Shown here piece after piece: positions 1 through 46,728 of a stretch of DNA of 46,728 nucleotides. The stretch spans positions 1-46,728 of the forward strand of contig JAURPT010000068.1 in the NCBI GenBank assembly GCA_030836535.1, in the 5' to 3' direction. The stretch is from Alphaproteobacteria bacterium (GTDB lineage: Bacteria > Pseudomonadota > Alphaproteobacteria > SMXS01). Position numbers and translations under genes: made by a program. A model generated the notes under the pieces. That model was not told the DNA's origin. It was given only the letters and a program-made list of their open reading frames with translations, and made no database searches. Numbering within the stretch: position 1 is the first letter of the stretch; the number at the start of each line of letters is the position of its first letter.

Positions 1-255
1 CTTGATGCCGCCCGGGTGACCCGTATGGCGGTAATAAGTTTTGTTTTCGCGCTTGCGGCCGGTCAGGTGGACCTTCTCAGCGTTGATGATGATGACGTGG
101 TCACCACAATCGATATTCGGGGTGAACATGGGCTTGTGCTTGCCGCGCAAAATCTTGGCAACTTCAGCAGCCATGCGACCCAGCACCACGCCGTCAGCGT
201 CGACAACGTGCCACTTCTTCTCCACCTCGGAAGGCTTGGCGGAATAGGTTTTCAT
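1..255 (-). CDS. rplM: Ribosomal protein L13 (N-terminal part, runs off the window)
   Basis: The minus-strand frame starting at the ATG at 255 reads [20 protein letters not shown] and continues open for 85 codons to the window edge. The start, the VLGRMA stretch, the [12 protein letters not shown] segment and the [18 protein letters not shown] segment are those of L13, a 50S subunit protein that binds 23S rRNA early in assembly. About 60% of the usual 150 or so residues are visible; the C-terminus lies outside. An AAGGA ribosome-binding site sits about nine bases before the ATG. In most bacteria rpsI follows directly, which would be outside this window. A promoter and a two-hairpin leader precede it. 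Confidence 0.95.
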
Positions 256-276
256 CTGCGTTTATCCTTGTTAGGC

Positions 277-321
277 GCACCCGGCGGGGTGCAAAACGTG
301 TGGGCAGGCACACAACCTGCC
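277..321 (-). promoter_or_regulatory. Two-hairpin 5' leader of rplM
   Basis: The leader between the predicted rplM promoter and its ATG contains two short perfect hairpins. One is GCACCC/GGGTGC (277-292, four-base loop) and the other is GGCAGG/CCTGCC (303-321, seven-base loop). L13 operons in some bacteria are controlled by a leader RNA, so an autoregulatory role is possible. The stems are only six pairs long, so this is a weak structural observation. Confidence 0.35.
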
Positions 322-332
322 TTTGGCGGCGC

Positions 333-360
333 AGTATGGTCATTCATGCGCACAAGTCAA
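333..360 (-). promoter_or_regulatory. Predicted promoter of rplM
   Basis: On the minus strand TTGACT (355-360) is followed after 16 bases by CATACT (333-338), giving a sigma-70-like promoter that would start transcription about 70 bases before the rplM ATG. The region just upstream (361-430) is strongly AT-rich, as is common for ribosomal-protein promoters. Confidence 0.45.
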
Positions 361-460
361 CCAACTAATATTCTATAAAACCCTATAAAAACAAAATGTT
401 ATAATTATGGTATTATTTTACCACATAATTTGTAGCTGTTTCCAGAGGATTCATGGTCGA

Positions 461-1459
461 TCACCGGCGAGACTGATGGCTCCAGGCAATTGCCATGGTC
501 AACAGGGCCAGAGCCCCGGCTTGATGGGCCAGCGCCAGCCACAACGGCACGACCCATAACAGGGTCCATATTCCCAGGCCGATCTGCACCAGTGTCATGG
601 CCAGCAGGCCATGCACAATCGGGGCTTGCTGGCGGTTTCGCCACCAGACGACACCCACACAGATGGCCACCAGATAGGCAATCATCCGGTGGTTGAACTG
701 GACGATGCGGTAGTCCTCGAACACCCCAGGCCAGAAAGGCGGGTTGGAATAGATATCTCCGGGAATGAAGGCCTCATCGATCAGCGGCCAGGTGTTGTAG
801 ATAACCCCGGCATCCAACCCAGCCACAAAGGCACCGGATAATATCTGCAGGAAGATCAGGCACATCAGCAGGAAGGGCGCTGTCTGCAAGCTGCCGCGCA
901 CCCTGCCCCGGAGGTCACGGATCAGCCATAGCAAATACCCATAGATGAAGATGGCCAGGCCCAGATGCGCCGCCAGTCGGTATTGTGACACAGCCGGGCG
1001 GTCCACCAGGCCGGACTTGACCATATACCAACCCATGAAGCCCTGGGCGCCGCCGAGCAGCAAGGCGCCCCACAGCTTGAGATTCATACCCCGCGGGATG
1101 GCCCGCTTGTACAGAAACCAGAAGAACGGCAGGGCAAAGGCCAAGCCAATCAGGCGGCCCAACAGGCGATGCAGGAATTCGAGCCAGAATATCTGCTTGA
1201 AGTCATCCACCTCAAAGAAGTGGTTCACTTTCTGGAATTCCGGTGAGTCCTTGTATTTGTCAAACTCGGCGAGCCAGGCCTCATCCGTGAATGGCGGCAG
1301 CCAGCCTGTCACGGGGTGCCAGTCTGTCATCGACAGACCAGATTCCGTCAGGCGGGTCGCCCCACCCAGCAGCACCATGAAAAAGATCAGCCCGACCACG
1401 ATCTGTAGCCAGCGGATGATCGCCTTTTCATTCTGAGTTGTCATGGCAGTACTATTCAT
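461..1459 (-). CDS. ctaA: Heme A synthase, COX15/CtaA family
   Basis: This 332-residue multi-pass inner-membrane protein oxidises the C8 methyl of heme O to the formyl group of heme A for aa3-type cytochrome oxidase. About eight hydrophobic segments are visible. The paired heme/substrate histidines lie in EFLHRLLGR, HLGLA, FNHRMIAY and LAHQAGA, which is the COX15 pattern. I start at the ATG at 1459, which has AAAGG upstream. The frame is open further 5', but that extension runs into the tRNA-Pro gene and its terminator and is not coding. The next ATG (1444) has no ribosome-binding site. It implies that the organism makes a heme-A-containing terminal oxidase. Confidence 0.93.
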   Translation of the reverse strand: MNSTAMTTQNEKAIIRWLQIVVGLIFFMVLLGGATRLTESGLSMTDWHPVTGWLPPFTDEAWLAEFDKYKDSPEFQKVNHFFEVDDFKQIFWLEFLHRLLGRLIGLAFALPFFWFLYKRAIPRGMNLKLWGALLLGGAQGFMGWYMVKSGLVDRPAVSQYRLAAHLGLAIFIYGYLLWLIRDLRGRVRGSLQTAPFLLMCLIFLQILSGAFVAGLDAGVIYNTWPLIDEAFIPGDIYSNPPFWPGVFEDYRIVQFNHRMIAYLVAICVGVVWWRNRQQAPIVHGLLAMTLVQIGLGIWTLLWVVPLWLALAHQAGALALLTMAIAWSHQSRR

Positions 1460-1504
1460 GGTCACCCGGCCTTTGGCAATCGCATAGCTGTCGCAGCGAA
1501 TTAC

Positions 1505-1535
1505 AAAAAGGGGCCAACCCCGAAAGGTTGGCCCC
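1505..1535 (-). terminator. Rho-independent terminator of tRNA-Pro
   Basis: On the minus strand a perfect ten-pair stem GGGGCCAACC/GGTTGGCCCC with a TTTCGG loop is followed by TTTTT. It lies 30 bases past the tRNA 3' end and 46 bases before the heme A synthase ATG. Confidence 0.9.
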
Positions 1536-1564
1536 GATGCCCTGATAATGCGCGCTGCGCAAAG

Positions 1565-1641
1565 TGGTCGGAGTGGCCGGATTTGAACCGACGACCCCCA
1601 CACCCCCAGTATGGTGCGCTACCAGACTGCGCTACACTCCG
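1565..1641 (-). tRNA. tRNA-Pro (anticodon GGG)
   Basis: The minus strand folds into a complete cloverleaf. The acceptor stem is CGGAGTG/CACTCCG, the D stem is GCGC/GCGC, and the anticodon stem CCATA/TGTGG has loop CTGGGGG (anticodon GGG). The T stem is GTCGG/CCGGC with loop TTCGAAT. Discriminator A and an encoded CCA tail follow. It has a strong promoter upstream and a terminator downstream, so it forms its own transcription unit. Confidence 0.96.
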
Positions 1642-1676
1642 TCATGCACAAGCAGCGCCAGCGCCAGGACGGGCGC

Positions 1677-1705
1677 ACTATAACCACCTCTTGCCGACGC
1701 GGCAA
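1677..1705 (-). promoter_or_regulatory. Promoter of tRNA-Pro
   Basis: On the minus strand TTGCCG (1700-1705), a 17-base spacer and TATAGT (1677-1682) form a good sigma-70 promoter. Transcription would start about 30 bases before the mature tRNA 5' end. The -35 box is part of an inverted repeat TTGCCG-N3-CGGCAA. Confidence 0.65.
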
Positions 1706-1717
1706 CGGCGATTCTGA

Positions 1718-2308
1718 TTAATTTATACCCTCGCCCTTCAGGCTTTCCCGCATGGCCTTCAGGTCTTCCAACAGGCCCGAAAGCTTCTCGCGAGAGCTGT
1801 CATCCAGCCCCCTGATGGCGGTTTCCTCACGCGCTGGCTGGCTGGCCAGCTGCCGATCCACCGCAGGGCGGGAGAATGTGGGTGTTGATGCTGCAGCCTG
1901 TGGTGTGTCGGCAGGAACGGTTACAGGCTCTCCCACTGCTGGTTCATCCACCGGGTCTGCGGCTGCGGGTAGGGGGTCGCCACCTGCCATGGCGGCAACA
2001 GCCTTGACGCCACTTTCGCGCAATACTTTCTGCACGCCTTTGATGGTGTAGCCGTCATCATGGAGCAGTTTACGAATACCCCTGAGCAAGGCGACATCTT
2101 CGGGCCGGTAGTACCGACGCCCACCCCCGCGCTTGAGCGGTTTTATCTGGTTGAAGCGTGTTTCCCAGAAGCGCAGCACATGCTGCTGTACATCCAGTTC
2201 CGTTGCCACTTCACTGATGGTACGAAATGCTTGGTCAGATTTTCCACGATGCGCAGCACGGGTCCCGGCTGCGTTTTCTTCAGGCGAGTTGTCAGGCTGT
2301 TCAGACAT
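1718..2308 (-). CDS. MerR-family transcriptional regulator
   Basis: The 196-residue protein has a MerR-type winged helix at about residues 28-96: [13 protein letters not shown], then [10 protein letters not shown], then [15 protein letters not shown]. The rest is a low-complexity Ala/Pro/Glu tail ending in a short predicted helical segment. There is no clear metal or drug-binding domain, so the inducer is unknown. A MerR gene directly after ihfA is a conserved alphaproteobacterial arrangement, and co-transcription with ihfA is likely given the 65-base gap. What it regulates cannot be said from the sequence. Confidence 0.85.
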
Positions 2309-2373
2309 GTAGGCTTGTTACTCTTTGTATGCGCCGGCTATTGCGACAGCGGATACATGTGTTGTCACCTTAC

Positions 2374-2670
2374 CTAGTCGATACCCGCTACGACAGACTT
2401 CAATACCTGCGACGGGCGGAACACCAACACACGGCGTGGGCCAATAGGCACCTCTTCGCCAGTCTTGGGATTGCGACCCATGCGGCCCGTTTTCTGGCGC
2501 ACAGCAAAACTGCCGAAAGAGGAAATCTTCACATTTTCACCGTCAGCCAGGCTGTCGGCAATAATGCTCAGGACGCTTTCAACCAGTTCAGAAGACTCAT
2601 TCCGCGACAGGCCAACTTCCTGGTAAACCGCTTCGCTCAGGTCTGCGCGAGTGACTGTATTATTACTCAT
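2374..2670 (-). CDS. ihfA: Integration host factor subunit alpha
   Basis: This 98-residue nucleoid protein of the HU/IHF fold pairs with IhfB and bends DNA at specific sites. The DNA-binding arm [15 protein letters not shown] with the intercalating proline is present. The start N-NTVTRADL and length are those of IHF-alpha. I start at the ATG at 2670, which has GGAGGGG ten bases upstream; an ATG-less extension to 2688 would run through that ribosome-binding site. It follows fabH in the common alphaproteobacterial order but has its own predicted promoter in the gap. Confidence 0.95.
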
Positions 2671-2703
2671 CGGACTCGGCCCCTCCAATATCCATGGCGA
2701 AAA

Positions 2704-2732
2704 AGGGTAGTCACGAGTCGCGTGACAGTCAA
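2704..2732 (-). promoter_or_regulatory. Predicted ihfA promoter with an inverted repeat filling the spacer
   Basis: On the minus strand TTGACT (2727-2732) and TACCCT (2704-2709) are separated by exactly 17 bases. These are the inverted repeat GTCACG-N5-CGTGAC (2710-2726). A protein bound to this repeat would sit between the two promoter elements, as MerR-family regulators do. The start of transcription would be about 27 bases before the ihfA ATG. Confidence 0.5.
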
Positions 2733-2788
2733 TAAAAAAGCAATTTCAACGGGATAGGGCCATTTCTGCAGAGTCCCCAGATTAGACC

Positions 2789-3757
2789 TTACCAGCGAAG
2801 CACTGCTGCACCCCAGGTCAGGCCTGCGCCCATGGCTTCAAGCAACAGGATGTCGCCTTCATTGACCTTGCCTTCGCGCACGGCCCGGTCCAGCGCCAGC
2901 GGCACGGACGCGGCAGACGTGTTGCCATGGTCTGCAATGGTGATCATCACCTGTTCGGCATCCATCCGCAGCTTCTTGCCCACGCCGTCAATGATGCGTT
3001 TGTTGGCCTGGTGCGGCACCAGCAGGTCAATATCATCCTGTGTCAGGTCGGTCTTGGCCAGCACTTCGCCAATAACAGACGACAGGTTACTGACAGCATG
3101 ACGAAACACGTCCTTGCCTTCCATCTGGATCGTACCGGACGTACCGGTCATAGACGTACCGCCATCGGAATAGAGAATGTCATGCTGGCGGCCGTCACTT
3201 CGCAGCTTGGATGCAACCACGCCCCGGTTGCCAACGTCGTCCCGGCCCTGCAGAACGACAGCGCCTGCACCGTCGCCAAAAAGCACGCAGGTGGTGCGGT
3301 CTTCCCAGTCGATGATACGTGTAAGTGTCTCTGCACCGATCAGCAGAATGTTTTTGGCCTGACCACTGCGAATGAACCCGTCAGCAATCGACAGACCATA
3401 GATAAAGCCAGAGCAGGCGGCCTGAATGTCAAAGGCTGCACCTTCGTGCATGCCCAGAGCGGCCTGAACCTTACAGGCAGTAGAGGGCAGCGTTTCATCA
3501 GGCGTCGTGGTTGCCACAATGATAAAATCGAGATCTTCAGCGGTGAGCCCGGCAGATTCCAGAGCCGCTTTGCCGGCACCAATTGCCAGGTCGGAGGTAT
3601 ATTCACCGTCTGCAGCCATGTGGCGCTGTCGAATGCCTGAGCGTTCAGTAATCCATTCGTCGCTGGTATCCACCCACTCGGTGAGGTCGTTATTGGTAAC
3701 AACGCGCTCCGGCAGGAAGCCGCCCGTACCGGCAATGACACACCTCATCTCGCTCAT
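2789..3757 (-). CDS. fabH: Beta-ketoacyl-ACP synthase III
   Basis: FabH condenses acetyl-CoA with malonyl-ACP to start fatty-acid synthesis. The 322-residue protein has the full catalytic triad: Cys115 in DIQAACSGF, His249 in VPHQANKRI and Asn279 in ADHGNTSA. The GDGAGA turn typical of the family is also present. The ATG overlaps the plsX stop as ATGA, so translation is probably coupled. The gene belongs to the rpmF-plsX-fabH unit. Confidence 0.96.
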   Translation of the reverse strand: MSEMRCVIAGTGGFLPERVVTNNDLTEWVDTSDEWITERSGIRQRHMAADGEYTSDLAIGAGKAALESAGLTAEDLDFIIVATTTPDETLPSTACKVQAALGMHEGAAFDIQAACSGFIYGLSIADGFIRSGQAKNILLIGAETLTRIIDWEDRTTCVLFGDGAGAVVLQGRDDVGNRGVVASKLRSDGRQHDILYSDGGTSMTGTSGTIQMEGKDVFRHAVSNLSSVIGEVLAKTDLTQDDIDLLVPHQANKRIIDGVGKKLRMDAEQVMITIADHGNTSAASVPLALDRAVREGKVNEGDILLLEAMGAGLTWGAAVLRW

Positions 3758-4809
3758 GCGCTTGCAGCCTCCTCTGCTGCTGGTTCGTTTTCGCCTGCAC
3801 CCAATGCTGCAAGGTCTGCAGCAATGCGTTCCTGCAGATTACCCTTGGCCAACTCAATTGCAACATCAATAGCGCTTGCATAGCCCGCAGCACTTGCGCC
3901 GCCATGAGATTTGATCACCAAGCCGTTCAGGCCCAGCATCATGCCGCCATTATGGGTGTTGGGGTCCAAATGATCCCGCAGGGTGCGCAGCGCGCGGCGC
4001 GCCAGCAGATAGCCCAATTTCGATAGCAGCGAATTGCGGAAGGCACGCTGGAACAGCTCCAGGATAAGTCTGGCTGTCCCCTCAACGGTCTTCAGGGCGA
4101 TATTGCCGGTAAAGCCATCGGCGACAACCACATCTGCCTTACCAAAACCAATGTCATCGCCTTCAACAAACCCAACAAATTCGTAGGAAAGGTCGGCCTC
4201 ACGCAATCGATCGGCGGCCAGGCGAATGCTTTCATGCCCCTTGAGTTCTTCACTGCCGATATTCAGCAGCCCAACCTTGGGGCGGGACAAGCCCTGTACC
4301 AGCCGTACATAGGCCGCGCCCATGACAGCAAACTGAACCAGATTCTCGTCTGAGCATTCCACATTGGCGCCCAGATCAAGCATGGCGGTTTCGCCATCAC
4401 GCGTTGGCATCAACGCCACAAGGGCGGGTCGGTCGATCCCGGGCATCATCCGCAGGATAAATTTAGACAGCGCCAGCAGCGCCCCTGTATTGCCAGCAGA
4501 CACCGCTGCTGCAGCCTCGCCTTCCTTAACCGCTGTGATCGCCATACCCATGCTGGACGCACGGCCGGACCGAAGTGCCTGGCTGGGCTTCATGTCGGCA
4601 CTGATGGCGTTGTCGGTATGGACAATGGTGGATACAGCAGAAAGGGCCGCATGCTTGTCCAGCAGCGGCCTGATCACGGCTTCGTCGCCATAAATCCTGA
4701 ATTCTGTATCCGGGTGACGAATATTCGTCAGACTCGCGCCCTCAATGACGATGTCAGGAGCTTGGTCCCCTCCCATGGCATCAAGGGCAATGGTCAGCGA
4801 GTCGAGCAT
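3754..4809 (-). CDS. plsX: Phosphate acyltransferase PlsX
   Basis: PlsX makes acyl-phosphate from acyl-ACP, the acyl donor for PlsY in phospholipid synthesis. The 351-residue protein starts with IALDAMGGDQAPDIVIEGA, the family signature. It has the GNTGALLA and GANVECSDENLVQFAVMG motifs and the VVADGFTGNIALK motif. The C-terminal 30 residues are an acidic Ala/Glu-rich tail. AAGGA lies about eight bases before the ATG. It sits 39 bases after rpmF and overlaps fabH by four bases. Confidence 0.96.
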   Translation of the reverse strand: MLDSLTIALDAMGGDQAPDIVIEGASLTNIRHPDTEFRIYGDEAVIRPLLDKHAALSAVSTIVHTDNAISADMKPSQALRSGRASSMGMAITAVKEGEAAAAVSAGNTGALLALSKFILRMMPGIDRPALVALMPTRDGETAMLDLGANVECSDENLVQFAVMGAAYVRLVQGLSRPKVGLLNIGSEELKGHESIRLAADRLREADLSYEFVGFVEGDDIGFGKADVVVADGFTGNIALKTVEGTARLILELFQRAFRNSLLSKLGYLLARRALRTLRDHLDPNTHNGGMMLGLNGLVIKSHGGASAAGYASAIDVAIELAKGNLQERIAADLAALGAGENEPAAEEAASA

Positions 4810-4848
4810 GCGTCATCCTTGCGGCGTTGGGAGGCTTATGCCCGCCAA

Positions 4849-5034
4849 CTAGAAAGAGTCTGCCGTGTCGACGACTTCACGCCCGTCGTAGTAACCACAT
4901 GAACCACAGACATGATGCGGCAGCTTGGGCTCACCGCAATTCGGGCATTCGCCATGATTGGCAGCACTCAGGGCGTCGTGCGAGCGACGCATATTGCGCT
5001 TGGAGCGCGTAATTTTACTCTTGGGAACGGCCAT
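4849..5034 (-). CDS. rpmF: Ribosomal protein L32
   Basis: This 61-residue 50S protein starts [20 protein letters not shown], as L32 does. It retains the four-cysteine zinc ribbon (CPNC and CGSC), so it is a zinc-dependent C+ form rather than a zinc-free paralog. It sits between the YceD gene and plsX, the usual arrangement that links ribosome and membrane-lipid synthesis. Confidence 0.97.
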
Positions 5035-5089
5035 CGTTCATTCTTCCATTTCACGCCAGACCCCCACCGGGCCTGACAACTAGCGCACG

Positions 5090-5117
5090 AACATACAAAT
5101 AATTGCCAGCGCTTCAA
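5090..5117 (-). promoter_or_regulatory. Possible promoter of rpmF-plsX-fabH
   Basis: On the minus strand TTGAAG (5112-5117), a 16-base spacer and TATGTT (5090-5095) lie in an AT-rich stretch at the end of the YceD gene, about 55 bases before rpmF. Both boxes match the sigma-70 consensus at four of six positions, so this is a moderate call. Confidence 0.4.
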
Positions 5118-5653
5118 GTTTTGTCTTGTAATTTTTTTAGCGCCGCAAACGGGTGCGGCACGTCGTCGCCTTCTATATCAGTGCCTGAACCTGATGAAAA
5201 TCGAATTTCCCCTGATTCTTCAGCGTTTTCGGCGCGGGGATACGGGTCCATCGCCAAAGACAGATATTGAACGACAACCTCGGAAATATCGATGATATCA
5301 CCAGTAAATAGCTCGATATCTTCTTCATCCGGGTCAAAGTCATCGGATGTGTTGTGCGCAGCATAGGCTTCATTGACAAAACGGACGGCAAATTCCTCCG
5401 CGATATCGCTGCGGACATCCTCCAGCGTCAAGACGCAGGCCTGCGTCACGTTGCCTTCCACATCACCACTTACCAGCACGCCCGCGCGTTCACCCAGTGA
5501 TTCGATTTTCAGTCTGGCGGTCGCCTTGTCGACAGCCCGAATCTGCAAACGCTCGCAGATCTCGGCACATTCTTCTGCGGTAGCAACCAATTCAAACGTC
5601 TTGCCGCTACGCGGAAATTCGCGAATATCAATTTCCTGATTCAACAACTTCAT
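5114..5653 (-). CDS. YceD family protein (DUF177)
   Basis: The 179-residue acidic protein belongs to the YceD/DUF177 family, which neighbours rpmF across bacteria and has been linked to 23S rRNA accumulation. The LTLEDVRSDIAEEFAVRFV segment and the acidic stretch after it (FDPDEEDIELFTGDIIDISEVV), split by a linker, match the family core. I start at the ATG at 5653, which has AGGA upstream and follows the chaperone stop by 19 bases; an earlier start at 5701 would overlap that gene. The molecular function here is inferred from family and context only. Confidence 0.85.
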   Translation of the reverse strand: MKLLNQEIDIREFPRSGKTFELVATAEECAEICERLQIRAVDKATARLKIESLGERAGVLVSGDVEGNVTQACVLTLEDVRSDIAEEFAVRFVNEAYAAHNTSDDFDPDEEDIELFTGDIIDISEVVVQYLSLAMDPYPRAENAEESGEIRFSSGSGTDIEGDDVPHPFAALKKLQDKT

Positions 5654-5672
5654 TGCATTCGTTCCTGTTCCA

Positions 5673-6233
5673 TTACCGTGTCGAACCGGGTGCCGGGCCA
5701 AATGTTACGATACCAGACAAAAACGCGTCATCCGCCTGGGCAGCAAGAGAGGCGTGCTCACGCCGCATATAGTCCGCCATCGCGCGGGCATGGCCCGCGG
5801 CCTGATCATCCCCCCTGTAGAGGTTGCGCCGCAGGGCTTCTTCCAATGCATCATCACCGGCTTCCAACGCGCGGTCATAGGCATCAACACGCCCCATATA
5901 GGCTTTGGCCATGGCACGCACCCGCTTGCCGACACCCATGTCGCCGACACCGAGTTCTCGCAAGCCACGGTCCATGTCATTGAACATTTCATCAAACAGC
6001 ACCTGAGACAGCTGACCGGCAGCTTTGCCACAATCCTTCAGCCGGTTCATCACCAGAAAACAGTGAATGGCGATCATGTCAAAACGCCCATCAACCGAAT
6101 CGGCAACGCCACACTCTGTATAGAAAGAAGGCGCACGCGACTGGGTTACCAACGTGACATACAAGCTGTTTGCCGCCTTCTTGCGGGACTTGGGGGTCAG
6201 GATGGAAAGCCACTGGCTAAATGGTCCTGGCAT
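5673..6233 (-). CDS. Ubiquinol-cytochrome c chaperone family protein
   Basis: The 186-residue protein matches the Cbp3-like ubiquinol-cytochrome c chaperone domain. Hallmarks are MIAIHCFLVMNRL, the LFDEMFNDMDRGLRELGVGDMGVGKRV segment split by short turns, and YDRALEAGDDALEEALRRNLYR. Homologs help assemble cytochrome b of the bc1 complex. It is the first gene of the minus-strand group leading into YceD and rpmF. A GGAGTG ribosome-binding site precedes the ATG. Its position divergent from bamE is typical of alphaproteobacteria. Confidence 0.9.
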   Translation of the reverse strand: MPGPFSQWLSILTPKSRKKAANSLYVTLVTQSRAPSFYTECGVADSVDGRFDMIAIHCFLVMNRLKDCGKAAGQLSQVLFDEMFNDMDRGLRELGVGDMGVGKRVRAMAKAYMGRVDAYDRALEAGDDALEEALRRNLYRGDDQAAGHARAMADYMRREHASLAAQADDAFLSGIVTFGPAPGSTR

Positions 6234-6319
6234 TGTTCACTCCGGTTGCTTGGCCGAACAGGGTTGCTTGACGCCAAAGGCGTCTGCACCAATATGCTGA
6301 ACAGGAACCTGGCACGCGT

Positions 6320-6333
6320 TGACAGGCCTGTCA
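6320..6333. promoter_or_regulatory. Perfect 14-bp palindrome in the chaperone/bamE divergent gap
   Basis: TGACAGGCCTGTCA reads the same on both strands. It overlaps a TTGACA hexamer (6319-6324) that could serve as a -35 box towards bamE, although no good -10 follows at 16-18 bases. A second inverted repeat, GACGCC-AAA-GGCGTC, lies nearby at about 6269-6284. The palindrome is a possible operator for one or both divergent genes; the binding protein is unknown. Confidence 0.4.
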
Positions 6334-6418
6334 GGCAGTGTCATGTTCCCCTCGTCGGCAATTGTCCAGCCTTTTATGGACACGCCGTTAATCTAGGTAT
6401 TCAACCAGGAAATCAAAC

Positions 6419-6883
6419 GTGAAAAAATCCCTGATGATTGTTGCGCTCGCCGGTACCGTTGGCGCCACCGCCACATTGGGTGGCTGCGCCAAAACCATCA
6501 ACCAGCGCGGTTACCTGTTCGATGAAGAAATCATCGAGGAAATTCGCCCCGGCATCGACAATCGCAGCTCTGTAACCGCGGCTATGGGTTCACCAACCAT
6601 GACGGCGACGTTCGACGAAGATACCTGGTATTACGTCAGTCAGACCAAGCAGAGCATTGCCTTCTTTAAACCGAAGACAACCGAACATTTGATCTTCTCG
6701 GTCTCGTTCAACGACCGCGGCGACGTCACCCGCACGGAACAGCTGGGCATCGACACGACCTACAAGGTCAGCATGGTTGATGAAAAGACGCCCACCCGCG
6801 GTAAGGAGTTGGGCTTCTTCGAACAGATCTTCAGTAATATCGGTCGCTTCTCCAGCGAAGGCCCCGTACAGCCTGGGTATTAA
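6419..6883 (+). CDS. bamE: Outer-membrane assembly lipoprotein BamE (SmpA/OmlA)
   Basis: The start codon is GTG at 6419 with AGGA eight bases upstream. The 154-residue product has a lipoprotein signal peptide ending in the lipobox LGGC, with lipidated Cys23. The SmpA/OmlA fold follows: RGYLFDEEIIEEIRPGIDNR, then VTAAMGSPTMTATFDEDTWY, then a strand ending in FNDRGDVTRTEQ. BamE is an accessory subunit of the BAM complex that inserts outer-membrane beta-barrels. It is a single-gene unit ended by a bidirectional terminator. Confidence 0.93.
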   Translation: MKKSLMIVALAGTVGATATLGGCAKTINQRGYLFDEEIIEEIRPGIDNRSSVTAAMGSPTMTATFDEDTWYYVSQTKQSIAFFKPKTTEHLIFSVSFNDRGDVTRTEQLGIDTTYKVSMVDEKTPTRGKELGFFEQIFSNIGRFSSEGPVQPGY

Positions 6884-6924
6884 ATTCGCAGCCTGACGAC
6901 GCTACCACACGTCAATAGAATTCA

Positions 6925-6988
6925 GCCGGGCTTACAAGGCAGCCCGGCATAAAAAAACGCCCCGATGGATAACCACCGGGGCGCTTGT
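6925..6988. terminator. Bidirectional terminator between bamE and hppA, with an extra upstream hairpin
   Basis: The stem CGCCCCG/CGGGGCG (6958-6964 with 6977-6983) is extended inward by TGG/CCA after one mismatch. It is flanked by seven A residues on the left and by CTTGTTTTT on the right, so it can end both convergent genes. A second perfect eight-pair hairpin GCCGGGCT/AGCCCGGC (6925-6948) lies immediately before it on the plus strand. Confidence 0.85.
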
Positions 6989-7007
6989 TTTTGTATGTTG
7001 ATCCGGC

Positions 7008-9083
7008 TTAGTGGCCAGCCAGGATCGCCAGCAGCAGCAGTGCCACGATGTTCGTGATCTTGATCATCGGGTTCACTGCCGGGCCAGCAGTATCCTTGTA
7101 CGGATCGCCAACCGTATCACCGGTCACAGAAGCGTGGTGAGCTTCAGAGTTCTTGCCGCCGAAGTTACCATCTTCGATGTACTTCTTGGCGTTATCCCAG
7201 GCACCGCCACCAGCGGTCATGGAGATAGCAACGAAGATACCGGTAACGATCACACCCAGAAGCATGGAACCCAAAGCCGCAAAGGCCTGGCCCTGTTCAC
7301 CGGTGATCCACAGAATGATGAAGTAAATCGCGATCGGGGACAGAACCGGCAGCATGGATGGGACAACCATTTCTTTAATGGCGGAACGGGTCAGCAGGTC
7401 AACCGTACGGGCATAGTCAGGCTTGGAGGTGCCTTCCATGATACCAGGGTTGTTGGCGAACTGTTCGCGGACTTCTTCCACAACAGCGCCACCAGCGCGA
7501 CCAACAGCCATCATGCCCATAGCACCGAACAGGTACGGCAGTAGGCCGCCCAGGATCAGGCCAACAACCACATAGGGGTTGGACAGGCTGAAGTCGACGA
7601 CCACGTCGCTGAAGTACAGCGCCAGGTCTTCCGTATAAGCAGCGAAGAGCACCAGAGCACCCAGGCCAGCAGAACCGATTGCGTAACCCTTGGTGACAGC
7701 CTTGGTGGTGTTACCAACAGCGTCCAGCGCATCGGTGATGTCGCGAACTTCTGGTTCCAGCTCAGCCATTTCAGCGATACCACCGGCGTTATCCGTTACC
7801 GGGCCGTAGGCGTCGAGGGCAACAACAACACCGGCCAGGGCCAGCATGGTGGTCACAGCAATGGCGATACCAAACAGGCCAGCCAGCATGTGGGTAACGA
7901 TGATACCAGCCACAATAACGATAGCCGGCAGCGCGGTTGCTTCCATGGAAACAGCCAGGCCCTGAATAACGTTGGTGCCGTGACCCGTTGTAGAGGCACG
8001 TGCAACGGAGATAACCGGGCGATGGTTGGTGCCCGTGTAATATTCCGTGATCCAGATGATCAGGCCGGTTACAGCCAGGCCAACAATACCGCAGAGATAC
8101 AGGTCCATGCCGCTAAAGGCCTGGCCTTCAAGCGCGCCCATGCCGATGACAAAATCAGTAACCGGGTACAGAACGATCAGGGACAGGATAGCCGTGACGA
8201 TGAAGCCCTTATACAGAGCGCCCATGATGCTGTTATTGGAACCCAGCTTCACGAAGTAGGTGCCGATGATCGAGGTGATCACACAAGCGCCGCCAATGGC
8301 CAGCGGATAGATCATCATGGATGCTTCAAGCGCACCATTAAAGAAGATACCGGCCAGAACCATGGTGGCCACAACGGTCACTGCATAGGTTTCGAACAGG
8401 TCAGCGGCCATACCGGCACAGTCACCAACATTGTCACCAACGTTATCGGCGATAGCCGCAGGGTTGCGGGGGTCATCTTCAGGGATACCAGCTTCAACCT
8501 TACCAACAAGGTCACCACCTACGTCGGCGCCCTTGGTGAAGATACCACCGCCCAGACGGGCGAAGATGGAGATCAGAGAAGCACCAAAGCCCAGAGCAAC
8601 CAGACCGTCAACAACGGTGCGGCCTTCCATGCCCATGGCCAGCAGACCGGCGTAGTAACCAGCAACCGACAGCAGAGCCAGGCCAGCAACCAGCATGCCG
8701 GTGACGGCACCAGACTTGAAGGCGATGGACAGGCCAGCACCCAGGCTGCTACGTGCGGCTTCAGCCGTACGGACATTGGCGCGGACAGATACGATCATGC
8801 CGATGTAACCGGTTGCACCGGAAAGGGCAGCACCGATCAGAAAGCCAATGGCGGCGATCCAGGAAAGAGCCAGGCCAACGATCACGAAGATCACGGCACC
8901 AACAATGGCAATCGTGGTGTACTGACGGTTCAGGTAAGCGGCAGCGCCTTCCTGAATAGCGGCTGCGATTTCCTGCATACGCTCGTTACCGGCAGAGGCG
9001 CTAAGCACCTGACGACCAGTAATGATGCCGTAAACAACGGCAAGAAGACCGCAACCGATTACGGCCATAAGGATTGGTGACAT
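7008..9083 (-). CDS. hppA: Membrane-bound proton-translocating pyrophosphatase, K+-independent type
   Basis: This 691-residue integral membrane enzyme has about 16 hydrophobic segments and couples hydrolysis of pyrophosphate to proton export. The catalytic motif [20 protein letters not shown] is present, as are [19 protein letters not shown] and the C-terminal [19 protein letters not shown]. The segment [10 protein letters not shown] carries lysine where K+-dependent enzymes have alanine. That residue replaces the potassium ion, so the enzyme should be K+-independent, as in Rhodospirillum rubrum. AGGGGAT precedes the ATG. It lies downstream of thiL in the same direction but is separated by 241 bases that show no gene and no clear promoter. 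Confidence 0.97.
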
Positions 9084-9324
9084 TTTGAATATCCCCTGAT
9101 TTGTTAGTTCTGTTTGCGCTGCTTTGTGCAGCTAGATGACACGCTGTCTCCTGCAGCGCTTGGGGCACAACCAAGGGGCTGTACCCGGAATAGGTAAACG
9201 CGGCGCACATTGCCAAAACTGGTGCCGAAAGGCAAGCGATAGAACGCCTGAATCCAAGCTAATCCCTGCATTTGCATTCCCTGTATGATTCCAGACAGTT
9301 GGCTCTCCACAATCCGCCTGAAAT
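9084..9324. other. Intergenic region thiL-hppA, no gene seen
   Basis: This 241-base gap probably holds the hppA promoter on the minus strand, but I could not identify a convincing -35/-10 pair. A 68-codon minus-strand frame within it has no family features and a weak start context. Confidence 0.5.
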
Positions 9325-10335
9325 CTAAAAATGCTGATAGCCTGACCGCCCCAGCAATAGCTGGGGGTCGCTATGCCCCCTTATTTGAACGCCCGCGCCT
9401 TCCGAGCAGGCACCGATACGGGTCACTGCAACACCAGCTGAATGTGCTGCTTCTTCAATCATCGCGCGGTTTGCCGGCGCTGCTGTAAAGGCCAGTTCAT
9501 AGTCGTCCCCACCGGTCAGGGCCACGTCCAGAAGCGCTGGATCGCCTTCTATAACGGTCTGAGTAGCAGCAGAAAGCGGTACTGAATTCGCATCCAGTTC
9601 CATTGCAAGGCCTGAAGCGGAAGCCATATGGCCCAGATCAGCAATCAACCCGTCAGAAATATCCATGGCCGCATGGGCTAACCCCTGCAGTGTTTCGCCT
9701 AAGGCACACCGCGGCTCGGGCAGCAAATAGCGCTGCAGCAACACGCCGCTTTGGTCTTCAATCTTGTCCTGATGGGCCAGAAGACCCAGGGCCGCGTCTC
9801 CAATGGTGCCAGAGACCCAGATATCATCTCCGGCTTTGGCGGCAGACCGTTTCAGAACTTTGCCTTTTTCTACCGAGCCAATGGCGGTGAGAGAGAGCGT
9901 CATATCATTGGGCACGGCCACACTGTCGCCCCCCAGCAGGCCAAGGCCGAACATGTCCTGATCTTCCGCCAACCCACTGGCAAAGGCCGCGATCCAGCCT
10001 TCGTCAATTTCAGCCGGCACGCCAAAGCCCAGCATGTAGGCAATGGGTTTTGCCCCCATGCCCGCCAGGTCCGACAAGTTCACCCGCAACATCTTCTTGG
10101 CAATGAACTCGGGGGCATCATCCGCAAAGAAGTGCACGCCCGCGACTAACATGTCCTTGGTCAGGACCAATTGTTGGCCTTCCCGCCCAGCCAGCAGCGC
10201 GGCATCATCAATCAGGTTGAGGGGATCCGCCTCAAAAGCGCCACCAACGAGCCTGGCAAGCGGTGCAAAATATTGCGCGATCATGCCGAATTCGTCGCGC
10301 CGCCCACCGTCCATGCTGCTGCGCTTGCCGGTCAT
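9325..10335 (-). CDS. thiL: Thiamine-monophosphate kinase
   Basis: ThiL phosphorylates thiamine monophosphate to the active cofactor thiamine diphosphate. The 336-residue protein shows the AIR-synthase-like fold. The metal-binding DDAALL lies near residues 43-48, followed by KDMLVAGVHF and LRVNLSDLAGMGAKP. The central LLGGDSV and the C-terminal MDISDGL, LTGGDDYEL motifs are also present. Canonical ThiL has TTDMLVEGVHF, so the Thr-to-Lys and Glu-to-Ala substitutions are mild deviations. It begins four bases after nusB, an arrangement conserved in proteobacteria, and its ribosome-binding site is weak. Confidence 0.93.
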   Translation of the reverse strand: MTGKRSSMDGGRRDEFGMIAQYFAPLARLVGGAFEADPLNLIDDAALLAGREGQQLVLTKDMLVAGVHFFADDAPEFIAKKMLRVNLSDLAGMGAKPIAYMLGFGVPAEIDEGWIAAFASGLAEDQDMFGLGLLGGDSVAVPNDMTLSLTAIGSVEKGKVLKRSAAKAGDDIWVSGTIGDAALGLLAHQDKIEDQSGVLLQRYLLPEPRCALGETLQGLAHAAMDISDGLIADLGHMASASGLAMELDANSVPLSAATQTVIEGDPALLDVALTGGDDYELAFTAAPANRAMIEEAAHSAGVAVTRIGACSEGAGVQIRGHSDPQLLLGRSGYQHF

Positions 10336-10339
10336 GAGC

Positions 10340-10813
10340 CTATGGCCGCGCCGTTTTGGCCAAATTATCGAGAATGCCGTTGATCATACCCGGCTCCTTC
10401 TGGTCGAAGAAGGCATGGGCCACATCAACATATTCGTTGATGATGACCGGTGTGGGCATGTCGGGACGCGCCAAAAGCTCATAGGCCCCTGCCCGCAAAA
10501 TCGCCACGACCAGCGTCTCCATGCGCGGCAGAGACAGCGATCCCTTCAGGCAAGCCGTCAGGGCCTTATCGATATCCTTTACCCGGTTCGACACACCGGC
10601 AACGATATCCATAAACAGGTCTTCATCTGCCGGAGCGTATTGGTCGCCGTCCAGTTCCTTGCCCAAACGGGTATCCAGGAACTGCGCAATCACCAGCGAG
10701 GTTGGTTCACCATTGGATGTGATCTGATACAGCGCCTGAACAGCGCCAAGCCTTGCGGCACTGCGTGAGCCTTTCTTCAGGCCCTCGCCGTCGTCTTCAC
10801 CGGCATCCGTCAT
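10340..10813 (-). CDS. nusB: Transcription antitermination factor NusB
   Basis: NusB binds boxA RNA together with NusE for antitermination of rRNA operons. The 157-residue helical protein has SAARLGAVQALYQI at the start, DLFMDIVAGVSNRVKDID in the middle, and the conserved C-terminal YVDVAHAFFDQKEPGMINGILD region (split across two helices). Its ATG overlaps the ribH stop by one base (TGATG), the usual ribH-nusB coupling. Confidence 0.94.
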   Translation of the reverse strand: MTDAGEDDGEGLKKGSRSAARLGAVQALYQITSNGEPTSLVIAQFLDTRLGKELDGDQYAPADEDLFMDIVAGVSNRVKDIDKALTACLKGSLSLPRMETLVVAILRAGAYELLARPDMPTPVIINEYVDVAHAFFDQKEPGMINGILDNLAKTARP

Positions 10814-11268
10814 CAGGCGAGACCGAATTTCTTCTTCAGGGCAATCGTGCTGAGGATACCGTGGCCAAAGTCACCGCCCTTGTTCTTGTCGGAACGGCTG
10901 GCACGTGCCCAGGCCTGATCACGATTCTCAACGGTCAGGATACCATTCACAATGGCCAGGCCTTCATCCAATGTCAGGTTCATCAACCCACGGATGCTTT
11001 CTTCGCACACATAATCATAATGCGATGTCTCACCGCGAATGACACAGCCAAGGCCGGCATAACCATCATAAGGACCAACCGTCCCGGCCTGTGCAGCACG
11101 GTGGGCAAATTTGATGGCGGCCGGAATTTCAAAAGCACCGGGCACTTCTTCGAGGTCCCAGGTGGCCCCGGCTGCATCCAACACATCGGTAACGCCGGCC
11201 ATCAACTCAGTCGTGATGTCCTCATAGAACGGCGCGTTAACGATGAGAATATGCGGTGCGTCAGCCAT
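10813..11268 (-). CDS. ribH: 6,7-dimethyl-8-ribityllumazine synthase
   Basis: RibH condenses the pyrimidinedione made by RibD with the four-carbon product of RibB to give lumazine. The 151-residue protein has the substrate-binding VPGAFEIP, GCVIRGETSHYDYV and NGILTVENRDQAWARA motifs. The catalytic His lies in the SHYDYV turn. The start overlaps the end of the ribB(A) gene by eight bases, indicating tight operon coupling. Confidence 0.96.
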   Translation of the reverse strand: MADAPHILIVNAPFYEDITTELMAGVTDVLDAAGATWDLEEVPGAFEIPAAIKFAHRAAQAGTVGPYDGYAGLGCVIRGETSHYDYVCEESIRGLMNLTLDEGLAIVNGILTVENRDQAWARASRSDKNKGGDFGHGILSTIALKKKFGLA

Positions 11269-12379
11269 TCTTTGGATCCCACTTCAGCGGGTATTGATCA
11301 ACAACCGACAGGCCATAGCCTTCCAGGCCGATAATGTGATGTTCCGTATTGGACAGCAGGATCATCTCCCGAACACCCAGGTCGCGCAAAATCTGTGCAC
11401 CGATACCATAGGACTTCAGGTCAAACTTCGGACGTTCCGTCGTCTCAGCCCGGTGGTTCACCGCCTGCGACAGCGACTGCGCCTGCATATTGGGCAGCAG
11501 CACCACAACACCACGGCCCATATCACCGATCATCTGCATGGCTGTACGGGCCTGGTCCGGCGTAGACGCCAGGTCACCCACAAGGTCCGAGAAAATATTC
11601 AGGCTGTGCATACGCACGGGTACCGGTTCGCCGCTTGTGACATCGCCTTTCACCAGCGCAACATGTTCCGCATACTCAATGGTATTGGCATAAATCCTCA
11701 TCTGCCAGTCGCCACCAAATTCACTATGGAACTCTGATTCGGCAACCAGATCGACCAGACGGTCGTTGTGTCGACGATAGGCAATCAGGTCTGCTATCGT
11801 GGCAATCTTCAATTCGTGCTTTTCAGCAAATTCCACCAGGTCCGGCAGACGCGCCATAGAGCCATCTTCATTCATAATCTCGCAGATCACACCTGATGGG
11901 TGCAGACCCGCCAGGCGGGCAACATCTACGGCGGCTTCTGTATGGCCGGCACGGACCAATACGCCGCCATCGCGCGCCATCAGTGGGAAGATATGCCCCG
12001 GGCTGACCAGATCATCGGGGCCCCGGTTGTGGCCAATAGCCACCGCAACCGTATGGGCGCGGTCATGAGCGGATATACCAGTCGTCACGCCTTCTGCGGC
12101 TTCAATCGACACGGTAAAGGCCGTTGAATGACGTTCTTTATTGTCATCAGTCATCATGTCCAGGCCCAACTCCTGCACGCGCTCGGTCGTCATGGATAGG
12201 CAGATCAACCCACGGCCATGGGTGGCCATGAAGTTGATGGCCTCAGGTGTGGCCATCTGGGCTGGAATGATCAGGTCGCCTTCATTTTCCCTGTCTTCAT
12301 CATCGACAAGGATGAACATGCGGCCATTACGGGCGTCTTCAATGACGTCTTCAATTTTTGAAAGTTTGCGGTGTGGCAC
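11261..12379 (-). CDS. ribB: 3,4-dihydroxy-2-butanone 4-phosphate synthase with a degenerate GTP cyclohydrolase II-like domain
   Basis: Residues 1-205 form an intact RibB domain (DDEDRENEGDLI, HGRGLICL, STAFTVSIEA, SPGHIFPL, RAGHTEA) that converts ribulose 5-phosphate to the four-carbon riboflavin precursor. Residues 206-372 align with GTP cyclohydrolase II (RibA). The three zinc cysteines of the HSECLTGD...RCDCG motif are replaced: His258-Ser259 remain, but the Cys positions read Asn261, Ser272 and Pro274. The RQEGRGIGL loop is also gone, reading LPNMQAQSL. The second domain is therefore very unlikely to open GTP. Similar RibB-plus-inactive-domain proteins (RibBX) are known. A true RibA must be encoded elsewhere. 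Confidence 0.9.
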   Translation of the reverse strand: MPHRKLSKIEDVIEDARNGRMFILVDDEDRENEGDLIIPAQMATPEAINFMATHGRGLICLSMTTERVQELGLDMMTDDNKERHSTAFTVSIEAAEGVTTGISAHDRAHTVAVAIGHNRGPDDLVSPGHIFPLMARDGGVLVRAGHTEAAVDVARLAGLHPSGVICEIMNEDGSMARLPDLVEFAEKHELKIATIADLIAYRRHNDRLVDLVAESEFHSEFGGDWQMRIYANTIEYAEHVALVKGDVTSGEPVPVRMHSLNIFSDLVGDLASTPDQARTAMQMIGDMGRGVVVLLPNMQAQSLSQAVNHRAETTERPKFDLKSYGIGAQILRDLGVREMILLSNTEHHIIGLEGYGLSVVDQYPLKWDPKNG

Positions 12380-12382
12380 CGG

Positions 12383-12970
12383 TTACTCCTGTTCGCTCAG
12401 GCGCGATACATATCTTGCTAGAACGTCAACCTCAAGGTTTACGGTGTCACCCGGGGTCGCATGATCGAAAGTCGTCATCAGTTGTGTGTGTGGAATAATG
12501 TTCACGCCGAACTCTCGGCCCGAAACATCATTCACGGTTAGCGACACGCCATTGATGGCCACAGACCCCTTGGCAGCAATGAACGACGCCAGGCTGTCCG
12601 GCGCACGAAACTGGAAGCGGCGCGAATCTCCATCTGGTTCGATAGAGATAATTTCACCAACCCCGTCGACATGGCCCAGTACAATGTGACCGCCCAATTC
12701 GTCGCCGATGCGCAGGGAGCGCTCCAGATTAACCGGTGAACCCTCTTTCCACGTCCCAACCGTTGTGCAGGCCAGGGTTTCGGCAGATACATCGACCGCA
12801 AACCAGCCGGGGCCTTTTTCAACCACGGTCAGGCAGGTGCCTGAACAGGCAATGGACGCCCCGATGTCGACGGACGACATATCGAAGGCTGTTTCAATTT
12901 CAAACCGTACATCGCCGCGTTCTTCCACGCTGCGCACGGTGCCAACATCTGTGATGATTCCTGTGAACAT
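12383..12970 (-). CDS. ribE: Riboflavin synthase, alpha chain
   Basis: This enzyme dismutates two lumazine molecules to riboflavin and the pyrimidinedione. The 195-residue protein starts MFTGIITDVGTV and contains two lumazine-binding beta-barrel halves, each with a G-S/T-L-T-V element (SGTCLTVV and INGVSLTVND). The LGGHIVLGHVDGVG segment is the interdomain hallmark. It lies three bases from ribB(A) and six bases from ribD in the same operon. Confidence 0.96.
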   Translation of the reverse strand: MFTGIITDVGTVRSVEERGDVRFEIETAFDMSSVDIGASIACSGTCLTVVEKGPGWFAVDVSAETLACTTVGTWKEGSPVNLERSLRIGDELGGHIVLGHVDGVGEIISIEPDGDSRRFQFRAPDSLASFIAAKGSVAINGVSLTVNDVSGREFGVNIIPHTQLMTTFDHATPGDTVNLEVDVLARYVSRLSEQE

Positions 12971-12976
12971 GGCTCT

Positions 12977-14002
12977 TTAATAGGCTTCCTTCACGAAGGT
13001 TTCCAGCACATCTTCACCCAATGGCAGGCTTTGCCGAGGCTGGAACCCACCTCCCCTCAACGCATCTTCAATGCTTATGCCCACCAAGCCGGGTACGCCA
13101 TCGTCTCCCAGGACAGATGGCGCGCGGAACCATGCCACTTCATCCACCAGCCCGGCAGCCAGAAAAGCAGTTGCCAATGCCGCGCCACATTCCACCATCA
13201 CACGGGTAATGCCCTCTTCTGCAGCCAGGCTGTTCAGCATGGCCTCAAGGCTTTCATCATCACGGCGAATCTGGATAGGGCCCGCAGATGCTGTCGCCGC
13301 CAGATTGCCAGCCAATTCAACCTGCCCGCGTCGATCCAGCACCACCCGCAGGGGCGTTTCACCCTCCAGGCCGGGAATACGACAGGTGAAGGACGGGTCA
13401 TCTGCCAATACGGTGCCACTGCCGGTCACCAGCGTGTCATAGCGGGCACGCATCAAGTGCCCTCTTTTGCGCGACAGTTCATTGGTAATCCACTGCGGGG
13501 TTCCCGACTTCCAAGCGATCATACCATCAGCAGATGTTGCCAATTTCAGCGTTACCCAGGGGCGCTTGCGCTGGATAGATGACAGAAAACCCCGGTTGGC
13601 CCATGTAGCCTCGGCTTCACACACGCCGGTGGTCACCTCAATGCCTGCCTTGCGCAACCGGTCTGTCCCCTGCCCCGCTGTGCGTGTGTCCGGGTCTTCG
13701 ACCGCTACAACGACACAGGCAATGCCCGCCTCAATCAGCGAATTGGCACAAGAGGGCGTTTGACCAACATGGGCACAGGGTTCCAGGCTGACATAGGCTG
13801 TTGCACCCTTTGCCGCGCTGCCTGCCTGTTGCAGGGCGACCGCTTCGGCATGGGGGCGACCGCCGGGTTGGGTTCTGCCACGGCCAATGATACGGCCTTC
13901 AGACACGATGACACAGCCAACCGCCGGGTTGGGTGCCACATTCCCCAGGCCGCGAGACGCAAGCGCCAACGCATGGCGCATATGCCTGGTATCCTTATCC
14001 AT
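12977..14002 (-). CDS. ribD: Bifunctional pyrimidine deaminase / 5-amino-6-ribosylamino-uracil reductase
   Basis: RibD carries out the second and third steps of riboflavin synthesis. The N-terminal cytidine-deaminase-like half has the zinc ligands His51 (HAE), Cys76 (PCAH) and Cys85 (PSC), with catalytic Glu53. The C-terminal dihydrofolate-reductase-like half begins near RPWVTLKLATSADGMIA. At 341 residues it is slightly short but complete. The start has no good ribosome-binding site and lies ten bases after nrdR, so translation is probably coupled. I see no FMN riboswitch upstream of the operon. Confidence 0.95.
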   Translation of the reverse strand: MDKDTRHMRHALALASRGLGNVAPNPAVGCVIVSEGRIIGRGRTQPGGRPHAEAVALQQAGSAAKGATAYVSLEPCAHVGQTPSCANSLIEAGIACVVVAVEDPDTRTAGQGTDRLRKAGIEVTTGVCEAEATWANRGFLSSIQRKRPWVTLKLATSADGMIAWKSGTPQWITNELSRKRGHLMRARYDTLVTGSGTVLADDPSFTCRIPGLEGETPLRVVLDRRGQVELAGNLAATASAGPIQIRRDDESLEAMLNSLAAEEGITRVMVECGAALATAFLAAGLVDEVAWFRAPSVLGDDGVPGLVGISIEDALRGGGFQPRQSLPLGEDVLETFVKEAY

Positions 14003-14012
14003 GGGAGAAGAA

Positions 14013-14474
14013 CTAGTCTTCTATCGACCCTTCCAGGTCGCCAATGAACTTTTCAAAGTCCTTGGCCTCATGGAAGTTCTTGTAAACAGAGGCAAAACGC
14101 ACATAGGCCACCTGGTCGATGGCACCCAGGCCTTCCATAACCAACTCACCGATCAGGTCAGATGGAATATCGCTTTCGCCAGTGCTTTCCAGCCGACGGA
14201 CGATACCATTAATCAGCCGCTCAATGCGTTCCGGCTCTACCGGGCGCTTGCGCAAGGCATGGCTGATGGAGCGTTCCAGCTTGTCGCGATCAAACGGGAC
14301 CCGACGGTTATTCTTCTTGATAACCGTCAGCTCGCGCAGTTGCACGCGTTCAAAGGTCGTGAAGCGTGCGCCGCACGCCGTGCAATGACGCCTGCGCCGA
14401 ATGGCCGAATTATCTTCGGTCGGGCGCGAATCCTTCACCTGAGTTTCGTCATTGCCACAAAACGGACAGCGCAT
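14013..14474 (-). CDS. nrdR: Transcriptional repressor NrdR
   Basis: NrdR senses ATP/dATP and represses ribonucleotide reductase genes. The 153-residue protein has the N-terminal zinc ribbon (CPFCG and CTACG, with RRRRHC between) and the ATP-cone domain from about residue 46 onward ([14 protein letters not shown]). Its place between glyA and ribD is a common alphaproteobacterial arrangement. No NrdR box pair was seen in this window, so its targets are elsewhere. Confidence 0.96.
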
Positions 14475-14496
14475 ACCTTACCCCCTCAACGCCTTA

Positions 14497-15774
14497 CTAC
14501 TGATTATAGATGGGGAAAGCATCGCACAGGGCGCGCACCTTCTCCCGCGCGGCCTGCTCAGCTGCGCTGTTGTCTTCACGGTTGGCCGCCAGACCATCCA
14601 GCACGTCGCCGATCAGGTTCCCGATGGCTTCAAACTCGGCGACACCAAACCCACGTGTTGTCCCCGCCGGTGTACCGAGGCGAACGCCCGAGGTGACCAT
14701 TGGCTTTTCAGGGTCAAACGGCACACCATTCTTGTTGCAGGTCATCCCGGCCCGCTCCAAGCTTTCTTCAACGATGTTACCGGTCAGGCCTTTCGGGCGC
14801 AGATCAACCAGAACCACATGGGTGTCGGTGCCACCAGAGACAATGTCGAGCCCACGGGTCAACAACACCTCGGCCAGCGCACGAGCATTATCAACTACCT
14901 GCTGCGCATACTGCTTGAACTCTGGCTGCAAATCTTCGGCAAAGGCTACGGCCTTGGCCGCAATCACATGCATCAGCGGGCCACCCTGCAGGCCTGGGAA
15001 CACGGCTGAATTGATCTTCTTGCCCAGCGCTTCATCGTTGGACAGGATCATGCCGCCACGCGGGCCACGCAAGGTCTTATGGGTTGTTGTGGTCACCACA
15101 TGGGCATGGGGCAGCGGGCTGGGGTATGCACCACCAGCGACCAGACCAGCAAAATGCGCCATGTCGACCATCAGATAAGCGCCAACGCTGTCGGCAATTT
15201 CGCGGAAGCGCGCAAAGTCTATCTCACGCGGATAGGCAGAGCCACCGGCGATAATCAGCTTGGGCTGATGTTCTTTGGCCAGGGCTTCAACTTCGTCAAA
15301 GTCAATGACATGTGTGTCTTCGCGCACGCCATATTGCACCGCGTTAAACCACTTGCCGGACTGGGCAGGCGGCGCGCCATGGGTCAGGTGACCACCAGCG
15401 GCCAGCGACATGCCCATCAGCGTATCACCCGGCTGCAACAGGGCCATCTGCACAGCACCATTAGCCTGTGCGCCCGAATGGGGCTGCACATTGACGTAGG
15501 CACAATCAAACAGTTCCTTGGCACGGCTGATGGCCAGCTCTTCGGCAATATCGACAAATTCACAACCACCGTAATAACGGCGACCGGCATAGCCTTCGGC
15601 ATATTTATTGGTGAGCACCGAACCCTGTGCTTCCAGCACCGCACTGGAGACAATGTTCTCACTGGCGATCAGCTCAATCTGGCTTTGCTGGCGGTCCAGC
15701 TCCGCGGCGATCGAGGCATAAAGCTCGGGGTCCTGGTCGGCCAGGCGGGTATTAAACATGTCGCTCGTTGCCAT
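14497..15774 (-). CDS. glyA: Serine hydroxymethyltransferase
   Basis: GlyA interconverts serine and glycine with transfer of a one-carbon unit to tetrahydrofolate. The 425-residue protein is full length. The PLP lysine is Lys233 in [13 protein letters not shown], and the [21 protein letters not shown] and [12 protein letters not shown] motifs are intact. AAAAGGAC lies upstream of the ATG. It is preceded by rpiB and followed by nrdR after 22 bases. Confidence 0.97.
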
Positions 15775-15825
15775 GGTTGTTGTTGTCCTTTTCAGCTTCC
15801 GTGCGGTTGTTCCATGCGCCTGAAA

Positions 15826-16275
15826 TCAGGCATCCAGCAGGGCAACACGGCGTGCGTGCCGGTCGCCCCCAAAATCGGTGTTGATGAATTCTTCTACGCA
15901 GTCTTTCGCCGCTTCGATGCCTGAAATCCGCGCACCCAGTGCCAAAATGTTGGCGTCATTATGTTCGCGCGACAAACGCGCTTCCAGACCGGACCGACAA
16001 AGGGCGGCCCGTGCCCCGGCGATGCGGTTGGCGGCGATGGAAATGCCAATGCCCGTGCCACATACCAGCACCCCTCTTTCAGCACGCCCATCGGTCACCG
16101 CTTCGGCAACGGCGCGGCCATAGGTCGGGTAGTCCACCGATTCGGCGCTGTGGGTGCCAAGGTCCAAAACCTCATAACCCTGCTCTTCCAGCCAGGAACG
16201 AAGCTCTTCCTTCATCTCAAAACCGGCGTGGTCAGACCCTAAGGCTATGTTTTTTATGGGGTTTTCACTGGACAT
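15826..16275 (-). CDS. rpiB: Ribose 5-phosphate isomerase B
   Basis: RpiB interconverts ribose 5-phosphate and ribulose 5-phosphate, the latter being a riboflavin precursor used by RibB downstream. The 149-residue protein has GSDHAGFEMKEEL at the N-terminus, catalytic Cys72 in VCGTGIGISIAANR, the EHNDANIL motif and GGDRHARRVALL at the end. It opens the rpiB-glyA-nrdR-rib gene run. Upstream (16354-16387) the ten-base sequence TCGGGGCAAA occurs twice, 24 bases apart; its role is unknown. Confidence 0.95.
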   Translation of the reverse strand: MSSENPIKNIALGSDHAGFEMKEELRSWLEEQGYEVLDLGTHSAESVDYPTYGRAVAEAVTDGRAERGVLVCGTGIGISIAANRIAGARAALCRSGLEARLSREHNDANILALGARISGIEAAKDCVEEFINTDFGGDRHARRVALLDA

Positions 16276-16424
16276 GGTGAAAGCGGCCTCTCGATAGACA
16301 CATCAGCACTGCCATGCTGCTGTAAGAAGGCCGTTACTACCATATGCCGATGGTCGGGGCAAAGAATCCCCAACACCTCGGGGCAAAATACCAGCTGTTG
16401 TGGGCCCGCAGACCCAAATGCGCC

Positions 16425-17057
16425 TTAACGAGTGGCGTTCGCAAAGCCCCGTTCGACCACACCCAGCATGGGCCGCAGCGATTCGATGTCCGCTGCCGGC
16501 GCGTCTGACAGCATGGAGAAGATATCCAGCGTCTGCATAAGGCCCGAGATAATCTGGTTTTTCTGGGCCACGCTTAGATGCGGATTATTTTCCATCTGCG
16601 AAATGGTGGCATTGAGCTGACCGGTCATATCACCAGCCGCAGACATCTGCAGTGCGATATAAGCGCGGGAAATGCGGTCACCCAGAGCACCCCAATCTGT
16701 CAGAGAAAAACCGTGTGGTCGCAACACCCCACTGATTTCGCCAGCGACGCCCGCACGATTGGCCGCGCTGACAGCGGTGCTGAAGGGCGTCCGCATCGCT
16801 TCAATTTCCTCAAGGCTTGGCGGGCGCATGGGGCTGATATTGGGTTGCTTCATCCCGAAATGCTCTGAATCGAAGCGGTCTTCGTTGGCCTCACCCCAGG
16901 CAGACAGGTCCCGCAGACTGGCGAACCACCGGGTTACTTCTTCCTGCGTGAAACCAGCCGAGGTCTCTGCCGCAGCCGCCATTGCACCCTGTGCCTGAAC
17001 GGGCTGAACAGCCAGTCCGGCCCAGCAAAGACCAAGAACGAGAATAATGTAACGCAT
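16425..17057 (-). CDS. Hypothetical secreted protein
   Basis: I do not recognise this 210-residue protein. It begins with a classical signal peptide (MRYIILVLGLCWAGLAVQP, likely cut after VQA near residue 22), so it should be periplasmic or exported. The mature part is predicted to be mostly helical with no cysteine and no membrane segment. AGGGGAAAAGGC precedes the ATG, a good ribosome-binding site. It lies 59 bases downstream of the acyl-CoA dehydrogenase in the opposite reading order of the operon (dehydrogenase first would read through the 17058-17116 gap away from it), so a functional link is not certain. Confidence 0.7.
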   Translation of the reverse strand: MRYIILVLGLCWAGLAVQPVQAQGAMAAAAETSAGFTQEEVTRWFASLRDLSAWGEANEDRFDSEHFGMKQPNISPMRPPSLEEIEAMRTPFSTAVSAANRAGVAGEISGVLRPHGFSLTDWGALGDRISRAYIALQMSAAGDMTGQLNATISQMENNPHLSVAQKNQIISGLMQTLDIFSMLSDAPAADIESLRPMLGVVERGFANATR

Positions 17058-17116
17058 GCCTTTTCCCCTGTTTTAGGCCCATGGCCCCTTTGGGCCACAG
17101 GCAACAGGTAGGCAGT

Positions 17117-18316
17117 CTACAGGCGCAATACCAGTTTGGCGATAATGTCGCGCTGAATTTCGTCGGACCCACCAAAGATGGAGGCGGCACGACGGTTCAG
17201 ATAGGTGCCTGTGATCGGCGGCGCATAGTCCGGGCCCGGGTACCATTCATTGCTGCCCAGATCCAGATCGATGGGCTTGAACGGCAGAGCGTAATAATCC
17301 AGTGCTTCCATCGCCAGCTCCGACAGGCGCTGGTTGATGGTGGTCCCCACCGCATTCATGACAGATGATTCGGGGCCCGGCGGGTCACCGGCAGACAACT
17401 GAGACTGAATCTGCATTTCCGTCATTTCAGAGGCCAAACCGGCAATTTCCAGCTTGGCAACTTCTGCGGCGAAAGTTTCGTCTTCGATCAGCGGCTTGAG
17501 GTCTTTGACCTGCTGTGAGGCCATGGCCTTCAGCTTGGCGATACCGGCCTTCAGGCCACCGGAGTAACCGCCACCACGCTCGAATTCGAGCAGGAACTTG
17601 GCATAGTCCCAACCTTTGTTTTCTTCACCAACGAGGTTTTCAGCGGGCACCCGCACGTCATCGAAGAACACCTGGTTCACTTCATGGTCAAGGCCCATGG
17701 TAATGATCGGGTCAATCTTGATGCCCGGTGTGTTCATGTCGATCAGGATAAAGGAAATACCCTGCTGCTTGCGGCCTGTGTTGTCGGTGCGCACGAGGCA
17801 GAAGATCCAATCCGCATGGTGGGCATGGGTTGTCCAGATCTTGGTGCCGTTGACGATATATTCGTCACCAACGCGTTCGGCCTTGCACTTCAGCCCCGCC
17901 AGGTCAGAACCTGCGCCTGGTTCGGAATAGCCCTGACACCAGTAATGTTCACCAGACAGGATTTTCGGCAGGAAGTAGTCTTTCTGTGCCTGGGTGCCAA
18001 AGGTGAAGATCACCGGACCCACATAACGGATACCCATGGGGATAATCCCCGGAGCTCCAGCACGGGCGCACTCCTGGTTAAAGATGTAGCGCTGCACCGA
18101 GTTCCAGCCCGGGCCGCCATATTCTTCAGGCCAGAAATAGGCCAACCAACCTTTTTCATTCAGCTTTGCCTGCCACTTGAGGGCAATATCCTTCTCCACA
18201 AAAACCGTGGTGGTTTTGGAAGTCGGGATTTTGATGTCGTCGGTCAGGGCTTCTTCGAGGAAATCACGCACTTCCTGCTGGAATGCCAATTCTTCCGGGC
18301 CGAATGATAGATCCAT
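17117..18316 (-). CDS. Acyl-CoA dehydrogenase family protein
   Basis: FAD-dependent enzymes of this family introduce an alpha,beta double bond into acyl-CoA thioesters. The 399-residue protein has the N-terminal helical domain, the beta-barrel motif QGYSEPGAGSDLA (128-140) with KIWTTHAHHADW, and the C-terminal GGSDEIQRDIIAKLVLR. It resembles the FadE/PimC-like members used on bulky or aromatic acids more than the short-chain enzymes. I start at the ATG at 18316, which has AGAGAG upstream. The Rieske ferredoxin gene lies 82 bases upstream in the same direction. Substrate unknown. Confidence 0.92.
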   Translation of the reverse strand: MDLSFGPEELAFQQEVRDFLEEALTDDIKIPTSKTTTVFVEKDIALKWQAKLNEKGWLAYFWPEEYGGPGWNSVQRYIFNQECARAGAPGIIPMGIRYVGPVIFTFGTQAQKDYFLPKILSGEHYWCQGYSEPGAGSDLAGLKCKAERVGDEYIVNGTKIWTTHAHHADWIFCLVRTDNTGRKQQGISFILIDMNTPGIKIDPIITMGLDHEVNQVFFDDVRVPAENLVGEENKGWDYAKFLLEFERGGGYSGGLKAGIAKLKAMASQQVKDLKPLIEDETFAAEVAKLEIAGLASEMTEMQIQSQLSAGDPPGPESSVMNAVGTTINQRLSELAMEALDYYALPFKPIDLDLGSNEWYPGPDYAPPITGTYLNRRAASIFGGSDEIQRDIIAKLVLRL

Positions 18317-18398
18317 GTCTTTGGCTCTCTGTCTGTGTGGTTGCGGGCTACCCGCGAATATCTTCATTACGAACGCTGTGCTGCGCGGATCATGTTCC

Positions 18399-18761
18399 CT
18401 AGAACATGCCCATGGCGGAGGCAGGCTTCTTCTCGGGCGGGCCTTCGATGAACACTTCTACCATGTCATCAACAACGCGCAGCTCATACACCTTGATGGG
18501 CGCAAAAGCGGGCGGGCCATGGCTGCCGTCGCGCAGGTCAAACCGCGCGCCGTGCAATGGGCACATGATGTGGTTACCACGAATGCGGCCTGTATCCATT
18601 TTCGCATCTGCATGGGAACACAGGTTTTTCATGGCATAAAAGTCGCCCGCCTTGGTCTGGGCGATAATGATGTCGTGCTCTTCCACCATGAACGGGGCGC
18701 ATTTGCCCGGCGCAATATCGGTAGTCTTGGCCACCGGGAAAAACTGGGGTTCAAAGGCCAT
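18399..18761 (-). CDS. Rieske-type [2Fe-2S] ferredoxin
   Basis: The 120-residue soluble protein carries a Rieske cluster motif, CSHADAKM followed by CPLHGARFDL (C-x-H...C-x2-H). It is a small electron carrier of the kind that feeds Rieske oxygenases or, less often, the small subunit of nitrite reductase. Two alpha-only Rieske oxygenases lie 13-16 kb downstream without their own ferredoxin or reductase, so this protein may serve them; that link is inferred. GGAG precedes the ATG. The last 20 residues are a short Pro/Lys tail. Confidence 0.9.
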   Translation of the reverse strand: MAFEPQFFPVAKTTDIAPGKCAPFMVEEHDIIIAQTKAGDFYAMKNLCSHADAKMDTGRIRGNHIMCPLHGARFDLRDGSHGPPAFAPIKVYELRVVDDMVEVFIEGPPEKKPASAMGMF

Positions 18762-18841
18762 TCAAGTCTCCATGCCCTTATGGTCTGTCGAAATTTGCTG
18801 CATGACATAGCACAAGCGACAAAGGTTGCAAATAATCCTGC

Positions 18842-20086
18842 TCAGGTCAGACCGCGTCGCCGCGCAATGATCACAGCACTCAGTGCCATGATGACAGCAA
18901 GAACAACAGCAAAGGTCATGAACCCGATGATCGACCAGGGGGAACTGTGGTCGAAATAACCAATCAGCTGTGCGGCGATGCCAGCGATGATGAACTGTAG
19001 AAACGTCATCATGCCGGAGGCCGTACCCGCCATTTTCGGCGTGATGGAAAGCGCCTGCGCTGTCGATGTTGGCAGCACAAAACCGGCACCCAAGCCGTTG
19101 AAGAACATCGGCCCAAATAGCGCCAGCGGGTGGTCAACACCCAGCCCAACAAGCGCGATAGACGTCAGCACACCGCTGGCCACCAGGCCAACACCTGCCA
19201 GGATCAGCTTATTATTGTCATAAACCTGGGCAATACGGGCGGTAACGTAGGTACTGATCATCATGCCGGTGGCGCCAATACCCAGGTAATAGCCCAGCTC
19301 GTCGCGGCTAATACCCCAGGTGTGTTCCGCCACATGCGGCGCACCAGACATCATGGAAAAGAACGATGTCATCACAAAGGTGCCGATCAGCGAATAGAGC
19401 ACAAAGACCGGCTCACGCAACACGCTGGCATAGGCCTGCAGCAACGCCCACACATTCGGCATCGGGATCGGTTCTTTAAGTGTCTCGGTAAAGCGCATCA
19501 TCATCCAGAACCAGACGACAATACCCAGGGCGGCAGCAATCTCGAAAATGCTACGCCAGCCTAGGAATTCAACCATATTGCCTGCAATAGCAGGCGACAG
19601 CATGGGGGCGATCATCACCGCCATGGTCAGATAGGCCAGCACAGATGTGCCCTTGTCGCGGTCATAGAGGTCGCGCACCACCGCACGGGAAATCACCATG
19701 CCCGTGGCACCGCCAATGCCCTGGATCACCCGCCCCAGGATCACAACAGACGCGCTTTCGCCATACAGACCCATAATGCTGCCCAGCACAAAGACACCCA
19801 TGCCGATAATCAGCATGGAGCGCCTGCCATAACGGTCTGCAAAAGCACCGAAGAACAGCGTTGAGCCCGCAATACCCCAGAGGGTACCGCTGATCAGTAG
19901 CGCTGCCGTGCCCGCATCGATCCCGAACTCAAACTGAATCGGCGTAATAGCCGGGATAATCAGATGCATCGTGAACGGCCCCAGGACCGACATGGCGATG
20001 AGCTGAAAATTGGTTGGCGTGCGCGATTTCAAAGGCTGCTCGTGATCTTTTTTGTTTTTCTTCTTGGTTTTTGCCACAAGGCGCAT
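18842..20086 (-). CDS. MFS transporter, Bcr/CflA-like multidrug efflux family
   Basis: The 414-residue protein has twelve predicted membrane segments. Features include the major-facilitator loop ADRYGRRSMLIIG after the second segment and the VLGRVIQGIGGATGMVISRAVVRD motif (split by a helix turn) typical of drug:proton antiporters of the Bcr/CflA group. The first 25 residues are an unusually lysine-rich cytoplasmic extension. AAGGG is close to the ATG. It reads away from the SDR gene at 20190. It may export pathway intermediates or toxic compounds; uptake cannot be excluded. Confidence 0.9.
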   Translation of the reverse strand: MRLVAKTKKKNKKDHEQPLKSRTPTNFQLIAMSVLGPFTMHLIIPAITPIQFEFGIDAGTAALLISGTLWGIAGSTLFFGAFADRYGRRSMLIIGMGVFVLGSIMGLYGESASVVILGRVIQGIGGATGMVISRAVVRDLYDRDKGTSVLAYLTMAVMIAPMLSPAIAGNMVEFLGWRSIFEIAAALGIVVWFWMMMRFTETLKEPIPMPNVWALLQAYASVLREPVFVLYSLIGTFVMTSFFSMMSGAPHVAEHTWGISRDELGYYLGIGATGMMISTYVTARIAQVYDNNKLILAGVGLVASGVLTSIALVGLGVDHPLALFGPMFFNGLGAGFVLPTSTAQALSITPKMAGTASGMMTFLQFIIAGIAAQLIGYFDHSSPWSIIGFMTFAVVLAVIMALSAVIIARRRGLT

Positions 20087-20149
20087 TCAGCCCTTGCGAA
20101 GGCAGGTGGCTTAGCACACTATCCCGCGGAATCACAGATGAAACATTCA

Positions 20150-20169
20150 CGCCTGCTGAATTGCAGGCG
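20150..20169. promoter_or_regulatory. Inverted repeat upstream of the SDR gene
   Basis: CGCCTGC (20150-20156) and GCAGGCG (20163-20169) form a perfect seven-base inverted repeat with a six-base TGAATT centre. It lies in the divergent gap between the MFS transporter and the SDR, 21 bases before the SDR ATG. It could be an operator for both genes or an RNA hairpin just upstream of the ribosome-binding site AAGGA. Confidence 0.4.
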
Positions 20170-20189
20170 CCGTAAGAAGGAAATCCCCC

Positions 20190-20936
20190 ATGCTTCTTGA
20201 AAACAAAATCGGCATTGTCACCGGTGGTGGCTCTGGCATCGGCGAAGCAACAGCTCTCGCCATGGCGGCAGAAGGCGCAACCGTTGTGATCGGCAACCGC
20301 ACGGTTGAGACCGGCGAGGCTGTCTGTCACAAAATCGAAAGTGCCGGTGGCAAAGCCATCTTCCAGCGCACGGATGTTGCCAGCGCTGCTGACAATGAAG
20401 CACTGGTGGGCCGCGCTGAGCAAGAATATGGCCGCCTGGACCTGGCCTTTTGTAATGCCGGTATCTTCATGGAAGACTCCGTGCCCATCCACGAAATGCC
20501 GGTCGACCAGATTGAGCGCGGCATCAACATCAACCTGACTGGCAATATCTACACCATCAAATATTCGGTGGCGGCCATGCTCCGCGCCGGGGGTGGGTCG
20601 ATCGTGACCAATTCATCCATCTTTGGCCTCAAGGGTATGGTCGGCCTTAGCTGGTACACCGCTGCCAAGCACGGCATCAACGGCATCACCAAGAACACCG
20701 CGCTGGAATATGCCGACCAGAACATCCGCGTAAACGCCATCGCCCCAGGCATGACCAAGACGCCGTCCTTCGACGAATCAACCGGTGGTGACGATGAATT
20801 ATTCGCCGGCGTGGTGCCCATGGGCCGCATTTCCCAGTCGAGCGAAATTGCCGACGCCGTTGTCTACCTGATGTCGGACAAAGCCAGCTATATCACGGGC
20901 GCTGTGCTGTCTGCCGATGGGGGCATGTCTGCCTAA
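20190..20936 (+). CDS. SDR-family NAD(P)-dependent oxidoreductase
   Basis: This 248-residue classical short-chain dehydrogenase interconverts an alcohol and a ketone with NAD(P). The cofactor motif is TGGGSGIG, the NNAG motif reads CNAG, and the active site has Ser in VTNSSIFG and Tyr-x3-Lys in YTAAKHG. The C-terminal SADGG is typical. AAGGA lies nine bases before the ATG. It is a single-gene unit closed by a terminator at 20973. The substrate is unknown; the context suggests an alcohol in the surrounding degradation pathway. Confidence 0.93.
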   Translation: MLLENKIGIVTGGGSGIGEATALAMAAEGATVVIGNRTVETGEAVCHKIESAGGKAIFQRTDVASAADNEALVGRAEQEYGRLDLAFCNAGIFMEDSVPIHEMPVDQIERGININLTGNIYTIKYSVAAMLRAGGGSIVTNSSIFGLKGMVGLSWYTAAKHGINGITKNTALEYADQNIRVNAIAPGMTKTPSFDESTGGDDELFAGVVPMGRISQSSEIADAVVYLMSDKASYITGAVLSADGGMSA

Positions 20937-20972
20937 GCAGGCTCCATCAACACACGTCACACGGACTGATTT

Positions 20973-20996
20973 GCCCTCGCGAAAGCGGGGGCTTTT
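20973..20996 (+). terminator. Terminator after the SDR gene
   Basis: An eight-pair stem GCCCTCGC/GCGGGGGC (one T-G pair) with a stable GAAA tetraloop is followed by TTTT. It lies 36 bases after the SDR stop. Confidence 0.8.
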
Positions 20997-21051
20997 CATA
21001 TCTGCAATTGTTGGGCACACTTCCCCAGTATATTTCCAGGGGGAGGAAGTC

Positions 21052-22260
21052 ATGGCACCCAAACCATTCACCATCGATGTACCGCAAGAGCGGCTGGATT
21101 GGATCAGGCAACGCATCGCCGACTATGAATGGTTTGAAGAGCCGGCAGATTCTGACCGCGACGGCGTGTGGGCCTATGGGGCCAACAAGTCCTTTATGCA
21201 GGACCTCGCCCGCTATTGGCTGGACGAGTATGACTGGCGCAAACAAGAAGCGGCGATGAACCGCTTTGACCACTTTACCGCCCCGTGTGAAGGCCGTGAC
21301 GGCACCATCGACATCCACTTCATTCATGAGCGCGGGTCGAACCCGGATAATCTGCCGGTCATCGTCATGCATGGCTGGCCCGGCTCTTATGTAGAGCATC
21401 TGGAGACCATCGAGCCCATTGCCCACCCGGAGCGCTTTGGCGGCGACGTAGCAGACGGCCGTGATGTCATTGTCCCCTCGCTGGTGGGCTATGGCTGGTC
21501 CGGCAAACCCAAGACGCCGATGGGCCCGCGCGCCATGGGGGCCTATATGAACGACCTAATGGTGAACCAGCTGGGCTACCCGTGCTATGTCGCCCAGGGC
21601 GGCGACTGGGGTGGAATCATGGCCAATTGGATGGGCTTTGATTTCGGTGAAGATAAGGGAGGCCCAATCAAAAGCATCCATGTGAACCTGATTGGTCTGC
21701 GCCCGACCGACGAAAACGGCCAGCTGCCACCAGAGACCGATGAAGAAATCACCCACGCCGCCGAGGCCGCCGACAGGTTCAACGGCGAAAACGGCTATTT
21801 CCTGGTGCATGCCAGCAAGCCACAAAGCCTCGCCATGGGGATGATGGACAGCCCCATGGGCATCGCCGCCTGGATTACCGAGAAGTTCCACACCTGGTCG
21901 GACCGGTCCGGCAGGGGCGAGGTAAGCGGCGTGCTGGAAAACACCTATTCATATGACCAGCTGCTCAACAACATCATGGTCTATATCGCCAGCCGCACGT
22001 TCAATACGTCGACCTGGAATTACTATGGCGCCAGGTTGGAAGGCGGCTTTTTCATGCCGCCGGGCGAAAAAGTCGGCGTGCCTACGGGCGTGGCCAGCTT
22101 CCCCCGCGAAATCGCGCCCGTACCCCCTGCTTCATACGTGAAGAAGGGGTATAATCTGGTGCGCTACACGGAAATGCCTCGCGGCGGGCACTTTGGGGCG
22201 ATGGAACAACCGGAAGACTTCTGCGCCGAGCTCGCCAAGTTTTTGAAGGAGTGGGGGTAG
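21052..22260 (+). CDS. Epoxide hydrolase (EHN-type alpha/beta hydrolase)
   Basis: The 402-residue protein matches microsomal/juvenile-hormone-type epoxide hydrolases, which add water to epoxides. The N-terminal EHN region begins FTIDVPQERLDWIRQRI. The oxyanion motif is HGWPGS (107-112), the nucleophile is Asp185 in GGDWGG, and the catalytic His is His380 in RGGHFGAMEQPE. I start at the ATG at 21052, which has GGGAGGAAG upstream. An upstream extension of the frame runs through the SDR terminator and is not coding. It could process an epoxide formed by the oxygenases encoded nearby; that is inference. Confidence 0.93.
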   Translation: MAPKPFTIDVPQERLDWIRQRIADYEWFEEPADSDRDGVWAYGANKSFMQDLARYWLDEYDWRKQEAAMNRFDHFTAPCEGRDGTIDIHFIHERGSNPDNLPVIVMHGWPGSYVEHLETIEPIAHPERFGGDVADGRDVIVPSLVGYGWSGKPKTPMGPRAMGAYMNDLMVNQLGYPCYVAQGGDWGGIMANWMGFDFGEDKGGPIKSIHVNLIGLRPTDENGQLPPETDEEITHAAEAADRFNGENGYFLVHASKPQSLAMGMMDSPMGIAAWITEKFHTWSDRSGRGEVSGVLENTYSYDQLLNNIMVYIASRTFNTSTWNYYGARLEGGFFMPPGEKVGVPTGVASFPREIAPVPPASYVKKGYNLVRYTEMPRGGHFGAMEQPEDFCAELAKFLKEWG

Positions 22261-22278
22261 GAACCACGCTTCCCGTCA

Positions 22279-22372
22279 TGTCACCCCAGCGCAGGCTGGG
22301 GTCCACCGAAATGCAGACACGGCTAGTCATGTGCTTCCGCCGAAATGGATGCCAGCCTCCGCTGGCATGACA
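22279..22372. repeat. Double-hairpin intergenic repeat, copy 1
   Basis: This 94-base element has ends TGTCA and TGACA in inverted orientation. Next to each end is an eight-pair hairpin: ACCCCAGC-GCAG-GCTGGGGT on the left, followed by TCCA, and ATGCCAGC-CTCC-GCTGGCAT on the right, preceded by TGGA. The same layout recurs at 29324-29457. It lies between the convergent epoxide hydrolase and carbonic anhydrase genes and resembles REP/BIME or MITE-like intergenic repeats. Confidence 0.75.
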
Positions 22373-22386
22373 ACAGAGATTTTGCC

Positions 22387-22911
22387 TCAAATCTCCCGCA
22401 AATTCTCCCGAAACATCCGCCCTTTTTCAACATAGGCGGCGGCGTGGAGCAGCTGCATCTTTTCGTCTTCTTCCCCGCGCTGGCGGATGATTTTGCCGGG
22501 CACACCGAGGACCATGGAATTATCCGGGATTTCCTTGTTCGTGCCCACCAGCGCACCGGCGCCGATGAGGCAATTGCGGCCAATCTTCGCCCCGTCCAAA
22601 ATCGTGGCGCCCATACCGATCAGTGAATTGTCGCCAATCGTACAGCCATGGACGATGGCCTTGTGGCCGATGGTCACATTCTTGCCCACGGTGCAGGGAT
22701 AGACCGGGTCCAGATGCAGCACCGCATTGTCCTGAATATTGGTATTTTCTCCAATGGTCATGGTGTTATCATCGGCCCGCAGCACCGCACCAAACCAGAT
22801 ATTCACATTGTCTTCGAGAATCACATTGCCCATTACATCGGCGCTGGGGGCAATAAAGACGGTGTTTTCGTTATATTGAGGGGTGGCATCGCCAATGGCA
22901 TAGACTGTCAT
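22387..22911 (-). CDS. Gamma-carbonic anhydrase-like protein
   Basis: The 174-residue protein is a left-handed beta-helix of hexapeptide repeats (NVILED, NVNIWF, GAVLRA, NTNIQD, NVTIGH, NSLIGM, NCLIGA) with a C-terminal helix. The three zinc histidines are His66, His83 and His88, with the five-residue spacing of gamma-carbonic anhydrases. The family includes carbonic anhydrases and the PaaY/YrdA proteins, some of which have thioesterase activity in CoA-dependent aromatic degradation. The latter role would fit this neighbourhood, but the sequence does not decide it. It is divergent from the CoA-transferase operon. Confidence 0.92.
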   Translation of the reverse strand: MTVYAIGDATPQYNENTVFIAPSADVMGNVILEDNVNIWFGAVLRADDNTMTIGENTNIQDNAVLHLDPVYPCTVGKNVTIGHKAIVHGCTIGDNSLIGMGATILDGAKIGRNCLIGAGALVGTNKEIPDNSMVLGVPGKIIRQRGEEDEKMQLLHAAAYVEKGRMFRENLREI

Positions 22912-23010
22912 GGTCAGGAACCTTTGAGAGAAGAGTCTTTTGTTGTGGCGCTTATGAAGGACTTTTTGCAGTATGCGCGCAACTTATTTCAGAGAGTCGG
23001 AGAAATGATC

Positions 23011-24216
23011 ATGCCTGGTGTTCTTGACGGTGTCCGTGTGCTGGACTTTGGCCGCTATATTGCAGGCCCCTATTGCACAACCATGCTGGGCTATCTGGGC
23101 GCAGAAGTTATTCGCGTTGAAAAGCGCGCCGGAGGTGAAGACCGCTACGTTTACCCGCTCTATCACAATGAAGATGGCAGCGAAGGCAAAGGCTCGCTGT
23201 TCTATCAGGTCGGTGCCAACAAAAAGAGCGTCACCCTGAACCCGGCCAGCGAAAAGGGCCGCGAGATCGTCAAGAAGCTGGTCGCTACCGCCGATGTGGT
23301 CGTCGCCAACCTGCCCGGGCCAGCCATGAAGCACCTCGAGCTGGACTATGACAGCCTGGTGAAGATCAAGCCCGATATTATCCAGACATCTATCTCCACC
23401 TTTGGTGATGAAGGCCCCTATGCCGAACGCGGCGGGTTCGACGGCATTGGCCAGGTGATGTCAGGCGCGGCCTGGTTCTCTGGTACCGCAGACAGCGGCC
23501 CGGTAAAGGCCAATGCGCCATACATCGACTTTGGCACGGCCATTCTGTCGGCTTATGCGACGCTGGCTGCCATTATGCACCACCGCGCTACCGGCGAAGG
23601 CCAGGCCGTCAATGGGGCACTGTTGAACACCGGCCTGATGATGGCCAATGGCCTGCTGATGGAACAGGCAGTGTTGAACATTAACCGCCAGCCCACGGGC
23701 AACCGGGTGCAGACCTCTGCCCCCAGCGACATTTTCGCCACCAAGGACGGCCATGTGCTGACCCATATTGTTGGTAATGGCCTGTTCAAGCGCTGGGCCA
23801 TTATGGTGGGTGAAGAAGAACAGTGGACGATGGATGAACGCTTCCGGTCCGACCAATCACGCGGCGACCACCGCGACATCGTGTGCGAGCGCATGGCCGA
23901 ATGGTGCCTGGAACGCACGACGGAAGAAGTGCTCGACCTCTGCGCTGAATTCGGCGTACCCGCCGGTCCCGTACTGGCCCCGGCACAGACGCTGGAGCAC
24001 CCGCAGGTGCAGGCCATGGGCGTGATGGAACCGGTCGACATTCCCGGCCAAAGCACCCCTGCCCCGGTGATGGGCGCGCCTTTTGGGCTTTCGAAGACCC
24101 CGGGCACCCTGCGCAGCGTGGCGCCAGACCTGGGTGCTGACACAGACGATATTCTCGGTGAAGTTGGCTATACCGCTGATGACCTCGCCGCCCTGCGCGA
24201 CGAAAAGGTGATTTAA
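23011..24216 (+). CDS. CaiB/BaiF-type (class III) CoA-transferase with Asn in place of the catalytic Asp
   Basis: The 401-residue protein has the family fold: VLDFGRYIAGPYCTTMLGYLGAEVIRVE near the N-terminus (split across two strands), GANKKSVTLN and the C-terminal PAPVMGAPFG. Class III enzymes move CoA between acids through an aspartyl thioester; the Asp lies in a G-x-G-Q-x-V-D-x-x-L-x-D motif. Here the motif reads GEGQAVNGALLNT, with Asn206 (codon AAC) at the catalytic position. The ATG at 23011 has GGAG eight bases upstream; an ATG at 23005 is possible. It opens the six-gene plus-strand operon ending at 29296. Confidence 0.9.
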   Translation: MPGVLDGVRVLDFGRYIAGPYCTTMLGYLGAEVIRVEKRAGGEDRYVYPLYHNEDGSEGKGSLFYQVGANKKSVTLNPASEKGREIVKKLVATADVVVANLPGPAMKHLELDYDSLVKIKPDIIQTSISTFGDEGPYAERGGFDGIGQVMSGAAWFSGTADSGPVKANAPYIDFGTAILSAYATLAAIMHHRATGEGQAVNGALLNTGLMMANGLLMEQAVLNINRQPTGNRVQTSAPSDIFATKDGHVLTHIVGNGLFKRWAIMVGEEEQWTMDERFRSDQSRGDHRDIVCERMAEWCLERTTEEVLDLCAEFGVPAGPVLAPAQTLEHPQVQAMGVMEPVDIPGQSTPAPVMGAPFGLSKTPGTLRSVAPDLGADTDDILGEVGYTADDLAALRDEKVI

Positions 24217-24274
24217 GAGAAAATCCCCGCTAGGATGCCCGCAATGGGACCAACATCTTGGCGGGAGAGCGGGA

Positions 24275-24643
24275 ATGGCTGTCGAATATCTCGACCACAT
24301 CAATATCAACACCAAGAAGCTGGATGAATGCATCAGCTTCTACAGGAATATCATCGGGCTGGAAGACGGCTTCAGGCCGGATATTCCCATACCCGGCGCT
24401 TGGATGTATTGCGAAGGCCGCCCGGTCATGCACATCATGGAAATGGATGGCGGTCGTGAAGGCCCCACCGGCCCTATCGACCATGTGGCGTTCAAATGCA
24501 CCGGGTTGGCAGACTTCAAGCAACGCATCGAAGACGCAGGCCTGAAATGGGAGGTCAACACCATTGCTGAAATGGGTGTAACCCAGCTTTATGTTGACGA
24601 CCCGGACGGCGTGAAAGTCGAACTGAACTTCGAGGAAGTATAA
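24275..24643 (+). CDS. VOC-family (glyoxalase/bleomycin resistance fold) metalloprotein
   Basis: The 122-residue protein consists of two beta-alpha-beta-beta-beta units. The four metal ligands expected in the fold are present: His8 (LDHINI), His53 (VMHIMEM), His70 (IDHVAF) and Glu117 (KVELNF). VOC enzymes include isomerases, epimerases such as methylmalonyl-CoA epimerase, and extradiol dioxygenases; the single-domain size argues against a dioxygenase. Its stop overlaps the next start as TAATG. Function in the operon is unknown. Confidence 0.9.
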   Translation: MAVEYLDHININTKKLDECISFYRNIIGLEDGFRPDIPIPGAWMYCEGRPVMHIMEMDGGREGPTGPIDHVAFKCTGLADFKQRIEDAGLKWEVNTIAEMGVTQLYVDDPDGVKVELNFEEV

Positions 24644-25233
24644 TGCCGCGCGTTGACCCCCTGCCCATGGAAGGATTGGGCGAATTGAAACCCATGCTGG
24701 AGGGCCTGGCGGCCCAGTCCGGCTATGAAATGAACAGCCTGAAGACCCTGGGCCGCAAGCCCGAGATTGTGCAGACACTGATGGCCTTTGCCACCACCGT
24801 CATGGGCCCGGGCGACGTTTCAGCAGAATTGAAGAACATGGTGGCGCAGATTGTCTCCAAATCCGCCGGCTGCGGCTATTGCATGGCCCATACCAGCAAT
24901 GCCGGCCACGGCCCCAATGATGCCGACAAGGATGCCGCCCTCTGGGAATACGAAACGTCTGACCTGTTCAGCGAGGCAGAACGCTCCGCGCTTCGGGTCG
25001 CCCAGGGGGCCGGGCAAAGCCCCAATGCCGTCACCGATGAAGACTTCAACGCCCTGAAGGAGCATTTCAGCGATGACCAGATTATCGAAATTGTCTCGGT
25101 GATCAGCATGTTCGGCTTTTTCAACCGGTTCAACGACACCATGGCGACCGAGCTGGAAAACTCACCCCTGCGCCATGCCCAGGAAACGCTTGGGCCCAAA
25201 GGCTGGGCCGTCGGAAAACATGCGGCTGAATAG
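24643..25233 (+). CDS. AhpD-like / carboxymuconolactone decarboxylase-family protein
   Basis: The 196-residue all-helical protein has the AhpD redox motif Cys77-x-x-Cys80-x-x-His83 (CGYCMAH). AhpD-family members with this motif act as thiol-disulfide or peroxide-reducing proteins; those without it act as decarboxylases. Peroxidase-type redox function is therefore more likely than decarboxylation. The start overlaps the VOC stop, so the two are translationally coupled. It might protect the pathway from peroxide released by uncoupled oxygenases; that is inference. Confidence 0.88.
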   Translation: MPRVDPLPMEGLGELKPMLEGLAAQSGYEMNSLKTLGRKPEIVQTLMAFATTVMGPGDVSAELKNMVAQIVSKSAGCGYCMAHTSNAGHGPNDADKDAALWEYETSDLFSEAERSALRVAQGAGQSPNAVTDEDFNALKEHFSDDQIIEIVSVISMFGFFNRFNDTMATELENSPLRHAQETLGPKGWAVGKHAAE

Positions 25234-25259
25234 CGTACCCCAATAGAAAGACTTACCCC

Positions 25260-26516
25260 ATGAACCATGCACCAGGCGCGGACCTGGCGGGCCTGAACCC
25301 TGCCAAGCTGGATGATTTGCGCAAGGCCATGCAGGCCTATATCGACGATGAAAAGCTGGCCTCGATCGTCACCATGATCTGGAAGGATGGCACGCTAGTC
25401 ACCGCTGATGCCTACGGCGTCCAGGACCTGGAAACCAAGGTTCCAACGCAGATCGACAGTATCTTCCGCATCTATTCCATGACCAAGCCCATCACCGGCG
25501 TGGCTCTGATGACACTGTATGAACAGGGTAAATTCCAGCTCGATGACCCGGTCGGTAATTACCTGCCGGACCTCGCCGACGTTGAAGTGTTTGTCGAACA
25601 AACAGACGATGGCACCATCGTAACCGAGCCGTGCAAAACGCCCATGACCATCCGCCAGCTGATGACGCACACAGCCGGGCTGTCCTATGGGTGGCGCGAC
25701 CACCCGGTCGACAGGCTCTATGCCAAAAACAAAATCAACGATTTTGGCGGCACGGTTGCTGGCAATGTTGAAAGCCTGAGCACCATTCCCCTTCTCTACC
25801 ACCCCGGTGAAGGCTGGCAATATAGCGTGGCGGTGGATGTACAGGCCCGCCTGATCGAGGTGCTGTCGGGTATGGCCTATCGCGACTATCTGAAACTGGC
25901 CGTGCTGAACCCGCTGGGTATGCTGGATACAGACTTCTTCGTGCCCGAAGACAAGCGGCATCGTTTTACGACCAATTACGGGCCGGGTGAAAATGCCGGC
26001 GGCATGGCACCCTCGGCCCTGTCAGTGCGCGGCGAACCTTTTGGCAAGGCAGGGATTGAACGCGTTGATCAGCCGGGCCATGGCTCGGTCTATGACAGCC
26101 TGCCCTCCTTCTGCATGGGTGGTGGCGGCCTGGCCTCAACCGGGCCGGATTATCTGACCTTCGCCACCATGCTGGCCCAGAAGGGTGAAGCCAATGGCGT
26201 ACGCATCCTCAAACCGAAAACCGTCGAGCTAATGACCCGAAACCAGATCGCAGACGAGCTGATCCCAATTAACCTTGAGGGCATGGCCATGCCGGAAACC
26301 GGCTTCGGCCTCGACCTGTCGGTCCGCATGACCGATGAGATCGACTATTGGCCGGGCGTTGTGGGTGAATATGGCTGGTCGGGGGCTGCCAGCACGCACT
26401 TCTTTGTGGCGCCAGAGCAGAATCTCGTCGGCATCCTGTTGACCCAGATGCTGCCCGCCTATACTTACCTGATCGAAATTGAGTTCAAGAAGCACATCTA
26501 TGATGCGCTGGACTGA
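25260..26516 (+). CDS. Serine hydrolase, class C beta-lactamase / esterase fold
   Basis: The 418-residue protein has the S-x-x-K motif SMTK (Ser73, Lys76) and a Tyr-Ser-Val motif (WQYSVAVDV, Tyr near 187) of the penicillin-binding/beta-lactamase-like serine hydrolases. No signal peptide is present, so it is cytoplasmic and unlikely to confer beta-lactam resistance. EstB-type esterases and lactonases share this fold. The likely role is hydrolysis of an ester or lactone intermediate. It lies 26 bases after the AhpD-like gene with a weak ribosome-binding site. Confidence 0.88.
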   Translation: MNHAPGADLAGLNPAKLDDLRKAMQAYIDDEKLASIVTMIWKDGTLVTADAYGVQDLETKVPTQIDSIFRIYSMTKPITGVALMTLYEQGKFQLDDPVGNYLPDLADVEVFVEQTDDGTIVTEPCKTPMTIRQLMTHTAGLSYGWRDHPVDRLYAKNKINDFGGTVAGNVESLSTIPLLYHPGEGWQYSVAVDVQARLIEVLSGMAYRDYLKLAVLNPLGMLDTDFFVPEDKRHRFTTNYGPGENAGGMAPSALSVRGEPFGKAGIERVDQPGHGSVYDSLPSFCMGGGGLASTGPDYLTFATMLAQKGEANGVRILKPKTVELMTRNQIADELIPINLEGMAMPETGFGLDLSVRMTDEIDYWPGVVGEYGWSGAASTHFFVAPEQNLVGILLTQMLPAYTYLIEIEFKKHIYDALD

Positions 26517-26549
26517 TCCTCATACGACACAACAGAAGAACGGAAATCG

Positions 26550-28001
26550 ATGAGCGATATCGGCATTACATCATTCGGCGCCTACATTCCCAAAAAGCGC
26601 CTGAACCGGAAAGCCATTGCAGACGCCAATGCCTGGATGAACGGTGCCCTGCGCGGCATGGGCAAAGGCTCCAAGGCCATGTGCAATTGGGACGAAGACG
26701 CCCTGACCATGGCCACCGAGGCCGTCCGAAACTGCCTGGCAGGCGCAGACACCAGCCCGTATGGCAAGCTCTATTTCGGCTCGACAACCCACCCCTTTGT
26801 CGACCGCCACAATGCCGGCATTATTGCCGCCGCGCTCAACCTGTCTGAAGACATCCGCTCGCTCGATGTCGGTGGCTCACAGCGCGCTGGCACCTCGGCC
26901 CTTTCTGAAGCGCTGGACGGCCTGGGTGACGGCAACACCTTGGTAGTTGCCTCTGACGCGCGCCCGGCCAAACCGGGCTCGGTTCAGGAAATGCAGTTTG
27001 GTGATGCCGCTGCAGCTTTTGCGTTGGGCTCTGAACATGTAATTGCACGTTTCCTATCCAGCCACTCCGTCGCGCTCGACCTGGTTGATCATTACCGCGC
27101 CGCTGGTGAAGATTTCGACTATGCCCTGGAAGATCGTTGGATCAAGGAAATGGGCTATGACATCATTATCCCCGAAGCCGGTGCCAAGGCGCTTGAAAAA
27201 GCAGGCCTGACCGGGGCAGACATCGACCACTTCATCATGCCCGTGCGCCAGCGCCGACTGGACACAGGCCTGGCCAAGAAACTGGGTATTGCGGCTGAAG
27301 CCGTACGCCCCAACATGAACCCGGAAATTGGCGAGGCGGGCACTGCCCATGCCCTGCTGATGCTGGTGGACGCGCTGGAGGCTGCCGAGCCAGGCCAGAA
27401 GATCATGGTCGTAGGCTTTGGCCAGGGTACAGATGTCCTGATTTTCGAGACCACTGAGGCGCTCAAGGCCCTGGGTGCCCGCCGCGGCGTCAAGGTACAC
27501 CTGGAAGCCGGTGTGGAAGAAAACATCTACACACGCTACCTGTCGTTCCGCCGCATCCTGCCTTACGAATGGGGCATCCGTGCCGAGCGTGACAATCGCA
27601 CAGCACAAAGCACCTTCTTTCGCAAGCGCGACAGCATTACCTCCTTCATCGGTGGCAAATGCAGCCAGTGCGGCACGCTGCAATTCCCGAAATCACGCGT
27701 CTGCGTGAACCCGAATTGCCAGGCCATTGAGACGCAGGAAGACCACCCCTTCGCCGACATGCCCGCCAGCATCAAGACCTTTACGGAAGATAATCTGGCC
27801 TATTCCCCCTCACCGCCCTACCAATATGGTAATGTGGCGTTCAAGGAAGGCGGCAATATCTACATGGAAATTACCGACTTCGACCCCGGCGTGCTGGAAA
27901 TCGGCACCGAGCTGAAGATGGTGTTCCGCATCAAGGATTTTGACGACAAGCGCGGCTTCCGCCGGTATTTCTGGAAAGCTGCGCCTGCTGACAACGCGTA
28001 A
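26550..28001 (+). CDS. HMG-CoA synthase-like thiolase-fold protein fused to a DUF35 OB-fold domain
   Basis: Residues 1 to about 305 have the thiolase fold (ITSFGAYIPKKRL start as in HMG-CoA synthase/FabH). About 350-483 is a DUF35 module: a rubredoxin-like zinc ribbon (Cys371, Cys374, Cys385, Cys390) followed by an OB-fold. The nucleophile motif, normally N-A-C-x-G-T, reads GGSQRAGTSAL, with Gln111 (CAG) at the Cys position. The catalytic His region reads FIMPVRQRR, not PHQAN. The domain is thus unlikely to form an acyl-enzyme. DUF35 proteins bind CoA and pair with thiolases in archaeal HMG-CoA synthesis and in steroid side-chain cleavage. The partner here is the thiolase 36 bases downstream. 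Confidence 0.88.
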   Translation: MSDIGITSFGAYIPKKRLNRKAIADANAWMNGALRGMGKGSKAMCNWDEDALTMATEAVRNCLAGADTSPYGKLYFGSTTHPFVDRHNAGIIAAALNLSEDIRSLDVGGSQRAGTSALSEALDGLGDGNTLVVASDARPAKPGSVQEMQFGDAAAAFALGSEHVIARFLSSHSVALDLVDHYRAAGEDFDYALEDRWIKEMGYDIIIPEAGAKALEKAGLTGADIDHFIMPVRQRRLDTGLAKKLGIAAEAVRPNMNPEIGEAGTAHALLMLVDALEAAEPGQKIMVVGFGQGTDVLIFETTEALKALGARRGVKVHLEAGVEENIYTRYLSFRRILPYEWGIRAERDNRTAQSTFFRKRDSITSFIGGKCSQCGTLQFPKSRVCVNPNCQAIETQEDHPFADMPASIKTFTEDNLAYSPSPPYQYGNVAFKEGGNIYMEITDFDPGVLEIGTELKMVFRIKDFDDKRGFRRYFWKAAPADNA

Positions 28002-28037
28002 GCCTGTCACAGACCCAAAGAGAAAGAGAGAAGCAAG

Positions 28038-29240
28038 ATGGCCCGAGGCATTAAAGACAAAGTCGCCATTATTGGCATGGGGTGCTCCAAATTCGGCGAA
28101 CGCTGGGACGCAAGCCCCGACGACCTGATGATGGAGAGCTACACCGAAGCCATTGATGATGCCGGCATCACCAAGGACGATCTGGGCATGGCCTGGATGG
28201 GCGTGTTCTTCGATGAACAGAATGTTGGCAAGTCGGCCCTGCCGCTGTCGCAGGCCCTGCGTCTGCCGAACATTCCCGTCACCCGCGTTGAAAACCTCTG
28301 CGCCACGGGCACCGAAGCACTCCGTGGGGCGGTTTACGCTGTGGCCGCTGGTGCCACCGACATCGCGCTGGCCGTGGGTGTTGAGAAGCTGAAAGACACG
28401 GGCTATGGCGGCTTGCCGGAGCGCACCAAAGGTACGTTTGAAGATTTGTGGCAGCCAAACTCCACAGCACCGGGTTCCTTCGCCCAGCTGGCAGCCGCCT
28501 ATGCTGCCAAGCACGACATCCCGATGGAAGACCTCAAGCGCGGCATGGCCCATGTTTCATGGAAGAGCCATCAGAACGGCGTCAAGAGCCCCAAGGCCCA
28601 CCTGCAGCGCACGGTGGAAATGGATGCGATCCTCGACGCACCGATGATCTCCTTCCCGCTGGGCCTGTATGATTGCTGCGGCGTGTCGGACGGCTCAGCT
28701 GCTGCCATTGTCACCACCCCGGAAATCGCCCGTGAAATGGGCCATGACAACCCGGTTACCGTGAAAGCCATGCAGCTGGCCCCGTCGAACGGTGTGGAAA
28801 TGTCCCATAATTCCTGGGATGGCTCTTACACGCTGACCACCCGTATTGCCGCCCAGCGCGCTTACGAAGAAGCCGGTGTGACCGACCCGGTCAAGCAGAT
28901 CGGCATGACCGAAGTGCATGACTGCTTCTCGATCACCGAACTGGTGGTGATGGAAGATTTGCAGCTGTCAGAAGAGGGCCGAGCGGTGAACGACATTCTC
29001 GACGGCAAGTTCGACGCCACCGGCGACGTGCCCTGCCAGATCGATGGCGGCCTGAAATGCTTCGGCCACCCGATTGGCGCCTCTGGCCTGCGCATGGCCT
29101 ATGAGGTCTACACCCAGCTGCGCGGCCGCGGCGGCGAGCGCCAGATCAAGGACGTGAATATGGGCCTGACCCATAATCTCGGCGGCATTCCTAACCGGAA
29201 TATCTCGAGCGTTTCGATCCTGGGCCGCTATAGCGACTAA
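28038..29240 (+). CDS. Thiolase-family protein (SCP2/SCP-x thiolase-like)
   Basis: The 400-residue protein has a thiolase nucleophile Cys88 (ENLCATGTEAL), His294 (EVHDCFSITE) and His344 (CFGHPIGASG). The usual second catalytic cysteine motif near the C-terminus (C-x-G-G-G) is replaced by HNLGG, as in SCP-x-type thiolases. Retaining Cys and both His points to thiolytic or Claisen chemistry rather than the repurposed aldolase site of the steroid enzyme Ltp2. It ends the operon and probably forms a complex with the DUF35 fusion protein encoded just upstream. Substrate unknown. Confidence 0.91.
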   Translation: MARGIKDKVAIIGMGCSKFGERWDASPDDLMMESYTEAIDDAGITKDDLGMAWMGVFFDEQNVGKSALPLSQALRLPNIPVTRVENLCATGTEALRGAVYAVAAGATDIALAVGVEKLKDTGYGGLPERTKGTFEDLWQPNSTAPGSFAQLAAAYAAKHDIPMEDLKRGMAHVSWKSHQNGVKSPKAHLQRTVEMDAILDAPMISFPLGLYDCCGVSDGSAAAIVTTPEIAREMGHDNPVTVKAMQLAPSNGVEMSHNSWDGSYTLTTRIAAQRAYEEAGVTDPVKQIGMTEVHDCFSITELVVMEDLQLSEEGRAVNDILDGKFDATGDVPCQIDGGLKCFGHPIGASGLRMAYEVYTQLRGRGGERQIKDVNMGLTHNLGGIPNRNISSVSILGRYSD

Positions 29241-29266
29241 GCCGAGTAGACAGCCAAGAACACGAA

Positions 29267-29296
29267 AGCCGCCCTGGCAACGGGGCGGCTCTTTTT
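29267..29296 (+). terminator. Terminator of the CoA-transferase/thiolase operon
   Basis: A perfect eight-pair stem AGCCGCCC/GGGCGGCT with an eight-base loop is followed by CTTTTT, 27 bases after the thiolase stop. Confidence 0.9.
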
Positions 29297-29323
29297 GTGA
29301 TCAAAGCTCTCACTTGTTCTGCG

Positions 29324-29457
29324 TGTCATCCCGCACCCTTCGACAAGCTCAGGACAGGCTTGATGCGGGATCCATCGGGCATCGACGCTTGCGTCTCAAT
29401 GTCCTGGTTTTGCTCGCCATCGCTGCTTCATGGACCCCGGCTCAAGGCCGAGGTGAC
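29324..29457. repeat. Double-hairpin intergenic repeat, copy 2, with an inserted inner repeat
   Basis: The element starts TGTCATCCCGCA and ends GGTGACA, with the same layout as 22279-22372. A left hairpin ATCCCGCA/TGCGGGAT is followed by CCA, and a right hairpin ACCCCGGC/GGCCGAGGT is preceded by TGG. The loop of the left hairpin holds 28 bases including CCTTCGACAAGCTCAGG, a sequence I recall as a widespread intergenic repeat in its own right. It lies between the thiolase terminator and the AT-rich membrane-protein gene. Confidence 0.7.
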
Positions 29458-29527
29458 AGCCTTGAGAGCGCTACATTCAACGATCGTGGCCTAAATCAAT
29501 CTACTCTGACCAAATTGATCGATCGTG

Positions 29528-30037
29528 TCAAAATACTCGCCAACCATCGTTTGACTCCAATATGAGCAAAGATAGTACGCCATAAATCAAGGACAAAACT
29601 CCCAAGCCAACCACTGTGTATAAGCAAATCGTGTCACCATTGTTGATAAAAAAAAGTGTGAGAATGAGGGCGGGACTCAGCATTGAGAAAGACATTGCAT
29701 AACTTGCAACAAAATCGATGACGGCAACCGTAACGTTAGATATAGCCGTGCTTGGCAGTAGACCCGAGCTACCCTTGTGGCTTTCAATATCCTTCCGATG
29801 CCAGCCCTGCCAAACAGAAAATTCTGCTCCAGGAAAGAGTATTAGTATACAGCCTGCCCAAACAAACTTTACCACCAGATACATCAAAATGACGCGCTCA
29901 AAGGAAATACCAAATATTAACCCAACCACTGCCAACGCGAAACCAAAATGGATGACCCCCAAAAGGTGCTTTCCAAAAGTGGCTTCAACATAGGAACGCA
30001 TTACTCCCACAAACATTTGCTCAGCAATTACCTTCAT
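29528..30037 (-). CDS. Hypothetical membrane protein, AT-rich gene
   Basis: I do not recognise this 169-residue protein. It has about four hydrophobic segments (near residues 25-42, 48-68, 105-135 and 140-162), so it is probably an inner-membrane protein. The gene and its flanks (29480-30110) are clearly more AT-rich than the surroundings, with codons such as ATA, TTA and AAA that neighbours avoid. The ATG at 30037 has no ribosome-binding site; in-frame ATGs at 30016 and 30001 are alternatives. The arrangement suggests recent acquisition, but a decayed remnant is possible. Confidence 0.55.
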   Translation of the reverse strand: MKVIAEQMFVGVMRSYVEATFGKHLLGVIHFGFALAVVGLIFGISFERVILMYLVVKFVWAGCILILFPGAEFSVWQGWHRKDIESHKGSSGLLPSTAISNVTVAVIDFVASYAMSFSMLSPALILTLFFINNGDTICLYTVVGLGVLSLIYGVLSLLILESNDGWRVF

Positions 30038-30093
30038 TGTTTGATTGGATCAAAAGAATCAGCATCATAATATCTACGACGATCCACATCCCC

Positions 30094-30864
30094 CTACAAC
30101 TTCGCGCTAGCACCCCCATCAACCGCCAAACTCGCGCCGTTGATGAACTCGCTTTCATCGCGGGCCAGGAACAGTGCGGCATTGGCGATATCAATCGGTT
30201 CGCCCAGGCGGCCGACCGGGGCCTTGCCTGCCCAATAGCTTTCGAATTCGTTCTTTTCTTCCTCGCTCATCAAGTCCGTATAGCCTTTGGAGATACCCGT
30301 GGTCACAAAGCCGGGCTCAATGGCGTTGGCGGTAATGCCGGTGCCTGCCAGCTCGAACGCCAGCTGTTTGGTCAGCCCCGAGATGCCGTGTTTAGAGACG
30401 GTATAGCCCGTCAGCGCCTCGCCTGCCCGTTTGGACTGGATAGAGGCCGTGTTGATAATGCGGCCCTGCCCGCTTTTCTCCAGATGCGGCTTGGCCGCCT
30501 TGGCCAGCAAATTGGCGGCATAAACATTGACGGCCTGGGTGTGGTCCCACACCTCTTTGGTTTGGTCCATGAACGGCTCTGGCGGGCACACACCCGCATT
30601 GTTAAACACAATATCCAGCTTACCAAAGGCCTCGACAGCGGCGGCGACCAGCGCTTCAGGCGCGCCGTCTTCAGTGATGTCGCGGCCCACGCACAGCACA
30701 TCAGGGTTGCTGCCGTGGCAGGTTTCCAGCTTTTCCTGGCTGAGGTCATTGGCCAGGACCTTGGCGCCCTGTTCTGCAAAAAGGGTAACGGCTGCTTCGC
30801 CGATGCCGCTGGCGGCCCCGGTGATGATGGCGACTTTGCCCGCCAGGCGATTTTCTAATGGCAT
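30094..30864 (-). CDS. SDR-family oxidoreductase
   Basis: This 256-residue classical short-chain dehydrogenase has TGAASGIG (cofactor), NNAG, Ser in INTASIQS and Tyr-x3-Lys in YTVSKHG. The acidic residue after the second strand (NDL) suggests NAD rather than NADP. AGGAG precedes the ATG. It lies ten bases after a second SDR in the same direction, and the two probably form an operon divergent from the oxygenase operon. The pair may act on two hydroxyl groups or on a diol made by the oxygenases. Confidence 0.93.
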   Translation of the reverse strand: MPLENRLAGKVAIITGAASGIGEAAVTLFAEQGAKVLANDLSQEKLETCHGSNPDVLCVGRDITEDGAPEALVAAAVEAFGKLDIVFNNAGVCPPEPFMDQTKEVWDHTQAVNVYAANLLAKAAKPHLEKSGQGRIINTASIQSKRAGEALTGYTVSKHGISGLTKQLAFELAGTGITANAIEPGFVTTGISKGYTDLMSEEEKNEFESYWAGKAPVGRLGEPIDIANAALFLARDESEFINGASLAVDGGASAKL

Positions 30865-30874
30865 AGTTTATCTC

Positions 30875-31627
30875 CTAATTATGGCAGGTGGCGCCGCCGT
30901 CTACATAGAGACCCTCGCCGCTGACAAAGCCTGATTCTTCCGACGCAAAGAACAACACCGCATTGGCAATGTCACTTGCTTCACCCAGCCGGCCAGAGGG
31001 GGCCAGTTCGGTCCAATATTTGCCGTATTCCGGCATCATCTCAAACGCTGGGCGGGTGATCCCGGTCAGGATCGCGCCCGGCTGCACATAATTGGCCGTG
31101 CCGCCATGGGGCCCAAGCTCGCAGGCCATCACCTTGGTCAGCCCCGCCACACCATGCTTGGTGGCCGTATAGGCCGCCGCGCCGACATCAGCAAAGTCTG
31201 TACGCACAGAGCCCACATTAATGATGCGCCCGTCATTCGAGGCTTTGAGGTGCGGATAAGCTGCCTTGGAAATTTTGTAGACCGAGGTCATGTTCAAATT
31301 GACCACAAAATCCCAGTCCGCATCGTCGAAACTTTCCAGCTCGCCGCCGCGGCCGACCGTGCCGGCATTGTTGAACAGGATGTCGATTGCCCCCAGGCTG
31401 TCGATGGCCTTGCCAATAATATTGGCGGCGGCATCGGCGGTGGTCACATCCTGTTCCATCAGCACCACATTGGGTGTGTCGGCATGCACGTCTGCCAGCG
31501 GTGTACCCGGCAGATCGACCGCCAGAATACTTGCGCCCTCGTCTGCGAATAATTTGGTGGTGGCCTCGCCAATACCGCTGGCGGCACCGGTTACAATGGC
31601 CTTCCGCCCTTCCAGAATCCCTGTCAT
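30875..31627 (-). CDS. SDR-family oxidoreductase
   Basis: The 250-residue protein has TGAASGIG, the acidic VDLPG after strand two (NAD preference), NNAG, Ser in NVGSVR and Tyr-x3-Lys in YTATKHG. It is only distantly like its neighbour at 30094 outside the shared motifs, so it is not a recent tandem duplicate. It is the first gene of the minus-strand SDR pair. A 197-base divergent gap separates it from the Rieske oxygenase gene and contains two inverted repeats. Confidence 0.93.
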   Translation of the reverse strand: MTGILEGRKAIVTGAASGIGEATTKLFADEGASILAVDLPGTPLADVHADTPNVVLMEQDVTTADAAANIIGKAIDSLGAIDILFNNAGTVGRGGELESFDDADWDFVVNLNMTSVYKISKAAYPHLKASNDGRIINVGSVRTDFADVGAAAYTATKHGVAGLTKVMACELGPHGGTANYVQPGAILTGITRPAFEMMPEYGKYWTELAPSGRLGEASDIANAVLFFASEESGFVSGEGLYVDGGATCHN

Positions 31628-31717
31628 TTAAAATTCCCGTTCGATGAAGAATCCCCAATTGAGCGCCCAGAGTGGCCATTCAATAGCCAAGCGTCAATCG
31701 CCTTTCTGCCTCTGTGT

Positions 31718-31757
31718 ACGGGTAAAGTCACCCGTGCCGGTATGGGGCTTTTACCCC
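31718..31757. promoter_or_regulatory. Paired inverted repeats in the SDR/oxygenase divergent gap
   Basis: ACGGGT-N6-ACCCGT (31718-31735) is followed nine bases later by GGGG-N6-CCCC (31744-31757). Both have a six-base centre and lie roughly midway between the divergent SDR and Rieske oxygenase genes. They are candidate operator sites for joint control; no regulator gene is nearby, and no clear -35/-10 pair was found on either strand. Confidence 0.35.
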
Positions 31758-31824
31758 CTTGGGGCCTATGCTACGGTTGCGCCGATTCTGGGAAGATGGG
31801 TGAGACAGAAGGGGCATTTGCGCG

Positions 31825-33249
31825 ATGGACTATAACCTCCAGGACGGCGGACCAACGATCAACCCGAATGCGGACACAAGCGCGCCGGACCGCAAGGCCC
31901 CCTATGTACAGAACGGCACAGAGGTGCTGGACCCTGCCCGCTATTACGATGCCGCATTTGCCCGCAAGGAATGGGACCGCATGTGGACCCGCGTGTGGAC
32001 CATTGCCGGCATTGTGGCCGACATTCCTGAAGTCGGCGACTACATCAAATATGACCTGCTACATGAAAGCTTCATCGTCACCCGCGTGGGCGAAGGGGCT
32101 GAAGACATCAAGGCCTATTACAATGTCTGCGGCCATCGCGGTAACCAGCTGGTGATGAATGATCTGGGCAGCGTGACCGACGGCTTTACCTGCGCCTTTC
32201 ATTCCTGGCGCTGGGGCATCAATGGCGAACTGCAGCACGTAACAGATGCCGCTTCCTTCCAGCCCGAAGTGCTGGAACGCGTGCCCGGCATGGCCGAAGT
32301 GCATGTCGGCATTGTCGCCGGAATTATCTTCATCAATATGGATGACAACCCCCCGCCCCTGCGGGACTTCCTGGGCGTTGTTGCCGACCATATGGAAAGT
32401 TTTGAGGTCGACAAAATGCATGTCGCCCGCCATGTGCGCACTGAATGGGCCGCGAACTGGAAAACGGGCATCGACGCCTTTTATGAGACCTATCACCTGC
32501 ATGCCGTGCACCCTGAAACCCAGGGCGTGATGGCCGATATCGACGTGCAATATGATTGCTACCCCAATGGCATGAGCCGCATGATTGTGCCCATTGGCGC
32601 GCCCAGCCCACGGGTGCCAGACCAGGAAAGCGTCAATGAAGGCCTGGCCATGATGTTGGCCGAAGTGGGCATCGACCCGGTCGCCTTTGAAGGCAATGCT
32701 GCTGACGTGCAACAGGCCATTCGCGACAAGAAGCGCGAGAATGCCAAAACCGTGGGGTTGGACTATGACAACCTCGCCGACACGCAACTGACAGACAGCT
32801 TTGCCACCGGCATCTTTCCCAATGTGCAGTTCGGCATGCACCCCGAAGGGGCGTTTCTGATGCGCTTTATGCCGCACCCGACGGAGCCGGAACGTTTCAC
32901 CTATGACACCATGACCCTGGTACGCTATGTGGACGACCCCAATTTCAGTGTACCGGGCTGGATGGGCCTGCCCGAAGGTATCGATTGTACCGGCGCCATT
33001 CGCCCCGACATTGAACATAAAGGCATTGGTGAGCCGCCCGAGCTGGGCCTGGTGCTGGACCAGGATTCAGAGTTGCTGCCTGTTGTGCAACGCGGCATAA
33101 GGTCGCGCGGTTTTGCAGGGGCCCTGTGGGGTGAACAGGAACAGCGCCTGCGCCACTTCCATAACGAGTTAGACCGCTATGTCGATGGCGAAAATAGTCC
33201 TGCCATCGCGCCGCGCACCTATACTATCAAACAAGAAACCAACAACTGA
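31825..33249 (+). CDS. Rieske non-heme iron oxygenase, alpha subunit (first of two)
   Basis: The 474-residue protein has an N-terminal Rieske domain with Cys102-x-His104 and Cys123-x2-His126. The C-terminal catalytic domain has the mononuclear-iron ligands His224 and His229 (FYETYHLHAVH), the bridging Asp217 and an Asp at 412/414 (LDQDSELLPVVQRG). Such enzymes insert one or two oxygen atoms using electrons from a ferredoxin. There is no beta-subunit gene nearby, so it is an alpha-only type. AAGGGG precedes the ATG. It opens a four-gene operon with the ligase, a second oxygenase and an aldehyde dehydrogenase. Substrate unknown. Confidence 0.94.
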   Translation: MDYNLQDGGPTINPNADTSAPDRKAPYVQNGTEVLDPARYYDAAFARKEWDRMWTRVWTIAGIVADIPEVGDYIKYDLLHESFIVTRVGEGAEDIKAYYNVCGHRGNQLVMNDLGSVTDGFTCAFHSWRWGINGELQHVTDAASFQPEVLERVPGMAEVHVGIVAGIIFINMDDNPPPLRDFLGVVADHMESFEVDKMHVARHVRTEWAANWKTGIDAFYETYHLHAVHPETQGVMADIDVQYDCYPNGMSRMIVPIGAPSPRVPDQESVNEGLAMMLAEVGIDPVAFEGNAADVQQAIRDKKRENAKTVGLDYDNLADTQLTDSFATGIFPNVQFGMHPEGAFLMRFMPHPTEPERFTYDTMTLVRYVDDPNFSVPGWMGLPEGIDCTGAIRPDIEHKGIGEPPELGLVLDQDSELLPVVQRGIRSRGFAGALWGEQEQRLRHFHNELDRYVDGENSPAIAPRTYTIKQETNN

Positions 33250-33257
33250 GACCCAAC

Positions 33258-34889
33258 ATGACCGATACCGCCATCAACACCTTTGGCTGCCTGCTCGACA
33301 ACGCTGCCCGCAACTGGCCCGACAATGACGCCGTCATTTTCCCGGAAACACGCCAGACTTTCAGCGCGCTGTATGACCGCTCAATGCTGCGGGCCCGCCA
33401 GCTGATCGCCCTGGGTGTTCAGCCGGGGGAACATGTCGGCATCCTGCTGCCAACGGGGATGGAATTTGTTGAGGTCATGTTCGGCATTGCACTGGCCGGT
33501 GCCGTGATGGTGCCGATCAATGCCCGCTATCGGTCGAACGAGATCACCTATCTGACCGAAAATGCCGATTTGGTGACCATCGTGACCACCGGTCAGGTGT
33601 CAGACGGGCTGAACTTTGTTGAGCGCCTCTATGAAGGCCTGCCCGGCGTTGCCGACGCAGCAGACGCCAAGGCTCTAAATGTCGAGGTTGCCCCCAAGCT
33701 GCGCAATATCATGATGCTGGGCGATGAAACCGCCGCTGGTATTGTGCCGGAAGCCGACGCAACGGCAGCCGGGGCAGATATTGCCGCAGCCGACATCGAG
33801 GCCCGCCGTGACGGCGTCGACGGCGACGACATTGCCATGATCCTTTACACCTCGGGCACCACATCAAACCCCAAGGGCTGCCTATTGTCTGGCGATGCGC
33901 TGATCCAGAATGGCCGCGCCCTGGCCAATGTTTATGAAATGACCGGCGAAGACAGCTTCTGGTCGCCGCTGCCGATGTTCCACATCGCCGCCACCTTCCC
34001 GATGGCCGCCTGCATGGATATTGGCTGTGCCTACATCACCATGAGCTATTTTGAACCGGGTGCTGCGCTCAAGCTACTCGCCGACACCAAGGCGACGGTT
34101 ACCTATCCGTGCTTCGTGACCATTATCAGCGATATGGTCAACCACCCGGACTGGGATACGGTCGATCTCTCCCACGCCCGTGTGATGAACATTTCACCCG
34201 GCCTGCAGCCACCTGCGATTATCGAGAAAATCGAAGCTAAAATGCCAGACTGCATCATGGTCGGCACTTTTGGCCTGTCGGAAGCCTCCGGCACCGTGTG
34301 TTCCCACACGCTGAGCGACCCACGAGAAGTCCGCCATGACCGCCTGGGCGGCCCGATGCCCGGCCAGGAAGTCAAGATTGTTGACCCGGAAACCGGCAAG
34401 GAATGTGCCCCGCTGGACCATGGTGAAATCCTGGTGCGCGGCCCGAATATCCTGAAGGGCTATTACAAGGACCCTGTGAAGACGGCAGAGGCCATCGACG
34501 CAGATGGCTGGCTGCACACGGGCGACACAGGCTCGCTGGATGAAAACAACCAGATCATGTTCCATGGTCGTATTAAGGATATGCTGAAGGTTGGTGGTGA
34601 AAATGTCGCTGCTGCCGAAATTGAAACACTGCTGCAGGAGCACCCCTCGGTGAAACTGGCACAGATCGTCAGCGCGCCCCATGAACGCCTGGTTGAAGTG
34701 CCTGCCGCCTTCATTGAGCTGGAAGATGGCACCAGCGCCACGGAAGAAGAGCTGATCGAATTTTGCAAGGGCAAGATCTCGAGCTTCAAGATTCCGCGCT
34801 ATGTCCGCTTCACGTCTGACTGGCCGATGTCGACATCGAAGATCCAGAAGTACAAGCTGCGCGATCAGATCGCCGCCGAGATCGCCTGA
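33258..34889 (+). CDS. AMP-forming acyl-CoA ligase (class I adenylate-forming enzyme)
   Basis: The 543-residue enzyme activates a carboxylic acid with ATP and joins it to CoA. Motifs in order are YTSGTTSNPKG (ATP loop), FGLSEASG, HTGDTG, the hinge GRIKDMLKVGGENV and the C-terminal STSKIQKYKLR with the catalytic Lys. It most resembles the CaiC/long-chain ligase branch. It starts eight bases after the first oxygenase gene, so acid activation and oxygenation are likely steps of one pathway. It is the natural entry point for CoA-dependent degradation by the proteins encoded at 17-29 kb. Confidence 0.94.
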   Translation: MTDTAINTFGCLLDNAARNWPDNDAVIFPETRQTFSALYDRSMLRARQLIALGVQPGEHVGILLPTGMEFVEVMFGIALAGAVMVPINARYRSNEITYLTENADLVTIVTTGQVSDGLNFVERLYEGLPGVADAADAKALNVEVAPKLRNIMMLGDETAAGIVPEADATAAGADIAAADIEARRDGVDGDDIAMILYTSGTTSNPKGCLLSGDALIQNGRALANVYEMTGEDSFWSPLPMFHIAATFPMAACMDIGCAYITMSYFEPGAALKLLADTKATVTYPCFVTIISDMVNHPDWDTVDLSHARVMNISPGLQPPAIIEKIEAKMPDCIMVGTFGLSEASGTVCSHTLSDPREVRHDRLGGPMPGQEVKIVDPETGKECAPLDHGEILVRGPNILKGYYKDPVKTAEAIDADGWLHTGDTGSLDENNQIMFHGRIKDMLKVGGENVAAAEIETLLQEHPSVKLAQIVSAPHERLVEVPAAFIELEDGTSATEEELIEFCKGKISSFKIPRYVRFTSDWPMSTSKIQKYKLRDQIAAEIA

Positions 34890-34983
34890 GCATGCGGTAC
34901 TAACAGAAAAGGCTTTTGCCCGCCCGTTAAACGGTCCTATCCTTGAGCATATCAGAGAGAGAGACGTTCTAAGGGGGAAAGCC

Positions 34984-36318
34984 ATGTCGCAGGCTGAACG
35001 TTACGTTTTTACGCAGGAACATCCGTCGCCTTCGGGCACCAAGCCCATATCGGCAGAGCGCTATATATCGCCAGAGCTGCTGGCACGAGAATTTGACACG
35101 ATTTTCGCCCAGTCCTGGCTATGCGCAGGTTTGGCCTCTGACGTGCAGGAACCGGGCGACTATTTCGTCTTTGATATCGGGCGCGAATCCATCCTTGTGT
35201 CGTGCAGCCAGACGGGTGAAGTCGTCGCCAATTACAATGTCTGCCAGCATCGCGGGGCCCGCGTCATGGTCAATGACCTGGGATGCGTTGATGCCTTTGT
35301 CTGCCCCTATCATGGCTGGAAATATGCGCCCGACGGTAAGTTGATCAACGTGCCGGACACAGACCGCTTCAGCCAAGGCGTGTGTAAGGAAGAGTTGTCC
35401 CTCAAACCCCTGCGGGTCGAAGTCTGGGCCGGGATGGTCTTTGTCTGTATGGATGATGATGCGCCAACGCTGGCGGAGTTCCTGGGGGCCATCCAGGCGA
35501 TGATTGAGCCTTTCCGCCCTCAGGACATGACGCTGATTGAAGACCAGACCTGCCACTTGGAATGTAACTGGAAGGCCGTGTTCGATAATTTCCACGAGCT
35601 GTACCATGTGGAACATATCCACCCGCAGCATGCGCTGATCTTCGATTGCCTGCACTGCAACACCGACATGATGGACCTGGGCCACAGCCGCGTGGTGATT
35701 GAAGGCTTTACCGTCGATACTCGGCTCGACCTGCCCGACTACCCAACCGAGATCATGGTGCCCCAGATGAAGGTACTGGGCATGGACCCGGAAGATTATC
35801 GGGGCCGGGTGCTGGATGTACGCAAGGACGTGCAGAAAAAGCGCCGCGAAATGGGGCCGTCACTGGGACAGGACTATGACCTGCTGAGCGACGAAGAACT
35901 GTCCGACATCGTACAGTACAACATCTTCCCGAACCTGATTGTCGTCTTGCAGCCCGAAAACATGCTGATCATGCGGGCCATGCCGCATGCAACCAACCCT
36001 AACAAGTGCCATTGGGACAAGTTCACCTTCATTATGGAGCCTGATGCCTCTGTTGCCGAGCGGCACAATGTGTCCTTCAATATGGGCCAGGACACGCCTC
36101 AAATTCCCGAAGAACGCCCCGAGCGGGATGTGTTTGAACAGGAAGATATTATTGCTGGTCGCAAAACCATGACTATCACCATCGACCAGGACATTCACTT
36201 CATTCGTGATGTGCAGCGGGGCATGCATTCGCGCGGTTTTGGCACCGCCTTCCTGAATGATGATGAATGCCGCATCCAGCACTATCACGACTGGTACAAC
36301 CACCATATGGGGATATAG
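34984..36318 (+). CDS. Rieske non-heme iron oxygenase, alpha subunit (second)
   Basis: The 444-residue protein has Rieske ligands Cys87-x-His89 and Cys107-x2-His110. The iron site has His208 and His213 (FHELYHVEHIH), bridging Asp201 and an Asp in TIDQDIHFIRDVQRG. The ATG at 34984 has AAGGGGGAAAG upstream; the open frame before it overlaps the ligase and is not used. It shares the overall plan and the QRG-x-x-SRGF segment with the oxygenase at 31825 but differs in the rest, indicating an old duplication or separate recruitment. It too lacks a beta subunit. Confidence 0.94.
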   Translation: MSQAERYVFTQEHPSPSGTKPISAERYISPELLAREFDTIFAQSWLCAGLASDVQEPGDYFVFDIGRESILVSCSQTGEVVANYNVCQHRGARVMVNDLGCVDAFVCPYHGWKYAPDGKLINVPDTDRFSQGVCKEELSLKPLRVEVWAGMVFVCMDDDAPTLAEFLGAIQAMIEPFRPQDMTLIEDQTCHLECNWKAVFDNFHELYHVEHIHPQHALIFDCLHCNTDMMDLGHSRVVIEGFTVDTRLDLPDYPTEIMVPQMKVLGMDPEDYRGRVLDVRKDVQKKRREMGPSLGQDYDLLSDEELSDIVQYNIFPNLIVVLQPENMLIMRAMPHATNPNKCHWDKFTFIMEPDASVAERHNVSFNMGQDTPQIPEERPERDVFEQEDIIAGRKTMTITIDQDIHFIRDVQRGMHSRGFGTAFLNDDECRIQHYHDWYNHHMGI

Positions 36319-36410
36319 CAGCGACCATGCTGCCCTGCCCGCTTTAGGGTGGAAACTTGGGCCCCATTGGTTTAAGTCGGCAGGCAGACTTGCAGACCAA
36401 TGAGGGCACC

Positions 36411-37865
36411 ATGCAGCTAAAAGACCCAAGCCTTTTTCGTACCCAGGCCTATATCAATGGTGAATGGGTGGATGCCGACAATGGCGCCACGACCGATGTG
36501 ACCAACCCGGCCACCAGCGAGGTTATTGGCACCGTGCCCGACATGGGCAGCGCCGAGACGGAACGGGCCATTGCAGCGGCAACAGAGGCCTTCAAAACCT
36601 GGAAGCGTATGTTGGCCAAGGAACGCTCTGCCGTGGTGCGTCGTTGGGCTGAGCTGCTGACAGAAAACGCAGAAGACCTTGCCCTCTTGATGACGACAGA
36701 ACAGGGTAAGTCGATTAACGAAGCACGCGGTGAAGTCAGCTATTCCGCCGGGTTCTTTGAATGGTTTGCTGAAGAAGCCAAACGCACCTATGGCGACGTG
36801 ATCCCACAAGACCAACACGCCCGCCGCATTGTCACCATTCGTGAACCGGTTGGCGTGGTCGGCTCCATCACACCATGGAACTTCCCGATTGCGATGATTT
36901 CTCGCAAGGCAGGCCCGGCTGTGGCCAGCGGTTGCACCTTCATTGCCAAGCCAGCGCCGGAAACGCCGTTTTCCGCATTGGCCATGGCCGTGCTTGCGGA
37001 ACGGGCCGGTGTACCGGCTGGCGTGTTCAACGTGGTAACCGGCGATGCAGAGGCCATTACGGCGCCAATGATGTCCAGTGATGACGTACGCAAGATCACC
37101 TTTACCGGTTCCACCCGTGTTGGTAAAATCCTGTTCCGCCAGTCTGCCGATACGGTGAAGAAGATCTCACTAGAACTGGGCGGCAACGCGCCATTCATTG
37201 TCTTTGATGACGCCGATATTGATGATGCTGTCGAAGGCGCTATTGCGTCAAAATTCCGTAATTCCGGCCAGACATGCGTGTGTGCCAATCGCTTCTACGT
37301 ACAGGCGGGCATCTATGACGAATTTGTCGAAAAGCTTGCTGTTGCTGTTGCCAATCTCAAAGTCGGTCCCGGTGTGAACGAAGACACTGCCCAGGGCCCG
37401 CTGATTACGCCGGCAGCGCTGGAGAAAGTAGAACGCCACGTCAAAGACGCCATTGAAAGCGGTGGTCGCGTTGTTGTCGGTGGCCGGCCGCATGAATTGG
37501 GTGGCACATTCTATGAACCAACGCTGGTGGCTGATGCCACACAGGATATGCTGATTGCGCGTGAAGAGACTTTTGGCCCGCTGGCCCCGATCATCAAGTT
37601 TGAAGACGAACAGGATGCTGTAGACTGGGCCAATGACACCGAATTTGGCCTGGCGTCATATTTCTATTCGCAGAATATCAACCGCATCTGGCGTGTAGCC
37701 GAACAGCTGGAGAGCGGGTTGGTCGGCATTAATGCGGGGATCATCTCGACCGAGATTGCACCCTTTGGTGGCTTCAAACAGTCTGGCCTGGGCAAGGAAG
37801 GTTCCAAATACGGTATGGATGAATATACCGAAATTAAATACCTGTCCTTCGGCAGCCTGGCTTAG
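36411..37865 (+). CDS. NAD(P)-dependent aldehyde dehydrogenase, succinate-semialdehyde dehydrogenase-like
   Basis: The 484-residue protein oxidises an aldehyde to the acid. Asn157 (TPWNFP), Glu255 (LELGGNAP) and the nucleophile Cys289 (GQTCVCANR) are in place. The Cys-Val-Cys arrangement is typical of GabD-type succinate-semialdehyde dehydrogenases. A GAGGG site precedes the ATG at 36411. It is the last gene of the oxygenase operon and would handle an aldehyde produced by side-chain oxidation, although a general succinate-semialdehyde role is equally possible. Its stop overlaps that of the convergent gene (TTAG, 37862-37865). Confidence 0.93.
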   Translation: MQLKDPSLFRTQAYINGEWVDADNGATTDVTNPATSEVIGTVPDMGSAETERAIAAATEAFKTWKRMLAKERSAVVRRWAELLTENAEDLALLMTTEQGKSINEARGEVSYSAGFFEWFAEEAKRTYGDVIPQDQHARRIVTIREPVGVVGSITPWNFPIAMISRKAGPAVASGCTFIAKPAPETPFSALAMAVLAERAGVPAGVFNVVTGDAEAITAPMMSSDDVRKITFTGSTRVGKILFRQSADTVKKISLELGGNAPFIVFDDADIDDAVEGAIASKFRNSGQTCVCANRFYVQAGIYDEFVEKLAVAVANLKVGPGVNEDTAQGPLITPAALEKVERHVKDAIESGGRVVVGGRPHELGGTFYEPTLVADATQDMLIAREETFGPLAPIIKFEDEQDAVDWANDTEFGLASYFYSQNINRIWRVAEQLESGLVGINAGIISTEIAPFGGFKQSGLGKEGSKYGMDEYTEIKYLSFGSLA

Positions 37866-38677
37866 TTCTCCGCACCACGGCGGCGGCGCAAAATCATCTC
37901 GGTGATGTTGAACAAATGTTCGCTATCCACATCAATTGGTCCGCTGGAGTGATTGAGGATCACTGAATCCATTGTCACTTTCAGGTTCTTGCCGATGCGG
38001 TTGATCAGCCCTTCGAGGGTTGCCAGCTTTAACTTGTAGATAATGAACGGCATGACGCCGAAGGCCTTGAGAATGCGGATATGGCGTTTGCCGAACTGGC
38101 CGCCGCCTTCAAACACTTTCACGGCTGAAAGCGCCTGTTGCGTGCGCAGACCATAAAGGTTGGTGGAGGAATAACCGCCATCCTTGAGCCAGTGGAAAGC
38201 CAGGCCAACATCGGGGTAGTCCGCCAACACGACGGAGGCTTCCGACCAGCCGATAGCGACATCACCAGACCCGGCCAGGAACTGGTCGACAAAGTCTGCA
38301 TTCAGCTGGGCGGTGTGCAGGGCGTTGTCACCGGTAGTGATGACCAGCGGCAGCGGGTTTTCAATCTGCTCTACCGCGTAGAGCACGCTGTCGCTGAGGT
38401 TGCCCTTGGCTTCAACGAATTTAATGTCGCCCGAATCCAGCAGATCTGCCAAGCGCGGGCATTCCCGCATCAGGTCTTCGCTTTCAATAGAGACATAGAT
38501 ACGGCCATTCTTACCACTGGCGAGCAGTTCATCGACCACGCGCTGCAACATGACAACGCCATCGATTTCGACCATGCATTTGTGGGACTTACCCTGGATC
38601 TGCGCCACGGGATTGTCCGGTCCCTTGCGGCTACCCGCCATGATAAGGGTGGTGACCTCTTGTGCTATGGTCGTCAT
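37862..38677 (-). CDS. Nucleotidyltransferase-domain (MobA-like NTP transferase) protein
   Basis: The 271-residue protein begins with the nucleotide-binding loop LIMAGSRKGPDNPVA followed by HKCMVEIDG, as in MobA-like sugar/cofactor nucleotidyltransferases. A catalytic Asp lies in VITTGDNALH. The C-terminal half is not a recognised domain. Substrates of this family are sugar phosphates, molybdopterin or polyol phosphates; which applies is unknown. It lies 29 bases after the MmgE/PrpD gene on the same strand. The nearby glycosyltransferase and UDP-sugar dehydrogenase could point to a sugar substrate. Confidence 0.8.
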   Translation of the reverse strand: MTTIAQEVTTLIMAGSRKGPDNPVAQIQGKSHKCMVEIDGVVMLQRVVDELLASGKNGRIYVSIESEDLMRECPRLADLLDSGDIKFVEAKGNLSDSVLYAVEQIENPLPLVITTGDNALHTAQLNADFVDQFLAGSGDVAIGWSEASVVLADYPDVGLAFHWLKDGGYSSTNLYGLRTQQALSAVKVFEGGGQFGKRHIRILKAFGVMPFIIYKLKLATLEGLINRIGKNLKVTMDSVILNHSSGPIDVDSEHLFNITEMILRRRRGAEN

Positions 38678-38706
38678 GTCTGTTCCGATCTTCTTGAGGT
38701 GTGTTG

Positions 38707-40116
38707 TTATTCAGCGGCGGCTGGAAGCGCCCAGATGAGATGATCCGTCATCTCACGAATAGAAGCTAGTGTTGGCAGGTTTTCCAGTGGGGTACGCAGG
38801 GCTGCCGACTGTTCCGGCGAAAGGTGCCCGCGAACACAGGCTTCATATTTGGACCAATATTCTTCATCCGTAAACGGTGCGACGATAGAGCCCCGCGGCA
38901 GGCCAACTGCCGTCTCGAACACACGGCCATCAGTATGGGTTAGCTTGATCTGGGTTGGGAATTGGCCTTCGGGTTTATCGACACCGGTCAGCTTAATACG
39001 CTTGTATATGTCCCGCACTTCAGGGCGCATAACCGCTTCATCTGTAAAATCCTGCAAGGTCACGTCACCGCTTACGAGGGCAACTGAGACGCCATATTCC
39101 ATCGAGAACTTGGCCTCCAGCCCGTCCTGTGGGTCATTATGCATCAGATTGTTGAGATGCACCTGCGGGGCTGCAATCTCGATCTTGGCAATGTCATCGG
39201 CGCTGAAGCCATATTCATCGCGTAGGTCGAGCACGCCATCAATGCCGCGATGCGATACGCCACACATGGGGAAGCGCTTCACGCGGAAGCCGTGTTCGGT
39301 AATCAGCAGCGGCTCGCCGACACTGTCGAGTTCATAAGACAGCGTCTGGCCATGTTCTGGCTTGGTGTGGGCAGCCCGCAATTCTTCAAGATCCGGGCCC
39401 ACCATCAGGCGGTTCAGGCCCGTGCGACCATCCAGTGTTTCCATCCCCGCTGTTACACCGGCACGTGCGAAGCTCGACGCCATCACGCCGCCTTTGGCGG
39501 CAAGGCCTGCGTGCATGGGCTTGGTCATAGTGCCGAATTGAGACATGAAACCCGCCGCCATCGACGTCGAGATCGACAGCGCCATCGCCGCTTTTTCAGC
39601 ATCTAGCTTCAACAGGCGCACACAGGCAGCAGCAGCACCAATGGTACCCATGGTGCCGGTCGCATGCCAACCCCGGTTGCGATGGTGCGGGTTCACCCCC
39701 TGGCCAACGCGCCCCATAATCTGCAGCCCGCAAATATAGGCATCCAGACAATCAGCGCCAGAAAGGTTCTCCTGTTCGGCCAATGCCAGAATGGCAGGTA
39801 CCAACACGGTAGATGCATGGGCTTTGGGTGGGTCGAAATTGTCGTCAAAATCGAGCGCATGGCCTGCCGTACCATTGACCAGTGCCGCCCAGGGGGCAGA
39901 CAGGCGCTGCTCGTGGCCCGCAACAGCACAAGGGCCATTGCCCCATTCTGAAACTACTTCGAACACTAGCCGGGCAGCAGGTTCGTCTGCACCAGGGATG
40001 GTGACAGCAACGGTATCAATAAATTCCCGATGGGCTGAGTGCAGGGCGTCTGCGGGCCAATCTGCCGGGGTTTCAGCCAGCCAGCGGCCGTAGACCTCAA
40101 GGGGATTCTTGCTCAT
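38707..40116 (-). CDS. MmgE/PrpD family protein
   Basis: The 469-residue protein belongs to the family of 2-methylcitrate dehydratase PrpD and cis-aconitate decarboxylase. Landmarks are the N-terminal helical HREFIDTVAVTIPGADEPAARLV region (in two pieces), the GHALDFDDNF motif and the C-terminal FPMCGVSHRGIDGVLDLRDEYGFSADDI region (in two pieces). Members dehydrate or decarboxylate tricarboxylates, and many in catabolic clusters have unknown substrates. No prpB or prpC is present, so a methylcitrate role is not supported. I start at the ATG at 40116. Confidence 0.9.
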   Translation of the reverse strand: MSKNPLEVYGRWLAETPADWPADALHSAHREFIDTVAVTIPGADEPAARLVFEVVSEWGNGPCAVAGHEQRLSAPWAALVNGTAGHALDFDDNFDPPKAHASTVLVPAILALAEQENLSGADCLDAYICGLQIMGRVGQGVNPHHRNRGWHATGTMGTIGAAAACVRLLKLDAEKAAMALSISTSMAAGFMSQFGTMTKPMHAGLAAKGGVMASSFARAGVTAGMETLDGRTGLNRLMVGPDLEELRAAHTKPEHGQTLSYELDSVGEPLLITEHGFRVKRFPMCGVSHRGIDGVLDLRDEYGFSADDIAKIEIAAPQVHLNNLMHNDPQDGLEAKFSMEYGVSVALVSGDVTLQDFTDEAVMRPEVRDIYKRIKLTGVDKPEGQFPTQIKLTHTDGRVFETAVGLPRGSIVAPFTDEEYWSKYEACVRGHLSPEQSAALRTPLENLPTLASIREMTDHLIWALPAAAE

Positions 40117-40153
40117 GGACAATTTTCCGGTGGTTTTTCCAGCGACGCTGGGG

Positions 40154-40182
40154 GTGATAGCATTTTGCTGCGCAAAGGGCAA
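40154..40182 (-). promoter_or_regulatory. Predicted promoter of the MmgE/PrpD gene
   Basis: On the minus strand TTGCCC (40177-40182), a 17-base spacer and TATCAC (40154-40159) each match four of six consensus positions. The spacer contains the inverted repeat TTTGC-N3-GCAAA (40164-40176). Transcription would begin about 35 bases before the ATG. Confidence 0.4.
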
Positions 40183-40184
40183 AA

Positions 40185-40198
40185 CCGATATATGTCGG
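40185..40198. promoter_or_regulatory. Near-palindrome upstream of the MmgE/PrpD promoter
   Basis: CCGATATATGTCGG is a 14-base near-perfect palindrome (six of seven pairs) placed two bases upstream of the predicted -35 box of the minus-strand gene. Position and symmetry suit an operator or activator site. Confidence 0.35.
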
Positions 40199-40224
40199 AA
40201 AGTCCGCATAAGGCCATATTTATG

Positions 40225-40255
40225 TTGGAAATCAGCCCCCCATAGCGCCTATAAA
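40225..40255 (+). promoter_or_regulatory. Possible promoter of the sulfotransferase gene
   Basis: TTGGAA (40225-40230) and a good -10 box TATAAA (40250-40255) lie 19 bases apart, a long spacer, about 63 bases before the GTG start of the sulfotransferase-like gene. Confidence 0.35.
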
Positions 40256-40275
40256 GGCCCCGCTTTTCGCCAGAT

Positions 40276-40287
40276 TGCAATATTGCA
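40276..40287. promoter_or_regulatory. Perfect 12-bp palindrome upstream of the sulfotransferase gene
   Basis: TGCAATATTGCA is a perfect palindrome between the predicted transcription start and the ribosome-binding site of the plus-strand gene, 31 bases before its GTG. It is a candidate operator. Confidence 0.4.
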
Positions 40288-40317
40288 GAGAACCAGATCG
40301 CTGGAGACGCGCGACCC

Positions 40318-41409
40318 GTGCCTGAACTATATGCCATCCCCGACCATGAAGTTGTCGATGCCGTGTTGCCGGATATTGTCCGCACCCGCATGGCAACGGC
40401 AGAGGCTGTCGAGCTAATTGCGGCCAACAAAGGGATCGTGCCGCTTGCCATCAACCACAATGATGGCGGCAGCATCTATTGGGGTGACATCGGCACCTAC
40501 CCCTATGCCGAATGGCAATATATGTTCACGGTCGACAAGCTGGCCCGGGAAGGCCAAATCGGCACGCCTTTCGCCACCGATATGGACGTGTTGCTGCATG
40601 AAGAGATCATCGCCGACAGCATTGCCCCCTCTGGGTTGATCTTTCATATCTCCCGCTGCGGCTCCACATTGCTGGGTAAAGCCCTGGCGCGGACGCCCAA
40701 ACATATCGTCATCAACCAGGGTGGCCCATTGCAACGTGGCTTTTGGGCCTGGCTGACCGATGACTGGAAGACCGAAACACAGGCCACACCGGAAAACCTG
40801 GCCATGTTCCGCCGCCTTGTTGGCGCGATGACACGCCCCCGTACCGGGATTGAAACAGCTTCTTTTGTTAAGTTCATCAGCTGGAATGCGCTGTATATGG
40901 ATTTTGTCCACAAGGCCTATCCAGGCCTACCGAGCCTATTCCTGTACCGCGACCCGGTAGAGGTGATTGCCTCGGTGCTGAAAGAAACAACTGCTGCCCT
41001 GTTAGCTAAAGGCACATTGGAAGCTGAATTTCTTACAGGCCTGCCGCCCGAAGAAAACAATGCCATTGCCGATGTGGACTATCTCGCACGTTGTTTTGCC
41101 CGCTATTTCCAGACAGCACTGGACCATGCGGGGGATGTTCAATTACTGAACTACACTGATATCAACGCGGACAAGTTCCCCGAGATTGTCGACAAGGGGC
41201 TGCGCTTTACGCCGCAGACCGAAGACATGCCACTGATGCTGGAGCAGTTCAACTTCCACTCAAAAGACGACTCTGACAAAGCCAAGTTCAAGTCTGACAG
41301 CGCCGACAAGCAAAAAGCCATCGGCGCAGAAGACCGTGCGCTAATTGAGAAACATTGCGCCGGCTTCGTTGACCGGCTGGATGCCTCGCCCTATAACGTG
41401 TTCAGCTAA
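40318..41409 (+). CDS. Sulfotransferase-like protein
   Basis: The start is GTG at 40318 with GGAG eleven bases upstream. The 363-residue protein has a PAPS-type 5'-phosphosulfate loop, SRCGSTLLGKAL (from residue 112), and the 3'-phosphate motif YRDPVEVIASVL (from 210). Both are typical of sulfotransferases. The N-terminal 100 residues, including YWGDIGTYPYAEWQYMF, are not a domain I recognise. It may sulfate a glycan or small molecule. The glycosyltransferase gene follows after 52 bases, and the three plus-strand genes to 43593 look like one operon. Confidence 0.82.
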   Translation: MPELYAIPDHEVVDAVLPDIVRTRMATAEAVELIAANKGIVPLAINHNDGGSIYWGDIGTYPYAEWQYMFTVDKLAREGQIGTPFATDMDVLLHEEIIADSIAPSGLIFHISRCGSTLLGKALARTPKHIVINQGGPLQRGFWAWLTDDWKTETQATPENLAMFRRLVGAMTRPRTGIETASFVKFISWNALYMDFVHKAYPGLPSLFLYRDPVEVIASVLKETTAALLAKGTLEAEFLTGLPPEENNAIADVDYLARCFARYFQTALDHAGDVQLLNYTDINADKFPEIVDKGLRFTPQTEDMPLMLEQFNFHSKDDSDKAKFKSDSADKQKAIGAEDRALIEKHCAGFVDRLDASPYNVFS

Positions 41410-41461
41410 ATTACCGCCTAACGGGGACAAAGAAGCCCCGGACCCTATGGAGATACCGTTC

Positions 41462-42214
41462 ATGAACGGACAAGCCACCGACAATCTGCTGTCGATTATC
41501 ATTCCCAATCATAATTATGGGCAGTTCATTGCAGAGACCATTGCCTGCGTTGCAGCGCAGGACTATGCGCCGATTGAGCTGATCATCGTCGATGACGCCA
41601 GCACCGATAATTCTGTTGAGGTGGTGAAGGAATGCTTCAAGTTCCTCGACTTGGCCAACACACGTCTCATTGAAGTCGAGGAGAATGTCGGCAAGCTGGG
41701 TGCCATCAATCGTGCACTCGAAGTTGTGCAGGGCGAATATGGCATGATCCTTGATGCTGATGACTATCTGACAGAGGGTTACGTTACCCGCTGCCTTGGT
41801 GAGTTGAAGGCCGCCCACGCAGAGGACGACAAAATCGCCTTTGTCTATACCGACTGCAACCTGATCGATGCCAATGGCGACTATCTGGACCGCGGCAAGT
41901 CGATCCCCTTCGATGCCGAGAAGGTGCAGACCCTCAGCTACATCCCCGAACCGGCGGTTGTCATGACCAAGATCATGCTGGAAACCGCACCTTATGACGA
42001 AGCCATCCGCCGTGGCACCAAGCACCACAAGTGGAAGCGCATCGTGGAAAACGGCTGGAAAGGCCACCACATTGCCGAACCCCTCTTCTACTACCGTATG
42101 CATGACAACAACCTGTCCGGCATTGGTCAGAAGGTGCAGGCAGAAGTGAACAAGGGTGCCAAGGGCCACGTCATTCTGTCCGGCTACTGGCCAACTGAGA
42201 CCGAACAGCGCTAG
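41462..42214 (+). CDS. Family 2 glycosyltransferase
   Basis: The 250-residue GT-A enzyme begins LSIIIPNHNYGQFIAETIAC, then has the nucleotide-sugar site IIVDDASTDNS (Asp44-Asp45) and the metal-binding DADD (98-101). No membrane anchor is seen, so it acts at the cytoplasmic face. I prefer the ATG at 41462, which has GGAG nine bases upstream, over the ATG at 41447. With UDP-sugar dehydrogenase next, the donor could be a UDP-sugar or UDP-uronic acid. Confidence 0.9.
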   Translation: MNGQATDNLLSIIIPNHNYGQFIAETIACVAAQDYAPIELIIVDDASTDNSVEVVKECFKFLDLANTRLIEVEENVGKLGAINRALEVVQGEYGMILDADDYLTEGYVTRCLGELKAAHAEDDKIAFVYTDCNLIDANGDYLDRGKSIPFDAEKVQTLSYIPEPAVVMTKIMLETAPYDEAIRRGTKHHKWKRIVENGWKGHHIAEPLFYYRMHDNNLSGIGQKVQAEVNKGAKGHVILSGYWPTETEQR

Positions 42215-42252
42215 ACTGGGCCTTTCGCGGCTTTCCAGGGGAATCAGACACC

Positions 42253-43593
42253 ATGAGCGAAAACGCGCAGGCGAAGGCCCTTCTTGACAAGATTACAGAC
42301 CGCAGCGCCCAAGTGGGCGTTATCGGTATGGGCTATGTGGGCCTGCCATTGGCTGTAACCATTGCCCGCAAGGGCCTCAAGGTCACCGGGTTCGACATCG
42401 ACGCCAACCATGTTGCGGCACTGAATGGCGGCAAGTCGCACATTGAGGCTGTCTCCGACGAGGAACTGGCAGCCCAACTCGAAACTGGTTTCTTTTCAGC
42501 GACCGATGATTTCAGCGGCCTTGCTGACTGCGACGTCATCACGATTTGTGTGCCGACACCCCTGTCCAAGCACCGCGAACCAAACCTGGAAATCGTAGAG
42601 TCAGTTGTTCACGTCATTGCTGAGCATCTGCGGGTCGGCCAGCTCGTTGTGCTTGAATCCACCACCTACCCCGGCACGACGGATGAAGTCGTTAAACCCA
42701 TCCTGGAGGATGCCGGTCTGAAGTGTGGTGAAGATTTCTTCCTTGGCTTTTCGCCTGAGCGCGAAGACCCGGGCAACCCTGACTACAGTACAGAAACCAT
42801 CCCCAAGGTCGTTGCTGGTGACGGCGAAGACGCCCGTAACCTCGTGGTCGAATTCTATGGCGCCTTCATGCAACACGTGGTGCCTGTCTCCACAAACAGT
42901 GTGGCCGAGGCCGTCAAGATTACGGAAAACATCTTCCGGTCCATCAACATTGCGCTCGTGAACGAGCTGAAGATCATCTATGGCGCGATGGGTATTGATG
43001 TCTGGGAAGTCATTGAGGCTGCAAAGACCAAGCCTTTTGGCTTTATGCCTTTCTACCCAGGTCCCGGCCTTGGCGGGCATTGCATTCCGATCGACCCGTT
43101 TTATCTGGCATGGAAGTCGCGCGAATATGGCCTACGCGCCCGCTTTATTGAGCTGGCTGGCGAAATCAACATCGCCATGCCCAGCTATGTCGTCCAGAAC
43201 CTGGAACAGGCCTTGGATGAAGACCAGCGTGTTTCCTTGGGTTCGGCCAAGATCTTGGTCTTGGGCCTGGCCTATAAGGCCAATGTTTCCGACATCCGTG
43301 AAAGCCCGTCGATCCGCCTGCTGGCAATGATCGAAAAGCGTGGTGCTGAAGTGGATTACCACGATCCGCTGGTACCTGTGGTACCCTATACATCGGACCA
43401 CCCGGATGTTGCCGGTCGCGAATCTGTTGATCTGACCCCGGAAGCTTTGGCCAGCTATAATGCGGTGCTGATCTGCACTGATCACGACAAGGTGGATTAT
43501 GAAGCCGTGGTTGATCACGCACAGCTTGTTGTTGATACGCGCAATATCATCCGCCGTCAGGATATTGAAAGCGACAACGTCGTCCGCACCTAA
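42253..43593 (+). CDS. UDP-sugar 6-dehydrogenase (UDP-N-acetylglucosamine dehydrogenase, WbpA/TviB type)
   Basis: The 446-residue enzyme oxidises a UDP-sugar to the UDP-uronic acid with two NAD. It has the Rossmann motif VGVIGMGYVGLPLA, CVPTPLSKHREPNL, LESTTYPGTT and the catalytic Cys277 in GPGLGGHCIPIDPFYL. The H-C-I-P-I-D-P-x-Y-L form and length fit UDP-GlcNAc/ManNAc dehydrogenases better than UDP-glucose dehydrogenases. It ends the plus-strand sulfotransferase-glycosyltransferase group at a terminator. Exact sugar is not decidable here. Confidence 0.93.
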   Translation: MSENAQAKALLDKITDRSAQVGVIGMGYVGLPLAVTIARKGLKVTGFDIDANHVAALNGGKSHIEAVSDEELAAQLETGFFSATDDFSGLADCDVITICVPTPLSKHREPNLEIVESVVHVIAEHLRVGQLVVLESTTYPGTTDEVVKPILEDAGLKCGEDFFLGFSPEREDPGNPDYSTETIPKVVAGDGEDARNLVVEFYGAFMQHVVPVSTNSVAEAVKITENIFRSINIALVNELKIIYGAMGIDVWEVIEAAKTKPFGFMPFYPGPGLGGHCIPIDPFYLAWKSREYGLRARFIELAGEINIAMPSYVVQNLEQALDEDQRVSLGSAKILVLGLAYKANVSDIRESPSIRLLAMIEKRGAEVDYHDPLVPVVPYTSDHPDVAGRESVDLTPEALASYNAVLICTDHDKVDYEAVVDHAQLVVDTRNIIRRQDIESDNVVRT

Positions 43594-43610
43594 CCCACGC
43601 ACAAGACAAC

Positions 43611-43649
43611 AAAAAAGCCCCGCAGCAAGCGCTACGGGGCTTTCTTTTT
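43611..43649. terminator. Bidirectional terminator between the UDP-sugar dehydrogenase and E2 genes
   Basis: The stem AAAGCCCCG/CGGGGCTTT (43614-43622 with 43635-43643) is flanked by A residues on the left and CTTTTTG on the right, so it can end transcription from both convergent units. Confidence 0.9.
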
Positions 43650-43664
43650 GTCTGTCTCTCGCGA

Positions 43665-45137
43665 CTAGATGACCAGTGCGAGTGGCTCTTCCAACAGCTC
43701 CTTGAAGGAGGCCAGGAATTCAGCGCCCAGTGCACCGTCAATAGCGCGGTGGTCACAAGACATGGTTACCGTCATCACGGTTGCGACTGCAGCTGCACCA
43801 TTCTTGGCAACCAGACGTTCTTCACCAGCACCAACGGCCAGGATCGCACCCTGCGGCGGGTTGATCACGGCGTCAAAGTGCTTGATGCCAAACATGCCGA
43901 GATTCGAGATAGAGAAGCTGCCACCCTGGATTTCGTCCAGCTTCAGCTTGTTTTCACGAGCACGGGCTGCCAGGTCTTTCACTTCATCAGCGATCTGCGC
44001 AACGGACTTGAGGTTCGCCGCACGAACGATTGGCGTGATCAGACCGCCATCGATGGCCACAGCAATGGAGATGTCTGCATTTTCAAAGTAATGCAGCTCG
44101 TCACCATGGAACTGGACATTGGCTTTCGGCACAGCCTTCAGCGCCAAGCCGGCAGCGCGAATGATAAAGTCATTCACAGATGCTTTGGTGCCATTGGCCT
44201 TGTTGTACTTGGCGCGACGAGCCAACAGATTGTCAATCTCCACATCTACCGTGAGGTAGAAGTGCGGCACATTCTGCTTGCTCTCGGTCAAGCGCTTGGC
44301 AATGGTCTTGCGCATGTTGTTCATGGTTTCAACCGTGACAGCATTGTCGCCCGGAATGACCTGGGCAGGCGCAGCAGGTGCAGCTTCTGCCGTTACCGGT
44401 GTGGAACCATAAGAACCCGCACCACCACCACCTGCGGCGGCAGCTTCAACATCTTCCTTGGAAATACGACCACCACGACCAGAACCAGCGACCGTTGCCA
44501 GGTCGATACCCAGTTCCTTAGCCAGGCGCTTGGCACCCGGTGTTGCGCGAACTTCCCCACCAGCAGCGGGCGCCGGTGCAGCAGCAGGGGCTTCTTCAGC
44601 AGCCGGGGCCGCGCCACCAGCATCAGCGAAAGCCTGTACGTCGTCTGCAGAGATGCGACCACCACGGCCAGTGCCAGTTACCTGGGCAATATCAACACCC
44701 AGCTTGCGGGCCAGGCGCTTGGCAGGCGGTGATGCCTTGACGCTGCCATCGTCAGATGCCGGGGCAGAAGAGGCTGCAGGTGCAGCCGGCGCCGGTGCCG
44801 CAGCCGGGGCAGCTGTGGACGTTGCTTCAACACGACCAACCGCAACAGAGACGTAGGAGCCTTCAAACTCATCAACGTCGGCGTCGCTGGCATCTGCCGG
44901 GCCAATAATGGCCAACAGTTCACCAATAACCTTGGTGTCGCCTTCATTGACGATGATCTTCTTGATCACGCCACTGGCTTCGGCCTCAAATTCGTTGGCT
45001 ATCTTTTCGGTTTCGATATCCATGATCGTCTGACCTTTGGTGACTTCATCACCAACGGCGACATGGACCTTAACAACGGTACCTTCCGTCATTTCCAGGC
45101 CCCATTTGGGCATCGCAACGGCAGTCATGTCAGCCAT
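43665..45137 (-). CDS. Dihydrolipoamide acyltransferase (E2) with one lipoyl domain and two tandem subunit-binding domains
   Basis: The 490-residue E2 core of a 2-oxoacid or acetoin dehydrogenase complex carries an N-terminal lipoyl domain (Lys45 in IETEKIANEF). Two peripheral-subunit-binding domains follow, about 135-170 (ASPPAKRLARKLGVDI...GTGRGGRI) and 198-232 (ATPGAKRLAKELGIDL...GSGRGGRI), joined by Ala/Pro-rich linkers. The catalytic domain ends with His463 in DHRAIDG. Most E2 proteins have one binding domain; two is unusual. GGAG precedes the ATG. E1 beta and E1 alpha are encoded upstream in the same operon. Confidence 0.93.
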   Translation of the reverse strand: MADMTAVAMPKWGLEMTEGTVVKVHVAVGDEVTKGQTIMDIETEKIANEFEAEASGVIKKIIVNEGDTKVIGELLAIIGPADASDADVDEFEGSYVSVAVGRVEATSTAAPAAAPAPAAPAASSAPASDDGSVKASPPAKRLARKLGVDIAQVTGTGRGGRISADDVQAFADAGGAAPAAEEAPAAAPAPAAGGEVRATPGAKRLAKELGIDLATVAGSGRGGRISKEDVEAAAAGGGGAGSYGSTPVTAEAAPAAPAQVIPGDNAVTVETMNNMRKTIAKRLTESKQNVPHFYLTVDVEIDNLLARRAKYNKANGTKASVNDFIIRAAGLALKAVPKANVQFHGDELHYFENADISIAVAIDGGLITPIVRAANLKSVAQIADEVKDLAARARENKLKLDEIQGGSFSISNLGMFGIKHFDAVINPPQGAILAVGAGEERLVAKNGAAAVATVMTVTMSCDHRAIDGALGAEFLASFKELLEEPLALVI

Positions 45138-45166
45138 GTTGCATCTCCTTACTTCTTCATAACGAT

Positions 45167-45196
45167 AGCCCCGAGGGTGTTCCCACCCCCGAGGCT
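45167..45196 (-). other. Intercistronic mRNA hairpin between E1 beta and E2
   Basis: Read on the transcribed strand, AGCCTCGGGGGTG and CACCCTCGGGGCT pair over 13 positions around a GGAA loop, with two G-U wobbles. On the other strand those two positions are mismatches, so the structure is specific to the mRNA. No T-run follows, so it is not a terminator. It could be a processing or stability element that adjusts E2 relative to E1. Confidence 0.55.
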
Positions 45197-45221
45197 AATC
45201 TCTTTACAACTGCTTTAGGCG

Positions 45222-46229
45222 CTAGTCTTGCGTCTTGCGGATAGCAGCTGTGATTTCGTCTACGCTCGGCAGGTAAGCCTGTTCCAGAACCGGAGAGAAC
45301 GGAACCGGCGAATGAGCCGAGGTGATGATTTCGATCGGCGCCTTCAGGGCACTGAATGCCTTGGAAGCCACAATACCGGCGATGTCACTTGCAACCGAAC
45401 AACGTGGGTTGGATTCATCAACAACAACCAGGCGACCAGTATGCTCAACACTTTCCAGGATGGTTTCTTCATCCAGCGGAGACGTTGTGCGCGGGTCAAC
45501 CAGGTCACAGGTGATGCCTTCACCAGCGAGCGAATCGATAGCTGTTTCAGCAAAGTGAACCATGCGACCGATGGCCACAACAGTACAGTCGTCGCCTTCG
45601 CGGTACATGGCAGCTTCACCGAACGGGATACCTTCGTCGCCTTCGGGTACTTCACCGGTGGCCGCCATCAGCGCCTTGTGTTCAAAGAAGATCACAGGGT
45701 CATTGTCGCGGATCGCCGTCAGCATCAGGCCTTTGGCATCAGCCGGCTTGGAAGGCACAGCAACCTTGATACCGGGAATGTGCGTGATCTGAGAATACAT
45801 GCACTGGGAATGCTGGGCCGCAGCCGACAGGCCAGCACCATAAGCGGTGCGAACAACCATCGGAGTTTCTGCTGTACCACCGAACATGTAGCGGAACTTC
45901 GCGGCCTGGTTCTGGATCTGGTCCAGGCAGTAACCCATGAAGTCAGCAAACATGATTTCTGCAATCGGGCGCAGACCCGTCAGGGCAGCACCGGCAGCAG
46001 CAGCCACGATGGCAGCTTCAGAAATCGGCGTATCAATGAAGCGGTTTTCGCCATATTTGGCATGGAACTGCGGGTAGGTACCCCAGATACCACTCTGATT
46101 GTCACGAACACCGGAAGAACCACCGGCACCGCCGGCGACGTCTTCACCCATGATGACAACAGTTTCATCACGGTTCATTTCAATGGTGAGGGCTTCGGTT
46201 ACCGCTTCGCGGTATGTCATTACTGGCAT
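45222..46229 (-). CDS. 2-oxoacid / acetoin dehydrogenase E1 component, beta subunit (AcoB-like)
   Basis: The 335-residue thiamine-diphosphate enzyme subunit has MGEDVAGGAGG, TPISEAAIVAAAAGAA, FADFMGYCLDQIQNQAAKFRY (in two pieces) and RTTSPLDEETI. It resembles acetoin dehydrogenase beta subunits more closely than pyruvate dehydrogenase PdhB, although a pyruvate or branched-chain substrate cannot be excluded. GGGAG precedes the ATG. E1 alpha ends 17 bases upstream and E2 starts 84 bases downstream with a hairpin between. Confidence 0.9.
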   Translation of the reverse strand: MPVMTYREAVTEALTIEMNRDETVVIMGEDVAGGAGGSSGVRDNQSGIWGTYPQFHAKYGENRFIDTPISEAAIVAAAAGAALTGLRPIAEIMFADFMGYCLDQIQNQAAKFRYMFGGTAETPMVVRTAYGAGLSAAAQHSQCMYSQITHIPGIKVAVPSKPADAKGLMLTAIRDNDPVIFFEHKALMAATGEVPEGDEGIPFGEAAMYREGDDCTVVAIGRMVHFAETAIDSLAGEGITCDLVDPRTTSPLDEETILESVEHTGRLVVVDESNPRCSVASDIAGIVASKAFSALKAPIEIITSAHSPVPFSPVLEQAYLPSVDEITAAIRKTQD

Positions 46230-46246
46230 AAGTCTTACTCCCTCAC

Positions 46247-46728
46247 TCAGTAATCGATGTAGACGTCTTGCGTCACAGCTTCGGGCTCAGGGAACGGTGC
46301 AGCAATGGCTTCTTCGACAGCTTCGTCGATCAGTGTTGCAACCTTGGCGTCGATGGCATCCATGTCTGCATCTTCAAGCAGTGCAGCTTCAGTTACCTTG
46401 GCGCGGAAGTTCTTGAGGCAATCAAGATTTTCACGAGCGTCTTCAACTTCGCCATCAGCACGGTAGCGCTGCGGGTCACCTTCAAAGTGGCCAAAGAAAC
46501 GCAGGCAGCTGAACTCAAGGGCGCTTGGGCCACCGCCATTACGGGCGCGTTCAACAGCTTCACGGGTCTTTTCATATACTTCAAAGAAGTCGGTACCGTC
46601 ACCAGATGTTGCCGGCATACCAAAGCCTTCAGCACGACGGGTCATGGTTGTCTTGCCACCACCAACAGCGTAAGCCGGGGCAGTCTGCTCAGAGTAACCA
46701 TTGTTTTCGAACATGAAGATCACCGGCA
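46247..46728 (-). CDS. 2-oxoacid / acetoin dehydrogenase E1 component, alpha subunit (C-terminal part, runs off the window)
   Basis: About 160 C-terminal codons are visible and the frame is open to the window edge. The thiamine-diphosphate site residue stretch FENNGYSEQTA, then AEGFGMPATSGDGTDFFEVYEK (in two parts), RARNGGGPSALEF and RFFGHFEGDPQRYR match E1 alpha subunits of acetoin dehydrogenase type. The GDG half of the cofactor motif lies outside. It is the first gene of the three-gene minus-strand operon as far as seen. Confidence 0.88.
   Translation of the reverse strand, partial: PVIFMFENNGYSEQTAPAYAVGGGKTTMTRRAEGFGMPATSGDGTDFFEVYEKTREAVERARNGGGPSALEFSCLRFFGHFEGDPQRYRADGEVEDARENLDCLKNFRAKVTEAALLEDADMDAIDAKVATLIDEAVEEAIAAPFPEPEAVTQDVYIDY

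Follow-up and report, generated by a model that had tools for sequence, protein, structure and literature searches.

An SCP2-type thiolase paired with a putatively non-catalytic HMG-CoA-synthase-like/DUF35 fusion protein in bacterial catabolic gene clusters

Within the 46,728-nucleotide stretch of alphaproteobacterial DNA analysed here (the window), two adjacent genes on the forward strand encode the proteins that we refer to as A and T. The A gene (26550..28001) encodes a 483-aa fusion of an HMG-CoA-synthase (HMGS)-like domain and a DUF35 domain. The T gene (28038..29240), located 36 bases further on, encodes a 400-aa SCP2-type thiolase, identified by NCBIfam NF004810 and by matches in the PDB. 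Upstream of A, the same strand carries genes for a CaiB/BaiF CoA-transferase (22915..24216; Pfam CoA_transf_3), a VOC protein (24275-24643), a CMD/AhpD-like protein (24643-25233) and an EstB-type hydrolase of the beta-lactamase fold (25260-26516). Directly 3' of the T gene, a strong terminator-like hairpin with a T tail (29267..29290, forward strand) contains 10 pairs, 8 of which are G-C. Since the region holds 12 such terminator-like sites versus 8.7 in shuffled sequences, this hairpin is notable for its place and strength only. Its position suggests that A and T are the final genes of a run including the VOC, CMD and EstB-type genes (24275-26516). The order CMD-EstB-A-T is preserved in a congeneric genome (L052/L151), and the CaiB/BaiF gene has a 71% identical counterpart in the same cluster of locus L055.

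The N-terminal half of A (aa 1-310; 26550..27479) adopts an HMGS/KAS-III-like fold in the AlphaFold model, which was predicted as a single chain with a pLDDT of 83.8. PhlA is the first fold match of this model (5mg5, TMt 0.80), together with the HMG-CoA synthase of M. thermolithotrophicus (MtHMGCS; 6esq, 0.84-0.85) and MucA (0.78-0.81). PhlA and MtHMGCS are also among the best sequence and profile matches of A. The C-terminal part comprises a zinc ribbon (aa 366-395; 27645..27734) with Cys371, Cys374, Cys385 and Cys390, scoring 25.1 bits against Pfam zf-ChsH2 (cut-off 23.2), followed by the OB-fold part of DUF35 (aa 400-479; 27747..27986), which includes the invariant Trp475-Lys476. Pfam OB_ChsH2_C matches the latter at 24.1 bits, slightly below its cut-off of 27.1. 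The four zinc Cys and the OB strands in the model assign this part to DUF35.

Using MtHMGCS as the reference for residue mapping, we found that all four catalytic residues of the HMGS fold are replaced in A. Thr79 (26784..26786) occupies the site of the catalytic Glu82, Gln111 (26880..26882) aligns with the nucleophilic Cys114, Pro231 (27240..27242) stands at the catalytic His, and Glu262 (27333..27335) stands at the catalytic Asn. The column mapping works, as shown by a FabH encoded elsewhere in the window (2789-3757, reverse strand), whose Cys, His and Asn are all retained when it is aligned alongside A. In the A model, residue 111 lies directly before a helix starting at 113, a placement that would be expected of a nucleophile elbow. 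A preliminary description of this DNA had reported the two reading frames with their spacing, an intact DUF35 zinc ribbon, Gln111 in place of the nucleophile and an altered His/Asn region. All of these are borne out here, and the catalytic Glu proves to be gone as well.

With these residues, A does not qualify as an archaeal HMG-CoA synthase. It also scores below the cut-offs of both archaeal HMGS models (TIGR00748, 126.3 bits against 353.35; NF003274, 179.7 bits against 244), and among the 142 genomes carrying the class of A, none exceeds the TIGR00748 cut-off. We thus reject the assignment of A as an HMG-CoA synthase on its catalytic residues and on the model cut-offs.

Whole genomes and 80 GTDB loci served as sources of homologues, which were collected by search motifs that exclude column 111. 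The survey set consists of 156 A-T pairs, no two of which have identical A proteins; these are relatives of the window protein, and the results hold for that family. Genome contigs yielded at least 555 candidate stretches, by which count the pair is carried by hundreds of bacteria. The hosts belong to the Alpha-, Beta- and Gammaproteobacteria, and no relatives were found in viral contigs. In family f51, the pair is patchy, occurring in 10 of 82 genomes. One locus (L135) seemed to encode a larger fusion in an 845-codon frame, but its 5' part resembles non-coding DNA that the frame happens to read through, and we discarded the fusion.

The preliminary description had proposed aligning position 111 across the family, and in this alignment Cys never occurs among the 156 homologues. 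The position is filled by Gln (93), Leu (46), Arg (9), Met (6), Lys (1) or Thr (1). Because the search motifs are blind to this column, the loss of Cys is more than chance. The other three columns changed likewise: Thr is present at position 79 in 151/156, the His column holds Pro in 129 and His in 3, and the Asn column holds Asp or Glu in 131 and Asn in 3. The possibility that a Cys elsewhere in A substitutes for the nucleophile was rejected, since the well-conserved Cys residues are confined to the zinc site; outside it, Cys62 (106/156) and Cys45 (57/156) are not well conserved. All four zinc Cys are kept in 123 sequences, and zinc ligands are lost in the other 33. Meanwhile, 17 columns of A are invariant across the 156 sequences, including Asp48, Glu49, Asp106, Glu194 and Arg196. 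These columns fit an interface, but they could also mean a different catalytic role. Judged by its residues, the A protein is probably catalytically silent.

The active site of T presents the opposite picture. The nucleophile Cys88 (CATG; 28299..28301), the HDCF motif from His294 to Phe297 (28917..28928) and the oxyanion-hole residue His344 of the GHP motif (29067..29069) are conserved throughout, with Cys88, His294, Asp295, Cys296, Phe297 and His344 invariant in 156/156. Cys88, His294 and His344 had been recognised in the preliminary description, which went wrong in stating that the thiolase lacks a second Cys: the second catalytic Cys is Cys296 of HDCF, aligned with Cys337 of the T. brucei SCP2 thiolase (the C337A mutant is PDB 4bia). 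The Cys that classical thiolases carry in CxGGGxG is absent from T, which reads 'THNLGG' at the C-terminal loop; in SCP2-type thiolases, the HDCF Cys serves in place of the CxGGGxG Cys (PMC7682436). T therefore carries the full set of SCP2-type motifs, and it scores 658.5 bits against NF004810 (PRK06157), with a cut-off of 403. In sequence, the matches of T are archaeal, SCP2 and benzoylsuccinyl-CoA thiolases (E 1.5e-55, 3.2e-48 and lower ranks), versus 9.6e-14 for PhlC. The single-chain model of T is weak (pLDDT 67.8), and we used its fold matches and not its residue geometry; the best of these matches are again archaeal, benzoylsuccinyl-CoA and SCP2 thiolases.

Comparing the two proteins across the family, we notice that T shows the higher conservation in 99.94% of pair comparisons, with a mean identity of 68% versus 49% for A. 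The clade around L132-L134 and L203-L207 provides an example, in which A is 34-39% identical to that of the window and mostly lacks the zinc site, while T is still 65-70% identical. Such a pattern would be expected of a conserved enzyme accompanied by a diverging structural partner. The two genes share a strand in each of the 92 loci scored, and the distances of A and T correlate with r = 0.86, a correlation that shared ancestry also gives. In a tree of 19 scaffolds, the family stands apart from PhlA and MucA and from MtHMGCS, with several deep branches open and long branches for FabH and MucA. At position 111, Pro is found in the unfused and more distantly related L138 and L139.

The surroundings of the pair, in the window and in the family, are catabolic, including CaiB, VOC, epoxide hydrolase, Rieske oxygenases, acyl-CoA ligase and SDRs. 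The order is epoxide hydrolase, CaiB, VOC, A, T in L055, and A, T, SDR, Rieske, ligase in L053. Where wide flanks were examined (40 loci), an MFE-2-type SDR accompanies the pair most often (19 loci; 17 of the 19 copies within 3 kb), followed by acyl-CoA dehydrogenases, hydratases and others. In a Sphingobium locus (L109), the genes located directly 5' of A encode an SDR and an MFE-2-type MaoC hydratase. A peroxisomal module combines MFE-2 with an SCP2 thiolase. By analogy, the resemblance of the neighbourhood to this module points to degradative thiolysis.

An A-T pair is also found in the edc oestrogen cluster of Novosphingobium tardaugens NBRC 16725. This cluster contains a P450, a lipid-transfer-like thiolase-fold protein, two crotonases, a thiolase, an A protein and an acyl-CoA dehydrogenase; divergent from these genes are an extradiol dioxygenase, a VOC protein and a 2-oxoacid oxidoreductase of 1151 aa. 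The gene content matches the edc cluster as described (PMC7793797), and we matched the locus tags by gene order, position and size rather than from an annotated record. EGO55_13555 is the A member, with Leu at 111 and 33% identity to the window's A, and EGO55_13550 is its thiolase, 41% identical to the window's T with the Cys, HDCF and His intact. The authors gave EGO55_13555 (annotated as 'HMG-CoA synthase') no step and doubted that it has condensation activity; in their OpA deletion strain, which lacks both genes, growth on oestrogens is lost (PMC7793797). The same type of pair together with a large oxidoreductase-like ORF of 1151-1166 aa is present in L197, L201 and L202. If EGO55_13555 is the non-catalytic partner of the thiolase encoded next to it, it would have a direct and testable role.

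The closest structural precedent is PhlABC of Pseudomonas protegens (PpATase, PDB 5m3k/5mg5; the related CsATase is 9skh). Its PhlA subunit has an HMGS fold without the catalytic Cys and Glu, as stated in the structure paper (PMC6392133) and as found for A, and the complex likewise contains a DUF35 subunit and a thiolase-fold subunit with Cys88. In the four columns examined above (Glu, Cys, His, Asn), PhlA has Cys, Gly, Gln and Asp (Cys83 and Gly115 at the first two), and MucA has Cys, Glu, Gln and Tyr. By alignment, the complete loss in A parallels these two known Cys-less partners. In the PhlABC structure, the bound phloroglucinol is touched by PhlC residues only (PMC6392133). The differences are equally clear. 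PhlABC is encoded by three genes with PhlB as a separate DUF35 subunit, whereas the window has two genes with DUF35 fused to the HMGS-like half; the nucleophile position is Gly in PhlA and Gln in A; PhlC is distant from T in sequence; and PhlABC catalyzes a biosynthetic, CoA-independent C-acylation and not thiolysis.

Other systems share parts of this arrangement. The MtHMGCS complex (6esq) is built of the same three folds, with a thiolase that matches T at E 3.2e-48 and an HMGS fold at TMt 0.85, but it serves the mevalonate pathway, is active with Glu82, Cys114, His and Asn intact, and has a separate DUF35 gene. SCP2-type thiolases (T. brucei 4bi9, zebrafish 6hsj) resemble T in the nucleophilic Cys, the second Cys of HDCF, the GHP motif and the missing CxGGGxG Cys; they differ in that no HMGS-fold or DUF35 partner was found described for them in the literature consulted. 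In BbsAB (7pxp), Ltp2-ChsH2 (6ok1) and Sal-Shy (9myr), a catabolic thiolase-fold enzyme is held by DUF35, as proposed for the window pair, and BbsB is 25% identical to T over the fold. Unlike the window pair, these three have no HMGS-fold subunit, and two of them, Ltp2 and Sal, act as aldolases through a different set of catalytic residues (PMC12329534).

On these grounds, we consider it probable (roughly 70%) that A is a non-catalytic scaffold for T, which cleaves beta-ketoacyl-CoA by thiolysis. The pair would represent a two-gene version of the thiolase/HMGS-fold/DUF35 complex, with A akin to PhlA and PhlB fused in one chain and carrying the thiolase. We infer a physical complex of A and T in which the HMGS-fold half, with all four of its catalytic residues missing, would perform no catalysis. 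The DUF35 part, as in its relatives, would bridge the two thiolase-fold subunits and line the CoA site, and the scaffold would hold CoA. The chemistry would be done by T through Cys88, His294/Cys296 and His344. Its direction and substrate are suggested by the gene context: most likely a thiolytic (retro-Claisen) cleavage of a beta-ketoacyl-CoA, which would end a beta-oxidation-like step in these catabolic clusters. The preliminary description had offered a scaffold with the thiolase as the enzyme as one of two options, and this is now well supported by the family-wide loss of the HMGS residues without a substitute Cys, by the invariant residues of T, and by PhlA and MucA, which are Cys-less, with PhlC alone contacting the substrate (PMC6392133).

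Several alternatives deserve consideration. A doubtful but not negligible one is that the HMGS-fold half has been rebuilt as a substrate-handling or catalytic chamber, in which the variable old site sets the substrate range of the constant thiolase. For instance, the chamber may bind bulky acyl groups beside the thiolase site, or may carry out a second step through the invariant charged residues.

It is unlikely that A is a second unusual enzyme, such as an aldolase or a hydrolase, that draws on different residues in the former pocket or in DUF35. The 17 invariant residues of A, several of them charged, would suit such a role, and the steroid aldolases Ltp2 and Sal are indeed thiolase-fold proteins with swapped catalytic residues (PMC12329534). 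Against it, variation is seen in three of the four columns of the former active site (111, 231 and 262), A evolves faster than T, and PhlA, with the same losses, adds no catalytic residues (PMC6392133).

We regard as improbable that the pair acts on phenols as a CoA-independent C-acyltransferase like PhlABC. PhlA is the closest solved relative of A, and Rieske oxygenases and an epoxide hydrolase are encoded nearby. However, PhlC is a far more distant relative of T than the archaeal, SCP2 and benzoylsuccinyl-CoA thiolases are; T retains the full HDCF and GHP motifs, and CoA-dependent enzymes are encoded all round.

A further idea of the preliminary description, that the HMGS-fold half is a decarboxylase comparable to KS-Q domains, is disfavoured and has little chance of being correct. 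In this case, Gln111 would stabilise an enolate, and acetyl-CoA or propionyl-CoA would be fed to the thiolase for condensation. In KS-Q loading domains, the change of Cys to Gln can yield decarboxylases, and Gln is shared at the nucleophile position by the window's A and 93 of the 156 relatives. The remaining 63, however, have Leu, Arg, Met, Lys or Thr. In polyketide loading modules, KS-Q decarboxylases retain the catalytic His, whereas A has Pro231 in a column that is Pro in 129/156 and His in 3/156, and the clusters are catabolic, without polyketide context.

That A is a decaying HMG-CoA synthase without function, as the four missing catalytic residues and the zinc ligands lost in 33/156 might indicate, is scarcely credible; we rejected it on conservation, with open frames intact in nearly all loci, constant pairing with a thiolase, 49% mean identity of A over 156 pairs, invariant residues and a spread over three proteobacterial classes.

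PhlABC and MucABC already provide examples of Cys-less HMGS-fold partners. What appears to be new is the occurrence of a fused, two-gene version in catabolic clusters, how widely it is spread, and the role that we propose for the member from the oestrogen cluster; the literature searched yielded no account of the fused catabolic family or of its link to oestrogen. That the family is poorly studied had been suspected in the preliminary description, rightly so, considering the at least 555 candidate stretches and the oestrogen-cluster member left without a step by its authors. Such proteins are readily annotated as HMG-CoA synthases, which leads to misleading pathway reconstruction. Our findings suggest that Cys-less HMGS-fold partners are commonly used in catabolism rather than being confined to the synthesis of an antibiotic (diacetylphloroglucinol).

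In the window, two Rieske oxygenase alpha subunits sit on either side of an acyl-CoA ligase (31825-36318), and an epoxide hydrolase is encoded at 20917-22260. These genes belong to the same catabolic neighbourhood as the A-T pair, formed by A, the HMG-CoA-synthase-like protein fused to DUF35, and T, the SCP2-type thiolase. The neighbourhood retains partial synteny in two related loci, L053 and L055. Within the cluster, a gamma-carbonic-anhydrase-like gene locates on the opposite strand (22387-22911, minus strand), and its counterpart in L055 is 61% identical and again lies beside CaiB.

A second A-T pair was observed in the same genome on contig C58 (L148:8026-10786), adjoining another Rieske oxygenase and an SDR. 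Compared with the pair in the window, its A is 54% and its T 68% identical, and a Met occupies the nucleophile position of A. Most genomes in the family of this genome carry both paralogous pairs.

Among homologues of A, we notice a clade with Arg at position 111, the nucleophile column (loci L132, L133, L134 and L203-L207), in which the zinc-ribbon cysteines are almost always gone. The thiolase of this clade remains about 65–70% identical to T, and the L132 genes are located with MaoC, an HpcH/HpaI-type lyase, an acyl-CoA dehydrogenase and an SDR. In a separate set, comprising L109, L117 and a large part of L168-L195, only one zinc cysteine of the four remains (CTSD-type), while Gln or Leu at position 111 is kept. 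The zinc site of A proteins therefore appears to have degenerated on at least two occasions.

A three-gene version, in which the HMGS-like protein and DUF35 are encoded separately, is found in the same class (L138:5590-8213 and L139). Its HMGS-like protein has Pro at the nucleophile position, and its thiolase is close to archaeal acetoacetyl-CoA thiolase (E 1.8e-84). In a few draft genomes, the reading frame of an A homologue is interrupted by one in-frame stop or is otherwise broken, which may reflect either sequencing errors or pseudogenes: G002:C13:27457-28896 (L011), G193 (L034), G113 (L137) and G306:C22 (L161).

The oestrogen-degradation cluster of Novosphingobium tardaugens encodes a second thiolase-fold protein, of the lipid-transfer type (L196:3836-4987), in which YDAF replaces HDCF and the nucleophilic Cys is absent. 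A ChsH2-like gene has also been described in this cluster (PMC7793797). Together, these two genes suggest that two DUF35-type systems may act within one oestrogen pathway.
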